From Sphaerisporangium fuscum (GTDB taxonomy: Bacteria > Actinomycetota > Actinomycetes > Streptosporangiales > Streptosporangiaceae), in the NCBI RefSeq assembly GCF_018531465.1, contig NZ_JAHDTF010000036.1, positions 1 to 64,000 of the forward strand: a DNA stretch of 64,000 bases, given 5' to 3'. Below are positions 1 through 64,000 of the stretch, one piece after another; within the stretch, counting starts at the first letter, position 1; every line of letters starts with the position of its first letter. The notes under the pieces were generated by a model. That model worked only from the letters and a program-made list of their open reading frames with translations. It was not told the DNA's origin and ran no database searches. A program made the translations under genes and the position numbers.

Positions 1-147
1 TCCCGCCGCCGGCCGGGACCGGCGTCCACGCCGCACGCCCGGCCGGGCGGAGCGGGCGGCGGGCCGTGCGGCGGCGCGGAGCGCCGTCGCCTTGATACCT
101 AAAAGCACAATTCGGCAAGATTCCCGATGCTCGTCCGGGCGGCTGGT
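1..147. other. Window-edge stretch without a gene
   Basis: The first 90 bases are almost pure G/C, then an A/T-richer stretch (about 91-130) follows downstream of the Nudix gene. I see no open reading frame with plausible start and no copy of the tRNA-Ser attachment core. Confidence 0.5.
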
Positions 148-576
148 TCAGAGCAGGTGGGTGCCGTCGTGGTGGCGGATGGCCGGCGTGTGGTCGTCGC
201 GCATGGCGTCCAGGACGCGGACGGCGAAGGCTTCGGATGCGAGGGTGCGGACCTCGTCTGCGGTGACCCAGCGGTATGAGCGGGTCTCGTCGGTTTCGGT
301 GAGGTGGCCGCCGATGACTTTGCAGCGGAAGACCAGGGCGACGATGCCTCGGGTCATGTTCTTGTAGACGCCGGTGAGGGTGACGGGTTCGACGTCGAGG
401 CCGGTTTCCTCGCGGACTTCGCGGAGTAGGCCGGTGATGATGTCCTCGTCGCGTTCGAGTATGCCGCCTGGGGCTTCCCAGTGGCCGTTGTCGCGGCGTT
501 GGGTGAGCAGGGCGCGGCCTTGGTCGTCGATGATCACGCCTGCCACGCTGACAGAGTGCGTGTTCTGGTGATCCAT
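148..576 (-). CDS. Nudix hydrolase
   Basis: A 142-residue single-domain Nudix protein that would hydrolyse a nucleoside diphosphate linked to another moiety; the substrate cannot be told from sequence. The Nudix box is complete around residues 37-60 (G, five residues, E, seven residues, then REVREETGL). A GGAGG ribosome binding site sits 8 bases before the ATG. It is transcribed away from the adjacent GntR gene; the two start codons are 74 bases apart, so they share a divergent control region. Nudix genes of this size are common cargo of actinomycete integrative elements and plasmids. Whether it protects against oxidised nucleotides or has a regulatory role is unknown. Confidence 0.85.
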   Translation of the reverse strand: MDHQNTHSVSVAGVIIDDQGRALLTQRRDNGHWEAPGGILERDEDIITGLLREVREETGLDVEPVTLTGVYKNMTRGIVALVFRCKVIGGHLTETDETRSYRWVTADEVRTLASEAFAVRVLDAMRDDHTPAIRHHDGTHLL

Positions 577-618
577 CGGGATTACCTCCGGCCGTTCGGG
601 TCGCTATCCTCGACCGTA

Positions 619-632
619 GTACACGTATGTAC
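619..632. promoter_or_regulatory. Inverted repeat in GntR/Nudix divergent region
   Basis: Arms GTACA and TGTAC with a CGTA spacer lie just upstream of the GntR start codon and its ribosome binding site. The position suits an autoregulatory operator. No protein can be assigned to it from sequence alone. Confidence 0.4.
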
Positions 633-650
633 AAGTTGAGGAGTCGGGTC

Positions 651-1436
651 ATGGCCGAGCTGCCGTTGCCGGATCTGGACCCGACCAGCGATCGGGCGGT
701 CTTCCGTCAGATCGCCGATCACATCCGCGATGCGATCGAGCAAGGCACCTTGGCCGAGGGTGAGAAGGTGCCCTCGGAAGCTCAGCTCATGCAACACTAC
801 GGCGTCGCGAGGATGACCATCCGCAACGCTCTCCAGGTCCTTCAAGGTGAAGGGCTGACGGTCGCTGAGCATGGGCGCGGTGTCTTCGTCCGCTCACATC
901 CTCCGGTCCGGCGGCTGGCTTCGGACCGGTTCGCGCGTCGTCACCGTGAGCAGGGTAAGGCCGCTTTCATCGCCGAGACGGAAGGGGCCGGCGGGAAGCC
1001 GACCGTGGACTCGATAAAGATCACGGAGGAGGCGCCTCCGGCGAACGTGGCGGCGCTTCTTCGGCTGAGTGAAGGTGATCAGGTGATCCGCCGTTCTCGC
1101 CGGTACCTGATCAACGGTCAGCCGGTAGAGACGGCGGTCTCCTATATCCCGGCGGAGATCGCTCGCGGTACGCGGATCGCTGAGGCGGACAGCGGGCCGG
1201 GTGGCATCTATGCCCGCATAGAGGAGTTGGGGTACCGGCTGGATCACTTCGTGGAGGAGATCAAGTCGCGTATGCCGCTGCGGGAGGAGATGCGGGCGCT
1301 CAAGCTCGCCCCTGGTGTCCCGGTGTTTCACCTGGTCAGAACCGCGTACACGACGGCTGGCAAGCCGGTCGAGGTCTGCGACACGGTGATGTCGAGTGAC
1401 GCCTACGTGCTGTCGTACGAACTGCCTGCCCGGTAG
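651..1436 (+). CDS. GntR-family regulator (HutC/UTRA type)
   Basis: An N-terminal winged-helix GntR domain (about residues 15-80, with the typical run LPSE/VPSEAQL then MTIRNALQVL) is followed by a UTRA ligand-binding domain (about 100-255), which marks the HutC subgroup. I start it at ATG 651 because GAGGAG lies 7 bases upstream; an in-frame ATG at 627 has no ribosome binding site and overlaps the inverted repeat. In this class of element such regulators silence replication and transfer genes. Two copies of a 16-base palindrome lie directly downstream (1447-1498) inside a strong promoter, and resemble the DasR/HutC-type TCTAGA-centred operator, so this protein is the prime candidate to bind there. 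The ligand is unknown. Confidence 0.85.
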   Translation: MAELPLPDLDPTSDRAVFRQIADHIRDAIEQGTLAEGEKVPSEAQLMQHYGVARMTIRNALQVLQGEGLTVAEHGRGVFVRSHPPVRRLASDRFARRHREQGKAAFIAETEGAGGKPTVDSIKITEEAPPANVAALLRLSEGDQVIRRSRRYLINGQPVETAVSYIPAEIARGTRIAEADSGPGGIYARIEELGYRLDHFVEEIKSRMPLREEMRALKLAPGVPVFHLVRTAYTTAGKPVEVCDTVMSSDAYVLSYELPAR

Positions 1437-1439
1437 GGC

Positions 1440-1498
1440 TTGACGAACTCCTCTAGAGGAGTCATAAATGACTGAGCAAAGCACTCCTCTAGGCGAGT
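1440..1498 (+). promoter_or_regulatory. Promoter with two TCTAG-centred operators
   Basis: TTGACG (1440-1445) and CATAAA (1463-1468) are separated by exactly 17 bases, and this spacer is filled by the perfect 16-base palindrome ACTCCTCTAGAGGAGT (1447-1462). A second, imperfect copy ACTCCTCTAGGCGAGT occupies 1483-1498, just past the expected transcription start. Bound repressor would block RNA polymerase. The form resembles HutC/DasR-type GntR sites. Confidence 0.7.
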
Positions 1499-1554
1499 AG
1501 ACGCCTAAGTGAGAGCGGGTCATTGCATCCTCCAACCGGGCGGAGTCGAGCCTC

Positions 1555-1725
1555 ATGCCACCTGACCTGTGCACGTCCTGTGAAGGGCGCGGATGGAAGT
1601 ACGTAAGCCCTCGGCGCGGGCTGCTCGCCGTGCCCGGTGGTAGCGCTTCCGCTCGTCGTGTTCGGGAGCCGTGCTCCACGTGCTGGCGCGGCGGGTCGTC
1701 GGTGGTTGAGGAGTCGGCAACGTGA
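1555..1725 (+). CDS. Small zinc-ribbon protein (DnaJ-type CxxCxGxG)
   Basis: A 56-residue reading frame with ATG 1555 preceded by GGAG. It has CTSCEGRGW at residues 6-14, which is the CxxCxGxG knuckle known from DnaJ zinc fingers, and a second CSTC pair at residues 40-43, so one zinc site is likely. The stop overlaps the GTG of the next gene (GTGA at 1722-1725), which argues strongly that it is translated. It is the first gene behind the operator-controlled promoter. Small zinc-ribbon proteins of this kind are frequent in actinomycete plasmids and AICEs; their role is not established. Confidence 0.7.
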   Translation: MPPDLCTSCEGRGWKYVSPRRGLLAVPGGSASARRVREPCSTCWRGGSSVVEESAT

Positions 1726-2039
1726 AGAGCTGGCGGCGCATGATGAGTGCGGGCGGGGGACGGTCGGGCCAGCGGACATGTGGGCGTCACAGCGCGGGCT
1801 ACCGTCCGATGGCCGTGACCGGGCGGGTCTTCGATGCCGTCTCGGCTGCGCAGGCCGTGCAGCTCGATCAGCTCGAACCGGGTTGGCTGGTCTGGTACGG
1901 CCAGTACAGTCGTCGATTCTTTGCCATTTGCCTGACGGGTCTGGCCGTGCCTGCTCGCGTTGAGGCGTGCTCCCCGCATCAACTGCGGCAGGGCATGCGT
2001 GAGGCGGAGGCTTCGGCCCGGGTGGCGGTGGCGTCGTGA
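1722..2039 (+). CDS. Conserved AICE protein of unknown function
   Basis: Up to 105 residues from GTG 1722; ATG codons at 1740, 1743 and 1809 are alternatives. The recognisable core begins at MAVTGRVFDAV and contains an aromatic-rich segment (GWLVWYGQYSRRFFAI) that suggests a small beta-rich fold. Four-base overlap with the zinc-ribbon gene before it and with the gene after it show one operon. I recognise the type as recurring beside GntR regulators in Streptomyces and Streptosporangiales integrative elements, but do not know a function. Confidence 0.65.
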   Translation: MKSWRRMMSAGGGRSGQRTCGRHSAGYRPMAVTGRVFDAVSAAQAVQLDQLEPGWLVWYGQYSRRFFAICLTGLAVPARVEACSPHQLRQGMREAEASARVAVAS

Positions 2040-2392
2040 TGCCGATCCAGGGACTCAGTCGTAAGCAGGTCAAGTCCCAGCTTGAAGCGCTGGCCGGGCT
2101 GCGCGAGATCCTTATCGACCATGGGGTGCGCTGTCTGATCGTGGAGCCGATCCGTCTGACCGTGGCGCCTCGGTGGTGGACGGTCGACTACCAGGCGCCG
2201 TACATGGAGGTCCGTGACGGGGAGGGGCTCCGCGCCACCGTTTCTGTCGTGGAGCGCATGGGCCGTAGGTCGCGTTTCTCTGTGATCCGGCCCGGTGACG
2301 ATCCGGCCGAGTTGAGCGACATCCAGGACACCAAGGCGGTGGCTGAACGCATCCTCTCGCGTGCCACGGACGGTGAGCATGGGGCGCACTGA
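2036..2392 (+). CDS. Hypothetical AICE protein
   Basis: 118 residues from GTG 2036 (or ATG 2039), overlapping the stop of the previous gene. No membrane segment or metal motif. The N-terminus looks helical (LSRKQVKSQLEALAGLREIL) and the middle strand-rich. Part of the operon started at the promoter near 1440-1468. Function not recognised. Confidence 0.6.
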   Translation: MMPIQGLSRKQVKSQLEALAGLREILIDHGVRCLIVEPIRLTVAPRWWTVDYQAPYMEVRDGEGLRATVSVVERMGRRSRFSVIRPGDDPAELSDIQDTKAVAERILSRATDGEHGAH

Positions 2393-2639
2393 GCCGGTGA
2401 GCCTCGGTGCGCTGACGGCCAAGTACGGCCGACACTGGGAGATCATGGATTCAGCCGGGGGTGGGTGGATCGCCGTACGGCGTCACGGTGTGTCGAAGAG
2501 AGCACTTGATCGCGGACTGTCGAACGTCCGATGCGCCGACACGCTCGAAGAACTGGGGCAGCACTTGCTCTGCGAAGCGCAGATCGAGCAACGGGCTGCC
2601 GTCTTTCCGGGTGCTGCTCCCGCCGAGGCTCCTGCGTGA
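2379..2639 (+). CDS. Hypothetical AICE protein
   Basis: 86 residues from ATG 2379; an in-frame start at 2361 is also possible. It overlaps the end of the previous gene by 14 bases and is the last gene of the operon, being followed at 2673 by a hairpin. Sequence features: GALTAKYGRHWEI and RRHGVSKRALDRG, with a C-terminal Ala/Pro tail. No known domain recognised. Confidence 0.55.
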   Translation: MGRTEPVSLGALTAKYGRHWEIMDSAGGGWIAVRRHGVSKRALDRGLSNVRCADTLEELGQHLLCEAQIEQRAAVFPGAAPAEAPA

Positions 2640-2672
2640 GCACGTAGATCCAACCCGTAGCAACACAAGGTC

Positions 2673-2697
2673 ACGCCCAGCTTTCCTGGCTGGGCGT
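2673..2697 (+). terminator. Hairpin terminator of small-gene operon
   Basis: Perfect 9-base arms (2673-2681 and 2689-2697, ACGCCCAGC and its complement) around a 7-base loop, 34 bases after the last stop codon. There is no U-tract, which is usual in this group. Confidence 0.65.
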
Positions 2698-2710
2698 TGC
2701 TGTCTATGCT

Positions 2711-2725
2711 GACGACAAGTCGAGT
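2711..2725 (-). promoter_or_regulatory. Putative auto-operator of second GntR gene
   Basis: Read on the minus strand the site is ACTCGACTTGTCGTC, which shares ACTCG-N3-TGTCG with the two perfect operator arms at 3501-3558. It lies 16 bases before the start codon of the GntR gene. Confidence 0.5.
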
Positions 2726-2740
2726 AGTTGGGTTCTTGTA

Positions 2741-3472
2741 ATGTCGGATGAGCAGTACGCGCCTCCCAAGTATGCCCAGATCGTGACCGCGATCCGGCGC
2801 AAGATCGCAGATGGGACATACCCGCCCGGCTCGCAGTTGCCGTCCGAGACCCAACTGGTTCGGGAATTCGCGGTCAGTCGCCCGACCGTTGTACGGGCGC
2901 TCCAGGTCTTGCAGCTTCGCGGGATCATCGAGCGTGAGCACGGCCGCGGCTCCTACGTGAAGCAGGCCCCGCCTGTCTCGGAAGAGGACACCTCTCGGCC
3001 CGGCCGCGCCGTTCTGGATCGAATCGAGGGCAGCGCGGGCGGCGCGATCCTTCACGCTGGCACGCAACCGGCGCCGGCGAACGTAGCGGCAGTGCTGTCC
3101 CTCCCGGAAGGCACACCCGTCATGATGCGTCGCGTACTGCTCAGCGAGGCGGACGAGCCCTGCGAACTGGTCACCTTCTGGTGTCCGATCGAACTCGCCG
3201 AAGGGACCGACCTGGGCAGGAAAGAGCCGTTGCCCATCAGCGTCCGGCAGCACTTGCAGAGCATCAAGGGGCTACGCCTTGATCACGTCCTGGAGCGCCT
3301 TGCGGCACGTCACCCTCTGCCCCACGAGATCGAGGTGTTCGGGCTGAGCAAGACGGCTGCTGTTCTCGGCGTCCTTGCTCGCGTCTTCGACACGGCGGGC
3401 CGGGTCGCTCTCGTCATTGACATCGCGCTTCCCGGCACCCTTCACGAGTTGGAGGACGCCTACTCACTTTGA
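2741..3472 (+). CDS. GntR-family regulator (HutC/UTRA type), second copy
   Basis: 243 residues. GntR winged helix at residues 5-72 (LPSETQLVREFAVSRPTVVRAL is the recognition region) and a UTRA-like domain at about 90-235. No good ribosome binding site precedes ATG 2741, so translation may be weak or leaderless. It lies directly before the Pra-like activator gene, the same order as the KorSA-pra arrangement of pSAM2-type elements. Two perfect 16-base operator arms sit around the promoter of the next gene (3501-3558), and a related degenerate site lies in its own upstream region (2711-2725), so it probably represses both the transfer/replication operon and itself. Confidence 0.85.
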   Translation: MSDEQYAPPKYAQIVTAIRRKIADGTYPPGSQLPSETQLVREFAVSRPTVVRALQVLQLRGIIEREHGRGSYVKQAPPVSEEDTSRPGRAVLDRIEGSAGGAILHAGTQPAPANVAAVLSLPEGTPVMMRRVLLSEADEPCELVTFWCPIELAEGTDLGRKEPLPISVRQHLQSIKGLRLDHVLERLAARHPLPHEIEVFGLSKTAAVLGVLARVFDTAGRVALVIDIALPGTLHELEDAYSL

Positions 3473-3500
3473 TGTGACGCACGTCACACACATAGACGGA

Positions 3501-3558
3501 AACTCGTATTGTCGAGTGAGCGTTGACGGAGTTACATTCGATCTCGACAATACGAGTT
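3501..3558 (+). promoter_or_regulatory. Promoter of the pra-tra-rep operon with paired operators
   Basis: Two 16-base arms (3501-3516, AACTCGTATTGTCGAG, and 3543-3558, its exact complement) bracket a promoter: TTGACG at 3523-3528 and GACAAT at 3546-3551 with a 17-base spacer. The right arm covers the -10 box and the left lies upstream of the -35 box. This is a classic repressor arrangement, most likely for the GntR protein encoded just upstream. Confidence 0.75.
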
Positions 3559-3583
3559 GTCGACAGAGCGACAGGAGTATGCA

Positions 3584-3997
3584 ATGTCAATCCCTCGCGC
3601 GTTCCGCGTGGACTTCGGCGAGATGTTCCCGCACGGCTGCTACATGGTGGGTGAGGTCGAGCAGGTCAAGGACTTCGAGGCGTCGACGGCGAGTAAGCCG
3701 GTGTGGGCACGGGACAAGGACACCGGTGACTTCATCTGGCAGGTCACGGTCGTGGACTGCGACCCCGAGGCCCGCGAGAAGATGGTGAAGATCAAGGTCA
3801 GCTCGGCGGTTCAGCCGGTCCCCCCGGCACCGCTCCAGGGCCTGCCGTTCATCCCGGTCGAGTTCGACGGTCTCACCGTCACGCCGTGGCTGAACGGGCA
3901 GCGGATCGCCTACTCGGTTCGGGCGCGGGACATGCGTGCTCCTCGGGCCGGCGCTTCGGTCTCCAAGCCCGCCGCGAGTGCCAAGGACGCGGCGTGA
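3584..3997 (+). CDS. Pra-like activator of replication, integration and excision
   Basis: 137 residues from ATG 3584, with AGGAG 6 bases upstream; the longer frame from 3557 begins inside the operator. The N-terminus MSIPRAFRVDFGEMFPHGCY and the segment VWARDKDTGDFIWQVTVVD are characteristic of proteins annotated as plasmid replication, integration and excision activators in AICEs. In pSAM2 Pra switches on rep, xis and int. As first gene behind the operator pair, it would be the trigger released when the GntR repressor lets go. The last 20 residues are Ala/Ser/Lys-rich and probably unstructured. Confidence 0.8.
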   Translation: MSIPRAFRVDFGEMFPHGCYMVGEVEQVKDFEASTASKPVWARDKDTGDFIWQVTVVDCDPEAREKMVKIKVSSAVQPVPPAPLQGLPFIPVEFDGLTVTPWLNGQRIAYSVRARDMRAPRAGASVSKPAASAKDAA

Positions 3998-4278
3998 TGG
4001 GCGGGCGAGTCAACGGATCCTGGCAGACCACCGCGTTGCACGTGGACGGGCGGGGCCGGTCGGCATGCTTCGTCTACCCGCACCGCACACCGATCTTCGA
4101 GGTGTCGGCCGGTAACTCGATCGTCAAGGTCACCTTGCACGCCAACCGGATCGACTACGCCTCGCTGCTGTTCGCCCGCGAGCTGGCCGAGCAGGCGCGG
4201 GCCTTCACCGAGGAGGTCGAGCGGCTGCACCACATCCAGATCACCCGTCAGTCCAGGCGAGAGGAGAGCATGGCGTGA
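3997..4278 (+). CDS. Small AICE protein, paralogue 1
   Basis: 93 residues; ATG 3997 overlaps the stop of the Pra-like gene (TGATG). It shares with the next protein the C-terminal pattern FARELxxxAxAFxxxxERL and a preceding hydrophobic strand segment, so the two are tandem paralogues. No function recognised; such pairs are typical between pra and tra genes. Confidence 0.65.
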   Translation: MGGRVNGSWQTTALHVDGRGRSACFVYPHRTPIFEVSAGNSIVKVTLHANRIDYASLLFARELAEQARAFTEEVERLHHIQITRQSRREESMA

Positions 4279-4598
4279 GCGGCTACAGCTACACCACCAT
4301 CACGATGGTGCCGGGGGAATCGCCTCGGGTCGGGATGCACCTCTATCCCGACGAGACCGCCACGGTTCGCTACTTCCCGCCACGGGACACCCCGGCGGCC
4401 TTCATCGGCATCGACTTCGCCGACTCACAGGTCAACATCGGCTTGACCCGCGACACGAGCGTGACCGACGCCCAGGTGAAGTTCGCCCGCGAGCTGTTCA
4501 ACGCTGCGGCGGCCTTCCTGGCCGACTGCGAGCGGCTGCGCGACGAACACGCCGCCGGCGATTCCTCCGAGCAGGTCGAGCCCGGCAAGGCTGCCTGA
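4275..4598 (+). CDS. Small AICE protein, paralogue 2
   Basis: 107 residues from GTG 4275, overlapping the previous stop by four bases. Related to its upstream neighbour in the segment VKFARELFNAAAAFLADCERL. The N-terminal half (TMVPGESPRVGMHLYPDETATVRYFP) looks like a beta sheet. Function unknown. Confidence 0.65.
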   Translation: MSGYSYTTITMVPGESPRVGMHLYPDETATVRYFPPRDTPAAFIGIDFADSQVNIGLTRDTSVTDAQVKFARELFNAAAAFLADCERLRDEHAAGDSSEQVEPGKAA

Positions 4599-4692
4599 CC
4601 GGATTTCGAGCGGGGCCGCTGGAGGCGGCAACTTCCGGCGGCCCCCGGATCTCTCCCCTACACCGCATGTGATGAGAAGAGGCGTTCAGTTT

Positions 4693-6114
4693 ATGCTGCG
4701 CAAACTCCCCGGGGACTACACCCGCGACATCGTCTCCACCGTCCCCAACTCCCTCGTCTTCCGGCCGGTCGTGGTCAACACCCCGGCCATCTTCACGATC
4801 TGCTCGATGCTGTTCCGCACGGTCGTGGGCCTGGTCCGGATGGTGTGGCGTCACCCGATCGCCTGCCTGACCGTCGCCGCCCCGGTCGCCCTGGCCGTGA
4901 CCCTCGGCTGGCGTATCCCCCTGGTGCTCGTCGTCGCCACCGTCTCGGCGCTAGTCGGGTGGCGGCTGACCGATCCGTGGTCCTTCAACGTCTGCGTCGG
5001 GTTACGGCTGCGCGCCTGGTGGCGGTGGATGTGGAACTACCGGCGCCACTGGCAACCGGTCATGGTCGTATCCGGGCTGGCCAAACACCTCGGCGGCCGG
5101 GAGTACCTGCCCCGCCTGCTCAAGGTGACCTGTACGGCGACCGCTGATGTGGTGCGGGTCAAGATGCTGTCCGGTCAGTCGGTCGCCGAGTGGCAGGATC
5201 GGGCCGACAACCTCGCCCATGGCTTCGGCGGGATCGAATGCCGGGTGCAGCTCGACAAGCCCGGCCGCGTGACCCTGCTCTTTCCTCGGCGGGATCTGCT
5301 CGCCACGCCGATATCGGCCTTGCCCGTGTGGGGCGATGTCCGCGTGTCGGAGGTGCCGATCGGACTGCGCGAGGACGGCACGCCGTATCGGCTCAAGCTG
5401 CACGGCACTCATGTGCTGGTGGCCGGCGCGACCGGCTCCGGCAAAGGCTCGTGGCTGTGGTCGGCAATCCGCGGCTTACTCCCCGCCAAGCGGGCGCGGC
5501 TGGTGGAGATCTGGGCGCTGGATCCCAAGCTCATGGAACTGTCCTACGGGCATGAGCTGTTCAACCGGTACGCCGCCACTCCAGAGGCGTGCGCCGAGCT
5601 GCTCGAAGCGGCCGTAAAGGTCATGCAGGAGCGGGCAGGCCGGTTCGCGGGCGTGCAGCGCAACCACCTCCCAACGATCGAGGACCCGTTCATCCTGATC
5701 GTCGTGGATGAGGTGGCGTTCCTGACCGCCTACCAGACCGACCGCAAGCTGAAAGAACGCATCACGGCCGCACTCGCCACGCTCACCACCCAAGGCCGGG
5801 CGGTCGGCGTCGGGGTCCTGGCGGCGCTTCAGGACCCCCGCAAAGAGGTCCTGAGCATCCGCAACCTGTTCCCCGACAAGATCGCGCTTCGGCTGGATGA
5901 GTCGCCTCAGGTGGATCTCGTGCTCGGCGACGGGGCACGTGATCGGGGCGCGTTAGCGGATCAGATCTCCTCGGACCCGGCAACGGGCGCGGGAGTGGGC
6001 TACGTGCGGCTGGAAGCCTCCCCCGAACCGGTGCGCGTCCGGGCCGCCTACGTCTCCGACACAGACATCCGCGCCATGGTCGCCGAGTACGCCGAGGCCG
6101 GTGATGCCCGATGA
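4693..6114 (+). CDS. FtsK/SpoIIIE-type conjugal DNA translocase (TraSA-like)
   Basis: 473 residues from ATG 4693, 10 bases after AGAGG; GTG 4669 and ATG 4672 are alternatives. Two or three hydrophobic segments between residues 25 and 90 anchor it in the membrane. The motor domain has Walker A GATGSGKGS near residue 245 and Walker B LIVVDEV near 334, followed by the FtsK-type sensor region (TLTTQGRAVGVGVLAALQDPRKE). Proteins of this family alone move double-stranded DNA between actinomycete mycelia, without relaxase or type IV pilus. It is the core transfer gene of the element, co-transcribed with pra and rep. Its short cytoplasmic C-terminus presumably reads a clt site, which I did not locate. 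Confidence 0.9.
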   Translation: MLRKLPGDYTRDIVSTVPNSLVFRPVVVNTPAIFTICSMLFRTVVGLVRMVWRHPIACLTVAAPVALAVTLGWRIPLVLVVATVSALVGWRLTDPWSFNVCVGLRLRAWWRWMWNYRRHWQPVMVVSGLAKHLGGREYLPRLLKVTCTATADVVRVKMLSGQSVAEWQDRADNLAHGFGGIECRVQLDKPGRVTLLFPRRDLLATPISALPVWGDVRVSEVPIGLREDGTPYRLKLHGTHVLVAGATGSGKGSWLWSAIRGLLPAKRARLVEIWALDPKLMELSYGHELFNRYAATPEACAELLEAAVKVMQERAGRFAGVQRNHLPTIEDPFILIVVDEVAFLTAYQTDRKLKERITAALATLTTQGRAVGVGVLAALQDPRKEVLSIRNLFPDKIALRLDESPQVDLVLGDGARDRGALADQISSDPATGAGVGYVRLEASPEPVRVRAAYVSDTDIRAMVAEYAEAGDAR

Positions 6115-6266
6115 GCCTGGTTCACCTGCTCGACGGCCTGCGCTGCGAGGTATGCCGGTGCCTGGACGTGCTGTGGCTGGATCCGGTGCGAGGCCTGGTC
6201 GAGTGCCGCGAATGCCACCAGATCGCCCTCACCCTCCCGGCCGTCGACCGGGGTGAGGCCGCGTGA
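6111..6266 (+). CDS. Small zinc-ribbon protein
   Basis: A 51-residue frame whose ATG overlaps the stop of the translocase (ATGA, 6111-6114) and whose stop overlaps the GTG of the replication initiator (GTGA, 6263-6266). It has CEVC at residues 12-15 and CREC at 32-35, spaced as one four-cysteine zinc ribbon. Coupling on both sides makes translation near certain. It may bind Rep or Tra or the origin; this is only inference from position. Confidence 0.75.
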   Translation: MSLVHLLDGLRCEVCRCLDVLWLDPVRGLVECRECHQIALTLPAVDRGEAA

Positions 6267-7939
6267 CCAACCCCAACGACCGCAACATCCCCCGCGCCGT
6301 CCGAGCAGCCATGCCCCTGGCCATGGAGGTGATCGAGGAGGCGTGCAAGGCCAACGGGGTCTGTCTGCGCCCGGTGGTGCTCAAGCGCATCGACACCGCC
6401 ACCGGCAAGGCCGAATACGTCAACGTCCCCTGCGGCGCCACCCTCGAAGCCAAGTGCGAACCGTGCGCCAAGCGAGCCGTGCAGCTCCGCAAGGCCCAAG
6501 CCCGCGAGGGCTGGCACCTGGAAGCCGAACCGGTCGCCGAACGCGACGCCCCGACCGAACGTCAGCTCTGGCTCGTCGAAGAACGCGCCGACGCCGAAGA
6601 ACTCCGGGAGTTAGCCGAACAGGCCGGCGGAGACCTCGCCGTCTGGGACGAGGTCATCACCACCCTGGAGAGCGAGCTCGCCGACTCCGGAGTGCGGGGC
6701 AGCGTCCTGCCTGGCGAGAGCAAGCCCCGCCGGGTCCGCTCGACCCGTCGCCGACAGGACGCCCCGGATCTGCCCAAGCGGCAGCGGGAGAACCGCACCG
6801 TTGGACGCACCTACACCGCCCCCGACGGCAGGGTCTACCGACCATCGCTGTTCATCACCCTCACCTGCGACACCTACGGCAAGGTCCGCCACGACGGCAC
6901 CCCCGTCGACCCCTCGACCTACGACTACGTTCGCGCCGCCCGCGACGCGATCCACTTCCCCAAGCTGGTCGACCGGTTCGTGCAGAACCTCCGCCGCGTC
7001 GCCGGATACGACGTGCAGTACTTCGCCACGGTCGAACCCCAAAAGCGGCTGGCTCCGCATCTCCACATGGCAGTCCGCGGCACCATCCCGAAAGCCGACG
7101 TGCGGGCGGTGGCAGCCGCGACCTATCACCAAGTGTGGTGGCCACCATGTGACGAGGTCCGGTTCGAGGGCGAACACCTGCCCGTGTGGGCCGGCGACGA
7201 GAACGCCGACGAGCGGGAGGACGGGCAGGCCGGCGACTACCTTGACCCCGAAACCGGCGAAGTCCTGCCCACCTGGGAACAAGCCCTCGACCTGCTCGAC
7301 GCCGACCAGGACGCCGAACCGCTGCACGTGGTCCGCCTCGGCCCCCAGATCGACATCCAGGGCGTGTTCGCCGGTTCGGCCGGGGCCGACAAGGGGCTGT
7401 ACTACCTGACCAAGTACCTCACCAAGTCCCTGTCGGACTGCTACCAGGCCACCAGCGACGCCCAGCGGGCGCACCTGGAACGGCTCATGACCGTGCTCCG
7501 CTACGAGCCCTGCGCGCCGACGTGCCCGAACTGGCTGCGCTACGGCATCCAGCCCAAAGGCGCCAAACCCGGCATGCGGCCCGGATCCTGCCGGGGCAAG
7601 GCACACAAGCCCGAACACCTCGGCTACGCCGGACGCCGCGTCCTGGTCTCCCGCAAGTGGTCGGGCAAGACCCTCGCCGAACACAAGCAGGACCGACGCG
7701 CCTGGGTCCTGGAACAGCTCGGCCTCTCGGCAACCGACGACCCGGCCGAACCCGTCGACCCGTACCGGTACATCTGGCGACCGGTCACCTCGGCCGATCG
7801 CGGCGTGCCCCCTCGCGCGAAACGGCTCCTGGATGAGCTGGCCAAACGCCACCAATGGCGGGCGGCGCTCAAACAAGCCCAAGCCAGAGCAGACGGACAC
7901 CCCAACGCAGATCTTTCGGCAGTGCAGGAGGCGGCGTGA
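6263..7939 (+). CDS. RepSA-type rolling-circle replication initiator
   Basis: 558 residues. HUH-endonuclease motifs are visible: motif 1 FITLTCDTYG near residue 196, motif 2 HLHMAVRG near 265, and the tyrosine region KGLYYLTKYLTKSL near 375-390. A four-cysteine cluster (CGATLEAKCEPC, near residue 53-65) and CAPTCPNW near 416 suggest zinc binding. It nicks the element's double-strand origin and begins rolling-circle replication of the excised circle, which is needed for AICE transfer. Start GTG 6263 is fixed by overlap with the zinc-ribbon gene. The downstream xis is translationally coupled to it. Confidence 0.88.
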   Translation: MTNPNDRNIPRAVRAAMPLAMEVIEEACKANGVCLRPVVLKRIDTATGKAEYVNVPCGATLEAKCEPCAKRAVQLRKAQAREGWHLEAEPVAERDAPTERQLWLVEERADAEELRELAEQAGGDLAVWDEVITTLESELADSGVRGSVLPGESKPRRVRSTRRRQDAPDLPKRQRENRTVGRTYTAPDGRVYRPSLFITLTCDTYGKVRHDGTPVDPSTYDYVRAARDAIHFPKLVDRFVQNLRRVAGYDVQYFATVEPQKRLAPHLHMAVRGTIPKADVRAVAAATYHQVWWPPCDEVRFEGEHLPVWAGDENADEREDGQAGDYLDPETGEVLPTWEQALDLLDADQDAEPLHVVRLGPQIDIQGVFAGSAGADKGLYYLTKYLTKSLSDCYQATSDAQRAHLERLMTVLRYEPCAPTCPNWLRYGIQPKGAKPGMRPGSCRGKAHKPEHLGYAGRRVLVSRKWSGKTLAEHKQDRRAWVLEQLGLSATDDPAEPVDPYRYIWRPVTSADRGVPPRAKRLLDELAKRHQWRAALKQAQARADGHPNADLSAVQEAA

Positions 7940-8142
7940 GCGTGGAAAAGCTGTTCTACCGTCCCAACGAGGCGGCCATCGCCCTCGGCATCAGCCGTAC
8001 AGCCGTCTTCCGGCTGATCAAGACCGGTGAGCTTCAGTCGATCAAGCGGGAAGGGTACCGCCTGCTCCCTGCCTGGGCGCTTCGCGACTACGCCCGTGCC
8101 CTGGAGGCTGAAGCCGGTCTTACACACCGTGAGGTGGCCTGA
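7936..8142 (+). CDS. xis: Excisionase (MerR-type HTH, DNA-binding)
   Basis: 68 residues from GTG 7936, overlapping the rep stop by four bases; longer frames lie inside rep. The fold is the helix-turn-helix excisionase type (RPNEAAIALGISRTAVFRLIKTG then a wing ending in LLPAWALRDY). It bends DNA at the attachment sites so the integrase can excise the element. Its stop overlaps the integrase ATG, so the two are made together. Confidence 0.88.
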   Translation: MSVEKLFYRPNEAAIALGISRTAVFRLIKTGELQSIKREGYRLLPAWALRDYARALEAEAGLTHREVA

Positions 8143-9491
8143 TGGGAGCGCGTAAGCCTAACGGCCGGTCATCCATCTATCTCGGCAATGACGGCTACTG
8201 GCACGGCTGGGTCGTGGTCGGCACCAAGCCGGACGGCTCCCCCGATCGCCGGCACCGAATGGCCAAGACAGAAGCCGAGGTGACGCGCAAGGTTCGAGAA
8301 CTGGAGGGCAAGCGGGAAACGGGGCACGTCAGCAAGCCCGGCCGGGTTCCCACCGTCGCCGAGTGGATGGCCGAATATCTCGACGTCATCTGCGAGCGCC
8401 TCGTGACCTCCGGCAAGCTGGCTCCCCGCACCCTGGAGGACTACCGCTCCAAGACGCGGCACTGGGTCATCCCCCTGCTCGGCCGTCACCGCCTCGACAA
8501 GCTCGCGCCTGAGCACCTGGACCAGGCGTACGCGTCGATGATCGAACAGGGTCTGTCCTCAAGCACGGTGCTCAAGATCCATCGGATCCTGTCGCGAGCA
8601 CTGAAGATCGCCGTACGTCGGAGAAAGATCACCACGAACGTGGCGACGCTGATCGACGCACCGGTGGCGAACGATCCCGACATCGAACCGCTGAGCCGCG
8701 AGGAGGCGCGGAGAATTCTGGAGGCCGCGAAAACTCGGCGTAACGGAGCACGGTGGTCGGTCGCCCTCTCGCTAGGCATCCGCCAGGGCGAAGCGCTCGG
8801 GCTGCGGTGGTCCTTCTTGGACCTCGACACCGGAGTGATCAAGGCTTGGTATCAGGTCCAGCGTCGTCCCTGGGAGCACGGCTGCGACGATCCCCACACC
8901 TGCGGCAAGGAGTGGCATCGCTGGCCCTGTAAGAAGCGCTGCGGCGAGCACAAGCACCGCAAGGACTGCCCGGAGGGGTGCAAGGCGCGGGGACACCTCT
9001 GCCCGACCCGTACATGCCCGAAGGACTGCACCGGTCACGCGGAGCGCTGCCCACAACGGCATGGGGGCGGCCTCGTCTTTCGGCAGCGGAAGGGTAAGAG
9101 CCGGCTGACCCTCCAGTGCCCGCCGGAACTGCTGCCCATCCTGCGGGCTCACGGCGAGTGGCAGGCGGGCGAGCGAGAGAAGGCGGGTGACCTTTGGGAG
9201 GATCATGACCTCGTCTTCGCGACGCAGCGGGGGAGACCCATGGAGCGGAGCGAGGACTACAAGGTGTGGAAATCCATCCTCAAGGCGGCCGGTGTCCGTG
9301 ATGCTCGGCTCCACGACGCCCGGCACACCGCCGCTACGCTCCTCTTGGAACAGGGTGTGCACATCCGCGTCGTCCAAGAGATCCTCGGGCACGCGCGGGT
9401 CACCACGACCGAGCGGTACACCCACGTGGCCGGCGCCCTGATGCGGGACGCGAGTGAGCGTATGGGGTCGGCTCTCTGGGGCGATGGATAG
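8142..9491 (+). CDS. int: Tyrosine site-specific integrase
   Basis: 449 residues. N-terminal AP2-like arm (about 15-60), SAM-like core-binding domain (about 70-160), and catalytic domain (about 180-445). Active-site residues: Arg in RQGEALGLRW near 214, HxxR in HDARHTAA near 391-396, His in LGHARVTTT near 416 and the nucleophile Tyr in RYTHVAG near 426. Between the first Arg box and HxxR there is a Cys/His-rich insert (about residues 245-308) with many CxxxC and HxxxC pairs, which probably binds zinc; similar inserts occur in other AICE integrases. It integrates the element into the neighbouring tRNA-Ser gene. Confidence 0.92.
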   Translation: MGARKPNGRSSIYLGNDGYWHGWVVVGTKPDGSPDRRHRMAKTEAEVTRKVRELEGKRETGHVSKPGRVPTVAEWMAEYLDVICERLVTSGKLAPRTLEDYRSKTRHWVIPLLGRHRLDKLAPEHLDQAYASMIEQGLSSSTVLKIHRILSRALKIAVRRRKITTNVATLIDAPVANDPDIEPLSREEARRILEAAKTRRNGARWSVALSLGIRQGEALGLRWSFLDLDTGVIKAWYQVQRRPWEHGCDDPHTCGKEWHRWPCKKRCGEHKHRKDCPEGCKARGHLCPTRTCPKDCTGHAERCPQRHGGGLVFRQRKGKSRLTLQCPPELLPILRAHGEWQAGEREKAGDLWEDHDLVFATQRGRPMERSEDYKVWKSILKAAGVRDARLHDARHTAATLLLEQGVHIRVVQEILGHARVTTTERYTHVAGALMRDASERMGSALWGDG

Positions 9492-9548
9492 CCCTCGGCG
9501 AGCAACTGCAACTAGAACTGCAACTACGGCCCTCCAGAGGCACCAGAA

Positions 9549-9579
9549 AGGCCCTCCCCCGAAACTCGGGAGAGGGCCT
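9549..9579 (+). terminator. Hairpin terminator after int
   Basis: Outer arms AGGCCCTC (9549-9556) and its complement (9572-9579), extended inside by CCCGA/TCGGG (9558-9562 and 9566-9570) around an AAC loop. It lies between the integrase and the convergent tRNA gene and probably serves both. Confidence 0.8.
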
Positions 9580-9588
9580 CTGAAGTGC

Positions 9589-9677
9589 GGAGGCTCGGGG
9601 ATTTGAACCCCGGATGGGCTGTAGACCCAAACCGCATTAGCAGTGCGGCGCCATAGACCTGACTAGGCGAAGCCTCC
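9589..9677 (-). tRNA. tRNA-Ser (anticodon GCU)
   Basis: 89 bases, class II with a long variable arm. Acceptor strands GGAGGCT and AGCCTCC pair fully; the anticodon stem CCGCA/TGCGG encloses CTGCTAA with anticodon GCT; the T-loop GGTTCAAATCC is present. The CCA end is not encoded directly. The 3' end faces the integrase, making this the attachment gene of the element. Confidence 0.95.
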
Positions 9678-9839
9678 TGGTAGCCATGATCGGCTTGGTG
9701 GTAGCCCGACTGGCTCAGCACAGAGTACCGGCCTTGATGCTGGGCGGCAAAGTGGATTGGGCGTGGCGATCCAAGACATCGGCGGAAGGTCGCGGATCCC
9801 CTGGCTGGAAGGGCTTCGCCCACCAGGTGGGAGAGGTTT

Positions 9840-9880
9840 CCCACACCCTGTGTCCACAGGCTGTGGACACAGGGTGTGGG
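9840..9880. repeat. 41-base near-perfect palindrome
   Basis: Two 20-base arms (9840-9859 and 9861-9880) are exact reverse complements with a single G between them. It lies in the 287-base interval between yceI (minus strand) and the tRNA-Ser gene, which otherwise shows no gene. It could act as terminator for yceI, or as a protein-binding site. Confidence 0.8.
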
Positions 9881-9964
9881 CGGCCCGGCCGCCGCAGGCG
9901 GGGTTCGCCCGCCGGGTACGGCGGATGCGCGGCCGCCCTTCGGCATGCTGCGCATGGCCCCCGG

Positions 9965-10528
9965 TCAGGCGCGGCGGGTGGCCTCGCCCTCGATCTCGAT
10001 CTTGATCTTCTTGCCGACCAGGACGCCGCCGGTCTCCAGGGCGACGTTCCAGGTCAGGCCGAACTCCTCGCGATCGATCTCCGTCTCGATGGAATAGCCG
10101 AAGAGCTCCGCGCCCCACGGGTTGGTGCCGGCGCCGCCGTACTCGACCTTGAGGGTGACCTCCTTGGTGACGTCACGGATGGTGAGGTCGCCCAGGACCA
10201 CGAGCTCGTCGCCGGAGTGGCTGACGACCTTGGTGCTGCGGAAGGTGATCTCCGGGAACTTCTCGGCGGAGAGGAAGTCGTCGCCCTTCAGGTGGTTGTC
10301 ACGGTCGAGGTTGCCGGTCTCGATGCTCGCGGTCTTGATCGTGACCTCGGCGGACGACTCGAGGGGGTTCTCGGCGATGGTGACGCTTCCCGAGAAGTCG
10401 CCGAAGTAGCCGCGGACCTTGCTCACCATCATGTGCTTGGCGACGAACCCGATGCGGGTGTGCGCGACATCCAGGTCGAAGGTGCCGGTGGTCGGGATCG
10501 TCAGACCTTCCCAGGTGCGAGTGCTCAT
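9965..10528 (-). CDS. YceI family protein
   Basis: 187 residues from the second of two near ATG codons (GGAG lies 6 bases before it). The fold is the YceI lipocalin-like barrel: FDLDVAHTRIGFVAKHMMVSKVRGYFGDFSG at the start and the repeated pattern of alternating strands after. Family members bind isoprenoid-like lipids; in actinomycetes the role is not settled. No signal peptide, so it is cytosolic. The divergent MarR gene next door probably controls it, as often seen for this pair. Confidence 0.9.
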   Translation of the reverse strand: MSTRTWEGLTIPTTGTFDLDVAHTRIGFVAKHMMVSKVRGYFGDFSGSVTIAENPLESSAEVTIKTASIETGNLDRDNHLKGDDFLSAEKFPEITFRSTKVVSHSGDELVVLGDLTIRDVTKEVTLKVEYGGAGTNPWGAELFGYSIETEIDREEFGLTWNVALETGGVLVGKKIKIEIEGEATRRA

Positions 10529-10590
10529 TTCCATCTCCGTGACTGAGGTAGTTGCCGTGCGGATGTTCGCTGCAACAGATGTCTACCTGA

Positions 10591-10600
10591 GGAATATTCC
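10591..10600. promoter_or_regulatory. Putative MarR operator between yceI and marR
   Basis: A 10-base perfect palindrome GGAATATTCC in the 98-base divergent region, A/T-rich by local standards. MarR proteins usually bind such short palindromes in the shared promoter. Confidence 0.4.
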
Positions 10601-10626
10601 ACTCGTCAACTAACGTCATCTAGACT

Positions 10627-11107
10627 GTGAACGTGATCCCAACCGACGACCCCAGGCTCACCGCGATGGGCCTGCTCGCCGAGGTCTACACCGGCCTTTC
10701 GGGCAAGATGAGCGCCGCCTTCGCCCAGTCCGGGTTGTCCGAAATCGACTTCGAGACCCTGATCCGCCTCGGCCGGTCCCCCCGCCGTGCCCTGCGCATG
10801 AGCGACCTCGCCGCCCAGACCTCGCTGTCCACCAGCGGTGTGACGCGTGTCGTCGACCGGCTGGAGCGCGAGGGACTGGTGGAGCGCATCGCCTGTGCCA
10901 GCGACCGCCGCGCGTCCTACGCCACGCTCACCGATGCCGGCATGGCGCGGCTGGAGGCCGTGCTGCCGAAGCACCTGGAGGACATCGAGGAGTGGTTCAC
11001 GGGCCTGCTCACCTCCGAGCAGCTCGAGACGCTGCTGGACACCTTGCGGCTCATCCGCGACGTCGTACGGCCCTGCGCGACCGCGGGCGCTTCCGTGCCC
11101 GGGGAGG

Positions 11108-11127
<20 letters not shown>
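10627..11127 (+). CDS. MarR-family regulator
   Basis: 166 residues from GTG 10627. Winged helix with RMSDLAAQTSLSTSGVTRVVDRLEREGLVER (about 57-88) and the wing SDRRASYATLTDAG, flanked by dimerisation helices. Binds a small phenolic or lipid ligand in most relatives. Divergent from yceI. Its last 20 bases overlap the end of the convergent acyl-CoA synthetase gene. Confidence 0.9.
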
Positions 11128-12703
<1,576 letters not shown>

Positions 12704-12772
12704 CAGTACCACCTCCGGCTTCCGAGTCTGATCCGGCGCCCGGCCGGCGACAAGGTTCGGCCCGCGGAGGCG

Positions 12773-13297
12773 TCACAAGGGGGCCTGTACGGGAATCTCC
12801 GGCTGCCTGGGCTCGACGACCACCAGATCACCCCGGAGCTTCGCCATCGCCCGCGAGACCGTGCTCTTGACGGTGCCGATGCTGATCCCGAGCGCTCTGG
12901 CGATCTCGAGCTCGCTCATGTCCTCGTAGTAGCGCAGGACGATCGCCATGCGCTGCCGGGTGGGCAGCCGGTTGATGGCCTCTTCCAGCAGTTCGTGGAT
13001 CTCCGAGGCGCTCGGGCCGTCCCGGACCGGGGTCTCCGGGAGTTCCTCCGAGGGGTACTCCTCCAGCTTCCGCCGCCGCCACCAGGAGATGTTGATGTTG
13101 ACCATGGCCCGGCGCACGTACCCGTCGAGGGAGGCCCGGTCGTTGATGCGGTCCCAGGCGAGATACGTCTTGGCCAGGGCGGCCTGGAGGAGGTCTTCGG
13201 CGTCCGCGGGCTGGCCCGTCAGCTGGTAGGCCACGCGCAACAGTGCGGGACCGCGGGCGACGACGTACTCGCGGAACTCCTCGTCTTTACCGCTCAT
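12773..13297 (-). CDS. RNA polymerase sigma factor, SigE-type ECF family
   Basis: 174 residues from ATG 13297, where GGTGATC precedes; starts at 13327 or further out are possible. Sigma-2 region (FREYVVARGPALLRVAYQLTGQPADAEDLLQAALAKTYLAW) and sigma-4 region (RLPTRQRMAIVLRYYEDMSELEIARALGISIGTVKSTVSRAMAKL) are complete. This is the SigE-family ECF group common in actinobacteria; no anti-sigma gene lies beside it. Transcribed away from the RlpA-like gene. Confidence 0.9.
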   Translation of the reverse strand: MSGKDEEFREYVVARGPALLRVAYQLTGQPADAEDLLQAALAKTYLAWDRINDRASLDGYVRRAMVNINISWWRRRKLEEYPSEELPETPVRDGPSASEIHELLEEAINRLPTRQRMAIVLRYYEDMSELEIARALGISIGTVKSTVSRAMAKLRGDLVVVEPRQPEIPVQAPL

Positions 13298-13588
13298 GCG
13301 ATCACCGGTGCCGTGACGAAGGGCCATGATTCGTTCGGATCTCGAGGTCAGAATCGCAGCCGGACCGCATAAAGCGGCTGAACCTTCATCCAGGTTTCGC
13401 TCCGCCAACGGCAAAGATCGTTACAGTCGGGTGGCACGTGGAGGCGGCGACTACTTCATCCGGGAGTGGGTAATTTGCTACCCGCACCGGCGCGGGAGGA
13501 ATTCTTCGTCCCGTCCGGGGCGCTTGTCATCGGCGAACCATGTGACGCTGTCACCGAGCAGTTCTCAGGGCGGCGACCAGGAGGGCCG
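13298..13588. other. Divergent intergenic region
   Basis: About 290 bases between the sigma factor and the RlpA-like gene. Longer reading frames here are extensions of the two genes without ribosome binding sites. No clear promoter or operator seen. Confidence 0.4.
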
Positions 13589-14530
13589 ATGAGAGTGGAG
13601 CGTCGCCATGCGCTGGCGTCCGCCGTGCTCGGCCGGAGCACCGTGCCACCGCAGGCGGAGGCGGAGCAACCCCCGCCGTTGACCGGCATCATGGGCGAGA
13701 TCGTCGACGTCAGCCCGCATCTGATCATCGTGGAGAACAGCGACGGCGTCGAGGAGCGTCTGGTCATCGCGCCGTGGGCGACCGCGTGGCACGGCAGGCC
13801 GGTCGCCCCGGCCGACCTGCCCACCGGCGCCCGCGTGGTCGTCCGCGCCCGGCAGTCCGGCCGCGTGGCCGAGCGCGTCTGGGGGGACATCACCCGCGTC
13901 ACCGGCGTGATCGTCTCCCTCGGCGGGGAACGCAGGGACCGCACGATCGAGCTCGACTGCGGCCCGCACCGGGGCAGGCGCACCGTGGTGATCCCGTACG
14001 CCGCCTCCGGCCGCATCAGCGTGCGCTACCCCAAGCTGGAGCCGGGCTACCTCTTCGACGCCATCGGCACCCGAGTGGACGGGGTGACGTTCGCCCAGCT
14101 CCCCGCGACCTCGCAGCCCGCCTACCGTGCCACCGCCGTCCCGCCGCCCCCGCCCGCCTACAGCGGGGTGCAGTCCAGGATCTCCGGTACCGCCGTCTGG
14201 TCGGACGCCTTCGACGACGGCGAGGCGGGGGTGGCGTACCCGATGCTGGAGCGCGCCGACTCCGAGTGCGACGACGCGGGCGTCTCCTGCACCGGGCTTC
14301 CCTATCTCGCCCTCGGTTCGATGCTCCATGTCGGGAACGTGTGCGAGGGGCGGGCCGCGGTGCTGCCGATCGTCGCGTGCGGGTGCGTGGCCGGGCGGTT
14401 CTGCGACCGGTGCGTGGAGTGCGGGACCTCACCTCGGGGACGCGTCGCGGAGCTGTCCCCGGCCTCCTTCGTCGAGCTCGGCGGCGACCTCGTGAAGGGA
14501 TGCTTCAACGCCCGCGTCGGATTGGGATGA
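13589..14530 (+). CDS. RlpA-like double-psi beta-barrel protein
   Basis: 313 residues from ATG 13589 behind AGGAGGG. The N-terminal half has beta-rich repeats (IMGEIVDVSPHLIIVEN and ITRVTGVIVSL), followed by a Pro-rich linker near 180-190. The C-terminal third looks like an RlpA/expansin double-psi barrel: CTGLPYLALGSMLHVGN, then RVAELSPASFVELGG near the end, with six cysteines. No clear signal peptide, although the N-terminus is Ala-rich. Its stop overlaps the next start (ATGA), so it is made with a MauE-like membrane protein, which suggests redox or disulfide chemistry at the membrane. Confidence 0.65.
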   Translation: MRVERRHALASAVLGRSTVPPQAEAEQPPPLTGIMGEIVDVSPHLIIVENSDGVEERLVIAPWATAWHGRPVAPADLPTGARVVVRARQSGRVAERVWGDITRVTGVIVSLGGERRDRTIELDCGPHRGRRTVVIPYAASGRISVRYPKLEPGYLFDAIGTRVDGVTFAQLPATSQPAYRATAVPPPPPAYSGVQSRISGTAVWSDAFDDGEAGVAYPMLERADSECDDAGVSCTGLPYLALGSMLHVGNVCEGRAAVLPIVACGCVAGRFCDRCVECGTSPRGRVAELSPASFVELGGDLVKGCFNARVGLG

Positions 14531-15369
14531 CCGTGAATCTTGAAGTGTTCGCCGCCGCCGCGCTCGGGCTGCTCGTGCTGCTCCTGGTGCTCGGGGGCGC
14601 GGCCAAGCTCGTGACGGCGGGCCGTGACGCCGAGCCCGGCGGCCTCTCGCGCCTCGGCCCGGCGGTGCTGGTGCCGGAGCACTGGCGCAGGTCCATGTTG
14701 ATCCTTTGTGCCGCGGTCGAGTTCGTGCTCGCGCCCGGGCTGCTGTTCACCCGCCATCCGCTGTTCCGGTGGTGGACGGCGCTGTTCTTCGCCGTGGCGA
14801 CCTACGTGCTGGTGGAGCTGCGCCGCCGGCGGCCGGACGCCGGGTGCGGCTGCTTCGGCGAGGCGAGCGGAACCCCGGTGGGCGTCCGCTCGATCGGCCG
14901 GGCCGTCGTGCTGGCGGGGATGGCGGCACTCGTGGCGTTCGTCCCGGTTTCCGGGGCGGATCTGCTCTCGGCGCCCCTGCCGGACCTGGCGCTCGCGCTC
15001 GCGGCCGGGCTGGTAGTGCTGGCCGTGCTGTCTCCGGAGCTGGAGGAGGCGGTCGCGCGCCTTAGGTACCGCGCGCCCTGCGAGCAGCGCCCCGCCTCGC
15101 CCGCCAAGGCGCTCGTCCGCCTGCGGTCCAGCGCCGAGTGGCGATCGCACGAGGCGCTGCTGACGTCCGGGGAGCCGTCGGACAGCTGGCGCGAGCTGTG
15201 CTGGCGGTTCTTCGTCTATCCCGGCCGCACGGCCTCGGGCGCGGAGGCCGACGTGGTCTTCGCGGTCCACCTCAGCGGACGGCGCCCGGCGGTGCGGGCC
15301 GCGGTGGTGGAGTCAGAGGACGCCGGAGGGATTCTCCAGGAATCTATCGGCGTATCGGCTGAACACTAG
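14527..15369 (+). CDS. MauE/DoxX-like membrane protein
   Basis: 280 residues from ATG 14527, coupled to the gene before it. Four to five hydrophobic segments occupy about residues 5-170; the cytoplasmic C-terminal region of about 100 residues is soluble. GCGCFGE near residue 115 is the cysteine motif of the MauE (methylamine utilisation) family, thought to help disulfide formation in the periplasmic partner. The partner here would be the cysteine-containing double-psi barrel protein. Confidence 0.75.
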   Translation: MTVNLEVFAAAALGLLVLLLVLGGAAKLVTAGRDAEPGGLSRLGPAVLVPEHWRRSMLILCAAVEFVLAPGLLFTRHPLFRWWTALFFAVATYVLVELRRRRPDAGCGCFGEASGTPVGVRSIGRAVVLAGMAALVAFVPVSGADLLSAPLPDLALALAAGLVVLAVLSPELEEAVARLRYRAPCEQRPASPAKALVRLRSSAEWRSHEALLTSGEPSDSWRELCWRFFVYPGRTASGAEADVVFAVHLSGRRPAVRAAVVESEDAGGILQESIGVSAEH

Positions 15370-15438
15370 AAAGCGCTATACAACCCGAGCGAGCCCGGCG
15401 ACCGGCCGGTCGGCCGTACGGCGGCGGGCGAGGTCGAT

Positions 15439-15478
15439 CGCGGTGCCGGGCGGGCGAGCCCGGCCGCCCGGCACCGCG
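15439..15478 (+). terminator. Terminator hairpin after the MauE-like gene
   Basis: Perfect 15-base GC-rich arms (15439-15453 and 15464-15478) with a 10-base loop, about 70 bases after the stop. Confidence 0.75.
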
Positions 15479-15485
15479 AATCCGA

Positions 15486-15529
15486 CTCTCTACGGCTCTC
15501 TAGCTTCCCCTCTAGAAAGCCGTAGAGAG
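15486..15529 (-). terminator. Second hairpin, likely terminator of the ATPase gene
   Basis: Perfect 12-base arms CTCTCTACGGCT (15486-15497) and its complement (15518-15529), with CTAG-containing inner bases, 34 bases beyond the stop of the minus-strand ATPase gene. The core CTACGG is also found in the operator-like site upstream of that gene. Confidence 0.65.
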
Positions 15530-15562
15530 GTCAATGACGAGCGCGCCGCCGCGCGAGGGCTC

Positions 15563-16744
15563 CTACAGCGGCTGCGCTCGGAGGAACTTGCCGAAGTGCG
15601 GCACCGTGAAGGCGATCAGGCCGCGCTCGGCGCTGAAGATCAGGCCTTTCTTGATGAGGCTGTCGCGGGCGGGAGACAGGCTGGACGGCTTGCGCCCCAG
15701 AAGCTCGGCCACCTCGGCCGTGGGCACCGGCTCGTCCCCGACCGAGGCCATGGCGTGCATGTAGTCGCGCTCGGCGGGGGTGGCGCGCTCGTAGCGGCTG
15801 CCGAAGAACCCGACGGCGAGCTCCTCCTCGGCCTCGGGCGCGGCGACCCTGATGTCGTCGGCCGTGATGGGGCTCCTGGGCGCGACGTCCCAGGCGACCT
15901 TGCCGTAGGCCTGGACGAAATAGGGGTAACCGTCGGCGGCTTCGTAGAGGGCGTCGAGAGCCTCGGGGGTGAACTCGACCTGCTCGCGCTCGGCGGGGGC
16001 GATGAGCGCGAGGTCGGCCGCGTCGCGGTCGAGCCGGTCGATGCGGGCGTAGCGGAACAGGCGCTCGGAATAGCTCTTGCTGGCGCTCAGCACGCTGGGC
16101 AGGTGGGGCAGACCGGCCCCCACCACGATCAGCGGCCCGCCGCTCTGGGACAGCTCGTGGCAGGCGGCGCAGAGCGCGGAGATGTCGGGCGGCTGCACGT
16201 CCTGCATCTCGTCGATGAACAGGGCGACGCCGACGCCGAGGTCGGTGGCCACCGAGGCGGCGTCGACGAAGAGCTCGGTGAGGTCGATCTCGAGATCGCC
16301 GGAGTCGGCACGCCCCCGGCCGGCGGGGACGTCGATGGCAGGGGACCAGTGGGAGGTGCCCTTGGCGGCGGCCGGGTCGCGCATGGCGAACGCCTTGAGC
16401 ACTCCGAGGAACTCCTCGATGCGCTCGGGCGCGCGATGCCGGGGCGCCAGCTCGCGGATCGCCATGTGGAGCGCGGCGGCGACCGGGCGGCGGATCGACT
16501 GCTCGGGACGAGCCTCGATCTTGCCCGTGCCCCAAAGCCGCTGCATGGCCATGGACTTGAAGGTGTTGAGCAGCACGGTCTTGCCGACACCGCGCAGCCC
16601 GGTGAGGACCATGCTCCGCTCGGGACGGCCACGGGCCACCCGCTCGAGCACGACCTCGAACTGCTGCAACTCGCGATCACGCCCGGCGAGCTCGGGAGGG
16701 CGCTGCCCCGCACCGGGGGCGTAGGGATTGCGCACGGGGTCCAC
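15563..16744 (-). CDS. AAA ATPase (AAA_16/ORC-type ATP-binding protein)
   Basis: 393 residues from GTG 16744; longer frames cross the promoter. Starts VDPVRNPYAPGAGQRPPELAGRD, the usual opening of this actinobacterial family. Walker A LTGLRGVGKTVLL near 45-57, Walker B ALFIDEMQDV near 155, sensor-like GAGLPHLP near 185, then a C-terminal winged-helix domain (TAEVAELLGRKPSSLSPARDSLIKKGLI). This layout is that of a STAND/ORC-type ATPase that switches on nucleotide binding and can contact DNA. The function in the cell is not known. A TATAT box (16766-16772) and the inverted repeat at 16788-16805 precede it. Confidence 0.8.
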   Translation of the reverse strand: MDPVRNPYAPGAGQRPPELAGRDRELQQFEVVLERVARGRPERSMVLTGLRGVGKTVLLNTFKSMAMQRLWGTGKIEARPEQSIRRPVAAALHMAIRELAPRHRAPERIEEFLGVLKAFAMRDPAAAKGTSHWSPAIDVPAGRGRADSGDLEIDLTELFVDAASVATDLGVGVALFIDEMQDVQPPDISALCAACHELSQSGGPLIVVGAGLPHLPSVLSASKSYSERLFRYARIDRLDRDAADLALIAPAEREQVEFTPEALDALYEAADGYPYFVQAYGKVAWDVAPRSPITADDIRVAAPEAEEELAVGFFGSRYERATPAERDYMHAMASVGDEPVPTAEVAELLGRKPSSLSPARDSLIKKGLIFSAERGLIAFTVPHFGKFLRAQPL

Positions 16745-16787
16745 GCTCTCGGACTGTATGACCGGATATAGCGGCCGTCCTAGATTT

Positions 16788-16805
16788 CCGTAGAAAGGTC
16801 TACGG
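16788..16805. promoter_or_regulatory. Inverted repeat in ATPase promoter
   Basis: CCGTAGA and TCTACGG with a 4-base spacer, about 20 bases upstream (minus strand) of a TATAT -10-like box. It overlaps the -35 position and may be an operator. Confidence 0.45.
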
Positions 16806-17082
16806 CGTGTCGCCGACGGCCGGGGAGAGCGCGCCCTGCCGGCCGCCTGCCGCGCGGGTGCCGTGAGCGACGCCATTGGCACACCACCCCTCACCTGGAC
16901 CCCTCGGACCGAACCCTTGTTCGATCAGACGCCCAAGACTGTAGCGCGCCCTCGAACATGTGCGCGAGGTCTTTCGAGTAAAAGCCGCGACAGAGATCCG
17001 GCACGCGGACGCCGCGGCGGCCCGTACCGAGCTACGTCACAATTTCGTCACGAACGCTGCCGGCATGGCCTTACGCTGACGT
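16806..17082. other. Intergenic region
   Basis: Between the ATPase promoter and the M15 peptidase gene. Nothing recognised apart from room for a promoter of the peptidase. Confidence 0.4.
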
Positions 17083-17859
17083 ATGCGCGACATTCGAAAG
17101 CTTCGCCACCTGGGCCTTCTCGCCCTGGCATGCGCGTCGGCCACGCTCACGGCCTGCGGCGGCGCGGGCTCCGGCGTGGTCGCGGAATCCGCGACGGTCT
17201 CCCCGACGGCCTCCGCAGCGCCGTCCGAGACCCCCACCGCGGCGCCGTCACCGTCGCCGTCCGCGACGCCGAGCCCGGAGCCGTCCGGGCCACCCGCCTT
17301 CTCGGCGAAGGTCTCGAAGGTGACGGCCGGGCAGCTGAAGGGCTCCTGGCACCCGGGCTGCCCCGTCTCCCCGGACGAGCTGCGCAAGGTCACCATGACC
17401 TACTGGGGGTTCGACAAGAAGGCCCACACCGGAGAGCTGATCGTCAACCGCGCCGTCACCGACGACGTGGCCGTGGTGTTCGAGCAGCTGTACGCCTGGC
17501 GGTACCCGATCACGCGCATGGAGCCGATCGACGCCTACAAGGGCAGCGACTTCGACTCCATCGACGCCGACAACACCTCGGCGTTCAACTGCCGCAGGAC
17601 CACCGGTGCGAGCAGCTGGTCGAAGCATTCGTACGGCAAGGCCATCGACATCAACCCCCGGGAGAACCCGTGGGTCGAGCCTGACGGCTCGGTGGCGCAC
17701 CCGAACGCCGAGAAGTTCGCCGACCGGCCCCTCCACAAGCCGGGCGTGATCAACGCCGACGACCGCGTGGTCCGGCTGTTCGAGAAGTACGGCTGGGAGT
17801 GGGGCGGATACTTCAACGATGCCAAGGACTACCAGCACTTCGCCAAGGGCGGCGGCTGA
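17083..17859 (+). CDS. M15-family peptidase lipoprotein (D-Ala-D-Ala carboxypeptidase-like)
   Basis: 258 residues. Signal peptide with lipobox LTAC (Cys 25), then a Pro/Ser/Thr-rich linker (about 35-70) that would span the wall, then the catalytic domain. Zinc motif SKHSYGKAIDINP (HxxxGxAxD, near 187) and a downstream DYQHF histidine near 252 identify the M15C/VanY-like fold. It would cleave peptidoglycan stem peptides outside the cell. Stands alone, between the ATPase and the Nudix-NYN gene. Confidence 0.88.
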   Translation: MRDIRKLRHLGLLALACASATLTACGGAGSGVVAESATVSPTASAAPSETPTAAPSPSPSATPSPEPSGPPAFSAKVSKVTAGQLKGSWHPGCPVSPDELRKVTMTYWGFDKKAHTGELIVNRAVTDDVAVVFEQLYAWRYPITRMEPIDAYKGSDFDSIDADNTSAFNCRRTTGASSWSKHSYGKAIDINPRENPWVEPDGSVAHPNAEKFADRPLHKPGVINADDRVVRLFEKYGWEWGGYFNDAKDYQHFAKGGG

Positions 17860-17894
17860 GCCCGTAGGGCCGGGGCCTGGGGCACGATAGAGGC

Positions 17895-18782
17895 ATGGCG
17901 GCCAAGGACGGCGACGGGTGGGCGCTTTGCGCGCGCGGGCACAGGCACTGGGGGGTGCACGGGGCCTCCGGGTTGCTGGCCGTCCACTACGACGTCGACG
18001 GCACGCCGCACATCCTGATGCAGAAGCGGTCCCTGTGGAGCCATCACGGAGGCACCTGGGGCCTGCCCGGGGGCGCTCTCGACAGCCACGAGGACGCCGT
18101 CGCCGGGGCGCTCAGGGAGGCCCTGGAGGAGGTCGCGCTGAGCGGTGACGGGCTGCGGGTCCTCGGCGTCCACGTCGACGACCACGGCGGCTGGTCGTTC
18201 CAGACCGTCATCGCGGAGGCGGAGCACCGTTTCCCCGCCTCCCCCGCCAACGACGAGAGCGACGACATACGGTGGCTGCCCGCCGACGAGGTCCCGGGCA
18301 TGGAGCTGCACCCGGGTCTCGCCGAGACCTGGCCGGTGATCATGTCCGGGCTCCCGCCGTCCTGGCTGGTGCTCGACGCGGCCAACATCATCGGCGCGCG
18401 TGCCGAGCACGGCTGGTGGCGCGACCGGCCCGGGGCCGCCGGACGGCTGCTGGAGGACGTCGAGCGGGCCCTCCCGCGCGGCCTGCGCCCGCCGGACGGG
18501 TTCCCCGCGCCGGCGCAGTGGTTCCCCAGGGTGATCACGGTGGTCGAGGGGGAGGCCAGAGGGGTACGCGGCGACGGGTCGGTGAGCGTCGTCGACGCCC
18601 CTCGCAGCGGGGACGACGCGATCGTCGAGACGGTGCGCGAGATCCGTGAGGACAGGCCGTGGGAGCCCGTGCTGGTCGTCACGGCCGACCGGGAGCTGCG
18701 CCGCCGGGTCAAGGAGCTGGCAGCCGAGGTGATCGGCCCGAGTTGGCTCCTTCAGCAACTCCCGGCAAGAGGACGGGTGTAG
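17895..18782 (+). CDS. Nudix hydrolase fused to a NYN/PIN-like domain
   Basis: 295 residues. Nudix domain at about 20-150, with box G-x5-E-x7-REALEEVAL near 57-79; the usual Gly near the end of the box is Ala. The second half has three spaced acidic spots: VLDAANIIG near 157, SGDDAIVE near 238 and VTADREL near 261, which fit a NYN/PIN RNase fold (a known actinobacterial protein group). The combination suggests processing of an RNA 5' end followed by cleavage, or sensing of a nucleotide; this is inference. The gene lies 35 bases after the M15 peptidase and may be co-transcribed. Confidence 0.7.
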   Translation: MAAKDGDGWALCARGHRHWGVHGASGLLAVHYDVDGTPHILMQKRSLWSHHGGTWGLPGGALDSHEDAVAGALREALEEVALSGDGLRVLGVHVDDHGGWSFQTVIAEAEHRFPASPANDESDDIRWLPADEVPGMELHPGLAETWPVIMSGLPPSWLVLDAANIIGARAEHGWWRDRPGAAGRLLEDVERALPRGLRPPDGFPAPAQWFPRVITVVEGEARGVRGDGSVSVVDAPRSGDDAIVETVREIREDRPWEPVLVVTADRELRRRVKELAAEVIGPSWLLQQLPARGRV

Positions 18783-18847
18783 CGTCGGAAAGCGACCCGC
18801 CACCAACCCCTATCCCCACATTTGCAGAAATATGTGCCTAGTCATTC

Positions 18848-19876
18848 ATGAGCGACCGAACCACTCTCGACTGGCCCACTGAGCCCGACAGTCCCATCCC
18901 GCCGCCGACCTGGGGACGGCGGGCCCCCGAGGCACAGGTCCTTCCCTGGGTGTTCGCGGCCCTGGTGGGCTTCCTGCTGCTCGGCAACGTCCTCCTCGCG
19001 CCACGGCTCACCGCTCCGGCGCTGCGCACCTGGTCCACGATCTTCGTGGCCGTCTGCGTGCAGGCCCTCCCCTTCCTGATCTTCGGCGTGGCGCTGTCGG
19101 CCGCGATCACGGCCTTCGTCCCCGCGTCGTTCTGGACCCGGGTGCTGCCGCGCCGGCCGTACGCCGCCGTGCCCGTCGCGGGCCTGGCCGGGGTCGTACT
19201 GCCCGGCTGCGAATGCGCGTCGGTGCCGGTCGCGTCCGGGCTGATGTCCCGCGGGGTGACCCCGGCCGCCGCGCTCGCCTTCCTTCTGGCCTCCCCGGCC
19301 GTCAACCCCGTCGTGCTGGTGGCGACCGCCGTGGCCTTCCCGGGCCGGCCGGTCATGGTGGTGGCGCGGTTCACCGCGTCCCTGCTGGTGGCCGTGCTCG
19401 CCGGCTGGGTGTGGCAGGCGCTCGGCCGCCGCGTTCCCCTGCGCGTCCCCACACGCGCCCCGGCCGGGGACGGAGGGCGCTGGGCGTCCTTCCTGTCGGC
19501 CATGCGGCACGACTTCCTGCACGCCGGAGGGTTCCTCGTCGTGGGAGGGCTGACCGCCGCGACGCTGAACGTGGTGGTGCCCCGCACGTGGCTGTCGTCG
19601 GTGGCGGACGTCCCCTGGCTGGCGGTGCCGGTCCTCGCGGTGCTCGCGGTCGTGCTGTCGATCTGCTCGGAGGCCGACGCCTTCGTCGCCGCGTCGCTCA
19701 CGGCGTTCTCCCCGACGGCGAAGCTCGCGTTCCTCGTGGTGGGCCCGATGGTCGACCTGAAGCTGATCGCGCTGCAGGCCGGGACGTTCGGCCGGGCCTT
19801 CGTGGCACGGTTCGTCCCGCTGACGTTCGCGCTCGCCGTCCTGGTGAGCGTGCTGACCGGATGGGTACTGCTGTGA
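18848..19876 (+). CDS. Permease of the UPF0718/DUF318 family
   Basis: 342 residues with eight or more hydrophobic segments. The loop LPGCECASVPVASGL near 118-132 and the half-repeat SICSEADAFVAASL near 273 are the paired cysteine/acidic motifs of this family, thought to export metal ions or related solutes. Coupled by GTGA overlap with the DUF1980-like partner. Upstream a CACAT-N10-ATGTG repeat (18817-18836) could be an operator. The substrate is not known; in firmicutes the same pair (YcgR/YcgQ) occurs. Confidence 0.82.
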   Translation: MSDRTTLDWPTEPDSPIPPPTWGRRAPEAQVLPWVFAALVGFLLLGNVLLAPRLTAPALRTWSTIFVAVCVQALPFLIFGVALSAAITAFVPASFWTRVLPRRPYAAVPVAGLAGVVLPGCECASVPVASGLMSRGVTPAAALAFLLASPAVNPVVLVATAVAFPGRPVMVVARFTASLLVAVLAGWVWQALGRRVPLRVPTRAPAGDGGRWASFLSAMRHDFLHAGGFLVVGGLTAATLNVVVPRTWLSSVADVPWLAVPVLAVLAVVLSICSEADAFVAASLTAFSPTAKLAFLVVGPMVDLKLIALQAGTFGRAFVARFVPLTFALAVLVSVLTGWVLL

Positions 19877-20616
19877 ACCGGATGGCGCAGAGCCTGGTGA
19901 CGACCCTGGTGGGCGGCGCCATCCTGCGGATCTCCCTGCTGTCGGACAGCTATCTGAACTACGTCAAACCCGGTTTCCGGTTCCCGCTCATCGCGGCAGG
20001 ACTGGTGATCTTCGCGCTGGGCGTGCACGGCCTGATGCAGGAGTGGCGCAAGCCGTACGTCCCGAAGGGCCGCGCGGACGCCGCGCCGGAGCCCGAGCCG
20101 GGACACGACCACGAGCCGCACGGGCCCCGCGTGGCCTGGCTGCTCTGCCTTCCGGTGATCGCCGTCTTCCTCATCGCCCCGCCCGCCCTCGGATCGTTCG
20201 CCGCCGAGCGGGACGAGACGCCGCAACCGAAACCCGTGGCGCTCGACGGGTACGGCGCGCTGCCCCCGGACCAGGTGAACGCCATGCCGCTCGGGGAGTT
20301 CATCGGCCGCGCCTGGAGCGACGCGAACACCTCACTGCGGGACAGGAAGGTCAAGCTGACCGGCTTCGCCGTGCGTTCCAGGAAGAAGGGCCAGTGGTAC
20401 CTCGCACGCATGCAGCTCAGGTGCTGCGCGGCCGACGCCTTCCCCCTGAAGGTCGCCGTGCTCGGCGTCCCCTCGCCCCCACGGGACACCTGGGTCGAGG
20501 TGACGGGCACCTGGGTGCCGGTCGACTACGACGAGCTGCCCAAGGGCACCGTGGCCCCCGAAATGAAGGCGACCGGCGTCACCAAGGTCGCCCCTCCCGC
20601 CGAGCCGTACGAATGA
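19873..20616 (+). CDS. TIGR03943/DUF1980 family membrane protein
   Basis: 247 residues from GTG 19873. Two N-terminal membrane segments, a His-rich cytoplasmic/loop stretch (PGHDHEPHG near 75-85) followed by a third segment, and an extracellular C-terminal domain containing RMQLRCCAADAFP, the conserved double-cysteine motif. It acts with the permease gene in front of it, probably as metal-binding partner. Confidence 0.82.
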   Translation: MNRMAQSLVTTLVGGAILRISLLSDSYLNYVKPGFRFPLIAAGLVIFALGVHGLMQEWRKPYVPKGRADAAPEPEPGHDHEPHGPRVAWLLCLPVIAVFLIAPPALGSFAAERDETPQPKPVALDGYGALPPDQVNAMPLGEFIGRAWSDANTSLRDRKVKLTGFAVRSRKKGQWYLARMQLRCCAADAFPLKVAVLGVPSPPRDTWVEVTGTWVPVDYDELPKGTVAPEMKATGVTKVAPPAEPYE

Positions 20617-20666
20617 CGACTCGCGCGCGAGCCCGGTCCCGGCACCGCTATCGTTGATGTCGCACT

Positions 20667-20753
20667 GGAGGGTTCGCATAGTGGACGAGTGCAGCCGCCT
20701 TGAAAGCGGCCAGGTCGGCGACGGCCTCGTGGGTTCGAATCCCACACCCTCCG
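20667..20753 (+). tRNA. tRNA-Ser (anticodon UGA)
   Basis: 87 bases with acceptor GGAGGGT/ACCCTCC, anticodon stem CCGCC/GGCGG-type around CTTGAAA with TGA, a long variable arm and T-loop GGTTCGAATCC. Intact, no element next to it. Confidence 0.95.
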
Positions 20754-20790
20754 CCATCCGCACGCCGGCGGCCGGCGCGGGCCGGCCGCC

Positions 20791-23190
20791 TCAGCCGCGC
20801 AACCCGCCGAAGCCGTCGCCCACGGAGGCGGCCAGCTGCAGGTAGGAGTCCCTGGTCGCCGTCTGCAGGCGGTCGAGGTCGATCTCGGCGCCCTCCTCCA
20901 GGTGCGGGTCGTACGGCACCCTGATCACCGCCCGGCAGCGCGCCGCGAAGTGGGCCTCCAGCTTGTCGAGGTCGACCTTCGACTTCGACCTCGGCCGCAC
21001 GCTGCACAGCACCACGGTGGCCGCCTTCACCAGGTCGGCGTAGTGGTGCGCCTCCAGCCAGTCGAGCGTCGCCGAGGCGGCCCGCGCGCCGTCGACCGAG
21101 GGCGAGCTGACCAGCACGAGCTGGTCGGCGAGGCCGAGCACCCCCGACATCGCCGAGTGGAGCAGGCCCGTGCCGCAGTCGGTGAGGCAGATCGAGTAGA
21201 AGTTCTCCAGGACCTGCGCCACCGCCTGGTAGTCGGAGGCGCTGAACGCCTCCGAGACCGACGGGTCCCTGTCGGAGGCCAGGATCTCCAGCCGCGAGGG
21301 CGCCTGCGAGGTGAACGCCCGGATGTCGACGTAGCGCTTGATCTGCTGCCGCTCGTTCAGCAGGTCGCGCACGGTCGCGGACGTCTCGAGCTCCACCTTG
21401 TCCGACAGCGTGCCGCGGTCGGGGTTGGCGTCGACGGCGATCACGCGGTCGCCGCGGATGGACGCCAGCGTCGCGCCGAGGCCGACCGTGGTGGTGGTCT
21501 TGCCGACGCCGCCCTTCAGGCTCAGGATGGCCACCCTGTGGTGCCCGGTGGCGACGGGAGTACGCGCCCGCGCGACCAGCTCACGGCGGCGGCGCACCTC
21601 CGGCGACTCCCCCGGCTTGATCAACCCGGCGGACGCCTTGTAGATGACCTTCCGCCAGCCTCCGGCGGGGGCGTTCCTCCGGCCGCGCAGCAGCGACACC
21701 GGGTCGAGGCTGTCGGCCGTCTGCCGCGCGCCGCTCGCGGCCATGGCCACCGCCTTGGAGCCCGTGGTCTTGAGGCCGGCCCGCTGCCCGGCCGGCGCCC
21801 CGAAGGACGGCTGGAGGGACGGCGCCGGCTGGGGCGTCCGCCCACGGCGCGGACGGTACGGCTCGCGCTCCTCCGGAGCCTGCTCCTGAGCGCCGCCACC
21901 GGCAGGCGCGACAGGGGGGACCGGCGACGGCGGGGAGGCGGGGGGAGCCTCGGGAAGCGTCCGGGGCGGGGCCGCGGAGAGCGAGGAGACCGGGGACGGC
22001 TGGGCGGCGGGGGGCTCGGGGATCGAGGAGGGCGGTGGGACGGAGCCCAAGGCCCCCGGAGAGGCCGCGGGAGCCGAGGCCGGAGGAACGGGAGGAGAGG
22101 CGGGCGCCGGCGCCGGAGAGACAGGGGGAGGAACGGGAGAGACGGGAAGAGACGCCGGGCCGGAGGCCGAGGACTCGGCGGAAGGCTCCGTTTCCCCGCG
22201 CTCCGGCTGGGCCTCGGGGGACCGTTCGTACAGCGGGTGGTCGACGGCGGGCACGACCACCGCCTCGGTGTCGGAGACGCCGCCGGAGGCGAAGGCGTCG
22301 AAGCGCTCCTGCTCCGGGTCGCGCTCGGCGGTCTCGGCCACGGGCAGGGCGGTCTCGGCCGCCGGGAGCGCGGCCTCCAGCCAGCCGCGCAACGGCTGCT
22401 CGCCGGCCGTGCCGGGCTCGGGCTTCTCCACCGCGGGCGCGGGCGGGTCGCTCTTGCCGGCGCCGAGGGGGTCGAGGGCCGTCCAGCCGGAGGACGACCT
22501 GCTCCCGGACTGCTCGGTGAGAGAGCCGAAGGTGAAGCTGTCGGTCTCGTCCCCGGGCGGCGTCTCCACCGGAGAGGCGATCCCCGCGGAGGAAGACCGC
22601 TCCCCGAAGGCGCCGGTGGACGCGGAAGGCTCGCCGAAGGCGCCGGTGGAGGACCGCTCATCCAGGGCGCCGGCGCCCGCGGAGGACGGATGCTCCCCGA
22701 ACGCACCGGCCCCTCCGGAGGAGGAGAGACCGCCGAACGCCCCCGTCGACGCGGGACGCTCCCCGAACGGGCCGGTGCCGCCGGGCGCGGGCAGGTCGCC
22801 GAACGCGCCGGTGCCGGTGGAGGCGGGGCGCTCCCCGAACGCGCCCGTACCGGTGGACGGGGCCGGGTCGGCGGGCTTGGCCCAGCGGTCGAGGCCGTCG
22901 GGCTCGGCGGGGCGGACACCGCCGGTGTCCCTCCCGGGGCGGTCGCCCGGGCCGTCGTCGGGCTGCTTGGCGCCGTGCGCGGGGTCGCCGGCGGCGCGGA
23001 ACATCGGCGACGGGGCGGCCGGAGGCTCGGACGGCACCAGAGCCCAGGGGTCGGGAGGGTAGGGCGAGACCGCGGGGTCGTCGGCGGTGGCGCTCACCGC
23101 GAGAGGCGTGTCCTCGTTCTCCTTGATCGCGTCGAGCCAGGCGAGCTGCTCTTCGAGGGAATGAGGATCCTCACGATCGTGTCTTGCCAC
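20791..23190 (-). CDS. EspI/MinD-like ATPase with long Pro-rich N-terminus
   Basis: 799 residues from GTG 23190 behind a GGGGGAA box. Residues 1 to about 540 are low-complexity Pro/Ala/Ser/Gly, including about ten degenerate copies of a TGAFGE(R/H)P unit (about 120-220). The C-terminal 250 residues are a ParA/MinD ATPase with deviant Walker A SLKGGVGKTTTT near 556. This layout is that of EspI, linked to ESX/type VII secretion, and of SCO5717-like proteins. No ESX gene lies in the window. Role likely in control of secretion or positioning. Confidence 0.75.
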   Translation of the reverse strand: MARHDREDPHSLEEQLAWLDAIKENEDTPLAVSATADDPAVSPYPPDPWALVPSEPPAAPSPMFRAAGDPAHGAKQPDDGPGDRPGRDTGGVRPAEPDGLDRWAKPADPAPSTGTGAFGERPASTGTGAFGDLPAPGGTGPFGERPASTGAFGGLSSSGGAGAFGEHPSSAGAGALDERSSTGAFGEPSASTGAFGERSSSAGIASPVETPPGDETDSFTFGSLTEQSGSRSSSGWTALDPLGAGKSDPPAPAVEKPEPGTAGEQPLRGWLEAALPAAETALPVAETAERDPEQERFDAFASGGVSDTEAVVVPAVDHPLYERSPEAQPERGETEPSAESSASGPASLPVSPVPPPVSPAPAPASPPVPPASAPAASPGALGSVPPPSSIPEPPAAQPSPVSSLSAAPPRTLPEAPPASPPSPVPPVAPAGGGAQEQAPEEREPYRPRRGRTPQPAPSLQPSFGAPAGQRAGLKTTGSKAVAMAASGARQTADSLDPVSLLRGRRNAPAGGWRKVIYKASAGLIKPGESPEVRRRRELVARARTPVATGHHRVAILSLKGGVGKTTTTVGLGATLASIRGDRVIAVDANPDRGTLSDKVELETSATVRDLLNERQQIKRYVDIRAFTSQAPSRLEILASDRDPSVSEAFSASDYQAVAQVLENFYSICLTDCGTGLLHSAMSGVLGLADQLVLVSSPSVDGARAASATLDWLEAHHYADLVKAATVVLCSVRPRSKSKVDLDKLEAHFAARCRAVIRVPYDPHLEEGAEIDLDRLQTATRDSYLQLAASVGDGFGGLRG

Positions 23191-23304
23191 CGTGTTCCCC
23201 CTCGGGACTGGGCTAAAGGGGCAGCAAATAGAAGGAAGATTACCGCTCGCTATCTCGGCGAACAGGGGCAACCGGCGACTTGGCTACCCGGATAGTTTGG
23301 TCAC

Positions 23305-24261
23305 ATGCACGCGATCGTTATTTCCCGGCCCGGCGGACCCGAGGTACTGGAGTGGCGTGAGGTTCCAGATCCTCGCCCCGCTCGGGATGAAGTGGTGATC
23401 GAGGTGACCGCCGCGGGCGTCAACCGCGCCGACCTGCTGCAGCGGCAGGGACTCTACTCGCCTCCACCGGGCGCCTCCGAGTTGCCCGGCCTCGAATGCT
23501 CCGGAGTGGTCGTCGAGGTCGGCGAGGGAGTCTCGAAGTTCACCGCCGGGGAGGAGGTGTGCGCGCTGCTGACCGGCGGCGGCTATGCCGAGAAGGTGGC
23601 CGTCCCATGGGAGCAGGTGCTCCATGCCCCGTCCGGCATTCCGCTGGTGAACGCGGCGGCGCTTCCCGAGGCCGCGTGCACGGTGTGGTCGAAGGTCTTC
23701 ATGATCGGACGGCTGCGGCGCGGCGAGACGCTCCTCGTCCACGGAGGCACGAGCGGCATCGGCACCATGGCGATCCAGATGGCCAAGGCACTCGGCTCGT
23801 ACGTGGTCGCCACGGCCGGCACGCCCGAGAAGGTGGCCCGCTGCCTCGAACTCGGGGCGGACGAGGCGATCAACTACCGCGAGGAGGACTTCGCCACCAA
23901 GGTCAAGGCCGATGTGATTCTCGACATCATCGGCGCCAAGTACCTCCGGCAGAACATCGAGGTGCTGAAGACCGGCGGACGCCTGGTCGTGATCGGCCTC
24001 CAGGGCGGCACCAGGGGCGAGATCGACCTCGGGGCGCTGCTGGCCAAGCGCGGCTCGCTCCACGCCACCGCCCTGCGGGGACGGCCGGTGGCCGAGAAGG
24101 GCGCGATCGTGCGGGGCGTCGGCGAGAATATATGGCCTCTGGTGAGCGCTGGAGCGGTCTGCCCGGTCATCCACGAGATCGTGCCGATGGCCGAGGCCGC
24201 CCGAGCCCACCGAATCCTCGAATCCGGTGAGCACATCGGCAAAGTCCTGTTGGCCAGGTGA
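23305..24261 (+). CDS. Quinone oxidoreductase (PIG3-type, zinc-free MDR family)
   Basis: 318 residues. Medium-chain dehydrogenase fold: N-terminal GroES-like domain (VNRADLLQRQGLYSPPPGAS) and Rossmann domain with GGTSGIGTMAIQMAK near 150. NRADLLQRQGxYPPP is the TP53I3/PIG3 signature; no catalytic zinc ligands. NADPH-dependent quinone reductase. Directly upstream of bpa with 15 bases between; they are probably co-transcribed. Confidence 0.92.
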   Translation: MHAIVISRPGGPEVLEWREVPDPRPARDEVVIEVTAAGVNRADLLQRQGLYSPPPGASELPGLECSGVVVEVGEGVSKFTAGEEVCALLTGGGYAEKVAVPWEQVLHAPSGIPLVNAAALPEAACTVWSKVFMIGRLRRGETLLVHGGTSGIGTMAIQMAKALGSYVVATAGTPEKVARCLELGADEAINYREEDFATKVKADVILDIIGAKYLRQNIEVLKTGGRLVVIGLQGGTRGEIDLGALLAKRGSLHATALRGRPVAEKGAIVRGVGENIWPLVSAGAVCPVIHEIVPMAEAARAHRILESGEHIGKVLLAR

Positions 24262-24276
24262 GCTAGGTTGAATGGC

Positions 24277-24798
24277 ATGAACGCTGAGGAGAGCACCCCG
24301 CACATCGTGGTCGTGGGCCCCAACGGCCTCACGGTCGAGGGGGGCAACAATGGCGAGCAGGAGGAGCGCTCCGTCGCCGAGCTCGTCGAGCAGCCGGCGA
24401 AGGTCATGCGCATCGGCAGCATGATCCGCCAGCTCCTCGAGGAGGTGCGCGCGGCGCCTCTCGACGAGGCCAGCCGCAAGCGCCTCAAGGACATCCACAA
24501 GAGCTCGATCAAGGAGCTCGAGGACGGCTTGGCGCCCGAGCTCGTCGACGAGCTCGAACGGCTGTCCCTGCCGTTCGCCGACGCCGACGACAGTCCCCCG
24601 CCGAGCGACGCGGAGCTGCGGGTGGCCCACGCCCAGCTCGTCGGCTGGCTCGAAGGTCTGTTCCACGGCATCCAGACCACGCTGTTCGCCCAGCAGATGG
24701 CCGCCAGGGCGCAGCTGGAGCAGATGCGGCGGGCGCTGCCTCAGGGCATGTCCCAGGAGGACCAGCAGCCCCACCGCTCCTCGGGCCCTTACCTGTAG
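24277..24798 (+). CDS. bpa: Bacterial proteasome activator
   Basis: 173 residues from ATG 24277 (TTG 24268 is less likely). Strongly resembles M. tuberculosis Bpa (Rv3780) in LVEQPAKVMRIGSMIRQLLEEVRAAPLDEASRKRL and VGWLEGLFHGIQTTLFAQQMAARAQLEQM. A four-helix bundle that forms a dodecameric ring on the 20S proteasome and opens its gate without ATP, using its C-terminal GQYL motif. Here the last four residues are GPYL. It overlaps the convergent HAD gene by 10 bases. Confidence 0.93.
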   Translation: MNAEESTPHIVVVGPNGLTVEGGNNGEQEERSVAELVEQPAKVMRIGSMIRQLLEEVRAAPLDEASRKRLKDIHKSSIKELEDGLAPELVDELERLSLPFADADDSPPPSDAELRVAHAQLVGWLEGLFHGIQTTLFAQQMAARAQLEQMRRALPQGMSQEDQQPHRSSGPYL

Positions 24799-25601
24799 CC
24801 GGTTCCGCCGTACAGCTCTTCGAGGACCCGGGCGACGCCGTCGTCGTCGTTCGCCGCCGTCACGTGCCTGACGGCGGCGAGCACGTCCGGGTGGGCGTTC
24901 GCCACGGCGTAGGACCTGCCCGCCCATGACAGCATCGGCAGGTCGTTCGGCATGTCTCCGAACGCCACCACATCCTCGGCGGTGATGCGGTGCCGGTGGG
25001 CGAGCGCGGCGAGCGCGGAGGCCTTCGTGACTCCCTGCGCGCTCATCTCGATCAGTCCTCTGCGGCTGGAGTGGGTGGCCGTCAGCAGGTCGCCGACGAC
25101 CTCCTGCACCAGGACGTGGAGCGGGTCGGCGTCCATGCTGTGGTGGAAGGCCAGGAGCTTGGCGCAGGGCTGGGAGGTCAGCGTGGAGACGCCCACGCGG
25201 AGCCCTGAGACCTCTCTGCTGTCCGCCGAGGCGAGCCTGAAGCCGCTTTCATGGGCGAACCCGCCTTCGTACTCCACGGAGAAGCTCAGCTCCGGCAGGC
25301 GGTCGCGCAGGCGGGCCACGGCCTCGGAGAGGATCTCCGGATCGATGAGGTGCGACTCGACGATGGTCTCGGTGTGCAGGTCGTAGACGAGGGCTCCGTT
25401 GGCGCAGATGGCGAGCCCGTGGTGCCGTACGGCTCCGGCGACGGCGCCCATCCAGCGAGGGGGCCTGCCGGTGACGAACACCAGGACCGCCCCGGCCCGC
25501 TCGACGAGCTCGAACGCGGCGGCGGTGCGGGGGGAGACGGTGCCGTCGGAGCGCAGGGCTGTGCCGTCCAGGTCGGTGGCGACGAGTCTCGGGCTGGCCA
25601 T
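24789..25601 (-). CDS. HAD-superfamily phosphatase (Cof type)
   Basis: 270 residues. HAD motif 1 VATDLDGTALRSDG near 7-20, motif 2 VFVTGRP near 43, C2-type cap in the middle, motif 4 VVAFGDMPNDLPML near 214-227. Cof-type enzymes dephosphorylate sugar phosphates or cofactors such as pyridoxal phosphate. Stands alone, convergent with bpa. Confidence 0.9.
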   Translation of the reverse strand: MASPRLVATDLDGTALRSDGTVSPRTAAAFELVERAGAVLVFVTGRPPRWMGAVAGAVRHHGLAICANGALVYDLHTETIVESHLIDPEILSEAVARLRDRLPELSFSVEYEGGFAHESGFRLASADSREVSGLRVGVSTLTSQPCAKLLAFHHSMDADPLHVLVQEVVGDLLTATHSSRRGLIEMSAQGVTKASALAALAHRHRITAEDVVAFGDMPNDLPMLSWAGRSYAVANAHPDVLAAVRHVTAANDDDGVARVLEELYGGTGYR

Positions 25602-25838
25602 AACAAGCTCTAGTTTGCCCTGTGGCGGGACCGGGGCCCGCCTCAGCCCTGGGAGAAAAAGATTCTCGCGAGGAGCGGGAACAAAGGCGCTCCGATAGTG
25701 TTAGATGTGGTGGCGTTGTATTAGCTGAACCCGATGTGCAGAACCAGCTTGACTGTCTGAGCGGCCCCGGGAAGCTGTGCGACACAACCCGGGGTTCGCG
25801 AGGTGTGAACCCCAAGATCAATTGCAGGGAGAGCTTTA

Positions 25839-26042
25839 ATGGCTCAGGGAACCGTCAAGTGGTTCAACGCTGAGAAGGGCTACGGATTCATCGCCCCGGA
25901 CGGCGACGCTCCGGATGTCTTCGTGCACTTCTCCGAGATCGTCGGGAACGGCTACCGCAGCCTCGAGGACGGCCAGCGGGTCGAGTTCGAGGTCACGCAG
26001 GGCCAGAAGGGCCCGCAGGCGTCGCAGGTCCGCGCCGTCTGA
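25839..26042 (+). CDS. Cold-shock protein (CspA family)
   Basis: 67 residues, one S1-like cold-shock domain with RNP1 KGYGFI and RNP2 VFVHFS. RNA chaperone. The 237 bases upstream have no other gene and probably hold a promoter plus a long structured leader, as for other csp genes. GGGAG lies close to the start. A strong hairpin follows at 26057. Confidence 0.95.
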
Positions 26043-26056
26043 CCACTGACACACAG

Positions 26057-26091
26057 AAGGCGGGGTTCGCTTCCAGCGAACCCCGCCTTCG
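26057..26091 (+). terminator. Terminator of the cold-shock gene
   Basis: Perfect 15-base arms (26057-26071, 26077-26091) with a TTCCA loop, 15 bases after the stop codon. Confidence 0.9.
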
Positions 26092-26147
26092 TGTCATATA
26101 TAGGCCTATTGACCTGACAAAGCGGACAATGTGGCACAAGGCACAAC

Positions 26148-26185
26148 AGTAAGCCGCTTATCCCTTTCGTGATAAGCGGCTTACT
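26148..26185 (-). terminator. Terminator of serS
   Basis: Perfect 15-base arms (26148-26162 and 26171-26185) with an 8-base loop, beginning 15 bases beyond the serS stop on the minus strand. A/T content is higher than for the neighbouring hairpin. Confidence 0.9.
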
Positions 26186-26200
26186 GAATGTGAGAAACGC

Positions 26201-27463
26201 CTACTTGACCGGCTCCAACACGTCGAGTCCGACATATGGCCGCAGCGCCTTAGGCACCACCACAGAGCCGTCGGCCTGCTGGTGGTTCTCCAGGATCGCC
26301 ACGATCCACCGTGTGGTCGCCAGGGTGCCGTTGAGGGTGGCGACGGTCCTCGGCTTCTCGTCGGTGTCCCTGTAACGCACTGAGAGCCGCCTGGCCTGGA
26401 ACTCGGTGCAGTTGGACGTCGAGGTGAGCTCGAGGTAGCGGTTCTGCGTCGGGAGCCAGGCCTCACAGTCGAACTTGCGGGCCGCGCTCGCGCCGAGATC
26501 GCCCGCCGCGGTGTCGATCACCCGGTACGGCAGCTCGACCTTGGCCAGCATCTCCTTCTCCCACCGGAGCAGACGCTGGTGCTCCTCCTGCGCCTCCTCA
26601 GGGCGGCAGTAGGAGAACATCTCGACCTTGTCGAACTGGTGGACCCGGATGATGCCCCGGGTGTCCTTGCCGTACGACCCGGCCTCGCGCCGGAAGCAGG
26701 AGGACCACCCGGCGTACCGCAGCGGCAGCGACCGGCCGTCGAGGATCTCGTCCCAGTGGTAGGCCGCCATCGGGGCCTCGGAGGTGCCCACGAGGTAGAG
26801 GTCGTCGGCCTCCAGACGGTAGACCTCGGAGGCGTGCGAGCCGAGGAAGCCCGTGCCGGCCATCGCCTCGGGCTTGAGCAGCACCGGCGTGATCATCGGG
26901 GTGAAGCCGGCCTCGATGGCCTGCTGCATCGCCATGTTGAGCAGGCCGAGCTGCAGCCGGGCGCCCACGCCCGTGAGGAAGAAGAACCTCGCGCCCGACA
27001 CCTTCGCGCCGCGCTCGGTGTCGATCGCCCCGAGCATCTCGCCCAGCTCGAGGTGGTCGCGCGGGGTGAAGTCGAACGAGGTCCGCTCGCCGACCTCCTC
27101 CAGCACGACGTAGTCGTCCTCGCCGCCGACCGGCGCGCCCTCCTCCACGAGGTTGGGCACGCTCGCCAGCAGCTCGTCGAGCTGCTTGGCGAGCCGCTCG
27201 GCCTCCGCCTCGGCGCCCTTCACGTCGGCGGCGAGGTCCTTGGCCCGTGCGAGAAGCGCGGCCCGCTCGTCACCGGAGGACGCGGAGACCGACTTGCCGA
27301 CGCTCTTCTGCTCGGCGCGGAGCGCCTCGTAGGCACTCAGCGCGCCACGGCGTCGCTCATCGAGGTCGAGCAGCGTGTCGACGACGGAGTCGTCCTCACC
27401 GCGGGCACGCTGCGACGCCCGTAGCCGGTCGGGGTCCTCACGAAGGGTACGCAGGTCAATCAC
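26201..27463 (-). CDS. serS: Seryl-tRNA synthetase
   Basis: 420 residues, the normal length. N-terminal coiled-coil tRNA arm (about 25-105, [25 protein letters not shown]...), class II catalytic core with motif 2 [33 protein letters not shown] near 250-285 and motif 3 [23 protein letters not shown] near 378. Charges both tRNA-Ser species encoded in this window. Downstream of pheA in the same direction. Confidence 0.97.
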
Positions 27464-27524
27464 ACAACAAGGCTACCGATGTCCGGCGGGCGCTCGCGCG
27501 GCTATTCGCGGCGTGTGTGATCTG

Positions 27525-28445
27525 TTACACCTCTCCGGTGCGCATCCTCGCCAGCCAGTCGGCCGCCTCGGCGAAGTCGGAGTCGCCCGTGCCGTGCTTG
27601 AGCTGCGGCGCGACCCGGTCCGCCCGAGGGTAGCTGCCGAGGAACCGCACGTCGGAGCAGAGCCTGTGCAGGCCCGAGAGGGCCTCGCCGACGCGCGCCT
27701 CGGCGATGTGGCCCTCGGCGTCGAAGTGGAAGAAATAGCGCCCGATGCCGTCACCCGTGGGCCGCGACTCGATGCGCGTCAGGTTGACGCCGCGCACGGC
27801 GAACTCACTGAGCATCTCGAGCAGGGCGCCGGGGTGATCGTCGCGGAGGAAGGCGACCAGCGAGGTGCGGTCGGCCCCGGTGGGCTCGGGCAGCGGTCCC
27901 GGCCGCGACACCAGCACGAACCTCGTGACCGTGTCGTCGCGGTCGCCGATGCGCGAGGCCAGCTCGCCCAGCCCGTAGTGCTCGCCCGCGATCGCCGGGC
28001 CGATCGCCGCGTCGTACGGCGAGCCGGGCGTGGACACCTCCTGCGCGGCGCCCGAGGTCGACGGCGCGGCGACCACCACGGCGTCGGGGAGCTCGCGGGC
28101 CAGGAAGTTGCGGCACTGGGTGATCGCCGCCGGGTGGGTGTAGACCCGCTTGATGTGCGGCATCCCGGTGCCCGGGCGTACGAGCAGCGAGAACTCCACG
28201 GGCAGGAGCAGCTCGGCGACGATCAGAAGCGGATCTCCCCAGGCGAACTCGTCGAGCGTGACGGTGATCGCGCCCTCGACGGAGTTCTCCAGGGGGACGA
28301 CGGCGCCGTCGGCCTCGCCCGCACGCACCGCTTCGAGCGCCGCTGTGACATTGGCACGCGGCACGCGCTCGGCGTCGGGCGTGAGAGCCCTCAGAGCGGC
28401 TTCGGAGAAGCTGCCCTCAGGCCCGAGGTAGGCGATTTTCGGCAT
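27525..28445 (-). CDS. pheA: Prephenate dehydratase
   Basis: 306 residues from ATG 28445 (MPKIAYLGPEGSFSEAAL). Two-lobed PDT domain with TRFVLVSRP near 185-195, then ACT regulatory domain (SLVAFLRDDHPGALLEMLSEFAVRGVNLTRIESRP near 210-245) for feedback by phenylalanine. Converts prephenate to phenylpyruvate. The Thr in TRFVLV that is needed for catalysis is present. No chorismate mutase domain. Confidence 0.95.
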   Translation of the reverse strand: MPKIAYLGPEGSFSEAALRALTPDAERVPRANVTAALEAVRAGEADGAVVPLENSVEGAITVTLDEFAWGDPLLIVAELLLPVEFSLLVRPGTGMPHIKRVYTHPAAITQCRNFLARELPDAVVVAAPSTSGAAQEVSTPGSPYDAAIGPAIAGEHYGLGELASRIGDRDDTVTRFVLVSRPGPLPEPTGADRTSLVAFLRDDHPGALLEMLSEFAVRGVNLTRIESRPTGDGIGRYFFHFDAEGHIAEARVGEALSGLHRLCSDVRFLGSYPRADRVAPQLKHGTGDSDFAEAADWLARMRTGEV

Positions 28446-28532
28446 ACCGAAAGGGTACCGGGAGTGGTTCGAGAACCGCTCGAGCAACGCTCGATCCCGT
28501 CCCTGAGCCGGCCGGGCCCCGCATTGCGAGGC

Positions 28533-29873
28533 TCAGGACGCGGACACGGGCTCCCCCGCGGCCGTCCGCTCCGCCGCCGCGCACGCCTGTCGCGAACGGC
28601 GGGCGAGCAGCCACACCAGGCCGATGGCGCCGAGCCCGAAGGCGTCCTGGACGACGCGCCCGGCCACCGGGCTGAGCACCGGGATCTCGGCGGCACGCAA
28701 CGAGACCCCCCACCACGGGATCGGCAGCACGTAGTAGAGCCAGACCCCCGCGGGCAGCAGAACCCAGGCCGGGACGAACCTCCGGACACCGGTGGGCGGG
28801 CCGCCGGCCCTCCACAGGCGCAGCTCGGAGCCCGCGAGCGCGGCGAGGGCCACGACCGACCAGGCGAGGTGGTGGATCCAGGCCACCGGCGAGATCAGCA
28901 CCGCCATCAGCCCGGTCAGCGCCACGGCCGTCATCCGGTCGCCGTTCAGCAGGGCGCGACGGGCGTGGCGGAAGCCGTACCACGCGACGGCGGCGGCCAG
29001 CACGAGCCACAGCAGCGCGGTGAGCGTCTCGGGAAGGTAGAGGCGGAGCAGCATTCCACGAAGCGACTGGTTGGTGGTGGCGGTGTTGGACCCCACGCGG
29101 CCGGAGTCGAGCAGGGCCGAGAACCAGAAATCGGCGGCGTCGTGCGGAATGACCAGGAAGGGCAGCACGGTCAGCAGCACCGTGGTGAAGGCCGCCATGA
29201 AGAACGTCCTGCGCTGCTCGGGCAGCGCGTCCCGTCCGAACCCGGTGATCAGCAGGTAGATCAGGAAGACGCCCGGGGTGAGCTTGACCGCGGTGGCGAG
29301 CCCGATGAGCATCCCGCGGGGCCACCAGGGGCGGCGGGCGAGACAGTCCACCAGGCACAGCATCACCAGGAGGATGTCCACCTGGCCGAACCGGACCTGG
29401 TCCCTGATCGGCATGAGGTAGGTGCACGCCGCCGCGAGCGCGCCGAACAGCAGGGGCAGGGCCCACGCCGGGCGCCGGACGCGCGCCAGGAGCTCCCGGA
29501 AGGCGTACCAGACGGTCACGGTGAGGCAGAGGAGGACGCCTGCCGTCCACACCCACTGCGCGGCGGGCCAGGACATCATGGCCAGGGGGACGGCCAGGAT
29601 CGCGGCGATCGGCGGGTAGGTGAAGGGCAGCAGTTGCGGCGCCGGGGTGATCACGTCGTAGACCGGGAGGCCGCGCAGCAGGCTCTCGCCTCCGGTGCGG
29701 TAGACGTCGAGGTCGACGAGCCGCTGGTCGGCGGGGTTGGTCAGCCAGTAGCTCACCAGCGGGACGGCCGCCAGGCCGACGACGAGCAACGCGACCGGCC
29801 ACACCCACCACCGCCGCCCGGCCACCGCCGCCTCACCACTCCTCACGACGAGGCAGGCTACCGCCTCCCTCAC
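28533..29873 (-). CDS. GT87-type membrane glycosyltransferase (polyprenol-phosphomannose dependent)
   Basis: About 446 residues from GTG 29873; the exact start is uncertain as several GTG codons are in frame. Ten or so membrane helices; DLDVYRTGGESLLRGLPVYD in the first outer loop holds the DxD-like acidic pair, and PFTYPPIAAILAVP follows. This is the DUF2029/GT87 pattern of alpha-1,2-mannosyltransferases acting on lipid-linked mannans such as PIMs or lipomannan. Divergent from the next membrane gene. Confidence 0.82.
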   Translation of the reverse strand: MREAVACLVVRSGEAAVAGRRWWVWPVALLVVGLAAVPLVSYWLTNPADQRLVDLDVYRTGGESLLRGLPVYDVITPAPQLLPFTYPPIAAILAVPLAMMSWPAAQWVWTAGVLLCLTVTVWYAFRELLARVRRPAWALPLLFGALAAACTYLMPIRDQVRFGQVDILLVMLCLVDCLARRPWWPRGMLIGLATAVKLTPGVFLIYLLITGFGRDALPEQRRTFFMAAFTTVLLTVLPFLVIPHDAADFWFSALLDSGRVGSNTATTNQSLRGMLLRLYLPETLTALLWLVLAAAVAWYGFRHARRALLNGDRMTAVALTGLMAVLISPVAWIHHLAWSVVALAALAGSELRLWRAGGPPTGVRRFVPAWVLLPAGVWLYYVLPIPWWGVSLRAAEIPVLSPVAGRVVQDAFGLGAIGLVWLLARRSRQACAAAERTAAGEPVSAS

Positions 29874-30024
29874 CGTCCCACCCTCTCCCGTCGCCGGCGC
29901 GGGACGGCGGCGGCGCCGGACACGGCGGAACCTGTGCCGGCGGTTTCGCGGGCGTGAAAGAGGCCTCTGGCTAGTGGCTATGGTTTCAGGACGAGCCGTC
30001 GGCGCAGGAAAGCGAGGGGCCCTG

Positions 30025-32394
30025 TTGGACATGCGAGAGGCCGTCCGTGGGATCCCCGCGCCCGTCGCCGGGGCGGCCCTCCTGCGGCGGCGCCGCGGGT
30101 GGGCGTCGATATGGCCGGTCCTCGTGTGCGCGTTGGCCATGGTCCTGCTCGGCGCCGGCCCGGCCAGGGCGACCGCCTACGACGGCGAGCGTGCGGCGGG
30201 GGCCCCGGCAAGAGGCGGCTCGCCGACGGCGTCCTACGACGGGACGCGGTCAGGGACGGCCGGGGCTTCCTCCACGAGTCTCCCCGGCTCCGCCGCGCAT
30301 GTCCTACTGATCGGTGTGCCGGGGCTGCAGTGGGCGGATCTCAGCCAGGCGGGGACGCCGAACCTCTGGGCGCTGGTCGGGCGAGGGGCGTCGGCGTCGA
30401 TGTCGACCCGGGCCTATCCGGCGCCCAACCGTCCGATCACCTGCCCGGTCGCGGGATGGCTGACGGTTTCGGCGGGTCAGCGCGCCGGGTCGGGGGCGGG
30501 CGAGTGCGCGCTGCCGTCGGCGCCGCAGGTGGCGGCCGACGGCTCGGCGAGCGTTCCGGGCTGGGCGGAGCTGGCGTCGTACAACGCCGCGACCTCCTAC
30601 CGGGCCGCGATCGGCCTGCTGGGGCAGGCCGTGCGGGACGCGGGCGGGAGCGTGGCGGCGGTCGGCGCGGGCGCCGCACTGGGCGCAGCCGATAAGTCCG
30701 GAAAAATCGCTAAATATGCTGACGACGTGCGCGGCCTGGGCGACCCGGCCCGCTACAACCTGATCGTCGCCGACGTCGACGACCTCGCCCGCGCCTGGCT
30801 CACCCAGCCGGCCGCCGCCACGACGGCTCCCGCCCCCGATCTCACCCGGCAGGCCCGCGCCCAGGCGGCCGCGAGCGCCGACCGCCGCGTCGGCGAGATC
30901 CTCAAGATCCTCCCCGCCGGAGCGACGACCCTCGTCGCCGGGCTCTCCGACGCCTCACCCGCCGCGCACCTCCACACGGCCCTCGCCACCGGTCCGTCCC
31001 CCCCCGGGAAGCCGTACGGCCACGGCCACCTCACCGCCTCCTCCACCCGCCAGGAGGCGCTGGTCACCGTCACCGACCTGACGACCACCGTCGCGGACCT
31101 GCTCGACGTCACCCTCCCCGAAGGGACGGTCGGACGCCCGTGGACGCCCGCCGGCTCCGCCCCGGCCGCGGTGGGCGACACCGTCCGGGAACTGGCCGAC
31201 GCCGACCTGGCCAGCCGAGTCCTGGTGCAGGTGCGTGCGCCGTTCTACGCGGTGTTCGTGACCGTCCAGCTGATCTTCTACGGGCTCGCCGCCCTCGCCG
31301 TCCGCCGCCGCAGGGGAGGCCCGCGTGTCCTGGTGGCCATGCAGGTCCTGGCGGTGGCCAGCGGCGCGGTGGCGGTGTCCACCTTCCTCGCACAGCTCGT
31401 GCCGTGGTGGAACCTGGCCCACCCGATGGTCGCCCTGATCGCCACCATCGTGGGGTTCGCCGCGCTGCTCGCCGCGCTCGCGTTCGCCGGACCGTGGCGC
31501 GCGCACGTCCTCGGCCCGCTCGGCGTGGTCGGGGGGCTGACGTCGCTGGCCCTCCTGATCGACGTGGCCACCGGGTCACGTCTCCAGGTGAACGCGGTCA
31601 CGGGGTACGAACCCGTCACCGGCGGCCGCTTCTACGGTTTCAGCAACATCGCCTTCGCGGTGTACGCGACCGGGACCATCCTCGCCCTCGCCGCGGTGGC
31701 GCAGGCGCTGATACGGCGTGGCCGGCGCGTGATCGCCCTGGCCGTCTGCCTGGCGTACGGACTACTCGCGATCTTCGCCGACGGCTGGCCAGGCTGGGGG
31801 GCCGACTTCGGCGGCGTCCCCGCCTTCGTGCTCGGGTTCGCGGTGTTCGCGATGATGCTCGCGGGCCTGCGCGTCACCGTCGGAAAACTGGTGATCGTGG
31901 CCGCCGCCGGTGCGGTGCTGATCAGCGCGATCGCGGTGGCCGACTGGCTGCGCCCGGCCGAACAGCGCACACATCTCGGGGCCTTCGTCCAGCAGGTGAT
32001 CGACGGTGAGGGGTTGCCCGTGATCGGCCGCAAGCTCGGCGCGATGCTCGGCACCCTCGGGAACTGGCAACTCACACTGCTCTCGCTCGCCGCGCTGGCG
32101 TTCCTCTACCTGGTGCTGGCCCGGCCCTCGGAGTGGGGCGCCTCGGCGCTGAGCCTGGCCTACGCCGAGGCTCCGGCGCTGCGGGCCGCGCTCTTCGGCG
32201 TGCTCACCACCGCGCTGGTCGGCTTCCTGATCAACGACTCGGGCATCGCGATCCCGGCCATGGCCCTCACGGTGGCGGTGCCGTTGACGCTGGCCGCGTC
32301 GATCCGCGCCCTGCAGCGGTCGTCAGTGCCCACCACGCCAGCACGGCGGTCAGCGCCAGCAGAAGCGCCGGAACCACCACGCCCCGCACAGTGA
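30025..32394 (+). CDS. Large membrane protein with degenerate phosphatase/sulfatase-like ectodomain
   Basis: About 789 residues. TTG 30025 follows GAGGGG at the best distance; ATG 30031 and GTG 29974 are alternatives. After a signal anchor, residues 75-400 form an extracellular domain resembling the alkaline-phosphatase fold (HVLLIGVPGLQWADLSQAGTPNLWALVGRGA) but without clear metal residues. Ten or more helices follow, with YEPVTGGRFYGFSN near 520 as a conserved-looking loop. This layout is known in actinobacteria without assigned function. The 3' end overlaps the convergent gene by 128 bases. Confidence 0.75.
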   Translation: MDMREAVRGIPAPVAGAALLRRRRGWASIWPVLVCALAMVLLGAGPARATAYDGERAAGAPARGGSPTASYDGTRSGTAGASSTSLPGSAAHVLLIGVPGLQWADLSQAGTPNLWALVGRGASASMSTRAYPAPNRPITCPVAGWLTVSAGQRAGSGAGECALPSAPQVAADGSASVPGWAELASYNAATSYRAAIGLLGQAVRDAGGSVAAVGAGAALGAADKSGKIAKYADDVRGLGDPARYNLIVADVDDLARAWLTQPAAATTAPAPDLTRQARAQAAASADRRVGEILKILPAGATTLVAGLSDASPAAHLHTALATGPSPPGKPYGHGHLTASSTRQEALVTVTDLTTTVADLLDVTLPEGTVGRPWTPAGSAPAAVGDTVRELADADLASRVLVQVRAPFYAVFVTVQLIFYGLAALAVRRRRGGPRVLVAMQVLAVASGAVAVSTFLAQLVPWWNLAHPMVALIATIVGFAALLAALAFAGPWRAHVLGPLGVVGGLTSLALLIDVATGSRLQVNAVTGYEPVTGGRFYGFSNIAFAVYATGTILALAAVAQALIRRGRRVIALAVCLAYGLLAIFADGWPGWGADFGGVPAFVLGFAVFAMMLAGLRVTVGKLVIVAAAGAVLISAIAVADWLRPAEQRTHLGAFVQQVIDGEGLPVIGRKLGAMLGTLGNWQLTLLSLAALAFLYLVLARPSEWGASALSLAYAEAPALRAALFGVLTTALVGFLINDSGIAIPAMALTVAVPLTLAASIRALQRSSVPTTPARRSAPAEAPEPPRPAQ

Positions 32395-33847
32395 ACAGCC
32401 AGCTCAGATCGGCCGGCTGACGGTCCTGCCGGGCGGGCAGGTATGCCAGTGAGAGCACGGTCAGACGCGCGACCATGAACCCGTCGAGCGCCGTGGCCGG
32501 GACCATCGCCAGCAGCGCGAAGCCCAGCCCGTCGTACCACGGCAGGGCGTAGGGCGTCGCGAACAGCCACGCCGCCACCACCGCGACGGCGACCCCCGCC
32601 GCCTCGGCCAGGCGTGCCCTTGGTGGCCGGCCATCGTCGTACGGCCCTCGCAGCCCTCCCGTCAGGCCGTACGGCACGCGCAGAGCCCGGAGCAGAGCGG
32701 TGGCGAGCAGCGCGAGGACCAGCAACGAAGCGATCTGGATCCAGACGCGGTAGGCCCCCGGACCGAAGGCCGCCTGGAGGCCCTTCTGCACGAGATGCCA
32801 GGGAGTCGCCCAGGAGATCGACTTGGTGGCGTGGAGCACGGGGTTCAGCGCCTGCGGCCCGGCGAGGAGGTAGGCGACCAGCACGGTGGCCGTGGCCGCG
32901 CCCGCCACGACGGCGAGCCGGCGCGGAGACCTCCTCAGCTCCCACGCCGGCCCGATCGCCACCAGGCCGGCGTTCGCCTTGACGGCGATGCCCAGGCCGA
33001 GCAGGACCCCGGCCGCCCACCGGCGCCGCTCGGCGCCCGCGAGCAGGGCGGCGACCGCGAAGACGATGGCGACCGTGTCGACGTGCATGCCCGCCACCAG
33101 CTGGTAGATCACCAACGGGTTCGCCGTCCACAGCAGCGCGGCCCGCACCTGCCGCCCCCGGCCGCCCTGGCCCGCCTGCCCCTCGATCTCCTGATGGCGG
33201 CCCGCGAATCTGTGGAGCAGCAGCGCCGTGGCGACGAACGCGGCGGCGTTGACGGTGGCGAGCAGGAACACCGTCAGCCGCACGGAGCCACCGCCGACCA
33301 GGGCGGCCAGCGCCTGCACGGCGGTCGCGACCGGCCCGTAGACGCTCGGCTCCTCGCGCCAGGGCTTCTCCACGGCGTCGGCGATCGGATCGCCGGGCAA
33401 GGCGACCGCCCCGGCGGAATAGGGATCGTGGCCGAGGACGGCCATGCGGCCGTAGGCGGCGTAGTTGAGATGGTCGGCGGAGCCGGAGGGCGGCAGGAAG
33501 GCCAGAACGGCGGCGGCCAGGCAACCGGCCAGCAGCAACAGGCGGGGGTCGGGCGCCCAGCCGCGACGCACCGCGACCAGTGCCGCGGCGAGCCCGATGC
33601 CGCCGAGCAGGACGGCCGCCGCTTCCATGGCGACGACCAGGTGGCCGGCGGGCGAGAGATTCAGAGAGTAGGGCGGCTGCCATCCGGGCCCCGCCAGCGC
33701 CGGAACGACCGCCGAGGGCCCGAGCAGGCCGATGGCGATCGTCGCGACGACGCTGAGTGCGATGCCGGAGACGGCGATCCGCGCAGCGGCGTCACGTCCC
33801 GGCAACAGGTCCCGATCCACCGGACGATTCCAGCACACCACCGACAT
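32267..33847 (-). CDS. MptB-like alpha-1,6-mannosyltransferase (GT-C)
   Basis: 526 residues with about 12 helices. The loop ADHLNYAAYGRMAVLGHDPYSAG near 123-145 and EEPSVYGPVATAVQALAALVGG near 163-185 match polyprenol-phosphomannose-dependent mannosyltransferases MptA/MptB. It would elongate the lipomannan core on the outer face of the membrane. Its last 128 bases overlap the convergent membrane gene, so the last residues may not be conserved. Confidence 0.78.
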   Translation of the reverse strand: MSVVCWNRPVDRDLLPGRDAAARIAVSGIALSVVATIAIGLLGPSAVVPALAGPGWQPPYSLNLSPAGHLVVAMEAAAVLLGGIGLAAALVAVRRGWAPDPRLLLLAGCLAAAVLAFLPPSGSADHLNYAAYGRMAVLGHDPYSAGAVALPGDPIADAVEKPWREEPSVYGPVATAVQALAALVGGGSVRLTVFLLATVNAAAFVATALLLHRFAGRHQEIEGQAGQGGRGRQVRAALLWTANPLVIYQLVAGMHVDTVAIVFAVAALLAGAERRRWAAGVLLGLGIAVKANAGLVAIGPAWELRRSPRRLAVVAGAATATVLVAYLLAGPQALNPVLHATKSISWATPWHLVQKGLQAAFGPGAYRVWIQIASLLVLALLATALLRALRVPYGLTGGLRGPYDDGRPPRARLAEAAGVAVAVVAAWLFATPYALPWYDGLGFALLAMVPATALDGFMVARLTVLSLAYLPARQDRQPADLSWLFTVRGVVVPALLLALTAVLAWWALTTAAGRGSTRPASTAPPP

Positions 33848-33901
33848 CGCCCGAGCCGCCCTGTGGAAAACCCGGCGCCTGTGGCCCCTGCCTGTGGAAA
33901 G

Positions 33902-34636
33902 TCAGCGGGGGCCGCTGAGGAGGGTTCTCAGGGTGGTGACGGCCGGTTCGCGCGTGGCGAGGGCGAGGGCGACGTCACGGAACTGGCGCGCCCGGTGCAC
34001 CTGCGCGTGCCAGTCGGTGCCGGTGGCGCGGTGGGACATGTCGACCTCGACCTCGACCACGCGGAAGCCGTCGCGGATCAGGTCGATCGTCAGCCCGGTC
34101 TCGACGCCGAAGCCGCGCGCGAGTGGGCGCGCCGCCTCGAAGGCCGCCCTCGTGAGGCAGCGCTGTCCGTTGAGCGGCTGGGTGGCCTGCCAGCCGCAGG
34201 CGCGCCTGATGCCCTCGCGCGACAGCCGTACCACGAAGCCGTGGCCGCCCAGCTTGACGCGGTTGGCGAAGGTCGCGATGGTCATGTCGGCCGAACCGGC
34301 GCGGACCGGCTCGATCAACGGCGCCGCCTTGCCGGCGGTCTCGCCGAGGTCGGCGTCGAGGAAGAGCAGATGACGGCTGCCGTCCTCGTCGAGCAGGCGC
34401 ACGGCTTCCGCGCCGCTCTCCATCGCCGCCGCCTTGCCGCGGTTGCGGCTGTGGCGGAGGACACGGGCGCCCGCGGACCTGGCCACCCTGCCCGTGGCGT
34501 CGGACGAGCCGTCGTCGACCACCACGACGAGATCGACGCCCGGGATGGCCAGGGCGGCGGTCACGGTGGCGCCGATGCGCCGGGCTTCGTCCTTGGCCGG
34601 GACGATCACCGCTGTGTCGGGACGTGCGTCGCTCAT
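33902..34636 (-). CDS. Family 2 glycosyltransferase
   Basis: 244 residues. GT-A fold with VIVPAKDEARRIG near 10, VVVVDDGSSDATG near 37, and the metal-binding LFLDADLGE near 90 (DxD). The short form without membrane helices is close to glucosyl-3-phosphoglycerate or polyprenol-phosphate sugar synthases. Given neighbours, it may make the polyprenol-phosphate sugar used by the GT-C enzymes. Confidence 0.82.
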   Translation of the reverse strand: MSDARPDTAVIVPAKDEARRIGATVTAALAIPGVDLVVVVDDGSSDATGRVARSAGARVLRHSRNRGKAAAMESGAEAVRLLDEDGSRHLLFLDADLGETAGKAAPLIEPVRAGSADMTIATFANRVKLGGHGFVVRLSREGIRRACGWQATQPLNGQRCLTRAAFEAARPLARGFGVETGLTIDLIRDGFRVVEVEVDMSHRATGTDWHAQVHRARQFRDVALALATREPAVTTLRTLLSGPR

Positions 34637-34678
34637 CGCTCCTCGCGAGGTTTCGCTGACTTCGGCGACCGAACGACG

Positions 34679-35038
34679 CTAGCCGGGATGTTCCGCCGTG
34701 AGCAACTCCGCCGGGATGGTGTCGTGCACGGTGAACACCGAGTCGAGCCCCGTCACCTGGAGGATCTTGCGGACGGCCGGGCGCGGCGAGGCCACCTCGA
34801 GGATGCCACCGCGTTCTCGCATCCGCTTGAGAGCGGACAGCAGGACGTTCATGCCCGTGGAGTCGCAGAACTCCACGCCGGACATGTCTATGACGACCCG
34901 GTCGGGCCCGGTCTCCAGCAGACGGGTGAACTCCGTCTGGAGACGAGGCGCGGTATATAGGTCGATTTCGCCGACGACCGTCAAGATGGCGTGGCCGGCA
35001 TGTGATCGAGTCGAGACCTTGAGCTCCACAGCGGGCAC
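34679..35038 (-). CDS. STAS-domain anti-sigma factor antagonist
   Basis: 119 residues from GTG 35038 (GTG 35029 possible). SpoIIAA-like STAS domain; the phosphorylatable serine lies in GVEFCDSTGMNVL near residue 57. It would bind a HATPase anti-sigma kinase when unphosphorylated. A HATPase-only gene lies further along (40355-40927), which may or may not be its partner. Confidence 0.9.
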   Translation of the reverse strand: MPAVELKVSTRSHAGHAILTVVGEIDLYTAPRLQTEFTRLLETGPDRVVIDMSGVEFCDSTGMNVLLSALKRMRERGGILEVASPRPAVRKILQVTGLDSVFTVHDTIPAELLTAEHPG

Positions 35039-35259
35039 ACTAGCGCCGTACCGCCGCCGGGTCACGTTCTACGCGATAACCGAAGAGTCGCTCGCCCTTT
35101 GTTCCCCGTTTCGGCCTCACGGAAACGGTGAGTGCGCGAAGCTTGACGCTATGCGACACCGGCTCGGCCGGAAGGGGGGGAGGCCCGGAATCTCCGCGTC
35201 CGGTCGTCACTTCGAGATGGAGAGGCGGGCGTGGAGCGCGACGGGCCCGACAGCGCCGA

Positions 35260-35846
35260 TGAACAGTGACACACCCGAGGATCCCCAGCGCCAGTGCATG
35301 CGCGAGCGGCTGGAGGCCGTCCTCACCCGGAGCGAGAGGGCCCGCGCCTGGGGGGACGCCGCCCTTCCGCTCCGATCGTTGATCAACCGCGACGGGTACG
35401 TCCCCGTCAAGACACGCCTTTCGGTGGACGATCTCGACCTGCTCGCCGCCGCCCGCACGGAGCTGCTGTGCTTCTCCGAGCTCGGCCTGCGGCTGCTCGA
35501 TCTCCACCAGCCCCGCGACGCCGGCGGCATCACCAGCGACGCCGCGCACCCGATCCTGCGCTGCCGGAGCTGCATGTGGCGCTGGCCCTGCCCGACGTTC
35601 CGCGCGATGTCGGAGGCGCTCGCCGGCATCTCCCCGGGCGAGCCGTCCGCCGGGCCGGAGCGGGAGAACGACCCTCATGCCGGCGCGTCCCACGCGTCGC
35701 CGCCCACCGAGCCCGTCACGGGCGCGCACGAGGCCTCCGGCCGGCGCGGCACGGGCGCCCGTCAGCCGGGCGGTTCCGAGAGCGGCAGCGCGATCTCGAA
35801 GCGGCAGCCCGCTCCTTCGTTGACCACCGTGATGGCGCCCTGGTGA
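35260..35846 (+). CDS. Hypothetical protein with CxxC...CP tail motif
   Basis: About 195 residues from ATG 35260; other ATG codons at 35151 and 35218 are in frame and no start has a good ribosome binding site. The region [14 protein letters not shown] near 103-116 is a pattern seen in small actinobacterial proteins. Residues after 125 are low complexity and overlap the end of the histidine kinase gene on the other strand by 85 bases. I am only moderately sure that the gene is real. Confidence 0.5.
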
Positions 35847-36889
35847 GCTTCGACGATGCCGCGGGCGATGGCGAGGCCGAGCCCCGCGCCCCGGTCGGGG
35901 CCGGGGGTGCGGGCGGTCTCTCCCCTGAAGGCGACGTCGAAGACCCGGGGCAGGTCGTCCTCGGGGATGCCGCCGCAGCAGTCGGCCACCGACAGGCGTA
36001 CGGCCTGGTGGTCGGCGACCGCGCGGACGACCACGGTGCCGTCCGCCGGGGTGTGCCGGATGGCGTTGACGACGAGGTTGCGCAGCGCCCGTCCGAGCTC
36101 GGCGGCGTCGGCGTTCACCGGCGGCACCGGCCCGGCCTCGCCGACCAGGCGCACTCCCTTGGCACCGGCCAGGGCCTCAGCGCCCGCGAGCGTGTCGGCC
36201 ACGAGGTCGCCGACGCCGATGCGCCGAGGTGAGAGCCGCAGCGCTCCCGCGTGGATCCGCGACAGCTCGAACAGGTCGTCCACCATGTGAGACAGCCGGT
36301 CCACCTCGAGCCTGATCCGGGTGTGGTACCTCCGGACGGTCGCGTCGTCGGCGGCGACTCCGTCCTCCAGGGCCTCCGCCATGGCCCGCATGCCGGCGAG
36401 CGGCGTGCGGAGGTCGTGGCTCACCCAGGCGACCAGCTCACGCCGCGCGCCTTCGAGGGCTCGTTCCCGCTCGTGCCCCTCCCGAAGCCGTTCGTACGCC
36501 TGCCGCAGGGCGTCACTGATGATCTGGAGTTCGGCCGGAAGAGGACCGGACGGCGGAACGTAGTCGTGGGAGGGGGCCACGGCCTCCACGGCGGCGACGA
36601 GCCGCCGGCTGGCCGCGAACACCTGCCGCGCCACCGCCATCGCCACGCCCATGCCGACCAGGCCGGCGATGTAACTGACGGTGAGCGCGACGTCCCGGGC
36701 GTGACCAGGGATGATCATTTCTAGGGTGATCACCACCACTCCCGCCACCGTCGCGGTGACCGTCACCACGGCCACGACGACCAGCATGAGCCCGATCGAC
36801 CGTCGCCGCAGGAGCCACATCAGCACGAGGCCGAGGCCCGTCAGCGCGAGCCCCAGGCCGCCCGTGACGGCGACGATCTGCGTGATCAC
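35762..36889 (-). CDS. Sensor histidine kinase
   Basis: 375 residues from GTG 36889 behind GGGGA; 20 bases after the response regulator. Three to four membrane segments in residues 5-110, HAMP-like linker, HisKA with [12 protein letters not shown] near 180, HATPase with [12 protein letters not shown] near 275 and [13 protein letters not shown] near 335. Signal is unknown; no extracellular sensor domain of size. Confidence 0.9.
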
Positions 36890-36908
36890 GTACGGTCCCC
36901 GACACCCG

Positions 36909-37625
36909 TCACGTGTCGACCGCCGGCTCGTACCGGTAGCCGACACCCCAGACGGTGACGATGCGGCGGGGCGCGGTCGGGTCGGTCTCGATCTTCTCGC
37001 GCAGGCGGCGGACGTGGACGGTGACCGTCGAGGTGTCCCCGAACGACCAGCCCCACACCTGGTCGAGCAGCGCCGTACGGCTGAACGCCTGCCGCGGGTT
37101 GCGCATGAGATAGGCCAGCAGGTCGAACTCGCGGGCGGTCAGGGTGATCTCGAGGTCGCGCAGCCGCACCTCGTGCGCCCCCACGTCCACCACCAGGTCG
37201 CCGTCGCGCAGCACACCGGTGCCGGTGGTGACCAGGGCGCCCCGCGCGCGCCGCAGCACCGACTGCACGCGCAGGGCCAGCTCCCGGGGGCTGAACGGCT
37301 TGGTGACGTAGTCGTCGGCTCCGGTCTCCAGGCCGACGACGCGGTCGATTTCCTCGCCGAGGGCGGTGAGCATGATGACGGGGACCGGACGGCGTTCCCT
37401 GAGCTTCTTGCAGACCTGCAGGCCGTCCATGCCGGGGAGCATGAGGTCGAGGACCATCAGGTCGGGCGGGTCGGCGAGCGCCCGGCGCAGCGCCTCGGCG
37501 CCGTCGCCGACGCTCTCGACCACGTGGCCGTCGCGTTCGAGGTATTTCACGACGACCTCGGCCACGGTCGGGTCGTCCTCGACCACGAGGATCCGCGTCG
37601 CGGAGGCCGCGCTCACCGGCGGCAC
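36909..37625 (-). CDS. OmpR-family response regulator
   Basis: 238 residues. Receiver domain with VVEDDP, phospho-acceptor [13 protein letters not shown] near 59, TKPFSPREL; then winged-helix Trans_reg_C ([32 protein letters not shown]). Start GTG 37625. Forms an operon with the kinase, regulator first. Confidence 0.93.
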
Positions 37626-37860
37626 CCCCCGGCCTCGCGCCTGGCCTGCACAAGCATCTGAGGAACCCTTCGAAGATCGGCCCTGGTGAGAGGACGTCGA
37701 CGTCCAACCGTAAAGCCGATGGGACCGTTCCGGGCACTCCCGTCACCACTTCGTAAGGCCCCGCGGAAGGCCGTCCCTGCGGGCGGCCGGAAAGTCACGA
37801 TCTCGACCAATGATCGGTTAATCGCTCGCAGGCGGCCCCGCGTGGACGTACCTTCTGGAT

Positions 37861-38028
37861 ATGGCCCGTATCGTGCTCTCCATTCTCGGCGTCGTGCTCG
37901 CACTCTACGTAGTGTTCGGGCTCCTGATCCCCGCCATCTTCGGGATCTTCAAGCTTCTCTTCGTCGTCGCTCTCATCGCCTTCGTGGTGATGGCCGCGGT
38001 GACCTTGGTCGGTAAGCTCTCGAAGTAG
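37861..38028 (+). CDS. Small membrane protein
   Basis: 55 residues, almost entirely hydrophobic: two membrane segments (residues 4-30 and 32-50) and a Lys-Leu-Ser-Lys tail. Only two bases separate its stop from the DUF6412 gene, supporting translation. No function known; membership in the yidC cluster suggests a membrane role. Confidence 0.65.
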   Translation: MARIVLSILGVVLALYVVFGLLIPAIFGIFKLLFVVALIAFVVMAAVTLVGKLSK

Positions 38029-38030
38029 AG

Positions 38031-38294
38031 ATGACCGCCTTCCACACCACCGTCGCGATGCTCGGGCAGCTGCTCGCGGGCAGCCCCGGCATGTTGACGG
38101 CGGTCGGGTTCGTGGGAGTCACGCTCCTTCTGTTCGCCTGGGCTCTCGGGAGGCTGGCCGCGGTTCCCGCGGTCGCCGCCCGGCCGGGCCTGCGCTCGCG
38201 TGCCGCCCATTCGGTGTTCGTGCGGCAGCGCCATCCCGACAGCGCCGGCCGTCCCCGGCCGAGAGCACCTTCGGCGGGCCCCGCGCCCGCCTAG
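38031..38294 (+). CDS. DUF6412-type small membrane protein
   Basis: 87 residues with one strong membrane segment (about 20-42) and a basic Pro/Arg/Ala-rich tail. I recognise the type as a recurring neighbour of actinobacterial YidC paralogues. Between a tiny membrane protein and yidC. Confidence 0.65.
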   Translation: MTAFHTTVAMLGQLLAGSPGMLTAVGFVGVTLLLFAWALGRLAAVPAVAARPGLRSRAAHSVFVRQRHPDSAGRPRPRAPSAGPAPA

Positions 38295-38380
38295 CGTTCC
38301 GTCAGCGATCTTCCCTGCCGGCCTCCGGCGGGCGCCTTCGTCATGTCCACCCGCGGACACCGTGCCGCGGGCGGGCCGTC

Positions 38381-39073
38381 ATGCCCGTCTCCCAGACGAA
38401 GGGGCTTCGCGCCGCCATGCTCGACACCGTCATCTACCCTGCCTACCGGCTGATCGAATCCGTCGCCTCGCTCACGGGCGCGGGGTTCGCGATCGTCCTG
38501 TTCACCCTGGCCGTACGGCTGCTGCTCCTGCCGCTCAGCATCCGGCAGGCCAAGGCGGCGAAGGCGCGGATGCGCCTGGCGCCGAAGGTCGAGGCGCTCA
38601 GGAAGCGCTTCGGCCGCGATCCCGAGCGGCTCTACCGTGAGACGACCAAGCTGTACGCCGCCGAGGGCACCTCGATGTTCGCGGGGATCCTGCCCGGCCT
38701 GGCGCAGTCGCCGTTCTTCATGGTGACCTACCGGGTGTTCGTCGCCGCGACGATCGCGGGCCACCCGAACCTGCTGCTCGCGCAGAGCGCCCTCGGCGTC
38801 CCGCTCGGGGACCACTTCGCCACCGCGATAGCGACCGGCGGCCTCTTCGGCGCCCCCGCCCTGGTGTTCGTCGGCCTGTTCGCGCTGCTCGCGGTGGTGG
38901 CCTGGATCGTCTCGCGTCGTATGGGCGAGGTCCAGCCCCGCGCGCTGCGGCTGCTGCCGTACGCGACCGTGGTGTTCGCGACGTTCCTCCCGCTGGCGGC
39001 AGGTCTGTATCTGCTGGTCAGCACGGCGTGGACGGCCGTCGAGCGGGCACTGCTGTACCCGAAGCCGGCCTGA
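38381..39073 (+). CDS. yidC: YidC/Oxa1 family membrane insertase (short paralogue)
   Basis: 230 residues (ATG 38417 is an alternative, giving 218). Five membrane segments; the cytoplasmic helical hairpin RQAKAAKARMRLAPKVEALRKRFGRDPERLYRETTKLYAAEG is present and PGLAQSPFFMVTYRVF follows. It lacks the large periplasmic domain. Actinobacteria usually have a main YidC by the origin of replication; this is probably the second one. Confidence 0.88.
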   Translation: MPVSQTKGLRAAMLDTVIYPAYRLIESVASLTGAGFAIVLFTLAVRLLLLPLSIRQAKAAKARMRLAPKVEALRKRFGRDPERLYRETTKLYAAEGTSMFAGILPGLAQSPFFMVTYRVFVAATIAGHPNLLLAQSALGVPLGDHFATAIATGGLFGAPALVFVGLFALLAVVAWIVSRRMGEVQPRALRLLPYATVVFATFLPLAAGLYLLVSTAWTAVERALLYPKPA

Positions 39074-39169
39074 CAACTGCTCCTCGTGCCCTTGTGGGGG
39101 GTTGCGCGCCGTTACCGTTGAATGTCGGAAGTGTTCCATCAGGACTGGTTTCAACGGGAGGGCCGAACG

Positions 39170-40372
39170 ATGAACGGTGCCGACAGCGAAGTCGGGCGGC
39201 TGCAGACGGTGCTGCTGCACCGCCCCGGCGCCGAGCTGAAGCGGCTGACCCCCCGCAACAACGACAAGCTGCTGTTCGACGGCATCCCCTGGGTCGGCCG
39301 GGCCCAGGAGGAGCATGACGCCTTCGCGCAGGCGCTGCGCGACCACGGGGTCGAGGTGCTCTACCTCACCGAGCTGCTGCAGGACACCCTGGAGTACGAG
39401 GACGCGCGGGAGGAGATCGTCCCCGCCGTGCTGGCGGAGCGGCAGCTCGGCGACCGGCTGACCCAGCTCACCCGCCGTCACTTGGAGGACCTCGATCCGG
39501 AGGACCTCACCCAGACCCTGATCGCCGGCCTGGCGCGCGAGGAGCTCAAGACGGGCCGGGGCCTGGTGTACGACCTGATGGACCGGCACGACTTCGTCAT
39601 CGACCCGCTGCCCAACCTGCTGTTCACCAGGGACTCCAGCGTGTGGATCGGCGACCGCGTCGCGGTGACCAGCCTCGCCATGCCCGCGCGGACGCGCGAG
39701 AGCCTGCTCACCCGTCTGATCTACACCTACCACCCGAGGTTCGCGGGGGTGGAGCACCTGTACGACCCGTGGCTGGAGCACGTCGAGGGCGGTGACGTGC
39801 TGCTGATGGGCCCGGGTGTGATCGCCGTCGGGACCGGCGAGCGTACGACCCCGGCCGGAGTGGAGAGGCTGTGCCGGAGGGTCTTCGCCGCCGGGCTGGC
39901 GCACACCGTCCTCGCGGTGCCGATCGCCCAGCAGCGCGCCACCATGCACCTGGACACGATCTGCACGATGGTCGACGTGGACACCGTGGTCATGTACCCG
40001 CCGGTGGCCTACTCGCTGCAGGCCTACACCGTGACCGCCGGGGAGAAGGAGGGCGAGGTCCGCGTCTTCGAGCCGCGCCCGTTCCTGGACGCGGCGGCCC
40101 AGGCCATGGGGATCGAGCGGGTGAAGGTGATCGACACCGGGCTCGACCCGGTCACCGCCGAGCGCGAGCAGTGGGACGACGGCAACAACACCCTCGCCCT
40201 GGCTCCGCGTGTCGCGGTCGCCTACGAGCGCAACGTCGAGACCAACGCCCGGCTGGAGGCGGCGGGGGTCAAGGTAATCCGAATTGCGGGCAGTGAACTC
40301 GGCAGCGGCCGGGGCGGCCCGCGCTGCATGTCGTGCCCCATCAGCAGGGAACGGCTAACCGCACTCTCGTAG
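39170..40372 (+). CDS. arcA: Arginine deiminase
   Basis: 400 residues from ATG 39170 behind GGGAGGG. Guanidino-group hydrolase: [23 protein letters not shown] at the start, [10 protein letters not shown] near 155, [11 protein letters not shown] near 205 and the catalytic Cys in GGPRCMSCP near 390. Converts arginine to citrulline and ammonia. No arcB or arcC nearby. The 3' end overlaps the convergent HATPase gene by 18 bases. Confidence 0.95.
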
Positions 40373-40927
40373 GGCCCCTATTTCGGGCGTTCGTACTGGC
40401 GGATTAAGGACAGCAACTGGGGCGTGGAGGATCGCCCAGACCGTGGTCACCTCACCGTCGTGACGCACGCCCCAGCGCTCGGCGAGAAACTCGACGATGC
40501 CGAGCCCCCGCCCGCCGAGCGAGGAGAGGGCCGGCCGTCCCGCGCGGGGCTCGGTCGTCGCTCCTCCATCACTCACCGTGACCTCGAGGTGGCCTTCAGC
40601 CCAGTCCCATGTGGCCATGATCTGGCCTGACGGGAGCGGATGGGCGTGACGCAACGCGTTGCTCAGCAGTTCGCTCACCACGAGGACGGCATCCTCGATC
40701 GCGGCGGCGAACACCCCCCATGCCTCGAGATCGGCGCTGAGACGCCGGCGTGCGACGGCGACGCTGGTCGGCGCATACGGCAACAGCACGACGCCCTCAC
40801 TTCCCCGTTCTCCTGCATTTCCCCCTGAGGAAAACACATCCCAGTACGACCGAAATGCCCCGTTCGATGGTTCTGGAAACCGCGTGGCGATCATTGCTTG
40901 TGCAGATTCGACAATAGGCGAGCACAT
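40355..40927 (-). CDS. Anti-sigma-factor-type ATP-binding protein (HATPase)
   Basis: 190 residues from ATG 40927; a later start near 40800 is possible. GHKL ATPase alone: N-box [15 protein letters not shown] near 90 and G-box [16 protein letters not shown] near 138. This is the SpoIIAB/RsbW-like kinase group. It begins 14 bases after the PAS-GAF kinase gene, so the two form one operon and may act in one partner-switching chain. Confidence 0.85.
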
Positions 40928-40941
40928 CTGTGACCGGCTCG

Positions 40942-42828
40942 TTACCGCTTCGGTGTGTCGGATCCGATATAGGCAGGCGCGGTCCGCAGAACGAACCGCA
41001 TTCGGGTGCCGCCGCCCGGCCGTGGATGGGCGGTGACTTCCCCGCCCTGCGCCCGCGCCAGGCTGCGCGCGATGTACAGACCGAGGCCCACACCGCCGAA
41101 CCGGCGGCGGTCACCGCTGTCGGCCTGGACGAACCTCTCGAAGATCCGCTCACGGTCGCCGGGCGCGATGCCGACCCCCTCGTCGTCGACCGCGAGCACG
41201 ACGAGGTCGCCCTCGGGCCAGGCGAGCACACGGATCAGCCCTCCGTTCGGCGAATATTTGAACGCATTCTCCAGAAGCTGGCCGAGCAGGATATCGGTGG
41301 CCAGCGCGTCCCCGTCGACCAATGGCAAATCACGTGGGATGTCGACTTCCACCCGATGCCTGTCGGAAAGGACCGGCATTCCCAATGTCGCCGCCCGTAC
41401 ACGTTCTCCCAGGTCAAAAGTCTCGATCTGGACCTTGAGCTCCTCCGCGCCGGCCCGCGCGCCGAGCAGAAGATGGTCCATGAGCTGGCCGAGCGCCCGG
41501 GCCCGCTCGGCGATGGTGCGGACGGCGGCCCGCCGCTCGACGTCCGGCAGCTTGTCCCAGCGGGCGTCGAGCGTGCTGGCGAACCCCTGCACGACCGTGA
41601 TCGGCGTGCGCAGTTCGTGACCGGTCATGGCCAGGAACAGATCCTTGGCCTCCTCCAGTTCCTTGGCGCGGGTGACGTCACGGAAGTCGACGACGGTCTC
41701 GCCCGTCTCCTCGATCTCGGCGCTGACGACGTCCAGCCAGCGCCCGGAGCCGAGCTGGGTGGTGAGCTTCTGTCCCGGCGCGGGCAGCGGGAACGGCGGC
41801 GGGCCGCCGATCACGTCGGCGGCCCGCACCGCGGTCAGGTCCTCGGCCGCGGGATTCCACTGCCGTACCTGGCCCGCGCCGTCGAGGACCGCGATGCCGT
41901 CGGCGCTGGCGTCCACGACGGCCCGCTCGTGGGCGCGCTGCCGGACCGCGTCCTGGTAGGCCATCGCGTTGCCGAGCGCGATGCCCGCGTGCCCGGCCAG
42001 CAGCTCCAGCAGTTCCAGCTCGATGTGACCGGCGTTGCGTCTGGCGAACAGCGCGTAGAGCGCGCCGTACGGCCGCCCGCCCACCGCCGCGACCCCCAGC
42101 GCGATGGTGTGCAGGCCGGGCAGCTCCGACCAGATCAGCTCGTCGAGCACGGCCTGGTCACCGGTCTCCAGCAGCACGGTCTTGCCGGTGCGCAGCAGCT
42201 TGCCGACGAGGCTGGTGTGCAGGTCCGCGGTGGCGCCCTTGAGCCCCTCGGGCAGGCCGTGCGTGCTGACCAGCCGCAGGCGCCCGTCCTCGATGAGCAC
42301 GAACCCGCCCGCGTCGGCGCCGGTGAGATCGGCGAGGCTCGCCGCGATGCGGTCCAGGACGGGTGTGAGCTCCAGCTCGGCGTTGATGTCGGCGACCACG
42401 TCGGTCAGGCGCCGGACGAGCATCGCCCTGCGGGCGCCTCGCTCGCGGGCGGCGGCGTCGGTCTCGACCGAGTGGTAGACGCAGACGTACCCGAGCAGCG
42501 CACCGGTCTCGGAGCGGAGCGCGCTGATGTCCACGCCCACGTCCAGCAGGGAGCCGTCGCTGTGGCGGCGCTTGGTGCGCAGCGAGACCGGGCCGCCGGT
42601 GCGCACGCGCTCCAGCACCGCGTTGTGCTCGGCCACCAGCTCGTCGGGGACGATCGGCGCCCGGCGCCCGATCATGTCGCCGGCGCTCCAGCCGAACAGG
42701 CGCTCGGCGGCGGGGTTCCACGTGAGGACGGTAAGATCACGATCGAGGGATACGACGGCATTGGCGGAACTCGCGATGACAGCGCGGGCGAGACCGTCAT
42801 CGGTGTTCTCTACCCTGTCGTCACTCAT
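40942..42828 (-). CDS. PAS-GAF-PAS sensor histidine kinase
   Basis: 628 residues from ATG 42828 (ATG 42837 is also in frame). PAS at about 12-125, GAF at about 150-300, second PAS near 310-400, HisKA with FLAMTGHELRTPITVVQGF near 400, and HATPase with GQLLENAFKYSPNG near 505 and RRFGGVGLGLYIARSLA near 575. No membrane segment, so it senses a cytosolic signal. No response regulator adjacent. Confidence 0.9.
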   Translation of the reverse strand: MSDDRVENTDDGLARAVIASSANAVVSLDRDLTVLTWNPAAERLFGWSAGDMIGRRAPIVPDELVAEHNAVLERVRTGGPVSLRTKRRHSDGSLLDVGVDISALRSETGALLGYVCVYHSVETDAAARERGARRAMLVRRLTDVVADINAELELTPVLDRIAASLADLTGADAGGFVLIEDGRLRLVSTHGLPEGLKGATADLHTSLVGKLLRTGKTVLLETGDQAVLDELIWSELPGLHTIALGVAAVGGRPYGALYALFARRNAGHIELELLELLAGHAGIALGNAMAYQDAVRQRAHERAVVDASADGIAVLDGAGQVRQWNPAAEDLTAVRAADVIGGPPPFPLPAPGQKLTTQLGSGRWLDVVSAEIEETGETVVDFRDVTRAKELEEAKDLFLAMTGHELRTPITVVQGFASTLDARWDKLPDVERRAAVRTIAERARALGQLMDHLLLGARAGAEELKVQIETFDLGERVRAATLGMPVLSDRHRVEVDIPRDLPLVDGDALATDILLGQLLENAFKYSPNGGLIRVLAWPEGDLVVLAVDDEGVGIAPGDRERIFERFVQADSGDRRRFGGVGLGLYIARSLARAQGGEVTAHPRPGGGTRMRFVLRTAPAYIGSDTPKR

Positions 42829-43068
42829 GACCCCCATCGTGCCCGTTTTCGCAAGCCCGTCTTGGCCGTTTCGATGTACGAATAGTCGCATTCGCCCGAG
42901 CGATGCCTGCCGGTCACTCTTTTCGTCCGCTGTCATCGGGGATCCCGGCCCGTACGGCCTCTCGGTTGCTACCAAAACGTGACGACATGGACGTCCCCTC
43001 ATCCGCCGAGCTCGTTGGGAGGCTTCACTCGGATACGCTGCCGGTAGCGCGACCGGAAGGGGTGCGGG
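42829..43068. other. Divergent intergenic region
   Basis: 240 bases between the sensor kinase and ogt. Nothing firm; TTGGGA (43016) and a GGATAC box downstream may be the ogt promoter. Confidence 0.35.
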
Positions 43069-43629
43069 ATGGCGGCAGGGGATCTCGAAGCCCTGGTAAG
43101 GGTGACCGCTCCCGGGTATGTGGGCGAGACCCCACCCGAGATCGCCTTCGGCATCACCCAGACCCCCGTCGGTCCCCTGGCGCTCGCCGCCACCGCGCGC
43201 GGTGTGGTCGCCTGCAGCTTCGAGAACGAGCACGTCGTCTTCGCCCGCATCTCCCGCGAGATCGGCTCGTTCATCGGTCCCGACCCCAGGCGCCTCGACC
43301 CGGTCCGCCGCGAGCTCGACGCCTACTTCTCCGGTCGGCTGCGGGCCTTCACCACCCCGGTCGACCTCCGCCTGGCCACACCGTTCGCCCGCACCGTGCT
43401 CCAGATGACCATGGCCGTGCCGTACGGCAGCGTCACGACCCACCAGGAGATCGCCGAACGCATCGGGCGGCCCCAGGCGCTGCGCGCGGTGAGCAACGCC
43501 CTGGCCGCCGACCCGGTCTGCGTGATCGTGCCGTGCCACCGGGCGATCGAGGCCCCGGGGCTCCTCGGCGGGTACGCGGGGGGCGCCGCCGCCAAGGAGC
43601 ACCTGCTGCGGCTGGAGGGCGCGCTCTAG
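43069..43629 (+). CDS. ogt: Methylated-DNA-protein-cysteine methyltransferase
   Basis: 186 residues. Active site VIVPCHRAI near 146-154 with the alkyl-accepting Cys, HTH recognition region SVTTHQEIAERIGRPQALRAVSNALA, and N-terminal RNase-H-like domain. Removes O6-alkyl groups from guanine. Start ATG 43069. It ends in a 4-base overlap with convergent cytX. Confidence 0.92.
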   Translation: MAAGDLEALVRVTAPGYVGETPPEIAFGITQTPVGPLALAATARGVVACSFENEHVVFARISREIGSFIGPDPRRLDPVRRELDAYFSGRLRAFTTPVDLRLATPFARTVLQMTMAVPYGSVTTHQEIAERIGRPQALRAVSNALAADPVCVIVPCHRAIEAPGLLGGYAGGAAAKEHLLRLEGAL

Positions 43630-44978
43630 TCCCAGGCGGGACGGTCCTCCACGGTCGCGCGCCCGCGGGCGCGGCGCCGTACGGCGGCCACCAGCAGCGT
43701 CACCAGCGCGGACACGACGAACGCGGCCAGCGCGGCGTTCATCCAGGGCTGCCGCTCGAACCCGATGGCCGTGCGGACGGCCGTCCACCGGTCGTCCCAC
43801 CAGGCCACCGTCGGCGTCGCCGTGACGATCCAGTACGCCGCGAAGCCCAGCACCCAGGGCACGAGCATGCCCCACCGCGAAGGGGCGTGCCGCGAGGTGT
43901 CCCACCGCGCCGCACCGCCGAGCAGGAAGTACTCCACGGCGAGGACGGCGAACATCGGCACGAAGACCGCCCCGATCACGCCGAGGAACGCGCCGTAGGA
44001 CTGGACGTCGACGAACAGCGCGATGACCGTGGTGAGCACACCCACCCCGAGCGAGAAGACGCGCCGATCGATCTTCGGCAGGAGGTTCTGCAGGGACATC
44101 GTGGTGGAGTACACGTTCGCGAACGACTGGTCCGCCTCCCGCAGCACCAGGATGCCGAAGAACAGAACGCCGAGCGGAACGGCCACGAACGCGTCCCACA
44201 CCCGGTCGGGATCGTTTCTCACCAGCGCCAGCGCCAGGATGCCGAGGAGCAGGCAGGCGACCTGCGCGACGGTGTACCCGCTGACGACCCCGGTGAAGGC
44301 CGCGCGGCTCGACCTCGAGTGCCGGGCGAAGTCGGCCGCCATCGGCACCCAGGAGACCGAGAGCGCGATGACGTAGTCGACGGCCGAGGTGAAGCCGTCC
44401 CAGTTCCCGCCGCCCAGGCTCGGCCCCTCGCGCAGCAGGGCGACGGCCAGCCACACCATCGCGACCACCACGCCCACCGTCACGAACCGCCGCAGCAGCC
44501 TGATCGCGCCGAGCGGCCGGATCGTCAGGGCGATGGTGATCAGCCCCGCCACCAGCACCCACACCTGGTACGGCACGCTCTTGCCGAAGATCGCCTGCGC
44601 GCCGGTGGCGATCACCCACAGCTCGAAGGCACCCCAGCCGAGCATCTGGACGATGTTCAGCACCGTCGGGACGTACGACAGCCGCGCCCCGAACAGGCCG
44701 CGCAGCAGCACCATCGCGGGGGCGCCGGTCTGCGACCCGGGTATGGCAGCGAGGCCGACCATCACGGTGCCGATCAGGCTGCCCACCACGGCCGCGAGGA
44801 CGGCGGCGGTCAGCGTCAGCGGCGTGCGGCCCAGCGGGTTGAGGAGGTACAGGGCGCCGGAGAAGCCGAGAAGGCTCACCCCGAGGTTGGCCCAGAACGC
44901 GCCCTGGTCGAGCACCCCGAGGGTCTTCGGAGGAGCCTCGTCGAGCGTCAGAGGGACTTCGTCGGCGACATACGCCAT
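43626..44978 (-). CDS. cytX: NCS1-family transporter, probable hydroxymethylpyrimidine permease
   Basis: 450 residues with 12 membrane segments. NCS1 (CodB/CytX) features: NLGVSLLGFSGALYL in helix 1 and VPMAADFARHSRSSR near 218. The TPP riboswitch directly upstream identifies it as the CytX group that imports thiamine precursor HMP rather than cytosine. The start lies 7 bases after GGGAG, which is itself the 3' end of the riboswitch. Confidence 0.88.
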   Translation of the reverse strand: MAYVADEVPLTLDEAPPKTLGVLDQGAFWANLGVSLLGFSGALYLLNPLGRTPLTLTAAVLAAVVGSLIGTVMVGLAAIPGSQTGAPAMVLLRGLFGARLSYVPTVLNIVQMLGWGAFELWVIATGAQAIFGKSVPYQVWVLVAGLITIALTIRPLGAIRLLRRFVTVGVVVAMVWLAVALLREGPSLGGGNWDGFTSAVDYVIALSVSWVPMAADFARHSRSSRAAFTGVVSGYTVAQVACLLLGILALALVRNDPDRVWDAFVAVPLGVLFFGILVLREADQSFANVYSTTMSLQNLLPKIDRRVFSLGVGVLTTVIALFVDVQSYGAFLGVIGAVFVPMFAVLAVEYFLLGGAARWDTSRHAPSRWGMLVPWVLGFAAYWIVTATPTVAWWDDRWTAVRTAIGFERQPWMNAALAAFVVSALVTLLVAAVRRRARGRATVEDRPAWD

Positions 44979-44984
44979 CGCACG

Positions 44985-45076
44985 CTCCCTACGCCGGCAT
45001 TACCCGGACAGGTTCAGGCGGTCGGCAGCGGCTGTGCTGCCCTCTCAGCCCGGCGCCCCGAGCTCCCGCGTCCAGC
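44985..45076 (-). promoter_or_regulatory. TPP riboswitch (thi box)
   Basis: On the minus strand the conserved blocks appear in order: GGGGCGCC, GGCTGAGAGGG, GACCGCCTGAACCTG, CCGGGTAATGCCGGCGTAGGGA. The terminal block contains the ribosome binding site GGGAG of cytX, and GAGC within it can pair with GCTC at the 5' side, so TPP binding should hide the site and stop translation. Confidence 0.95.
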
Positions 45077-45125
45077 TTGTGCAGTTTGCGCCCTCATCTT
45101 GCCTCATCAAAGGCCTTCTGACCAC

Positions 45126-45220
45126 AGTGAGACGGATCACGTATGTCTCACTCTCTGGTCCGTCGTCGTCCGCAGGAGTACAGCTGAGTGCGCAGAGGTA
45201 GCTGTACTTTCTAGCTGTAC
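45126..45220. promoter_or_regulatory. Cluster of inverted repeats upstream of CRISPR leader
   Basis: AGTGAGAC/GTCTCACT (45126-45133, 45145-45152), then AGTACAGCT/AGCTGTACT (45177-45185, 45200-45208), and a further TAGCTGTAC at 45212-45220. These could be operators for a promoter that drives the array. Confidence 0.35.
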
Positions 45221-45392
45221 GGAGCCTCCTGTCACACGCTGCTAGACCCCGTCTTCAGGCCAGAAGCAGACCGCGTGTCCGAGAAGGGGACTTTCGGCCT
45301 GCCATGAGGCAGACTGATGCTCTCGGAGCTTCTCGGCTCAGTCGCTTCTTGAAGTGAACACATACAACTTGCCTGCGAGGCTCGACGTCCCA

Positions 45393-45522
45393 GTTCGGAA
45401 CCTCCAATGCCCGTGTTTCTTCCGCGAGGTTCCGAACCTCAACCAGACAGTCACGCAGACAAATCGGGCAGTTCCAAGCACGAGTTCTGCCCCCTCTCAG
45501 CTATTCGCGCTGGTCAGATGCC
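45393..45522 (+). promoter_or_regulatory. Leader of CRISPR array 1
   Basis: The 446 bases between the riboswitch and the first repeat hold no gene. Nearest the array is a leader with GTTCGGAACCTC (45393-45404) and its exact inverse GAGGTTCCGAAC (45426-45437), then AACCAGACAG and AAATCGGGCAG blocks. The same blocks recur in the same order before array 2. Confidence 0.7.
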
Positions 45523-46585
45523 GTTCCACTCCGGTCTCCGTGCCGGACCTCATTGCTGGTCTGGCTCTACTGGTGTTGGTTCTAAGACCCTTGCCGGGTT
45601 CCACTCCGGTCTCCGTGCCGGACCTCATTGCTGGACAAGGGCAGTCGTGAACTGGAAATTGCCGGTCAGGTTCCACTCCGGTCTCCGTGCCGGACCTCAT
45701 TGCTGGGCCTACACGCCCTGGCATGCCGCGTGGTTCGCCCGGGTTCCACTCCGGTCTCCGTGCCGGACCTCATTGCTGGGCCGACAACCCCATCAGCGAC
45801 GCCTACGGCATCCCGCAGGTTCCACTCCCGTCTTCGCGCCGGACCTCATTGCTGGTGACCGGTATCCGCAGGCTCGCTCGCGCCCCTACCGGTTCCACCC
45901 AGTCTCCGTGCCCGACCTCATTGCTGGACCGAGCTGTACGAAATCGTCGCCTGGGACGGCGCACCGTTCCACTCCGGTCTCCGCGCCGGACCTCATTGCT
46001 GGGTTCCGCCGGCGCCGGAGGACCCCGACAACCCGACTTTTACTCCGGCCTCCGCGCCGGACCTCATTGCTGGGCCCAGGTCGGGTCATAGATCGCCCAG
46101 CCGGTACGGCTTTCACTCCGGCCTCCGCGCCGGACCTCATTGCTGGGTCACCCGCGCCCAGGCCGCCGCGCTGAAGGGCATGTTCCACTCCGGCCTCCGC
46201 GCCGGACCTCATTGCTGGCGCAACCCTCACCGCGACCCCCTGATGCGCGACATGTTTCACTCCGGCCTCCGCGCCGGACCTCATTGCTGGTACTGGGGCC
46301 ACGGCGGCGGCTACCCGTTCCAGGGCTTTCACTCCGGCCTCCGCGCCGGACCTCATTGCTGGATGGTTGCCTCTCCGTGGAGGACTGGGCCGCCGGACCT
46401 TTTACTCTGGCGTCTGCGCCGGACCTCATTGCTGGTCGATGCTGAACTCGCATGCGATCGTCGTCTCGGCGGCACTGCCACTCCGGTCTCCGTGCGGGAC
46501 CTCATTGCTGGCTCGTCATCGACGGCCCGAGGGCCGCTGAAGGTGACAGTTTCACTCCGGCCTCCGCGCCTGTCCTCATTACGGT
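45523..46585 (+). CRISPR. CRISPR array 1 (15 repeats, 14 spacers)
   Basis: Repeats of 37 bases begin at 45523, 45598, 45670, 45743, 45819, 45892 (36 bases), 45966, 46037, 46110, 46182, 46254, 46326, 46399, 46475 and 46549. Leader-side form: GTTCCACTCC, then GGTCTCCGTGCCGG, then ACCTCATTGCTGG; trailer-side form: a CTTTCACTCC start and GGCCTCCGCGCCGG centre. The centre forms a CCGG...CCGG stem. Spacers are 34-39 bases. The last repeat is degenerate (CTCATTACGG), which places the leader on the left. Several spacers read as open codons, as expected for phage genes. Confidence 0.95.
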
Positions 46586-46827
46586 TCAGGTCACACAGAT
46601 CTGGATCGTCGACCCGGTATTGATATTGATCAGCTTGGGAGAACAACTGCCTTCGAGCGATCAGTCCCTCTATCAACCTGCCGTGAACTGTCGGCTCCGT
46701 TATGTAAAGTCAGCCTCCACTCGTGTTCGGGCTTGGGGACCCGAGTACGAGCAAACAAGCGAATCAGGGTCAGGCCAGTGCGTACGCGTCTAGATGACTG
46801 GCCCGAGGCAGGCGGAGGTCGGAGAAC
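46586..46827. other. Region between array 1 and cas operon
   Basis: 242 bases without a gene; it presumably holds the cas promoter. A TATGTAAAGT stretch near 46700 is A/T-rich enough for a -10 box, but I cannot place a -35 with certainty. Confidence 0.4.
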
Positions 46828-47979
46828 GTGGTGGAGCACATCGTCAAACGGCTGCTGGAGGCCGTCAGCGAGGATCGTGCGGATGCGGGGATCAGCATAG
46901 AGAGCGTCTACCGGCCTGCAGCCGGAGACAAGGTCATGCCTCCCTCCTTCCCTGGTAACAACGGGCCGTACCTGATGGAGACGAGATGGGTGGGCGGTGA
47001 GGCGAGGAAGGTCGTAGTCCTGGACCAAGTGCCCTCTCAAGCCAACCGTGTCGAGGAAGCGTTACTCGCAGCCCGAGACGCCGGCCGCATCGAGCTTCCA
47101 CTGTTCGAGATGATGGCGGAGACCAGCCGCGGGCCGCTTCGCCTCACCTCGCTGGAATTCCCGCACCGTTACGCCGACGCTTACCTACGAGACAGCATGG
47201 TGGAAGGCGTGCGTTTCGACCGCAGCGAACCGGGCCAGCGTCTTCGACAGGTCAGCGCCTTGGACGTTCGTCCTCTGTACGAGCGCGATCCTGGCTCCCT
47301 GCTGTTCGGGGCCTGGGACTCGCATCGGAGGGGCCGTTGGCCGAAGTTCGCACGAATCTACTCCTCCTCCATCGTGGGCCTGGACCCGCAGGAGGGGCAG
47401 CGTAAGGCGACCCGAGTCGATCCGCTCAACCTCACAGGAGCGATAGACGACAAGGCCAAATCGGAGGCCGACTGGGAGTACGTGGCCGTCGGCGACAAGA
47501 AGGAGAAGAAGCAAGGCCAGCGGCTGAGCGAGATCGGGCACGGCAATATCGCCCCAGGAGACGCTCACGGCGGTGTTTCGATCACCGAGGCTCGACGGTC
47601 GGGCTGGATCTCGCTGGCGGCCATCGAACGGCTGCGGTTCGGTGATGCTTCACCAGAAGCCACGCAGTTGGCACGGGCGACCCTGGTCGCGTTGGCGTTG
47701 GCCGGAGATCGGCTGGCTTTCGGCCGCCCGTCCGTCTGGCTTCGGTCAGGCTGCGACCTCGTGCGGTCGGTTGAGGTTCTGGCCTTCGAGCAGGACGGCG
47801 ATACCAGAGAGCAGTTCAGCGTGTCGGCTGCTGATGCCGTCGAGGTGTTCCACGAGCTGCGCGATCGAGCGGCAGCGGCAGGTGTGTCGATGGCTACCGA
47901 TGCCATTCGGCTGGTGCCGATGCCGTCGCTGGCCAAGGCCATCGAGTTCTCTACGGCCAAGGCTGCGGCGGAGGAGTAG
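46828..47979 (+). CDS. csb1: Csb1 (Cas7-type, type I-G)
   Basis: 383 residues from GTG 46828 behind GGAG. Matches the Csb1/GSU0053 family: the opening with RLLEAVSEDRADAGISIESVYRPAAGDKVMPPSFPG, YLMETRWVGGEARKVVVLDQVPSQANRVEEAL and FPHRYADAYLRDS segments are characteristic. This is the backbone subunit that coats the crRNA in the type I-G (former I-U) Cascade. First gene of a four-gene operon; csb2 begins 6 bases after it. Confidence 0.92.
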   Translation: MVEHIVKRLLEAVSEDRADAGISIESVYRPAAGDKVMPPSFPGNNGPYLMETRWVGGEARKVVVLDQVPSQANRVEEALLAARDAGRIELPLFEMMAETSRGPLRLTSLEFPHRYADAYLRDSMVEGVRFDRSEPGQRLRQVSALDVRPLYERDPGSLLFGAWDSHRRGRWPKFARIYSSSIVGLDPQEGQRKATRVDPLNLTGAIDDKAKSEADWEYVAVGDKKEKKQGQRLSEIGHGNIAPGDAHGGVSITEARRSGWISLAAIERLRFGDASPEATQLARATLVALALAGDRLAFGRPSVWLRSGCDLVRSVEVLAFEQDGDTREQFSVSAADAVEVFHELRDRAAAAGVSMATDAIRLVPMPSLAKAIEFSTAKAAAEE

Positions 47980-47984
47980 GCCGA

Positions 47985-49370
47985 ATGCCGGTGGCAATCA
48001 CGGTCCGCCTCCGGACGGGCCGCTATGAGGCGGCAGGGATGCGCCCCTCCCATGTGGAATGGCCTCCACACCCGGCCCGGCTGTTCTGCGCCCTGGTCGC
48101 CTCCGCGGTGGATGACGACGACTGGGCGGTACTGCGCTGGCTGGAGACAGCAGGTGTCCCCGAGGTGTGGGCATGCCAAGCAGCTGGCCAGGAGGTCATG
48201 GACGGCTATGTGGTGACCAACGCGATCGAGCAGAAGGGCGGCAGCCAGTTCTGGCCGGGACGTACCAACGGGCCTCGATCGCGGGTCTCGGCGGTCCCCC
48301 AAGTGCCAGCATTCACGGTCGTGTGGGCACACGTCGCCCCCGACGCAGACGCCCTGGCACAACTACGCAGGCTTGCCCGGCGCGTGCCGTATGTGGGGCG
48401 CGCGACCTCGACCGCGATTCTCAGCGTGGCGCCCGAGATTGGCCTGCCGGGGCCGGAATGGACGCGCTATGTCCCTTCACGTATCGGGGAGCACGCGCAC
48501 ACAGAGCTGCGGATTCCTTACCCGGGCTATACCGACCAGCTCCAGCGGGCCTATGCCGACGGCCAGCGCGCATGGGCCGTAGCCCGCAGCATCCCCTACA
48601 CCGTCGCCGGTAGCACGGCGAAGCCTGCAGCGGCAGCGGGGCCGTTCTCCGATCTGGTGGTCTTCCGCTTCGAGCCTCGTGTTGTACGGCCGGCCGGGGA
48701 CTCACTCCTGACGTTGACCGCCAGGCTCCGTCAAGCAGTCATTCAGCGCATCGGCACCGACGTCCCGGCCGAGGTCTCGGGTCACGGAGCCGATGATCGC
48801 AAGCACTTGGGCTACCTTGCCCTACTCAACTCCGGACACGACGACGCGGACGGTCACGTGCTCGGCGTAGCGCTTGCAGTTCCTCGTGAGATGGCCCCTC
48901 ACGCTCTCGATCGACTTTTAGCGCGGACTGTGGACGATCCGATCCGCCGGTTGACTATCCGCCGGGACCAGACGATCGCTTTGGATCACGATCCCTATCT
49001 GACGTCTCCGCTGCGACTGACACCCGAATGGTGGATGGCAGCTCCTCAGGGGAGCCGTAGTTGGGTGACTGTCGCCCCCTTGATGCTCGACCGCTATCCC
49101 TCACGGAAGCAGGACGCACATTCCCTGGTGTTCCAGAGCCTGACCACGGCTGGTTACCCAGAGCCTGAAGAGGTTGAGATCTCGCCGGCGGCATTGACGC
49201 AGGGAGCCGTAAGCAGACCGCGCCAGGGCACGATCCCACAAGGGCGGCCGGTTCGTCCGATGGTGCACGCGCGTGTGACGTTCGCCCAGCCGGTCATCGG
49301 TCCTGTGCTGGCAGGGTCGATGCGCTATCTCGGCCTGGGGCTGTTCATGCCGGACAGGAGCAACTCATGA
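47985..49370 (+). CDS. csb2: Csb2 (Cas5-Cas6 fusion, type I-G)
   Basis: 461 residues. N-terminal Cas5-like domain (VEWPPHPARLFCALVASA near 24-42) and C-terminal Cas6-like domain ending in the glycine-rich loop GPVLAGSMRYLGLGLF near 440-456. The Cas6 part cuts pre-crRNA in the repeat; the Cas5 part holds the 5' handle. It must deal with two repeat families here. Its stop overlaps the cas3 ATG by four bases. Confidence 0.92.
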   Translation: MPVAITVRLRTGRYEAAGMRPSHVEWPPHPARLFCALVASAVDDDDWAVLRWLETAGVPEVWACQAAGQEVMDGYVVTNAIEQKGGSQFWPGRTNGPRSRVSAVPQVPAFTVVWAHVAPDADALAQLRRLARRVPYVGRATSTAILSVAPEIGLPGPEWTRYVPSRIGEHAHTELRIPYPGYTDQLQRAYADGQRAWAVARSIPYTVAGSTAKPAAAAGPFSDLVVFRFEPRVVRPAGDSLLTLTARLRQAVIQRIGTDVPAEVSGHGADDRKHLGYLALLNSGHDDADGHVLGVALAVPREMAPHALDRLLARTVDDPIRRLTIRRDQTIALDHDPYLTSPLRLTPEWWMAAPQGSRSWVTVAPLMLDRYPSRKQDAHSLVFQSLTTAGYPEPEEVEISPAALTQGAVSRPRQGTIPQGRPVRPMVHARVTFAQPVIGPVLAGSMRYLGLGLFMPDRSNS

Positions 49371-52234
49371 ACGAGTTGACCGCAGCGGACTTCCCCGCCT
49401 TCCTCTGGGAAGTCCACGGGCGAAAGCCGTTCCCGTGGCAGCAGCGTCTGGTCGAGGGCATGCTGACGGACGGGCGCTGGCCCGACGTCCTGGACGTCCC
49501 AACCGGTCTAGGCAAGACCACAATGATCGACATTGCGGTCTTCGTGGCCGCCGCAGGTGTCGCGTGTGCTCGCCGCAGGATGTTTTTCGTGGTGGACCGC
49601 CGCCTGGTCGTCGACGAGGCGTACGACCACGCCAGCGCACTGGCCCAGGCCCTCGCCGAGCCACCCGGGCCAATCAGCGCCCACGTTGCGCAAGCACTGC
49701 GGCAGAAGGGCGACGACGGCCCGGCGCTCCAGGTCACCCGGATGCGCGGTGGGGTGACATGGTCCTGGCGGTGGCTGGAACGTCCCGACCGGTATGCAGT
49801 GGTCGTGGGGACGGTCGATCAGATCGGCAGTCGCCTGCTCTTCCGCGGCTACCAGGTCGGCCAGCATCTGCGTCCCATAGACGCGGCTTTGACCGGCACT
49901 GACAGTTTGATCGTGATCGATGAGGCTCACTTGGCGGAGCCTCTGGTCAAAACGATCCGATCTACCCTCACCGTGGACTGCCCGCAGATCAGGGTGGGAG
50001 CCCAGCCAACGCTGATCACTATGTCGGCGACCACGCCTCCCGCCGAGGGGCAGAGGGTGCATCGAGCCGATACCGACGAGCAGGACCAAGTAGCCCGCGA
50101 ACGGTTGGCCGCTCCCCGCCGGCTTCACCTGCTCGCGCCAGAGGTCACCAAGAAGAACGCCGATGTTGTGGTGGCTACAACGATGGCCACCTGGGCGAAA
50201 GCTCTTGCTGGTGATGCCCAATCAGGACGTGTCGTCGCCGTCGTCTGCAACTCGGTCGGCCGAGCGCGTGCCGTACATACCCTGTTGCAGAGTACGGACG
50301 CCGATGTGGAACTGTTGATCGGCCGCAGCCGGCCGATCGACCGCGAGTACCTGCTCAAGCGCTGCTATCCGCGGATGAAGGTCGGCCGCAGCCGCACCAG
50401 CGGAAGGCCGTTGATCGTGTGTGCCACCCAGACGATCGAAGTCGGCGCCAACATCGACGCTGATCACTTGGTAACCGAATCGGCGTCGCTAGCGGCGCTG
50501 ATCCAACGGTTAGGGCGGCTCAACCGGCTCGGCAAGCTGATGCGGGCCGATGCCGTGGTGATCCATGACGGGAGTGTCGGGCCAGACGACCCGGTGTACG
50601 GCCCGGCCCGGCAGGCCACCTGGCAGTGGCTCAGCACGCTCACAACGCCGCTGGAGTCCGACCACTTGGGTGAAGGCCTCGACGTCTCCCCACTGGCCTT
50701 ACGCGCGCTCCTAGAGCCCGTCGCCCCAGCTGCGCGGCAGACAATGCGCGAGCCGTTGCCGTACATGCCCGTTCTGTTCGGCCAGGTACTCGATGCTTGG
50801 GTGCGAACATCCCCCATTCCCCATCCTGACCCACCTGTCGCTCCTTACCTGCATGGCATTGACCGGGGAAGTGCAGATGTCGCAGTGGTCTGGCGATCAG
50901 GGCTGGCCGGGGCGAATCCACAGGGATGGCCAGCGACGGTCATGGAGGTGCCGCCGTCCACGGAAGAGGCCGTCGAGGTGTCTCTGCACGCCGTACGGCA
51001 GTGGCTGTCTGAGGACCAGCCCACCGGGCCCTTGGGGGATGTGGAAGGCACGCCTGAGGGCGAGGGCGTGCCGAGCCATACCTGGCGGCTGGAGCATGTG
51101 GTGCGCTACAGAGGGAGGGACGATGCCACACTGATCAGCCCTGGTGAGATCCGGCCGGGTGACCTGATCGTGGTGCCCTGCGAACAGGGTGGCTGTGACG
51201 AGTACGGCTGGAATCCCGCCTCCACTTACCCCGTGCTGGATGTCGCCGATCTCGCGTATCGCGGCGGTCGGCCTGTAGTGCGGCTTGGCCCTGCAGTCCT
51301 CGACGCCGCGCACCGCGAATCTCCCTCCATTGGACAAGCATTACGAGACCTGATCGACCAGACACGTGCTGAACTTGCCGACGACACTCCGCCCGCCGTC
51401 GGCGTCTACCGCAAGGAGCTCCAGCGCATCATCGACCTGCTGCCTTCCGATGACCTGGACGATCCGCTGCCACTGACCCGCAACCTTCGTGCGCTGACCC
51501 GCTGCGCGATCACGTTCACGGAGAAGGCACCCTACGTCGCGCTGTTGACCGCCAAGGGCGGGGCATGGGTGGGGGACGCCGACGCCTGGAGTTCGTCCGT
51601 GACTGGGCAGGGCAAACAGATGTCCTTGCTGGCCCATGAGCATGCCGTCGCCAACAGGGCCGAGGAGTTCGCGCTCAACCTCGGTTTGGAGCCCGTGCTG
51701 ATCAACAGCGTACGAGCCGCAGCACTTTGGCATGACGAAGGCAAGCGGGATCCCCGCTTCCAGGCGATGCTGCACGGACGCCCTCCTCGCGTCCTGCGCA
51801 GCGGCACTCACCGAGAGCTACTAGCCAAGTCCGGGCTCGACCCCGCTGACCGTGCCGCCCACCGCCGGGCGAAGCTCATCTCTGGTTACCCGGACGGGAT
51901 GCGGCACGAGGCTCTGTCCGCACGCATCACCCGGCTGTATCTGGAGATCGGCTCCTACGATGTCGACCCCGACCTCGTGATCCATCTCGTCGCCGCCCAC
52001 CACGGCCGCAGCCGCCCCCTGCTGCCGCCCGTCACCGATCCCGCCCCCGAAACCGTCCAGCTCGACGAGTTGCCGGCAACCCTCGGTACCGAGGAAACCC
52101 TCGATTGGGACGCTCCTCGCAGGTTCGCCGAGCTCAATCAGCGTTACGGCCGCTGGGGACTTGCCCTGCTGGAGTGCATCGTGCGATTGGCCGACATCTG
52201 GTGCTCTGAGCGTGAAGAGGAGGCCACGCTGTGA
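49367..52234 (+). CDS. cas3: Cas3 helicase-nuclease with C-terminal HD domain
   Basis: 955 residues. SF2 helicase first: Walker A VPTGLGKTTM near 45-55, Walker B VIDEAHL near 185, motif III ITMSATTPP near 220 and motif VI QRLGRLNRLGK near 382. HD nuclease second: LLAHEHAVANRAEEFA near 755, WHDEGKRDPRF near 788 and VAAHHGRSRP near 876. This order (helicase then HD) is that of type I-G Cas3. Unwinds and cuts target DNA after Cascade binding. ATGA overlap with csb2, GTGA overlap with csb3. Confidence 0.95.
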   Translation: MNELTAADFPAFLWEVHGRKPFPWQQRLVEGMLTDGRWPDVLDVPTGLGKTTMIDIAVFVAAAGVACARRRMFFVVDRRLVVDEAYDHASALAQALAEPPGPISAHVAQALRQKGDDGPALQVTRMRGGVTWSWRWLERPDRYAVVVGTVDQIGSRLLFRGYQVGQHLRPIDAALTGTDSLIVIDEAHLAEPLVKTIRSTLTVDCPQIRVGAQPTLITMSATTPPAEGQRVHRADTDEQDQVARERLAAPRRLHLLAPEVTKKNADVVVATTMATWAKALAGDAQSGRVVAVVCNSVGRARAVHTLLQSTDADVELLIGRSRPIDREYLLKRCYPRMKVGRSRTSGRPLIVCATQTIEVGANIDADHLVTESASLAALIQRLGRLNRLGKLMRADAVVIHDGSVGPDDPVYGPARQATWQWLSTLTTPLESDHLGEGLDVSPLALRALLEPVAPAARQTMREPLPYMPVLFGQVLDAWVRTSPIPHPDPPVAPYLHGIDRGSADVAVVWRSGLAGANPQGWPATVMEVPPSTEEAVEVSLHAVRQWLSEDQPTGPLGDVEGTPEGEGVPSHTWRLEHVVRYRGRDDATLISPGEIRPGDLIVVPCEQGGCDEYGWNPASTYPVLDVADLAYRGGRPVVRLGPAVLDAAHRESPSIGQALRDLIDQTRAELADDTPPAVGVYRKELQRIIDLLPSDDLDDPLPLTRNLRALTRCAITFTEKAPYVALLTAKGGAWVGDADAWSSSVTGQGKQMSLLAHEHAVANRAEEFALNLGLEPVLINSVRAAALWHDEGKRDPRFQAMLHGRPPRVLRSGTHRELLAKSGLDPADRAAHRRAKLISGYPDGMRHEALSARITRLYLEIGSYDVDPDLVIHLVAAHHGRSRPLLPPVTDPAPETVQLDELPATLGTEETLDWDAPRRFAELNQRYGRWGLALLECIVRLADIWCSEREEEATL

Positions 52235-53208
52235 ACGTGGTCGAACTGCCCGCCCTGGATGGCCGTGACCCGCTGGGGTTCCTCGCTGCCCTAGGCCTGC
52301 TGCGACTCTTGGGAGAAGAGGTACGGCTCTGTTTCTCTGACGTCACTGGTTGCGCCCAGATCCATACCACCCTCCGGGACGCCGATGAGATCGCCGGCGC
52401 GTTGCAAAGCATCGTCGAGGCCATCGACGAGGATGCGGTGCTTCCCGTGGTGGGGCCGAAGTTCCCGCTGCGGCCGGCTGCCCCGAGTCGAACACCCGGC
52501 GCGGAGAAGAGTGATGAGAGCGACCCGATGCGTGTGTCGCGCACGGCCTACGGCGAGCAACTCCATGACCGGGTAGAGGCATTGGGAAGCAGGGCCGTCA
52601 AGTGGTTGTCGTTCCTGGTGACAGACCTGGCCGTCGATCGGGCTGGACGTGCGGCGCTCACGCCATACATGGCTCCGGCCGGCAAGCAGACCGTCTGGAC
52701 CTTCTTTCGCAAACCTCTGGAGATGGTCCGCGAAGAACCCTCCCAGTTGGTAGAAGCCTTGACGGGATGGCGCCGTGTGGACGGCTTCACCGGCGAATAC
52801 CTCGACCATCGAGCCCTACGCCTCGCGGCCGATCACCCATCGGGCAAATCCATCCCCGCTGGAGTACCCGGTGCCACCTGGTTGGCTACCCAGGCGCTGC
52901 CCTTACTGCGCATCACCGGAGACGGCCGAAACGTCTCCGCCACGCTCTGGCACCGCCACAACCGCCGCACGGTGATGGTGTGGCCGCTGTGGAAACCCGC
53001 CCTCGACATCCACGCCGTCCAAGCACTGCTCGACCACCCGTACCTACGGCCTGCGCCCGCGCGACAGAGGAGGGCCATCACCGTCGAACGCCGACGCCTT
53101 CGCCCCCTGGGGGTCTTCGAGGTCTGTGGAGCAGAACGTCAGCCGATAGAGGGCGGCAAGAGCGCTGGGGTCCTTGCCCCGATAGTCATCTCTAATGAGC
53201 CAAACTGA
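52231..53208 (+). CDS. csb3: Csb3 (Cas8-type large subunit, type I-G)
   Basis: 325 residues from GTG 52231, overlapping cas3 by four bases. Opens with LPALDGRDPLGFLAALGLLRLL, the start typical of Csb3/Csx17 large subunits; the length fits Csb3 (Cas8u2) and not the longer Csx17. Central basic segment and GATWLATQALPLLRITG follow. It should recognise the PAM. Last gene of the operon; array 2 leader follows directly. No cas1, cas2 or cas4 comes after it. Confidence 0.82.
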   Translation: MNVVELPALDGRDPLGFLAALGLLRLLGEEVRLCFSDVTGCAQIHTTLRDADEIAGALQSIVEAIDEDAVLPVVGPKFPLRPAAPSRTPGAEKSDESDPMRVSRTAYGEQLHDRVEALGSRAVKWLSFLVTDLAVDRAGRAALTPYMAPAGKQTVWTFFRKPLEMVREEPSQLVEALTGWRRVDGFTGEYLDHRALRLAADHPSGKSIPAGVPGATWLATQALPLLRITGDGRNVSATLWHRHNRRTVMVWPLWKPALDIHAVQALLDHPYLRPAPARQRRAITVERRRLRPLGVFEVCGAERQPIEGGKSAGVLAPIVISNEPN

Positions 53209-53418
53209 TCACTTATCCGTCCTTCCAGAACGCTTGTTCCTTGATAACAGCACAACGGACACTGATCTTCATGCATCCTGGCGCGTCAGGTTCGGAACCT
53301 CAAGCACACACCCTTTCTCTGGGAGGCTCCTAACCCCAATCAGGCCACTCCTGCCACAAACCGGACAGCTCAGATGCGCCTTCACAAGCACTGTCAGTTA
53401 TTTCCCCTGTTCGGAGGC
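53209..53418 (+). promoter_or_regulatory. Leader of CRISPR array 2
   Basis: Carries AGGTTCGGAACCT (53288-53300), then GAGGCTCCTAACC, CAATCAGGCCA and ACAAACCGGACAG blocks, which match those of the array 1 leader in order and spacing. No gene. Confidence 0.7.
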
Positions 53419-54034
53419 GCTTCATCCCAGCTCCACCGCTGGGCCTCATTGCGGGAGCGAGTACCACGAAGGGATCATCGCCACCACCGGCTTCATCCCA
53501 GCTCCACCGCTGGGCCTCATTGCGGGCTCACCTACGCGTACAACGGCCCGCCCGTACAGTCCGGCTTCATCCCAGCTCCACCACTGGGCCTCATTGCGGG
53601 TCCGCTTGCGTGATCGAGAGGCCGTAGTGGGTCTTGGCTTCATCCCAGCTCCACCGCTGGGCCTCATTGCGGCTCAAGTCCGATCCGGCATGCTGCCGCG
53701 ACCTGCACGCTTCATCCCAGCTTCACCGCTGGGCCTCATTGCGGGGGGCTCGACGGTTTCCACGGCGTCTCCATGGCGAACGGCTTCATCCCAGCTTCAC
53801 CTGGGCCTCATTGCGGGGAGAAGTTCGTGGGGGGCCTCGTGGCCATCGGCCTGCTTCACCCCAGCTTCACCGCTGGGCCTCATTGCGGGTTGCCGCAGGC
53901 GTTGGACCACTGCGGGCACTTCGGCTTCATCCCAGCTGCACGACTGGGCCTCATTGCGGGTCGTATGACTCACGCTCGGGCGCCATGGGCCGCTGCTGCT
54001 CTATCCCGGTTCCGCCGTCGGGCCTCATTACGGC
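53419..54034 (+). CRISPR. CRISPR array 2 (9 repeats, 8 spacers)
   Basis: 37-base repeats begin at 53419, 53490, 53564, 53637, 53709, 53783 (35 bases, two-base deletion), 53853, 53924 and 53998 (degenerate). Form: GCTTCATC, CCAGCTCCACCGCTGG, GCCTCATTGCGGG. The hairpin stem is CCCAGC/GCTGGG, different from array 1, while the last twelve bases are nearly the same. Spacers are 34-37 bases. The degenerate repeat is at the right, so the leader is on the left here too. Confidence 0.95.
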
Positions 54035-54125
54035 TCCGGTCTAGAGCTGGTGTTTCGATCACGGCCAGGCCCCATTCCGGCGTAGCTGCCGGTGCTTCCA
54101 GCGGGGCCTGGTCGGCTCTGCACCG

Positions 54126-55649
54126 TCAACGCGTCGGATAGTTCCACTGCTGGCCTGTTCCCTTGTATTGCGAGACTGGTATCGGCTCAACTCCTGCGCG
54201 CATCCGAACACGGTAGAGCTGGCCGTACAGGTGGTCGATCTCGTGTCCTACCAATCTCGCCATTCCCTCCTCAAAGAGAGTGATTCTGGCGTTTCCGTCG
54301 ATGTCCTGATGTTCGACCTCAATGGAGAGCGGACGGGGGACCATACCTCGTACATCGAAAAAACTGAGGCATCCCTCGTACTGCTCATCAGTCTCCGACG
54401 ACTCATTGATGACGCGAGGATTGAGAAGGGTGACTATCTCCCCGGTTGGGGTACGCACGAGCGCCGCAGCCCTTCCGATCCCGATCTGAGGGGCGGCAAG
54501 CCCCATTCCCTTGGCGAAAGAATGGACTTGAGAAACCCGCTCCAGGTTGGAGACGAGCTGGGCGACCACCCTGCGGGCGTCCTCGGCCTCGGTCGGCAGG
54601 TCGAATGGACGAGCGGTCTCAGTCAGGATGGGGTCGCCCTCCTGCACGATGCCGATCGAGCGCATTTGCTCACTAGGGCTCAGTGTCTCCATCGGTGACG
54701 ACTCCTCTTTGGGACTCTTGAACTTCCATTCGATGCGATATCGCGCATGCAACGGAGGATCTTCGGTTGACCACGTGAAATAGACCCTACCGTCGCGCGT
54801 CTCACGGTATATAGGAGTCTTGAACGGAGAAGCTTCCGCTGTCATCGAGGTCTCGATGCCCCAAACGACAGGTTGTAGGCCTTCCGGGAAGTCCAAGGCC
54901 AAGCTCAGGCGTTGCGTGGGAAGGCGGATAGCGCGCTGCCACCAGGGCCCCCACTTGTCCGCGCTCACCGTGTATACGTAGTCGATCCAGGTGCTCTCAC
55001 CCGGATAAAGAGGAAACCGCCCATCAGCGTTTTCGAAGAGCAACCATACTTCTTTGAACGCATCCCGGTCATGCTGGACGCGCCACGTCATCGGCTCGTC
55101 ACCGCAGACAGCCGATAGACCGATCTCTTCCCAGGTAAGAGGGAACTTCCGGTAAAGCTGATTCGAGCGCTCAGGATCACCCGGGTACCGATCGACGGCT
55201 ATCCGGATTAGGTACCGCGTTACAGGTTCAGCACCGACATTGCGCAACTGTCTCCGGATGCGTGTTTTGAAGAGCCCGCTGTCGAACGACAACTCTGCGC
55301 GTTCATGCTCAACGACAAGCGCGGCGCTAGGCTTGGACTGTGGGTCATCTACAGGAACCGGCGTGTCATGCTGGTGCCCCTTGGCCGCATTCTCGCCGAG
55401 CGTCTGATTAACGTCCTTCCATCGACGGATGATCGCATTCCCTGCACGCAAATGCCTGTCCGCATTCTCAGCGAATTCTCGGCTCGGCACGAGCGATCCC
55501 CGCTCGACTTTGCTGATGTAGGAGGGAGTGTATCCGACCAGCCTCGCCAACGCCTTTTGCGATAAGCCTGTAACTTCCCGCCAGTGCCTAAGTTCAGCAA
55601 TGAACGCGCTTAGGGCCTGGGGTGTTTCCTCATCCTCGTCACGCTTCAC
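54126..55649 (-). CDS. HTH (XRE)-peptide deformylase fusion protein
   Basis: 507 residues. Cro/C1-type HTH at about 12-72 (TGLSQKALARLVGYTPSYISKVERGSLVPSREF), a middle region of about 270 residues without recognised domain, rich in Trp and acidic residues, and a C-terminal peptide deformylase domain with all three motifs: GLAAPQIG at 383-390, EGCLS at 425-429 and HEIDH at 469-473. The metal ligands (Cys, His, His) and catalytic Glu are all present, so the enzyme part may be active. Housekeeping deformylases are about 170-200 residues without HTH. The gene lies between CRISPR array 2 and a mobile element. Confidence 0.85.
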   Translation of the reverse strand: MKRDEDEETPQALSAFIAELRHWREVTGLSQKALARLVGYTPSYISKVERGSLVPSREFAENADRHLRAGNAIIRRWKDVNQTLGENAAKGHQHDTPVPVDDPQSKPSAALVVEHERAELSFDSGLFKTRIRRQLRNVGAEPVTRYLIRIAVDRYPGDPERSNQLYRKFPLTWEEIGLSAVCGDEPMTWRVQHDRDAFKEVWLLFENADGRFPLYPGESTWIDYVYTVSADKWGPWWQRAIRLPTQRLSLALDFPEGLQPVVWGIETSMTAEASPFKTPIYRETRDGRVYFTWSTEDPPLHARYRIEWKFKSPKEESSPMETLSPSEQMRSIGIVQEGDPILTETARPFDLPTEAEDARRVVAQLVSNLERVSQVHSFAKGMGLAAPQIGIGRAAALVRTPTGEIVTLLNPRVINESSETDEQYEGCLSFFDVRGMVPRPLSIEVEHQDIDGNARITLFEEGMARLVGHEIDHLYGQLYRVRMRAGVEPIPVSQYKGTGQQWNYPTR

Positions 55650-55777
55650 GGCTTCTTGTCCTCAGGGGTGTGAATGGAATGAATGGAGGTTGATTCCAGA
55701 TCAACCTGACGGCAACCCTGGACCTCCGTGTCTCATGGTGGACGTGAACGAACTGCCACGACAGCTTCGACGAACCC

Positions 55778-56146
55778 TCACCCGTTTGACCGACTTCGGT
55801 CCTGCACCGCCTCCCGGTCTTCGAGGACAGCCAACCGTCGTTCAAGACCTCGCACGGCTTCCCCAAGCTCGTCCAGGCGTCGCGCAAGAACTTCGACGGC
55901 CGGTGCGGTCGAGGCGGTGTCTCGACCGCGAACGAACACTCCCTTGCCTTGCTGGCCGACGACCAGTCCCTCTCTGCGCAATTCGTTGAGAGCATCCCGA
56001 ACCACCGTGCTGGAAACGCCGTATCGCTCGCGCAGCTGGGTCATCGAGGGAAGCTGGGCACCTTCTGGCAAGGCTCCTCCCTCAATCTGTGACCGCAGGT
56101 CAGCTGCCACTTGTACGTAAGCGGGAGTCCCCGACATGGCCGTCAT
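55778..56146 (-). CDS. Short GntR-type regulator
   Basis: 122 residues from ATG 56146, with GAGGGAG 8 bases upstream. Only the GntR winged helix is present (about 5-72, LPSMTQLRERYGVSSTVVRDALNELRREGL), followed by a coiled coil (LARRLDELGEAVRGLERRLAVLED) and no ligand domain. This form is usual for repressors of actinomycete plasmids and AICEs. Divergent from the second element's operon; paired operators lie between. Confidence 0.88.
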   Translation of the reverse strand: MTAMSGTPAYVQVAADLRSQIEGGALPEGAQLPSMTQLRERYGVSSTVVRDALNELRREGLVVGQQGKGVFVRGRDTASTAPAVEVLARRLDELGEAVRGLERRLAVLEDREAVQDRSRSNG

Positions 56147-56180
56147 ACGTGCGCTCCCTCAAAGCTCATACGGCAGTTGA

Positions 56181-56256
56181 TGCACCTAGTACACAACATG
56201 CTTCGAGGGACTTCGAGCCAAGACACTTGACGCACTATGTGCACTAGGCGCATGAT
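56181..56256 (+). promoter_or_regulatory. Promoter with paired GntR operators
   Basis: TGCACCTAGTACAC (56181-56194) and, in reverse, TGCGCCTAGTGCAC (56239-56252) agree in 12 of 14 positions. The second lies within the spacer between TTGACG (56227-56232) and CATGAT (56251-56256, 18-base spacing). The first lies on the side of the divergent GntR gene. Repression of both directions by that protein is likely. Confidence 0.6.
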
Positions 56257-56293
56257 GCTGACGTACGCCGGTGGACGCTGGCGAACACAAGAA

Positions 56294-56323
56294 AGGCCCC
56301 GGCAGGTACACCCGCCAGGGCCT
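56294..56323. repeat. Hairpin in leader of second element operon
   Basis: Arms AGGCCCCGGC (56294-56303) and GCCAGGGCCT (56314-56323) pair with one mismatch. Lies between promoter and first gene; it may attenuate read-through. Confidence 0.4.
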
Positions 56324-56405
56324 GGAATCAATCATCCCTGTCCTCGACTCGGGGCGCCCATCCGCCAAGACGTCGCCCCGAGTCTTCAAACAAGGAGATC
56401 TCAGG

Positions 56406-56567
56406 ATGGCACGACAGACGACTGTTCACCACATCCCCCTGCACGCGGGCTGGCCCAACGGTGAGAAGCCCTCGGGGTGGCCGGGCACCGACCCGAGCCG
56501 GAATGTCCGCGACGAGTACGACAAGCAGGCCAAGGCCGGCCAGCAGTCGGGGCAGGTGTCCCGGTGA
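56406..56567 (+). CDS. Small hypothetical protein of second element
   Basis: 53 residues from ATG 56406, behind AAGGAG further upstream (spacing about 10). Sequence HHIPLHAGWPNGEKPSGWPGTDPSRNVRDEYDKQAKAG is hydrophilic with conserved-looking Gly/Trp/Pro. First gene of the operon. Its stop overlaps the next GTG. Confidence 0.6.
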   Translation: MARQTTVHHIPLHAGWPNGEKPSGWPGTDPSRNVRDEYDKQAKAGQQSGQVSR

Positions 56568-56716
56568 GCGGCCGTCGGGAGACCAAGCAGTCCGAGCGAG
56601 GGCAGCAGTGGCCGGCGGGCGCAGACTCCGGCCGGACACGCCCGCTGCACACCTGCACTTGCGGGGCTGTCAGCTCCTCCCCCATCAAGCACGACCACAA
56701 GGGCGGCAAGCGGTGA
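56564..56716 (+). CDS. Small basic protein with CTC and His motifs
   Basis: 50 residues from GTG 56564, four-base overlaps on both sides. HTCTCGAVSSSPIKHDHKGG near 29-48 has two Cys and three His, which may bind a metal. No function known. Confidence 0.55.
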   Translation: MSGRRETKQSERGQQWPAGADSGRTRPLHTCTCGAVSSSPIKHDHKGGKR

Positions 56717-56850
56717 CACGCCAGGAGGCGCAGGGCTACGCCCAGGACCTGATCGCGCTGTCGGAGACGCAGCAGTCCAAGCCGCCGACGTCGCCCAAGC
56801 CCCCGGCGCCGGGGCCGATCCGGACCCCCGCCAAACCGCCGCGACGGTAA
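56713..56850 (+). CDS. Small Pro-rich protein
   Basis: 45 residues from GTG 56713, overlapping the previous stop. A short helical part (RQEAQGYAQDLIALSETQQ) then a proline/lysine tail. Below usual annotation size, supported by coupling. Confidence 0.5.
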   Translation: MTRQEAQGYAQDLIALSETQQSKPPTSPKPPAPGPIRTPAKPPRR

Positions 56851-56938
56851 CCGCGGCAAGGAGCGAGGTTGCGAGTGCTCGCCCGGCCAGATGGTCGGGC
56901 GGGTGCCCGGAGCGTCAGCTCCTGCCCCACCAAGAAGA

Positions 56939-56978
56939 GCGGCCCCGACCTCACCGACCAAAGCAGCGTCGGGGCCGC
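56939..56978 (+). terminator. Hairpin between small genes and xis-like gene
   Basis: Perfect 11-base arms GCGGCCCCGAC (56939-56949) and complement (56968-56978) with an 18-base loop, in the 157-base gap. Could partly terminate the upstream genes. Confidence 0.5.
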
Positions 56979-57007
56979 CACCCCCACCAACGGAGGTACC
57001 ACCCATC

Positions 57008-57232
57008 ATGACGACCGCGTTCGTCGTTACCAACGTCCCCGACGAGATTCAGCTGTACCGAATCCCCGACGCGATGAAGGTCCTGCGGCTGGGCCGCACC
57101 GCCATCTACGAGCTGATCCGCTCCGGCCGGCTGCGCTCGGTCCGCGAGGGCCGCGCCCGGCTCATCCCCGCTACCGCGATCCGCGACTACGTCGCACTGC
57201 TGGAGCGCGAGGCCCAGGAGGACGACCAGTGA
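57008..57232 (+). CDS. Excisionase-like HTH protein
   Basis: 74 residues from ATG 57008, behind GGAGG (spacing about 12). Helix-turn-helix of the excisionase/MerR type: YRIPDAMKVLRLGRTAIYELIRSGRLRSVREGRARLIPATAIRDYVALLERE. The same architecture as the xis of the first element, but no integrase follows, so here it may act as a DNA-binding regulator. Overlaps the next GTG by four bases. Confidence 0.8.
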   Translation: MTTAFVVTNVPDEIQLYRIPDAMKVLRLGRTAIYELIRSGRLRSVREGRARLIPATAIRDYVALLEREAQEDDQ

Positions 57233-57930
57233 GCAACACGACGAACATCACCGTCCCCGCCGGCCCGCTGGAGGCCGCCCCTTGGGGCATCCGGCTGCCC
57301 GGCTTGGACTCGATCGCCTCGGCGCGGGCGATCTGGCGGCACGCTCTGCGCGGCCTGCCCCTGGGCGCGCACGACCAGCAGATGGCCGACTGGGCCGAAC
57401 ACCTGATGGACCAGCCGACCCTGATCTCCTTCGCGTCCCTGCTCGAACGCGCCCGCGCCGCCGCCCCGGACGAGCCGGCCACTGTGCACCGCATCCCCGG
57501 CCCGCACGGCCACACCTTCGTCATCCACGGCACCCGCGAGCAGGCCGACGCCTACGTGCGCTGGTACAGGGCCGATCCGGACACCTACGGGGAGGACGGC
57601 CAGGACGACGATGTGGTCGAGCTGGCCGAGGTAGCTGCCTATGCGCTGGTCTCCCGCTGTCGCCTGGCCGAGGCACACCCGAGCGGCGGGTTCGGAATTC
57701 GGGTGGAGACCGACCTCATCGCCGTCCATCTGGACAGCCGGCCGCTGATGGAGCAGGCCGAGCGTGAGGAGCGTAGACGTCACCCCGGCGTCGGGGTGGA
57801 CTTCGCGTGGTACCCGACCGGCGTCGCCGACGACGCGCCGCAGGAGCTGTACATCACCCTCGACGGCGAGGAGGAGACCACGGGCTACCTGCTGACCCAG
57901 ATCACGGTCCGGATGGGAGGTACCCGATGA
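57229..57930 (+). CDS. Hypothetical protein of second element
   Basis: 233 residues from GTG 57229. Acidic, no membrane segment. Segments RIPGPHGHTFVIHGTREQADAYVRWY and VAAYALVSRCRLAEAHPSGGFGIRVETDLIAVHL hint at two alpha/beta domains, but no family is recognised. Coupled to the HTH gene before and the clamp-like gene after. Confidence 0.6.
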   Translation: MSNTTNITVPAGPLEAAPWGIRLPGLDSIASARAIWRHALRGLPLGAHDQQMADWAEHLMDQPTLISFASLLERARAAAPDEPATVHRIPGPHGHTFVIHGTREQADAYVRWYRADPDTYGEDGQDDDVVELAEVAAYALVSRCRLAEAHPSGGFGIRVETDLIAVHLDSRPLMEQAEREERRRHPGVGVDFAWYPTGVADDAPQELYITLDGEEETTGYLLTQITVRMGGTR

Positions 57931-58640
57931 GCACCGCCGTGGTCACCTGCCCCGCCGCCCTGCTCCACGCCAGCGGCAGCCACATCAAGAACCTCTTCCG
58001 CGCCGTCACCGCACACGCCGCCGAGATCGACCCCGACGACTACGTGATCCCCGCGCTCACGCAGATCCACATCGAGGTCAGCGGTGGCGAGATCCGTCTG
58101 ATCTGCTCCGACCGGTTCTCCATGGGCATCGTCCGCACCCCGGCCAGCTCCGTCTTCGACGATTTCGCCACCTCGTTCGCGGTCCTCGCCGAAGACGTCG
58201 AGTGTGCCCTGGAGTCCCTCGGCGACGAGCAGGCGAGCCTGATCGTGGGGGAGAACACGCTGCGCATCTCCACCAGCACCGGCAACCACCGCTTCCCCGG
58301 CGTCCGGTCGGACATGCCGTGGCGGATGGTGCTGGGGAAGGTCCTGGCGCCCCAGTCGACGCCCACGGGGAACATCGCGCTCAACCCAGACCAGCTCGCC
58401 CGCTTCCAGGCCGTCAAGCCGCTGGAGCCGGAGCAGCCCATGCTCTTTCGGCTGTCGGGGGAGCACGGCGCGGTCGTGGCCACGCTCGGCACGACGTTCC
58501 TCGGACTGGTCATGCCGGTCAGGCTGAACGCCGAGCACCGCCCGGCCACTGCCCCGGAGCGCCCCCTGGACGCCTGGTTTGACATCATCGACGAGCCGTC
58601 CGCCGAGCGCGGCGACGAGGCCGCCGAGGCGGTGGCCTGA
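57927..58640 (+). CDS. DNA sliding-clamp-like (DnaN-like) protein
   Basis: 237 residues from ATG 57927. Pattern of two clamp-type domains: IHIEVSGGEIRLICSDRFSMGIVRTP near 50-75 parallels the DnaN segment with LxxVATDRYRLA; FAVLAEDVECALESLG and TLRISTSTGNHRFPGVRSDMPW follow, and the C-terminal part has FLGLVMPVRLN near 190-202, like the MPxRL end of beta clamps. Usual DnaN has three domains and about 370 residues, so this would be a two-domain form or a remote relative. It may support replication of the element. Assignment is from pattern only. Confidence 0.5.
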   Translation: MSTAVVTCPAALLHASGSHIKNLFRAVTAHAAEIDPDDYVIPALTQIHIEVSGGEIRLICSDRFSMGIVRTPASSVFDDFATSFAVLAEDVECALESLGDEQASLIVGENTLRISTSTGNHRFPGVRSDMPWRMVLGKVLAPQSTPTGNIALNPDQLARFQAVKPLEPEQPMLFRLSGEHGAVVATLGTTFLGLVMPVRLNAEHRPATAPERPLDAWFDIIDEPSAERGDEAAEAVA

Positions 58641-59137
58641 TGAGCGAGATGGTGACCACTCCTCAGTCGCACGCGGTGCGGGCGATGGGTCTGCTGGCCG
58701 AGGCGACGAACGCCGGCGACTTCCTGGTCCCCTACCGCGGGAGCTACGACTATCGCGGCGTGGCGCTCCGGGATGCGCAGGCCGGGGCCGGGCACGCGCT
58801 GCTGGCGATCTGCCAGGAGCTGGCCCAGAGCCGCGCGCAGGCCGAGCTGGAGCACATCGCCACGCTGGCCGAGGTGGCGGCCATACGCCAGGACCTGCGG
58901 GACATCACCGCCGCGATCCGCGAGCTGACCGGCGCGATCGGCGAGGCGACCGTGCCGCTGGCCGGGGCCCTGGTCGACGTCGCAGGCGCGATCGCCGACG
59001 TCCACACCGAGGTCTGCACCGAACTTGCCGAGACCGCCGACATCGCCGCCGCCGTGCGGGAGCTGGCCGACGCGGTCCGCGAGCAGCAGCCCCGGCGCCG
59101 CCGCTGGTTCTGGCGCAGGACGGAGGCCGGCCGTTGA
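58640..59137 (+). CDS. Hypothetical helical protein
   Basis: 165 residues; ATG 58640 shares a base with the previous stop. Mostly helical, with heptad-like repeats (IRQDLRDITAAIRELTGAIGEATVPLAGALVDVAGAIADV) and a basic C-terminal tail (RRRRWFWRRTE) that might touch the membrane or DNA. No family recognised. Confidence 0.6.
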   Translation: MSEMVTTPQSHAVRAMGLLAEATNAGDFLVPYRGSYDYRGVALRDAQAGAGHALLAICQELAQSRAQAELEHIATLAEVAAIRQDLRDITAAIRELTGAIGEATVPLAGALVDVAGAIADVHTEVCTELAETADIAAAVRELADAVREQQPRRRRWFWRRTEAGR

Positions 59138-60234
59138 TGGGGCCCCTGTCGAGCAAGCAGATCGCGGCGGCCGAGAAGACGTTGACCATCGGCACGTGGG
59201 CCATCACCGCGGGCGCGGTGTTGTTCTCCGTCCTGACCGTGACGCCACTCGTTCAAACGGTCACTCCGGATGAGTGGGACTGGACGGCCCCGATTCTGCC
59301 GATCGTGGTGGATGCGGCCGTGGTCATCGTGATCCGGCTCGACTCCACTGTGTCGCGGCTCGGGGGCAGCGGCGGGGCCTGGCCGGTCGTGCTGCGCTGG
59401 CTGACCGGGCTGTTCACGGTGGCGCTGAACATCGGCCTCAGCGCGTCGCAGGGAGACCTTGGCGGGGTCGCTGTTCACGCGGTCGCCCCGCTGCTGCTGA
59501 TCGTGACTGCCGAGGCGGGGCTGGCCTACCGTCGGGCCATCGCAAGGGCGCTGGATCGGATCGACCGTGAACAGCGCGAGGAGGCCGAGCGGCGGCGTGT
59601 TCACGAACGGGCCGAACGGGAGGCCCGGGAACAGGCCCAGCGGGAGCGTGAACAGGCCGAGCGTGCCGAGCGTGAACGCCAGCAGGAGCGGGCCGAGCGC
59701 CTGGAGCGCGAGGCCCGTGAACACGCCGCCATGCTGGAGCAGCAGCGGCTGGAGCACGAGGCGCGGATGGCCCGCGAGCAGCGGGAAGCCGAGATCGCTC
59801 TCCGTCGCGAGGAAGAGGAACGGCAGGAGCGGCAGCGCCAGGCGCGGGCGGCCCGTGAACAGGCCGAGCGGGCTGAGCGCGAGCGTCGTGAACACCAGCA
59901 GCGCGAGCGCGCCGAGCGTGAACGCCAGGCGCGTGAACAGCAGCAGCGGCAGGCCCTTGAACGGGCTGAGGCGGCGGCTCTTGAACGTCGCGAACGCCGG
60001 GCCCTGAACGCTCGTGCGAACACCGGCAAGACCTCCTCGGTGAACACCCTGCGGCTGTCGGAGGCCGACGCTCGCAGCCTCGTGCTGAACACCCCCGGTG
60101 CGAGCGTGCGCGAGCTGGCCGACAAGACCGGCTGGTCGATCGGCTGGGTCTCCAAGGTCCGCAACGAGGCGGCCTGGGCCACGAAGGTCGGCACCGAGCA
60201 GGCCGAGGACCAGGGCCAGGAGGTGCCGGTATGA
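59137..60234 (+). CDS. DUF2637-type membrane protein with coiled coil and HTH tail
   Basis: 365 residues from ATG 59137, coupled to the previous gene. Four membrane segments at about 15-125 match the DUF2637/SpdB-like group; then a very long Arg/Glu/Gln coiled coil (about 145-300), and a C-terminal HTH (GASVRELADKTGWSIGWVSKVRNEAAW, about 320-350). DUF2637 proteins accompany plasmid spreading genes in actinomycetes; this one could tether DNA to the membrane during transfer. The coiled coil is low complexity, so homology there is not informative. Confidence 0.75.
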   Translation: MGPLSSKQIAAAEKTLTIGTWAITAGAVLFSVLTVTPLVQTVTPDEWDWTAPILPIVVDAAVVIVIRLDSTVSRLGGSGGAWPVVLRWLTGLFTVALNIGLSASQGDLGGVAVHAVAPLLLIVTAEAGLAYRRAIARALDRIDREQREEAERRRVHERAEREAREQAQREREQAERAERERQQERAERLEREAREHAAMLEQQRLEHEARMAREQREAEIALRREEEERQERQRQARAAREQAERAERERREHQQRERAERERQAREQQQRQALERAEAAALERRERRALNARANTGKTSSVNTLRLSEADARSLVLNTPGASVRELADKTGWSIGWVSKVRNEAAWATKVGTEQAEDQGQEVPV

Positions 60235-60335
60235 GCCGGGCTGGCGTCCGGCACCGCCCGGTCATCAGGCGGCGGGTCGACGAGGTCGGTCACAAGGCCC
60301 TGCCCAACCTCGACCAGTTCCCGCCGCTCGACTGA
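60231..60335 (+). CDS. Very small basic protein
   Basis: 34 residues from ATG 60231, ATGA overlap with the gene before. Basic N-terminus (RAGVRHRPVIRRRVDEVG). Real translation is suggested only by coupling. Confidence 0.4.
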   Translation: MSRAGVRHRPVIRRRVDEVGHKALPNLDQFPPLD

Positions 60336-60354
60336 TCTGGAAGGAGATCCCCTG

Positions 60355-60816
60355 ATGAGCTCCACTCCCGAGTGGTCCGGCGACATGCTGGACCGCCCCG
60401 AGATGGTGGAGGCGTTCGCCGCCCAGCTACGCCGGGTGCTGTCGGATCAGGCCGATTTCGTGGCCAGGATCCGGCGGGACGCCGAGGCCATGTGGAAGGC
60501 CAACCCGCCCGACGGCTACGGCTCGTTCGAGGCGTGGTGGCGGCACCGCTGGGTGCGCAGCCCGTTCGCCGAGATCCAGGAGCACCTGGAGAAGGCGGCG
60601 ACGCTGACCTTCCGCCTGGAGGCCCGCTACCGGCGCAGCCGCCACGAGATCCCCGCCCGCCGCGAGGCCGCCGCCCAGGCCAAGCAGGCTCCCGCGCTTC
60701 CGCGCGGGGGCCCCGCCGCCCGCCCGGCCCCGGCCAGGGCGACCCGGCAGCCGGACCAGGCGCCTCCGCTGGAGGGGGACTTTCTGGACCTGATCCGCCG
60801 GGGGCGGTCGGCGTGA
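60355..60816 (+). CDS. Hypothetical protein of second element
   Basis: 153 residues from ATG 60355 behind AAGGAGAT. Helical, with a Trp-rich spot (GYGSFEAWWRHRWVRSPF) and a Pro/Ala-rich linker before a short conserved-looking end (LEGDFLDLIRRGRSA). No family recognised. GTGA overlap with the next gene. Confidence 0.6.
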   Translation: MSSTPEWSGDMLDRPEMVEAFAAQLRRVLSDQADFVARIRRDAEAMWKANPPDGYGSFEAWWRHRWVRSPFAEIQEHLEKAATLTFRLEARYRRSRHEIPARREAAAQAKQAPALPRGGPAARPAPARATRQPDQAPPLEGDFLDLIRRGRSA

Positions 60817-61067
60817 GCACCGTGACGTCGATGCCCCCCGAGGCCAAACGCCGGCTGGCCAATCTCGCCCGGTTCTGGAACGAGCGGCTCGCCGCCGCCG
60901 AGTCGGACGCCGCTTTGGCCCAGGTCTGTTTCGACCGGGCCAGGGCGGCGGCCCGCCGGGCGCAAAAGCACGGCGCCAACCCGAAGGCGATGCACGAGCT
61001 GGCCGAGCTGCTCGCGGCGTGGGCCGAGCGGCAGGAGCGCGCCGAGATCAGGCGTCACGGAGCGTGA
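60813..61067 (+). CDS. Small helical hypothetical protein
   Basis: 84 residues from GTG 60813. Two amphipathic helices rich in Ala/Arg/Glu (LARFWNERLAAAESDAALAQVCFDRARAAARRAQ and MHELAELLAAWAERQERAEIRR). No family recognised. Followed by a gap with unusual repeats. Confidence 0.6.
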   Translation: MSTVTSMPPEAKRRLANLARFWNERLAAAESDAALAQVCFDRARAAARRAQKHGANPKAMHELAELLAAWAERQERAEIRRHGA

Positions 61068-61101
61068 TGTTCATGTTCATCTTCATCCGCCGGATCTGGG
61101 G

Positions 61102-61146
61102 GTCGCGCGCGCATTATGCGCGACGCGCGTACGCGCGACGCGCGAG
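61102..61146. repeat. CG-only repeat/palindrome cluster
   Basis: Two direct copies of GCGCGACGCGCG (61118-61129 and 61133-61144) separated by TAC, overlapping a perfect palindrome CGCGCGTACGCGCG (61124-61137), with CGCGCAT/ATGCGCG just before. It lies in the only long gap of the operon; it could be a transfer (clt) or origin site, or a terminator. Confidence 0.55.
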
Positions 61147-61194
61147 TGTCCCCGATCTGGTCACTGATTGTCAACCACCAGAAAGGAGGCGACC

Positions 61195-62556
61195 GTGAGC
61201 CGCGACGACGACCGCCCCGACGCCGAAGTCCTGACGTTCCCCCGCGTGGTCCTGCCGGGCTCCCTGGACGCCCCCGGGCCCGACGTCGAGCCGGACGCCC
61301 CGACCGGCCCCGCCGACGGGCGGGACGGCGGACCGGTCCCGGTCGGCTCCTGGCCCCGCCTGCCGCAGGTCGACCAGATGGCCCCGCCGCTGCACCTGAC
61401 CGTGCCGGGCACGCCGATGCCCGAGCTGGAGCCCGCCGCCGACGGCGAGGCCTTCGAGGACGGCGCCGTTGGCTCCTTCGTGGCGCCCTCGCCGGCCGAC
61501 CCCGACAACCCGACCGCGCGGGATGTGGCCGGGGTCGCGCTGGCGGTGGTGACGGCCATGGGCGTGGCGGCCGCGCAAGGCATGTGGCACCGGGCCCGGC
61601 ACCGCCAGGCGCTCGCCGACCAGGCTCGCGCCCACGCCGACAAGGCGGTCGGCAAGGCGGCGGCCGGCGCCCGGCACGCGAGCGGCTCGTACGGGAGCAC
61701 CGGCTCCAAGGGCTCCCGCTCCCCCGGGGCCGCCCACGGCTCCTCTGCGCACCGGACGGGCCCCGGCGGGGCCGGAAGATCAGGCGGCCCCGGAAAGGCC
61801 GCCCACGGCCCGCACAGCGACTCCCGCAAGGGGCGGCCGGGACTGTTCGGCGGTCCGGACTCCAAGGCTCCCAAGGCTCCCAAGGCTCCCAAGGCCGCCC
61901 GGGACGGGAAGACGACCCGCCCGGACCGGGACAAGCGCAAGCGCGCCAAGGACGGAGCCGACGACGCCGGGCGGCGCACCCGCTGGATCCCCGGCAGGGC
62001 CAGGCCGGGCGGCAAGACGCCCGGCGAGAAGCACCACAAGCGCGGCTCCGACAAGGGCACTCCGGGCGCGGTCCCCAAGGCCGGCCGGGACGGCAAGACG
62101 ACCTGGACCGACCAGCAGCAGCACCGGCGCCGCAAGCACGGCGACTCCGGCAAGGACAGCGCCAAGGAGCCGAAGCGCTTGACGCCCGGCCCCACGGGCG
62201 AGACCGGCGGCAAGGAGTCCTCGGGGTCCAAGCGGCGCGGCAGGTTCCGGTTCCGCAGGCTGCACCGCAAGAGCGGCACCAGCTGGTGGAAGCGCTGGCG
62301 AGCCCGCCGTCGGCGGTCGAGGCCGTCCGACCCCACGGTCACCGAGGCCACCGAGGCGCCCGAGACGTTCGCCGAGACCGCCGACAACGACTCCTCCCGC
62401 TCCCGCCGCAGCCGCGGCCGCGGCCGCGGCCGTCGGGCGGGCCGGAACTGGAAGGCCGGGACCTGGGAGCGGGAGTGGGAGGGGGATCCGCCTCCGCCAC
62501 CTCCCCGGTTTGAGGACATGCGGCCGCCGCCGGCCGGTGACCGGACGTGCGGGTGA
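61195..62556 (+). CDS. Basic repeat-rich protein of second element
   Basis: 453 residues from GTG 61195 behind AGGAGG. A short hydrophobic segment (DVAGVALAVVTAMGVAAAQGM near 112-132) may be a membrane anchor. From residue 165 on it is strongly basic and low complexity, with SKAPKAPKAPKA and many Lys-Gly-Asp units, ending in Arg repeats. Such tails bind DNA or RNA unspecifically. The frame is supported by ribosome binding site and coupling; two other open frames in the same stretch are products of high GC. Confidence 0.6.
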   Translation: MSRDDDRPDAEVLTFPRVVLPGSLDAPGPDVEPDAPTGPADGRDGGPVPVGSWPRLPQVDQMAPPLHLTVPGTPMPELEPAADGEAFEDGAVGSFVAPSPADPDNPTARDVAGVALAVVTAMGVAAAQGMWHRARHRQALADQARAHADKAVGKAAAGARHASGSYGSTGSKGSRSPGAAHGSSAHRTGPGGAGRSGGPGKAAHGPHSDSRKGRPGLFGGPDSKAPKAPKAPKAARDGKTTRPDRDKRKRAKDGADDAGRRTRWIPGRARPGGKTPGEKHHKRGSDKGTPGAVPKAGRDGKTTWTDQQQHRRRKHGDSGKDSAKEPKRLTPGPTGETGGKESSGSKRRGRFRFRRLHRKSGTSWWKRWRARRRRSRPSDPTVTEATEAPETFAETADNDSSRSRRSRGRGRGRRAGRNWKAGTWEREWEGDPPPPPPRFEDMRPPPAGDRTCG

Positions 62557-62720
62557 CCGTCGAGCGGGTCGACCAGCCCGGCCAGCCGCGCCAGCGCCCG
62601 GCCGAGGCCCCGGAGCTGATGGCCCCGCGGCCCGCGCTCCCCGCAGTCCCCGAGACACCGGCCGCCGCCACGCCCTCGTCGTCGACATCGACCCCACACC
62701 GGCAGGAAGGAGCCCCATCA

Positions 62721-63125
62721 GTGACCACCCCCGTCAAGACCACCCAGTACGCCGACGCGGAGCTGACGATCTACGACGTCATCGACGCCGACGCCGACAT
62801 GGCTAAGGAGATCGTCGAGGGGGTCGCCGAAGCCGTCTCGGCCGCCGAGGGCTGCGACCGGCTGCTGAACAAGCTGGAGGCCCTGCACGCCAAGGTCGTC
62901 GAGCTGAAAGTGCCGGGTGTGCTGGAGGGCATGGTGGTGGCCCTCATGGAGCAGGCCGCCTCGGTCAAGGCCAAGGCCGAGGCCATCGCCGAGAAGCTGC
63001 CCGTGGCCGCCGAGGCGATCTCCGTCGCAGGGAGCAACGCCGAGATCCGTCACCGGCCGCTGGCCGATGCGGTCCGCGACGCCGGCCACATCCGCCCCGC
63101 CGAGCGCGACTACCACAACGAGTAG
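62721..63125 (+). CDS. Hypothetical helical protein
   Basis: 134 residues from GTG 62721 behind GGAAGGAG; an upstream in-frame GTG at 62553 overlaps the previous stop (GTGA) and would add 56 mainly Pro/Ala residues. Core TTQYADAELTIYDVIDADADMAKEIVEG and a long helix rich in Ala. No family recognised. Confidence 0.6.
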   Translation: MTTPVKTTQYADAELTIYDVIDADADMAKEIVEGVAEAVSAAEGCDRLLNKLEALHAKVVELKVPGVLEGMVVALMEQAASVKAKAEAIAEKLPVAAEAISVAGSNAEIRHRPLADAVRDAGHIRPAERDYHNE

Positions 63126-63133
63126 GAGGAGCC

Positions 63134-63565
63134 ATGGGAGAACTGGAGACAAGCCAGACGGGCGAGGTGGTCGCGGCCACCGGTGGGGTGCTGGAGACGG
63201 TGGTGTCCTACGGCATCGTCATCGTCCAGCTCGCCGCCGCCGGGATCCGGCTGCGCGGCCTGTCGGAGCGGGTTCGCTCCACCTACCGCTACGTCGAGGG
63301 CTGCTCCGCTTCGGTCGACCGGCTGGCCGACCAGATGGCGGGCCTGCAGGTCGACGTCGACACCGTCAGCGAGCACCACCAGGCCGCCACCGTCATGCGG
63401 TCGGTACTGGCCGAGGCGGAGGCCATGGCCGCCGCGACCGAGGACCTCGCCAGCCTGTTCGGCCAGGCCGCCGCTGCCCACCAGGCCGACTACGGCACCG
63501 TCGCCGACGCCGCCACCAACATGCCTGTCCCGATGGCCGACGCCCAGTTCTACAGCAACCGCTGA
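63134..63565 (+). CDS. Hypothetical helical protein
   Basis: 143 residues from ATG 63134 behind GGAGG. Long helices with a weak hydrophobic stretch (VVSYGIVIVQLAAAGIRL near 23-40) and a methyl-accepting-like Ala/Gln pattern afterwards. Eight bases after the previous gene. Function unknown. Confidence 0.6.
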   Translation: MGELETSQTGEVVAATGGVLETVVSYGIVIVQLAAAGIRLRGLSERVRSTYRYVEGCSASVDRLADQMAGLQVDVDTVSEHHQAATVMRSVLAEAEAMAAATEDLASLFGQAAAAHQADYGTVADAATNMPVPMADAQFYSNR

Positions 63566-63582
63566 CCAGGAAGGAGACGCCC

Positions 63583-64000
63583 GTGACCCCGCCCCCGCCG
63601 CACCTGCCCGCACTCGACGTCGAGCTCCCCGCCTGGCCCGCCGTGGACCGGGCGCGCCGCCGCCTGGACACCCTGCGCAGCTGCACCGGCCGCGTGACCA
63701 CCGTCGCCGGCGCCGCCGCTGCCGCCGTCGGACTGTTCACGCCCGACGTCACCGGCGCGTCGCTGCTGGCCACCGCGACGCTGTCGGCCGCCGGACTGGC
63801 GAGCTTGCGACTGTGGAAGCCCGACGGCCACCAGAAGGCCACCGCGACCGTGCTGTACCTGATGCCCGGTACCAGCCTCGCGGCCCTGCTGGTCGCCGAG
63901 CGGATCGTGGCGGGCATCCACTGGGGCGAGGCCCTGGCGCTCACCGTCTGGACCACCGGGACATGGCTGCTGCGCCCGGCCCGCATCGCCCGCCGCATGA
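63583..64000 (+). CDS. Membrane protein, partial at window edge
   Basis: At least 139 residues from GTG 63583 behind AAGGAG, running off the window. Three to four hydrophobic segments (VTTVAGAAAAAVGLFT, ATATLSAAGLASL, ATVLYLMPGTSLAALLVAE and WGEALALTVWTTGTWLL). Member of the second element's operon. No family recognised. Confidence 0.55.
   Translation, partial: MTPPPPHLPALDVELPAWPAVDRARRRLDTLRSCTGRVTTVAGAAAAAVGLFTPDVTGASLLATATLSAAGLASLRLWKPDGHQKATATVLYLMPGTSLAALLVAERIVAGIHWGEALALTVWTTGTWLLRPARIARRM

Follow-up and report, generated by a model that had tools for sequence, protein, structure and literature searches.

Peptide deformylase (PDF) is known as a housekeeping enzyme of translation and as an antibiotic target. 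In enzyme-fused one-component regulators such as MocR/PdxR, BirA and PutA, a DNA-binding domain is joined to a complete enzyme fold through which a metabolite is read. None of these is known to use a deformylase. XRE regulators of the HTH_31 family in actinomycetes are usually partnered with DUF5753/DUF397 pairs. The N-terminal domain of M1 enzymes helps these to grip a peptide by its free N-terminus. Ribophorin I is no peptidase. Among mobile elements, the gene for KorSA, a GntR-family repressor, adjoins the regulator gene of the AICE pSAM2 (PMC8584621), and AICEs with tyrosine recombinases are reported to sit mostly in tRNA genes (PMC3218068). Inactivation of PDF by nitric oxide has been reported, with zinc mismetallation as one route (PMC7683392).

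The window analyzed here is a 64,000 nucleotide stretch of Sphaerisporangium fuscum (contig NZ_JAHDTF010000036.1, positions 1 to 64,000). It contains a 507 aa ORF on the minus strand (54126..55649) with a GTG start, predicted to encode a regulator composed of an XRE, an M1N-like and a deformylase part. The HTH_31 DNA-binding domain covers residues 18-73 (55431..55598, minus strand; Pfam E 1.9e-14) and scored 54.2 bits against a Pfam gathering score of 27. The PDF domain covers residues 334-484 (54198..54650, minus strand; Pfam Pep_deformylase E 1.3e-31) and scored 109.7 bits against a Pfam cut-off of 22.8, so that both matches lie above the curated cut-offs. In the middle region of about 260 residues between them the only Pfam match was a sub-threshold one to Dynein_AAA_lid (E 0.34). 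This layout agrees with the initial annotation, which had described an HTH with a complete deformylase site and an unassigned middle, and which had placed the gene correctly between CRISPR array 2 (about 53419-54050) and mobile element genes. The first of the latter encodes a GntR-type winged-HTH regulator of 122 aa (55778..56146, minus strand; Pfam GntR E 3.2e-19) which lies directly upstream of the fusion in the same direction.

A search of 341 genomes from the same GTDB family gave relatives of the fusion (E≤1e-30) in 46, its own genome included, and 438 were confirmed across a collection of named genomes. Based on these numbers the fusion is judged from sequence not to be a chance ORF. All recognizably taxon-named relatives among the best 80 of the 438 belonged to Actinomycetota. 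Ten other species of the same genus gave no match at E≤1e-15. Plasmid records matched in 180 cases, and in 14 of these the match covered 80% or more of the query (Streptomyces, Nocardia and Nonomuraea). Phage records matched in 134 cases, none over 80% of the query, and among the 20 phage matches listed the PDF part alone was covered. Eleven IMG/VR loci were 62-64% identical to the fusion. Some copies are broken or partial, for example with stops inside the match. A total of 135 loci was collected, of which 127 had a protein of at least 420 aa (shorter ones were dropped), and 110 rows remained once exact duplicates were removed. In the 10.1 Mb genome of the window itself (93 contigs) three other open frames were 33-36% identical to the PDF part, and eight further ones matched the HTH part alone. 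A title-level literature search returned no published account of such an HTH-deformylase fusion.

The fusion was compared to known deformylases. A PDB sequence search returned peptide deformylases (best E 4.3e-16), as did Foldseek (best 6jes, E 3.5e-12, TMt 0.78). All three PDF motifs were present on the minus strand: G-x-G-L-A-A-P-Q at residues 381-388 (within GMGLAAPQIG, residues 381-390, 54480..54509), E-G-C-L-S at 425-429 with the metal ligand C427 (54363..54377), and H-E-x-D-H at 469-473 (HEIDH, 54231..54245) with the ligands H469 and H473 and the catalytic E470. The fusion therefore shares with Def (PF01327) the fold, the three motifs, the metal ligands and the catalytic Glu. It differs from Def by the added HTH and beta domain, by the invariant F431 with F430 in front of it in 108 of 110 relatives, and by its scores. 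These were below the NCBIfam PDF cut-offs (TIGR00079, 83.8 against 103.95 bits), with the other listed models likewise under. On sequence grounds the fusion is thus taken to carry a PDF domain and is not classed as a housekeeping Def.

The loss of metal ligands among homologues which the initial annotation had considered was not seen, as the ligands were kept in 110 of 110 relatives. Identical in all 110 non-identical relatives were G381, G383, A385, Q388, E425, G426, C427, L428, S429, F431, R434, H469, E470, D472 and H473, in a set whose rows share kinship, so that counts across the family are not independent. The fetching of 80 genome loci by motif 1 and motif 2 patterns biases the count toward intact motifs 1 and 2. 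The 11 viral loci were fetched by a pattern of motif 1 and middle domain, which biases motif 1 there in the same way, and motif 3 played no part in fetching. In set A1, comprised of 36 relatives from plasmids and family genomes chosen without motif patterns, the PDF ligands and catalytic residues were invariant as well. Mean pairwise identity over the 110 relatives was 49% for the HTH, 62% for the middle domain and 63% for the PDF, so that conservation is stronger in the C-terminal half than in the DNA-binding part. Three stand-alone deformylases (loci L017, L077 and L078) were 55-63% identical to the PDF of the fusion; they have no HTH and no middle domain.

The full-length structural model had a pLDDT of 80 and a pTM of 0.45, and the single domains are therefore better known than their arrangement. 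Residues 104-320 predicted alone with AlphaFold2 gave a pLDDT of 88.4 and a pTM of 0.84. The middle domain (residues 111-310; 54720..55319, minus strand) was predicted to be beta-rich, and Foldseek matched it to the beta domain at the N-terminus of M1 aminopeptidases and to the like domain of ribophorin I/OST1 (best E 1.6e-7). VIA-align gave Z 15.5 to 6ezn (OST1; 3.0 A over 172 residues), 13.7 to 3kd4, 13.2 to LTA4H (1sqm) and 13.1 to PepN (4qhp). The likeness to M1 N-domains and ribophorin I over about 170 residues (Z 13-15.5) is not accompanied by a sequence match or by an M1 catalytic domain. Pfam gave no M1 N-domain match for the middle region at E≤1, and a PDB profile search of the region returned three weak matches, all to other proteins and none to an M1 N-domain. 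The region which the initial annotation had left for domain search and structure prediction is in this way assigned a predicted M1N/ribophorin I fold and no Pfam family. The middle domain is M1N-like in its modeled fold only, and a shared fold shows no function. By fold, both domains of the C-terminal half would sit near the handling of peptide N-termini, with the M1 link serving as a hint.

The middle domain was also searched alone. At order level 13 of 150 genomes had it, and at class level 23 of 394. A PDF was in frame or next door in 32 of the 36 matching loci, some of which overlap. The four exceptions were L202 (a fragment), L222 and L225 (one broken place) and L224 (HTH_31 and middle domain). 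The N-terminus was changeable. In Frankia L136 it is far diverged, with HTH_31 just below the cut-off, and L149 has no HTH match; both retain middle domain and PDF. The PDF was also separable, being a separate gene with retained site residues in Streptomyces cellulosae L011 and Nonomuraea L079, where it overlaps the first gene by 4 bp in the annotation table of the record and in our own gene calls. Taken together, the constant pairing, the changeable N-terminus and the separable PDF suggest that middle domain and PDF form a single module. The alternative, that the middle is a generic domain which regulators combine with many partners, was rejected within the searched genomes, given the PDF in 32 of 36 loci.

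The paralogue at L224:1045-2172 consists of HTH and middle domain with no PDF, and the same genome (G434) also holds the full fusion L220. Frankia loci have the diverged N-terminus with the module in a conserved place, which in L136 is upstream of an Rpf-like gene (cluster c22).

A conserved TGA-N7-TCA was found upstream of the family genes, with N8 in 14 rows and often with a further TCAY after it. In the window the predicted operator AGGTTGA-N7-TCAACCT (55687..55707) is a perfect palindrome located 38-58 nt upstream of the start codon of the fusion, between the GntR gene and the fusion. TGA-N7/8-TCA was present at -75 to -30 of the start codon in 65 of 109 family genes, one of the 110 being short of upstream DNA, and the pattern was picked after viewing these same upstream regions. 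Among other genes in the same loci it was present in 28 of 1,989, and in 17 of the 996 whose intergenic upstream DNA measures 75 nt or more. The first control count of 40 of 1,989 had allowed N6-N8; the figure of 28 applies to N7-N8 as seen in the family. Shuffled family upstream regions gave a mean of 1.7 sites and a maximum of 5, with N6 allowed too. By group, the site was present in 6 of 8 AICE-type, 11 of 12 phage-type and 10 of 10 'que' rows, in 13 of 16 and 8 of 17 rows of two Pseudonocardiaceae/Nocardia groups, and in 16 of 27 and 1 of 4 of others. It was absent from -75 to -30 in all 10 Frankia rows, in L162 and in all four members of the L092/L096/L097/L149 group. Altogether 44 of 109 members had no site at this position, and 12 of these had one elsewhere in -260 to +60, some by chance.

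The strict form TGA-N7-TCAYTCAY occurred at 36 places in 2.0 Mb, always on the sense strand of the family gene, and 32 of these were within 120 nt upstream of a family gene. The remaining four (L050, L055, L056 and L060) were near the start of the family gene, which fits mis-set start codons. Split or broken members retained the site (L011 at -61, L071 at -63 and L079 at -57) and the stand-alone PDFs L017, L077 and L078 had no upstream site. The site thus appears to track the HTH rather than the deformylase. The tracking is not perfect, as L092, L096 and L097 carry HTH_31 yet no such site. With the HTH_31 XRE regulators of actinomycetes the fusion shares the DNA-binding domain and a conserved predicted site near its own promoter; it differs from them in that an enzyme module replaces their usual partners.

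The window palindrome is the sole mismatch-free GGTTGA-N7-TCAACC in the 10.1 Mb genome, with five more places at one mismatch. Allowing up to three mismatches gave two matches in the window, where shuffling predicts 0.71, and only the perfect site and the conservation across the family are therefore counted. The second match (1703-1723, three mismatches) is outside the element. In looking for an operator at the early/transfer promoter of the element, only the site at the gene of the fusion itself was found. In a dyad search by clade the 'que', AICE, Kibdelosporangium and Frankia groups were above shuffles, and the actinomadura, phage, nocardia and mtcyth groups were not. The Kibdelosporangium dyad was dropped because it is inside a coding region, and the Frankia dyad because its rows are closely related.

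The neighborhoods of the relatives were not random, a possibility raised in the initial annotation. With the mobile groups set aside, 74 of 83 relatives were divergent from the next upstream gene, compared to 427 of 1,781 (24%) of the other genes in the same loci. This count leaves out the mobile clade, L092/L096/L097/L149 (one divergent, three codirectional) and two rows that have no gene upstream. Gene calls were made with our own hexamer gene finder, which missed the GntR gene of the window, and the mobile clade figure of 7 divergent and 13 in the same direction is unreliable for this reason. The distance from the predicted site to the start of the divergent gene had a median of 131 nt (range -29 to 453, 45 loci).

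The 74 divergent first genes fell into 19 BLAST clusters and 16 singletons, some of them small or doubtful ORFs. Pfam was run on 71 of the 74 proteins, three under 60 aa being left out. The matches included six Gfo/Idh/MocA, five QueC, five radical SAM, four methyltransferase, three D-Ala-D-Ala-ligase-like, two DegT and two QueD-like proteins, among others, and three PCMT proteins which possibly overlap the methyltransferase count. Divergent operons encoded, among others, Gfo/Idh-DegT-NUDIX, an unassigned protein with a CYTH protein, QueD-QueE-FolE on pFRL3, radical SAM/SPASM with creatininase and glycosyltransferase in Nocardia, and an ATP-grasp/PALP/M55 set. One Nocardia plasmid had a MazF-type toxin gene in the divergent position instead. 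A simple 'metabolic operon' picture is counted against by several observations. The largest first-gene cluster (c9, 11 rows) was a small protein of no family among the listed Pfam matches, 18 of the 74 divergent first genes were below 100 aa, and by our own spacing rule the divergent run was a single gene in 41 of 85 rows and at least two genes in 33 of 85.

The relationship of the window to its relatives was examined with a maximum-likelihood tree of the 110 rows (quick method, midpoint root). The window and eight rows formed a nine-row group (support 100), which was joined with 12 phage-type rows to give 21 rows (support 92). In the nine-row group the four rows examined in this respect, L047, L048, L049 and L087, are beside a GntR gene and/or clusters common to the element of the window. 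HK97-type capsid and tyrosine integrase genes were each found in 8 of the 11 viral contigs, so that most of these are prophages. The clade of the window is largely mobile, recurring in prophages and AICE-like elements. In most of the viral contigs the fusion gene is preceded by a small gene of the same orientation, a place taken in the window by the GntR gene. At L165:11482-12099 and L168:11488-11997 the fusion overlaps a downstream T5orf172-type gene, and this prophage gene may be in the same switch as the fusion.

A perfect 68-bp direct repeat encloses about 25.3 kb in the window contig, with the left att copy at 45004..45071 and the second copy at contig 70351-70418, beyond the window. The enclosed region holds Prim-Pol and tyrosine integrase genes and an HTH_17 gene (57008..57232, plus strand; Pfam E 2.4e-10), the product of which we take to be excisionase-like by name. 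From these genes and the general layout of AICEs the element is described as AICE-like. It resembles pSAM2, with its KorSA/Pra, in having a GntR gene beside element genes; the GntR protein of the window is of 122 aa, and no deformylase fusion is described for pSAM2 in the available part of PMC8584621. The two ends of the element are alike over about 195 bp (82%). The left att copy lies within a TPP riboswitch (44969-45079, minus strand; 58 bits against a cut-off of 54.3) which precedes a permease gene for cytosine/purines/thiamine. The element is inserted at this riboswitch and not at a tRNA gene, and the riboswitch at the left end is still above the cut-off. In the congener G010 the left flank is unbroken to about 45172 and is followed by 180 bp and then by the homologue of 71525 onward. 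G010 carries its own TPP riboswitch. By this alignment it is read as an empty site, one also lacking the phosphotransferase gene beside the right end of the element. In G008 and G003 the phosphotransferase gene region was present and the left flank was absent.

A type I-G CRISPR-Cas system (Cas7g, Cas5-6g, Cas3g and Cas8g) and both arrays are inside the att repeats (window 45515-54050). The arrays have 15 and about nine repeats. No further gene was called between them, and there is accordingly no cas1/cas2 among the gene calls there. Array 1 (window 45500-46600) had no megablast match among 72,556 plasmids. Relatives of the Cas proteins were found in 0 of 134 other loci surveyed (BLAST E≤1e-8 with coverage limits), in a survey that reached only 7-10 kb or less to each side in many loci and included some places twice. 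The CRISPR link was therefore rejected as the meaning of the neighborhood, and the fusion and CRISPR-Cas are fellow passengers on the element. PADLOC matches to the fusion were confined to residues 14-90, the HTH region, with none beyond. The defense or conflict function which the initial annotation had drawn from the CRISPR neighbor is not borne out by these results.

The favored reading, given a probability of about 0.5, is that the fusion is an autoregulated one-component regulator in which the deformylase half senses an N-formylated ligand and the HTH reads TGA-N7/8-TCA. It would resemble MocR/PdxR, BirA and PutA in having a DNA-binding domain and a complete enzyme fold. Computation shows the domains, the invariant active site, the integrity of the module, the conserved upstream site, the divergent placement and the mobile clade; DNA binding, catalysis, ligand, sign of regulation, divergent targets and element role are the steps we infer. 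The N-terminal HTH would bind the predicted operator some 50 nt ahead of the start codon of its own gene. For most relatives that are not mobile, this site falls in the region which the family gene has in common with a divergent gene or operon, and the latter would for that reason probably also be controlled. This control is deduced from position, as the site is near the family gene and always on its sense strand. An N-formylated ligand, with formyl-Met peptides or a formylated metabolite as the likeliest choice, would be bound jointly by the M1-aminopeptidase-N-like domain and the intact deformylase, and would probably lose its formyl group there. Ligand occupancy or turnover would then switch DNA binding. 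There would be one conserved input with many outputs: varied, often enzyme-coding neighbors in most lineages, and control of immunity or transfer of prophages and AICE-like elements in the clade of the window. A constant reader with varying outputs would point to a general cell signal (formyl-Met peptides) rather than to one product per pathway, and formylated peptides as the signal are the leading candidate mechanism.

Other explanations were weighed against this reading. The fusion could be a true protein deformylase held as an inducible back-up, with the HTH repressing its own gene until released by PDF inhibitors or lost housekeeping PDF activity, for example by actinonin, nitric oxide or zinc mismetallation. 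The predicted operator at the family's own promoter, the intact active site and the three other PDF-like open frames in the same genome would fit, as would the reported inactivation of PDF by nitric oxide, also via zinc mismetallation (PMC7683392). The back-up role leaves unexplained the 74 of 83 divergent neighbors, the aminopeptidase-like middle and the prophage location, and is considered unlikely. The deformylase might alternatively be catalytically idle in the cell and serve as a metal or redox sensor or a ligand-binding domain. Former enzyme domains are common in regulators, and L224 has no PDF altogether. E470 and Q388, however, equal the ligands in their invariance (110 of 110), which seems beyond the needs of binding alone and makes a purely non-catalytic sensor improbable.

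Still less probable is a tailoring enzyme which deformylates an intermediate of the neighboring pathway, with the HTH as a passenger. Several neighbors are biosynthetic enzymes, but one conserved enzyme would have to serve first genes of 19 BLAST clusters and 16 singletons, the gene is divergent and outside the operon, and the upstream site is conserved. A phage or element immunity regulator, acting in conflict as a defense protein for which formylated peptides would signal a phage takeover, is rated as a slim prospect. Prophage and AICE-like members do occur in the clade of the window, and CRISPR-Cas adjoins the fusion there. Against this, the Cas neighbor is unique to the window among the surveyed loci, the PADLOC matches of the fusion are in the HTH region only, and most other relatives are away from known defense genes: PADLOC on the 71 divergent neighbors gave nine matches, namely five QueC, three mad2 and one viperin-like.

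The autoregulated regulator with a formyl-sensing deformylase half can be extended, tentatively, to a new class of transcription factors in which a working deformylase senses N-formyl-Met peptides, and with them the state of translation and of the cell's own deformylase, and couples this to specialized metabolism and to the stay-or-leave decision of prophages and AICEs. If true, a widespread actinobacterial regulator family would give bacteria a direct route from the formylation state of peptides or metabolites to transcription. With the predicted operator and the promoters in hand, it can be asked if silent neighboring operons are switched on by actinonin or another deformylase ligand. They would likewise make testable a signal that may induce the prophages and integrative elements of actinomycetes.
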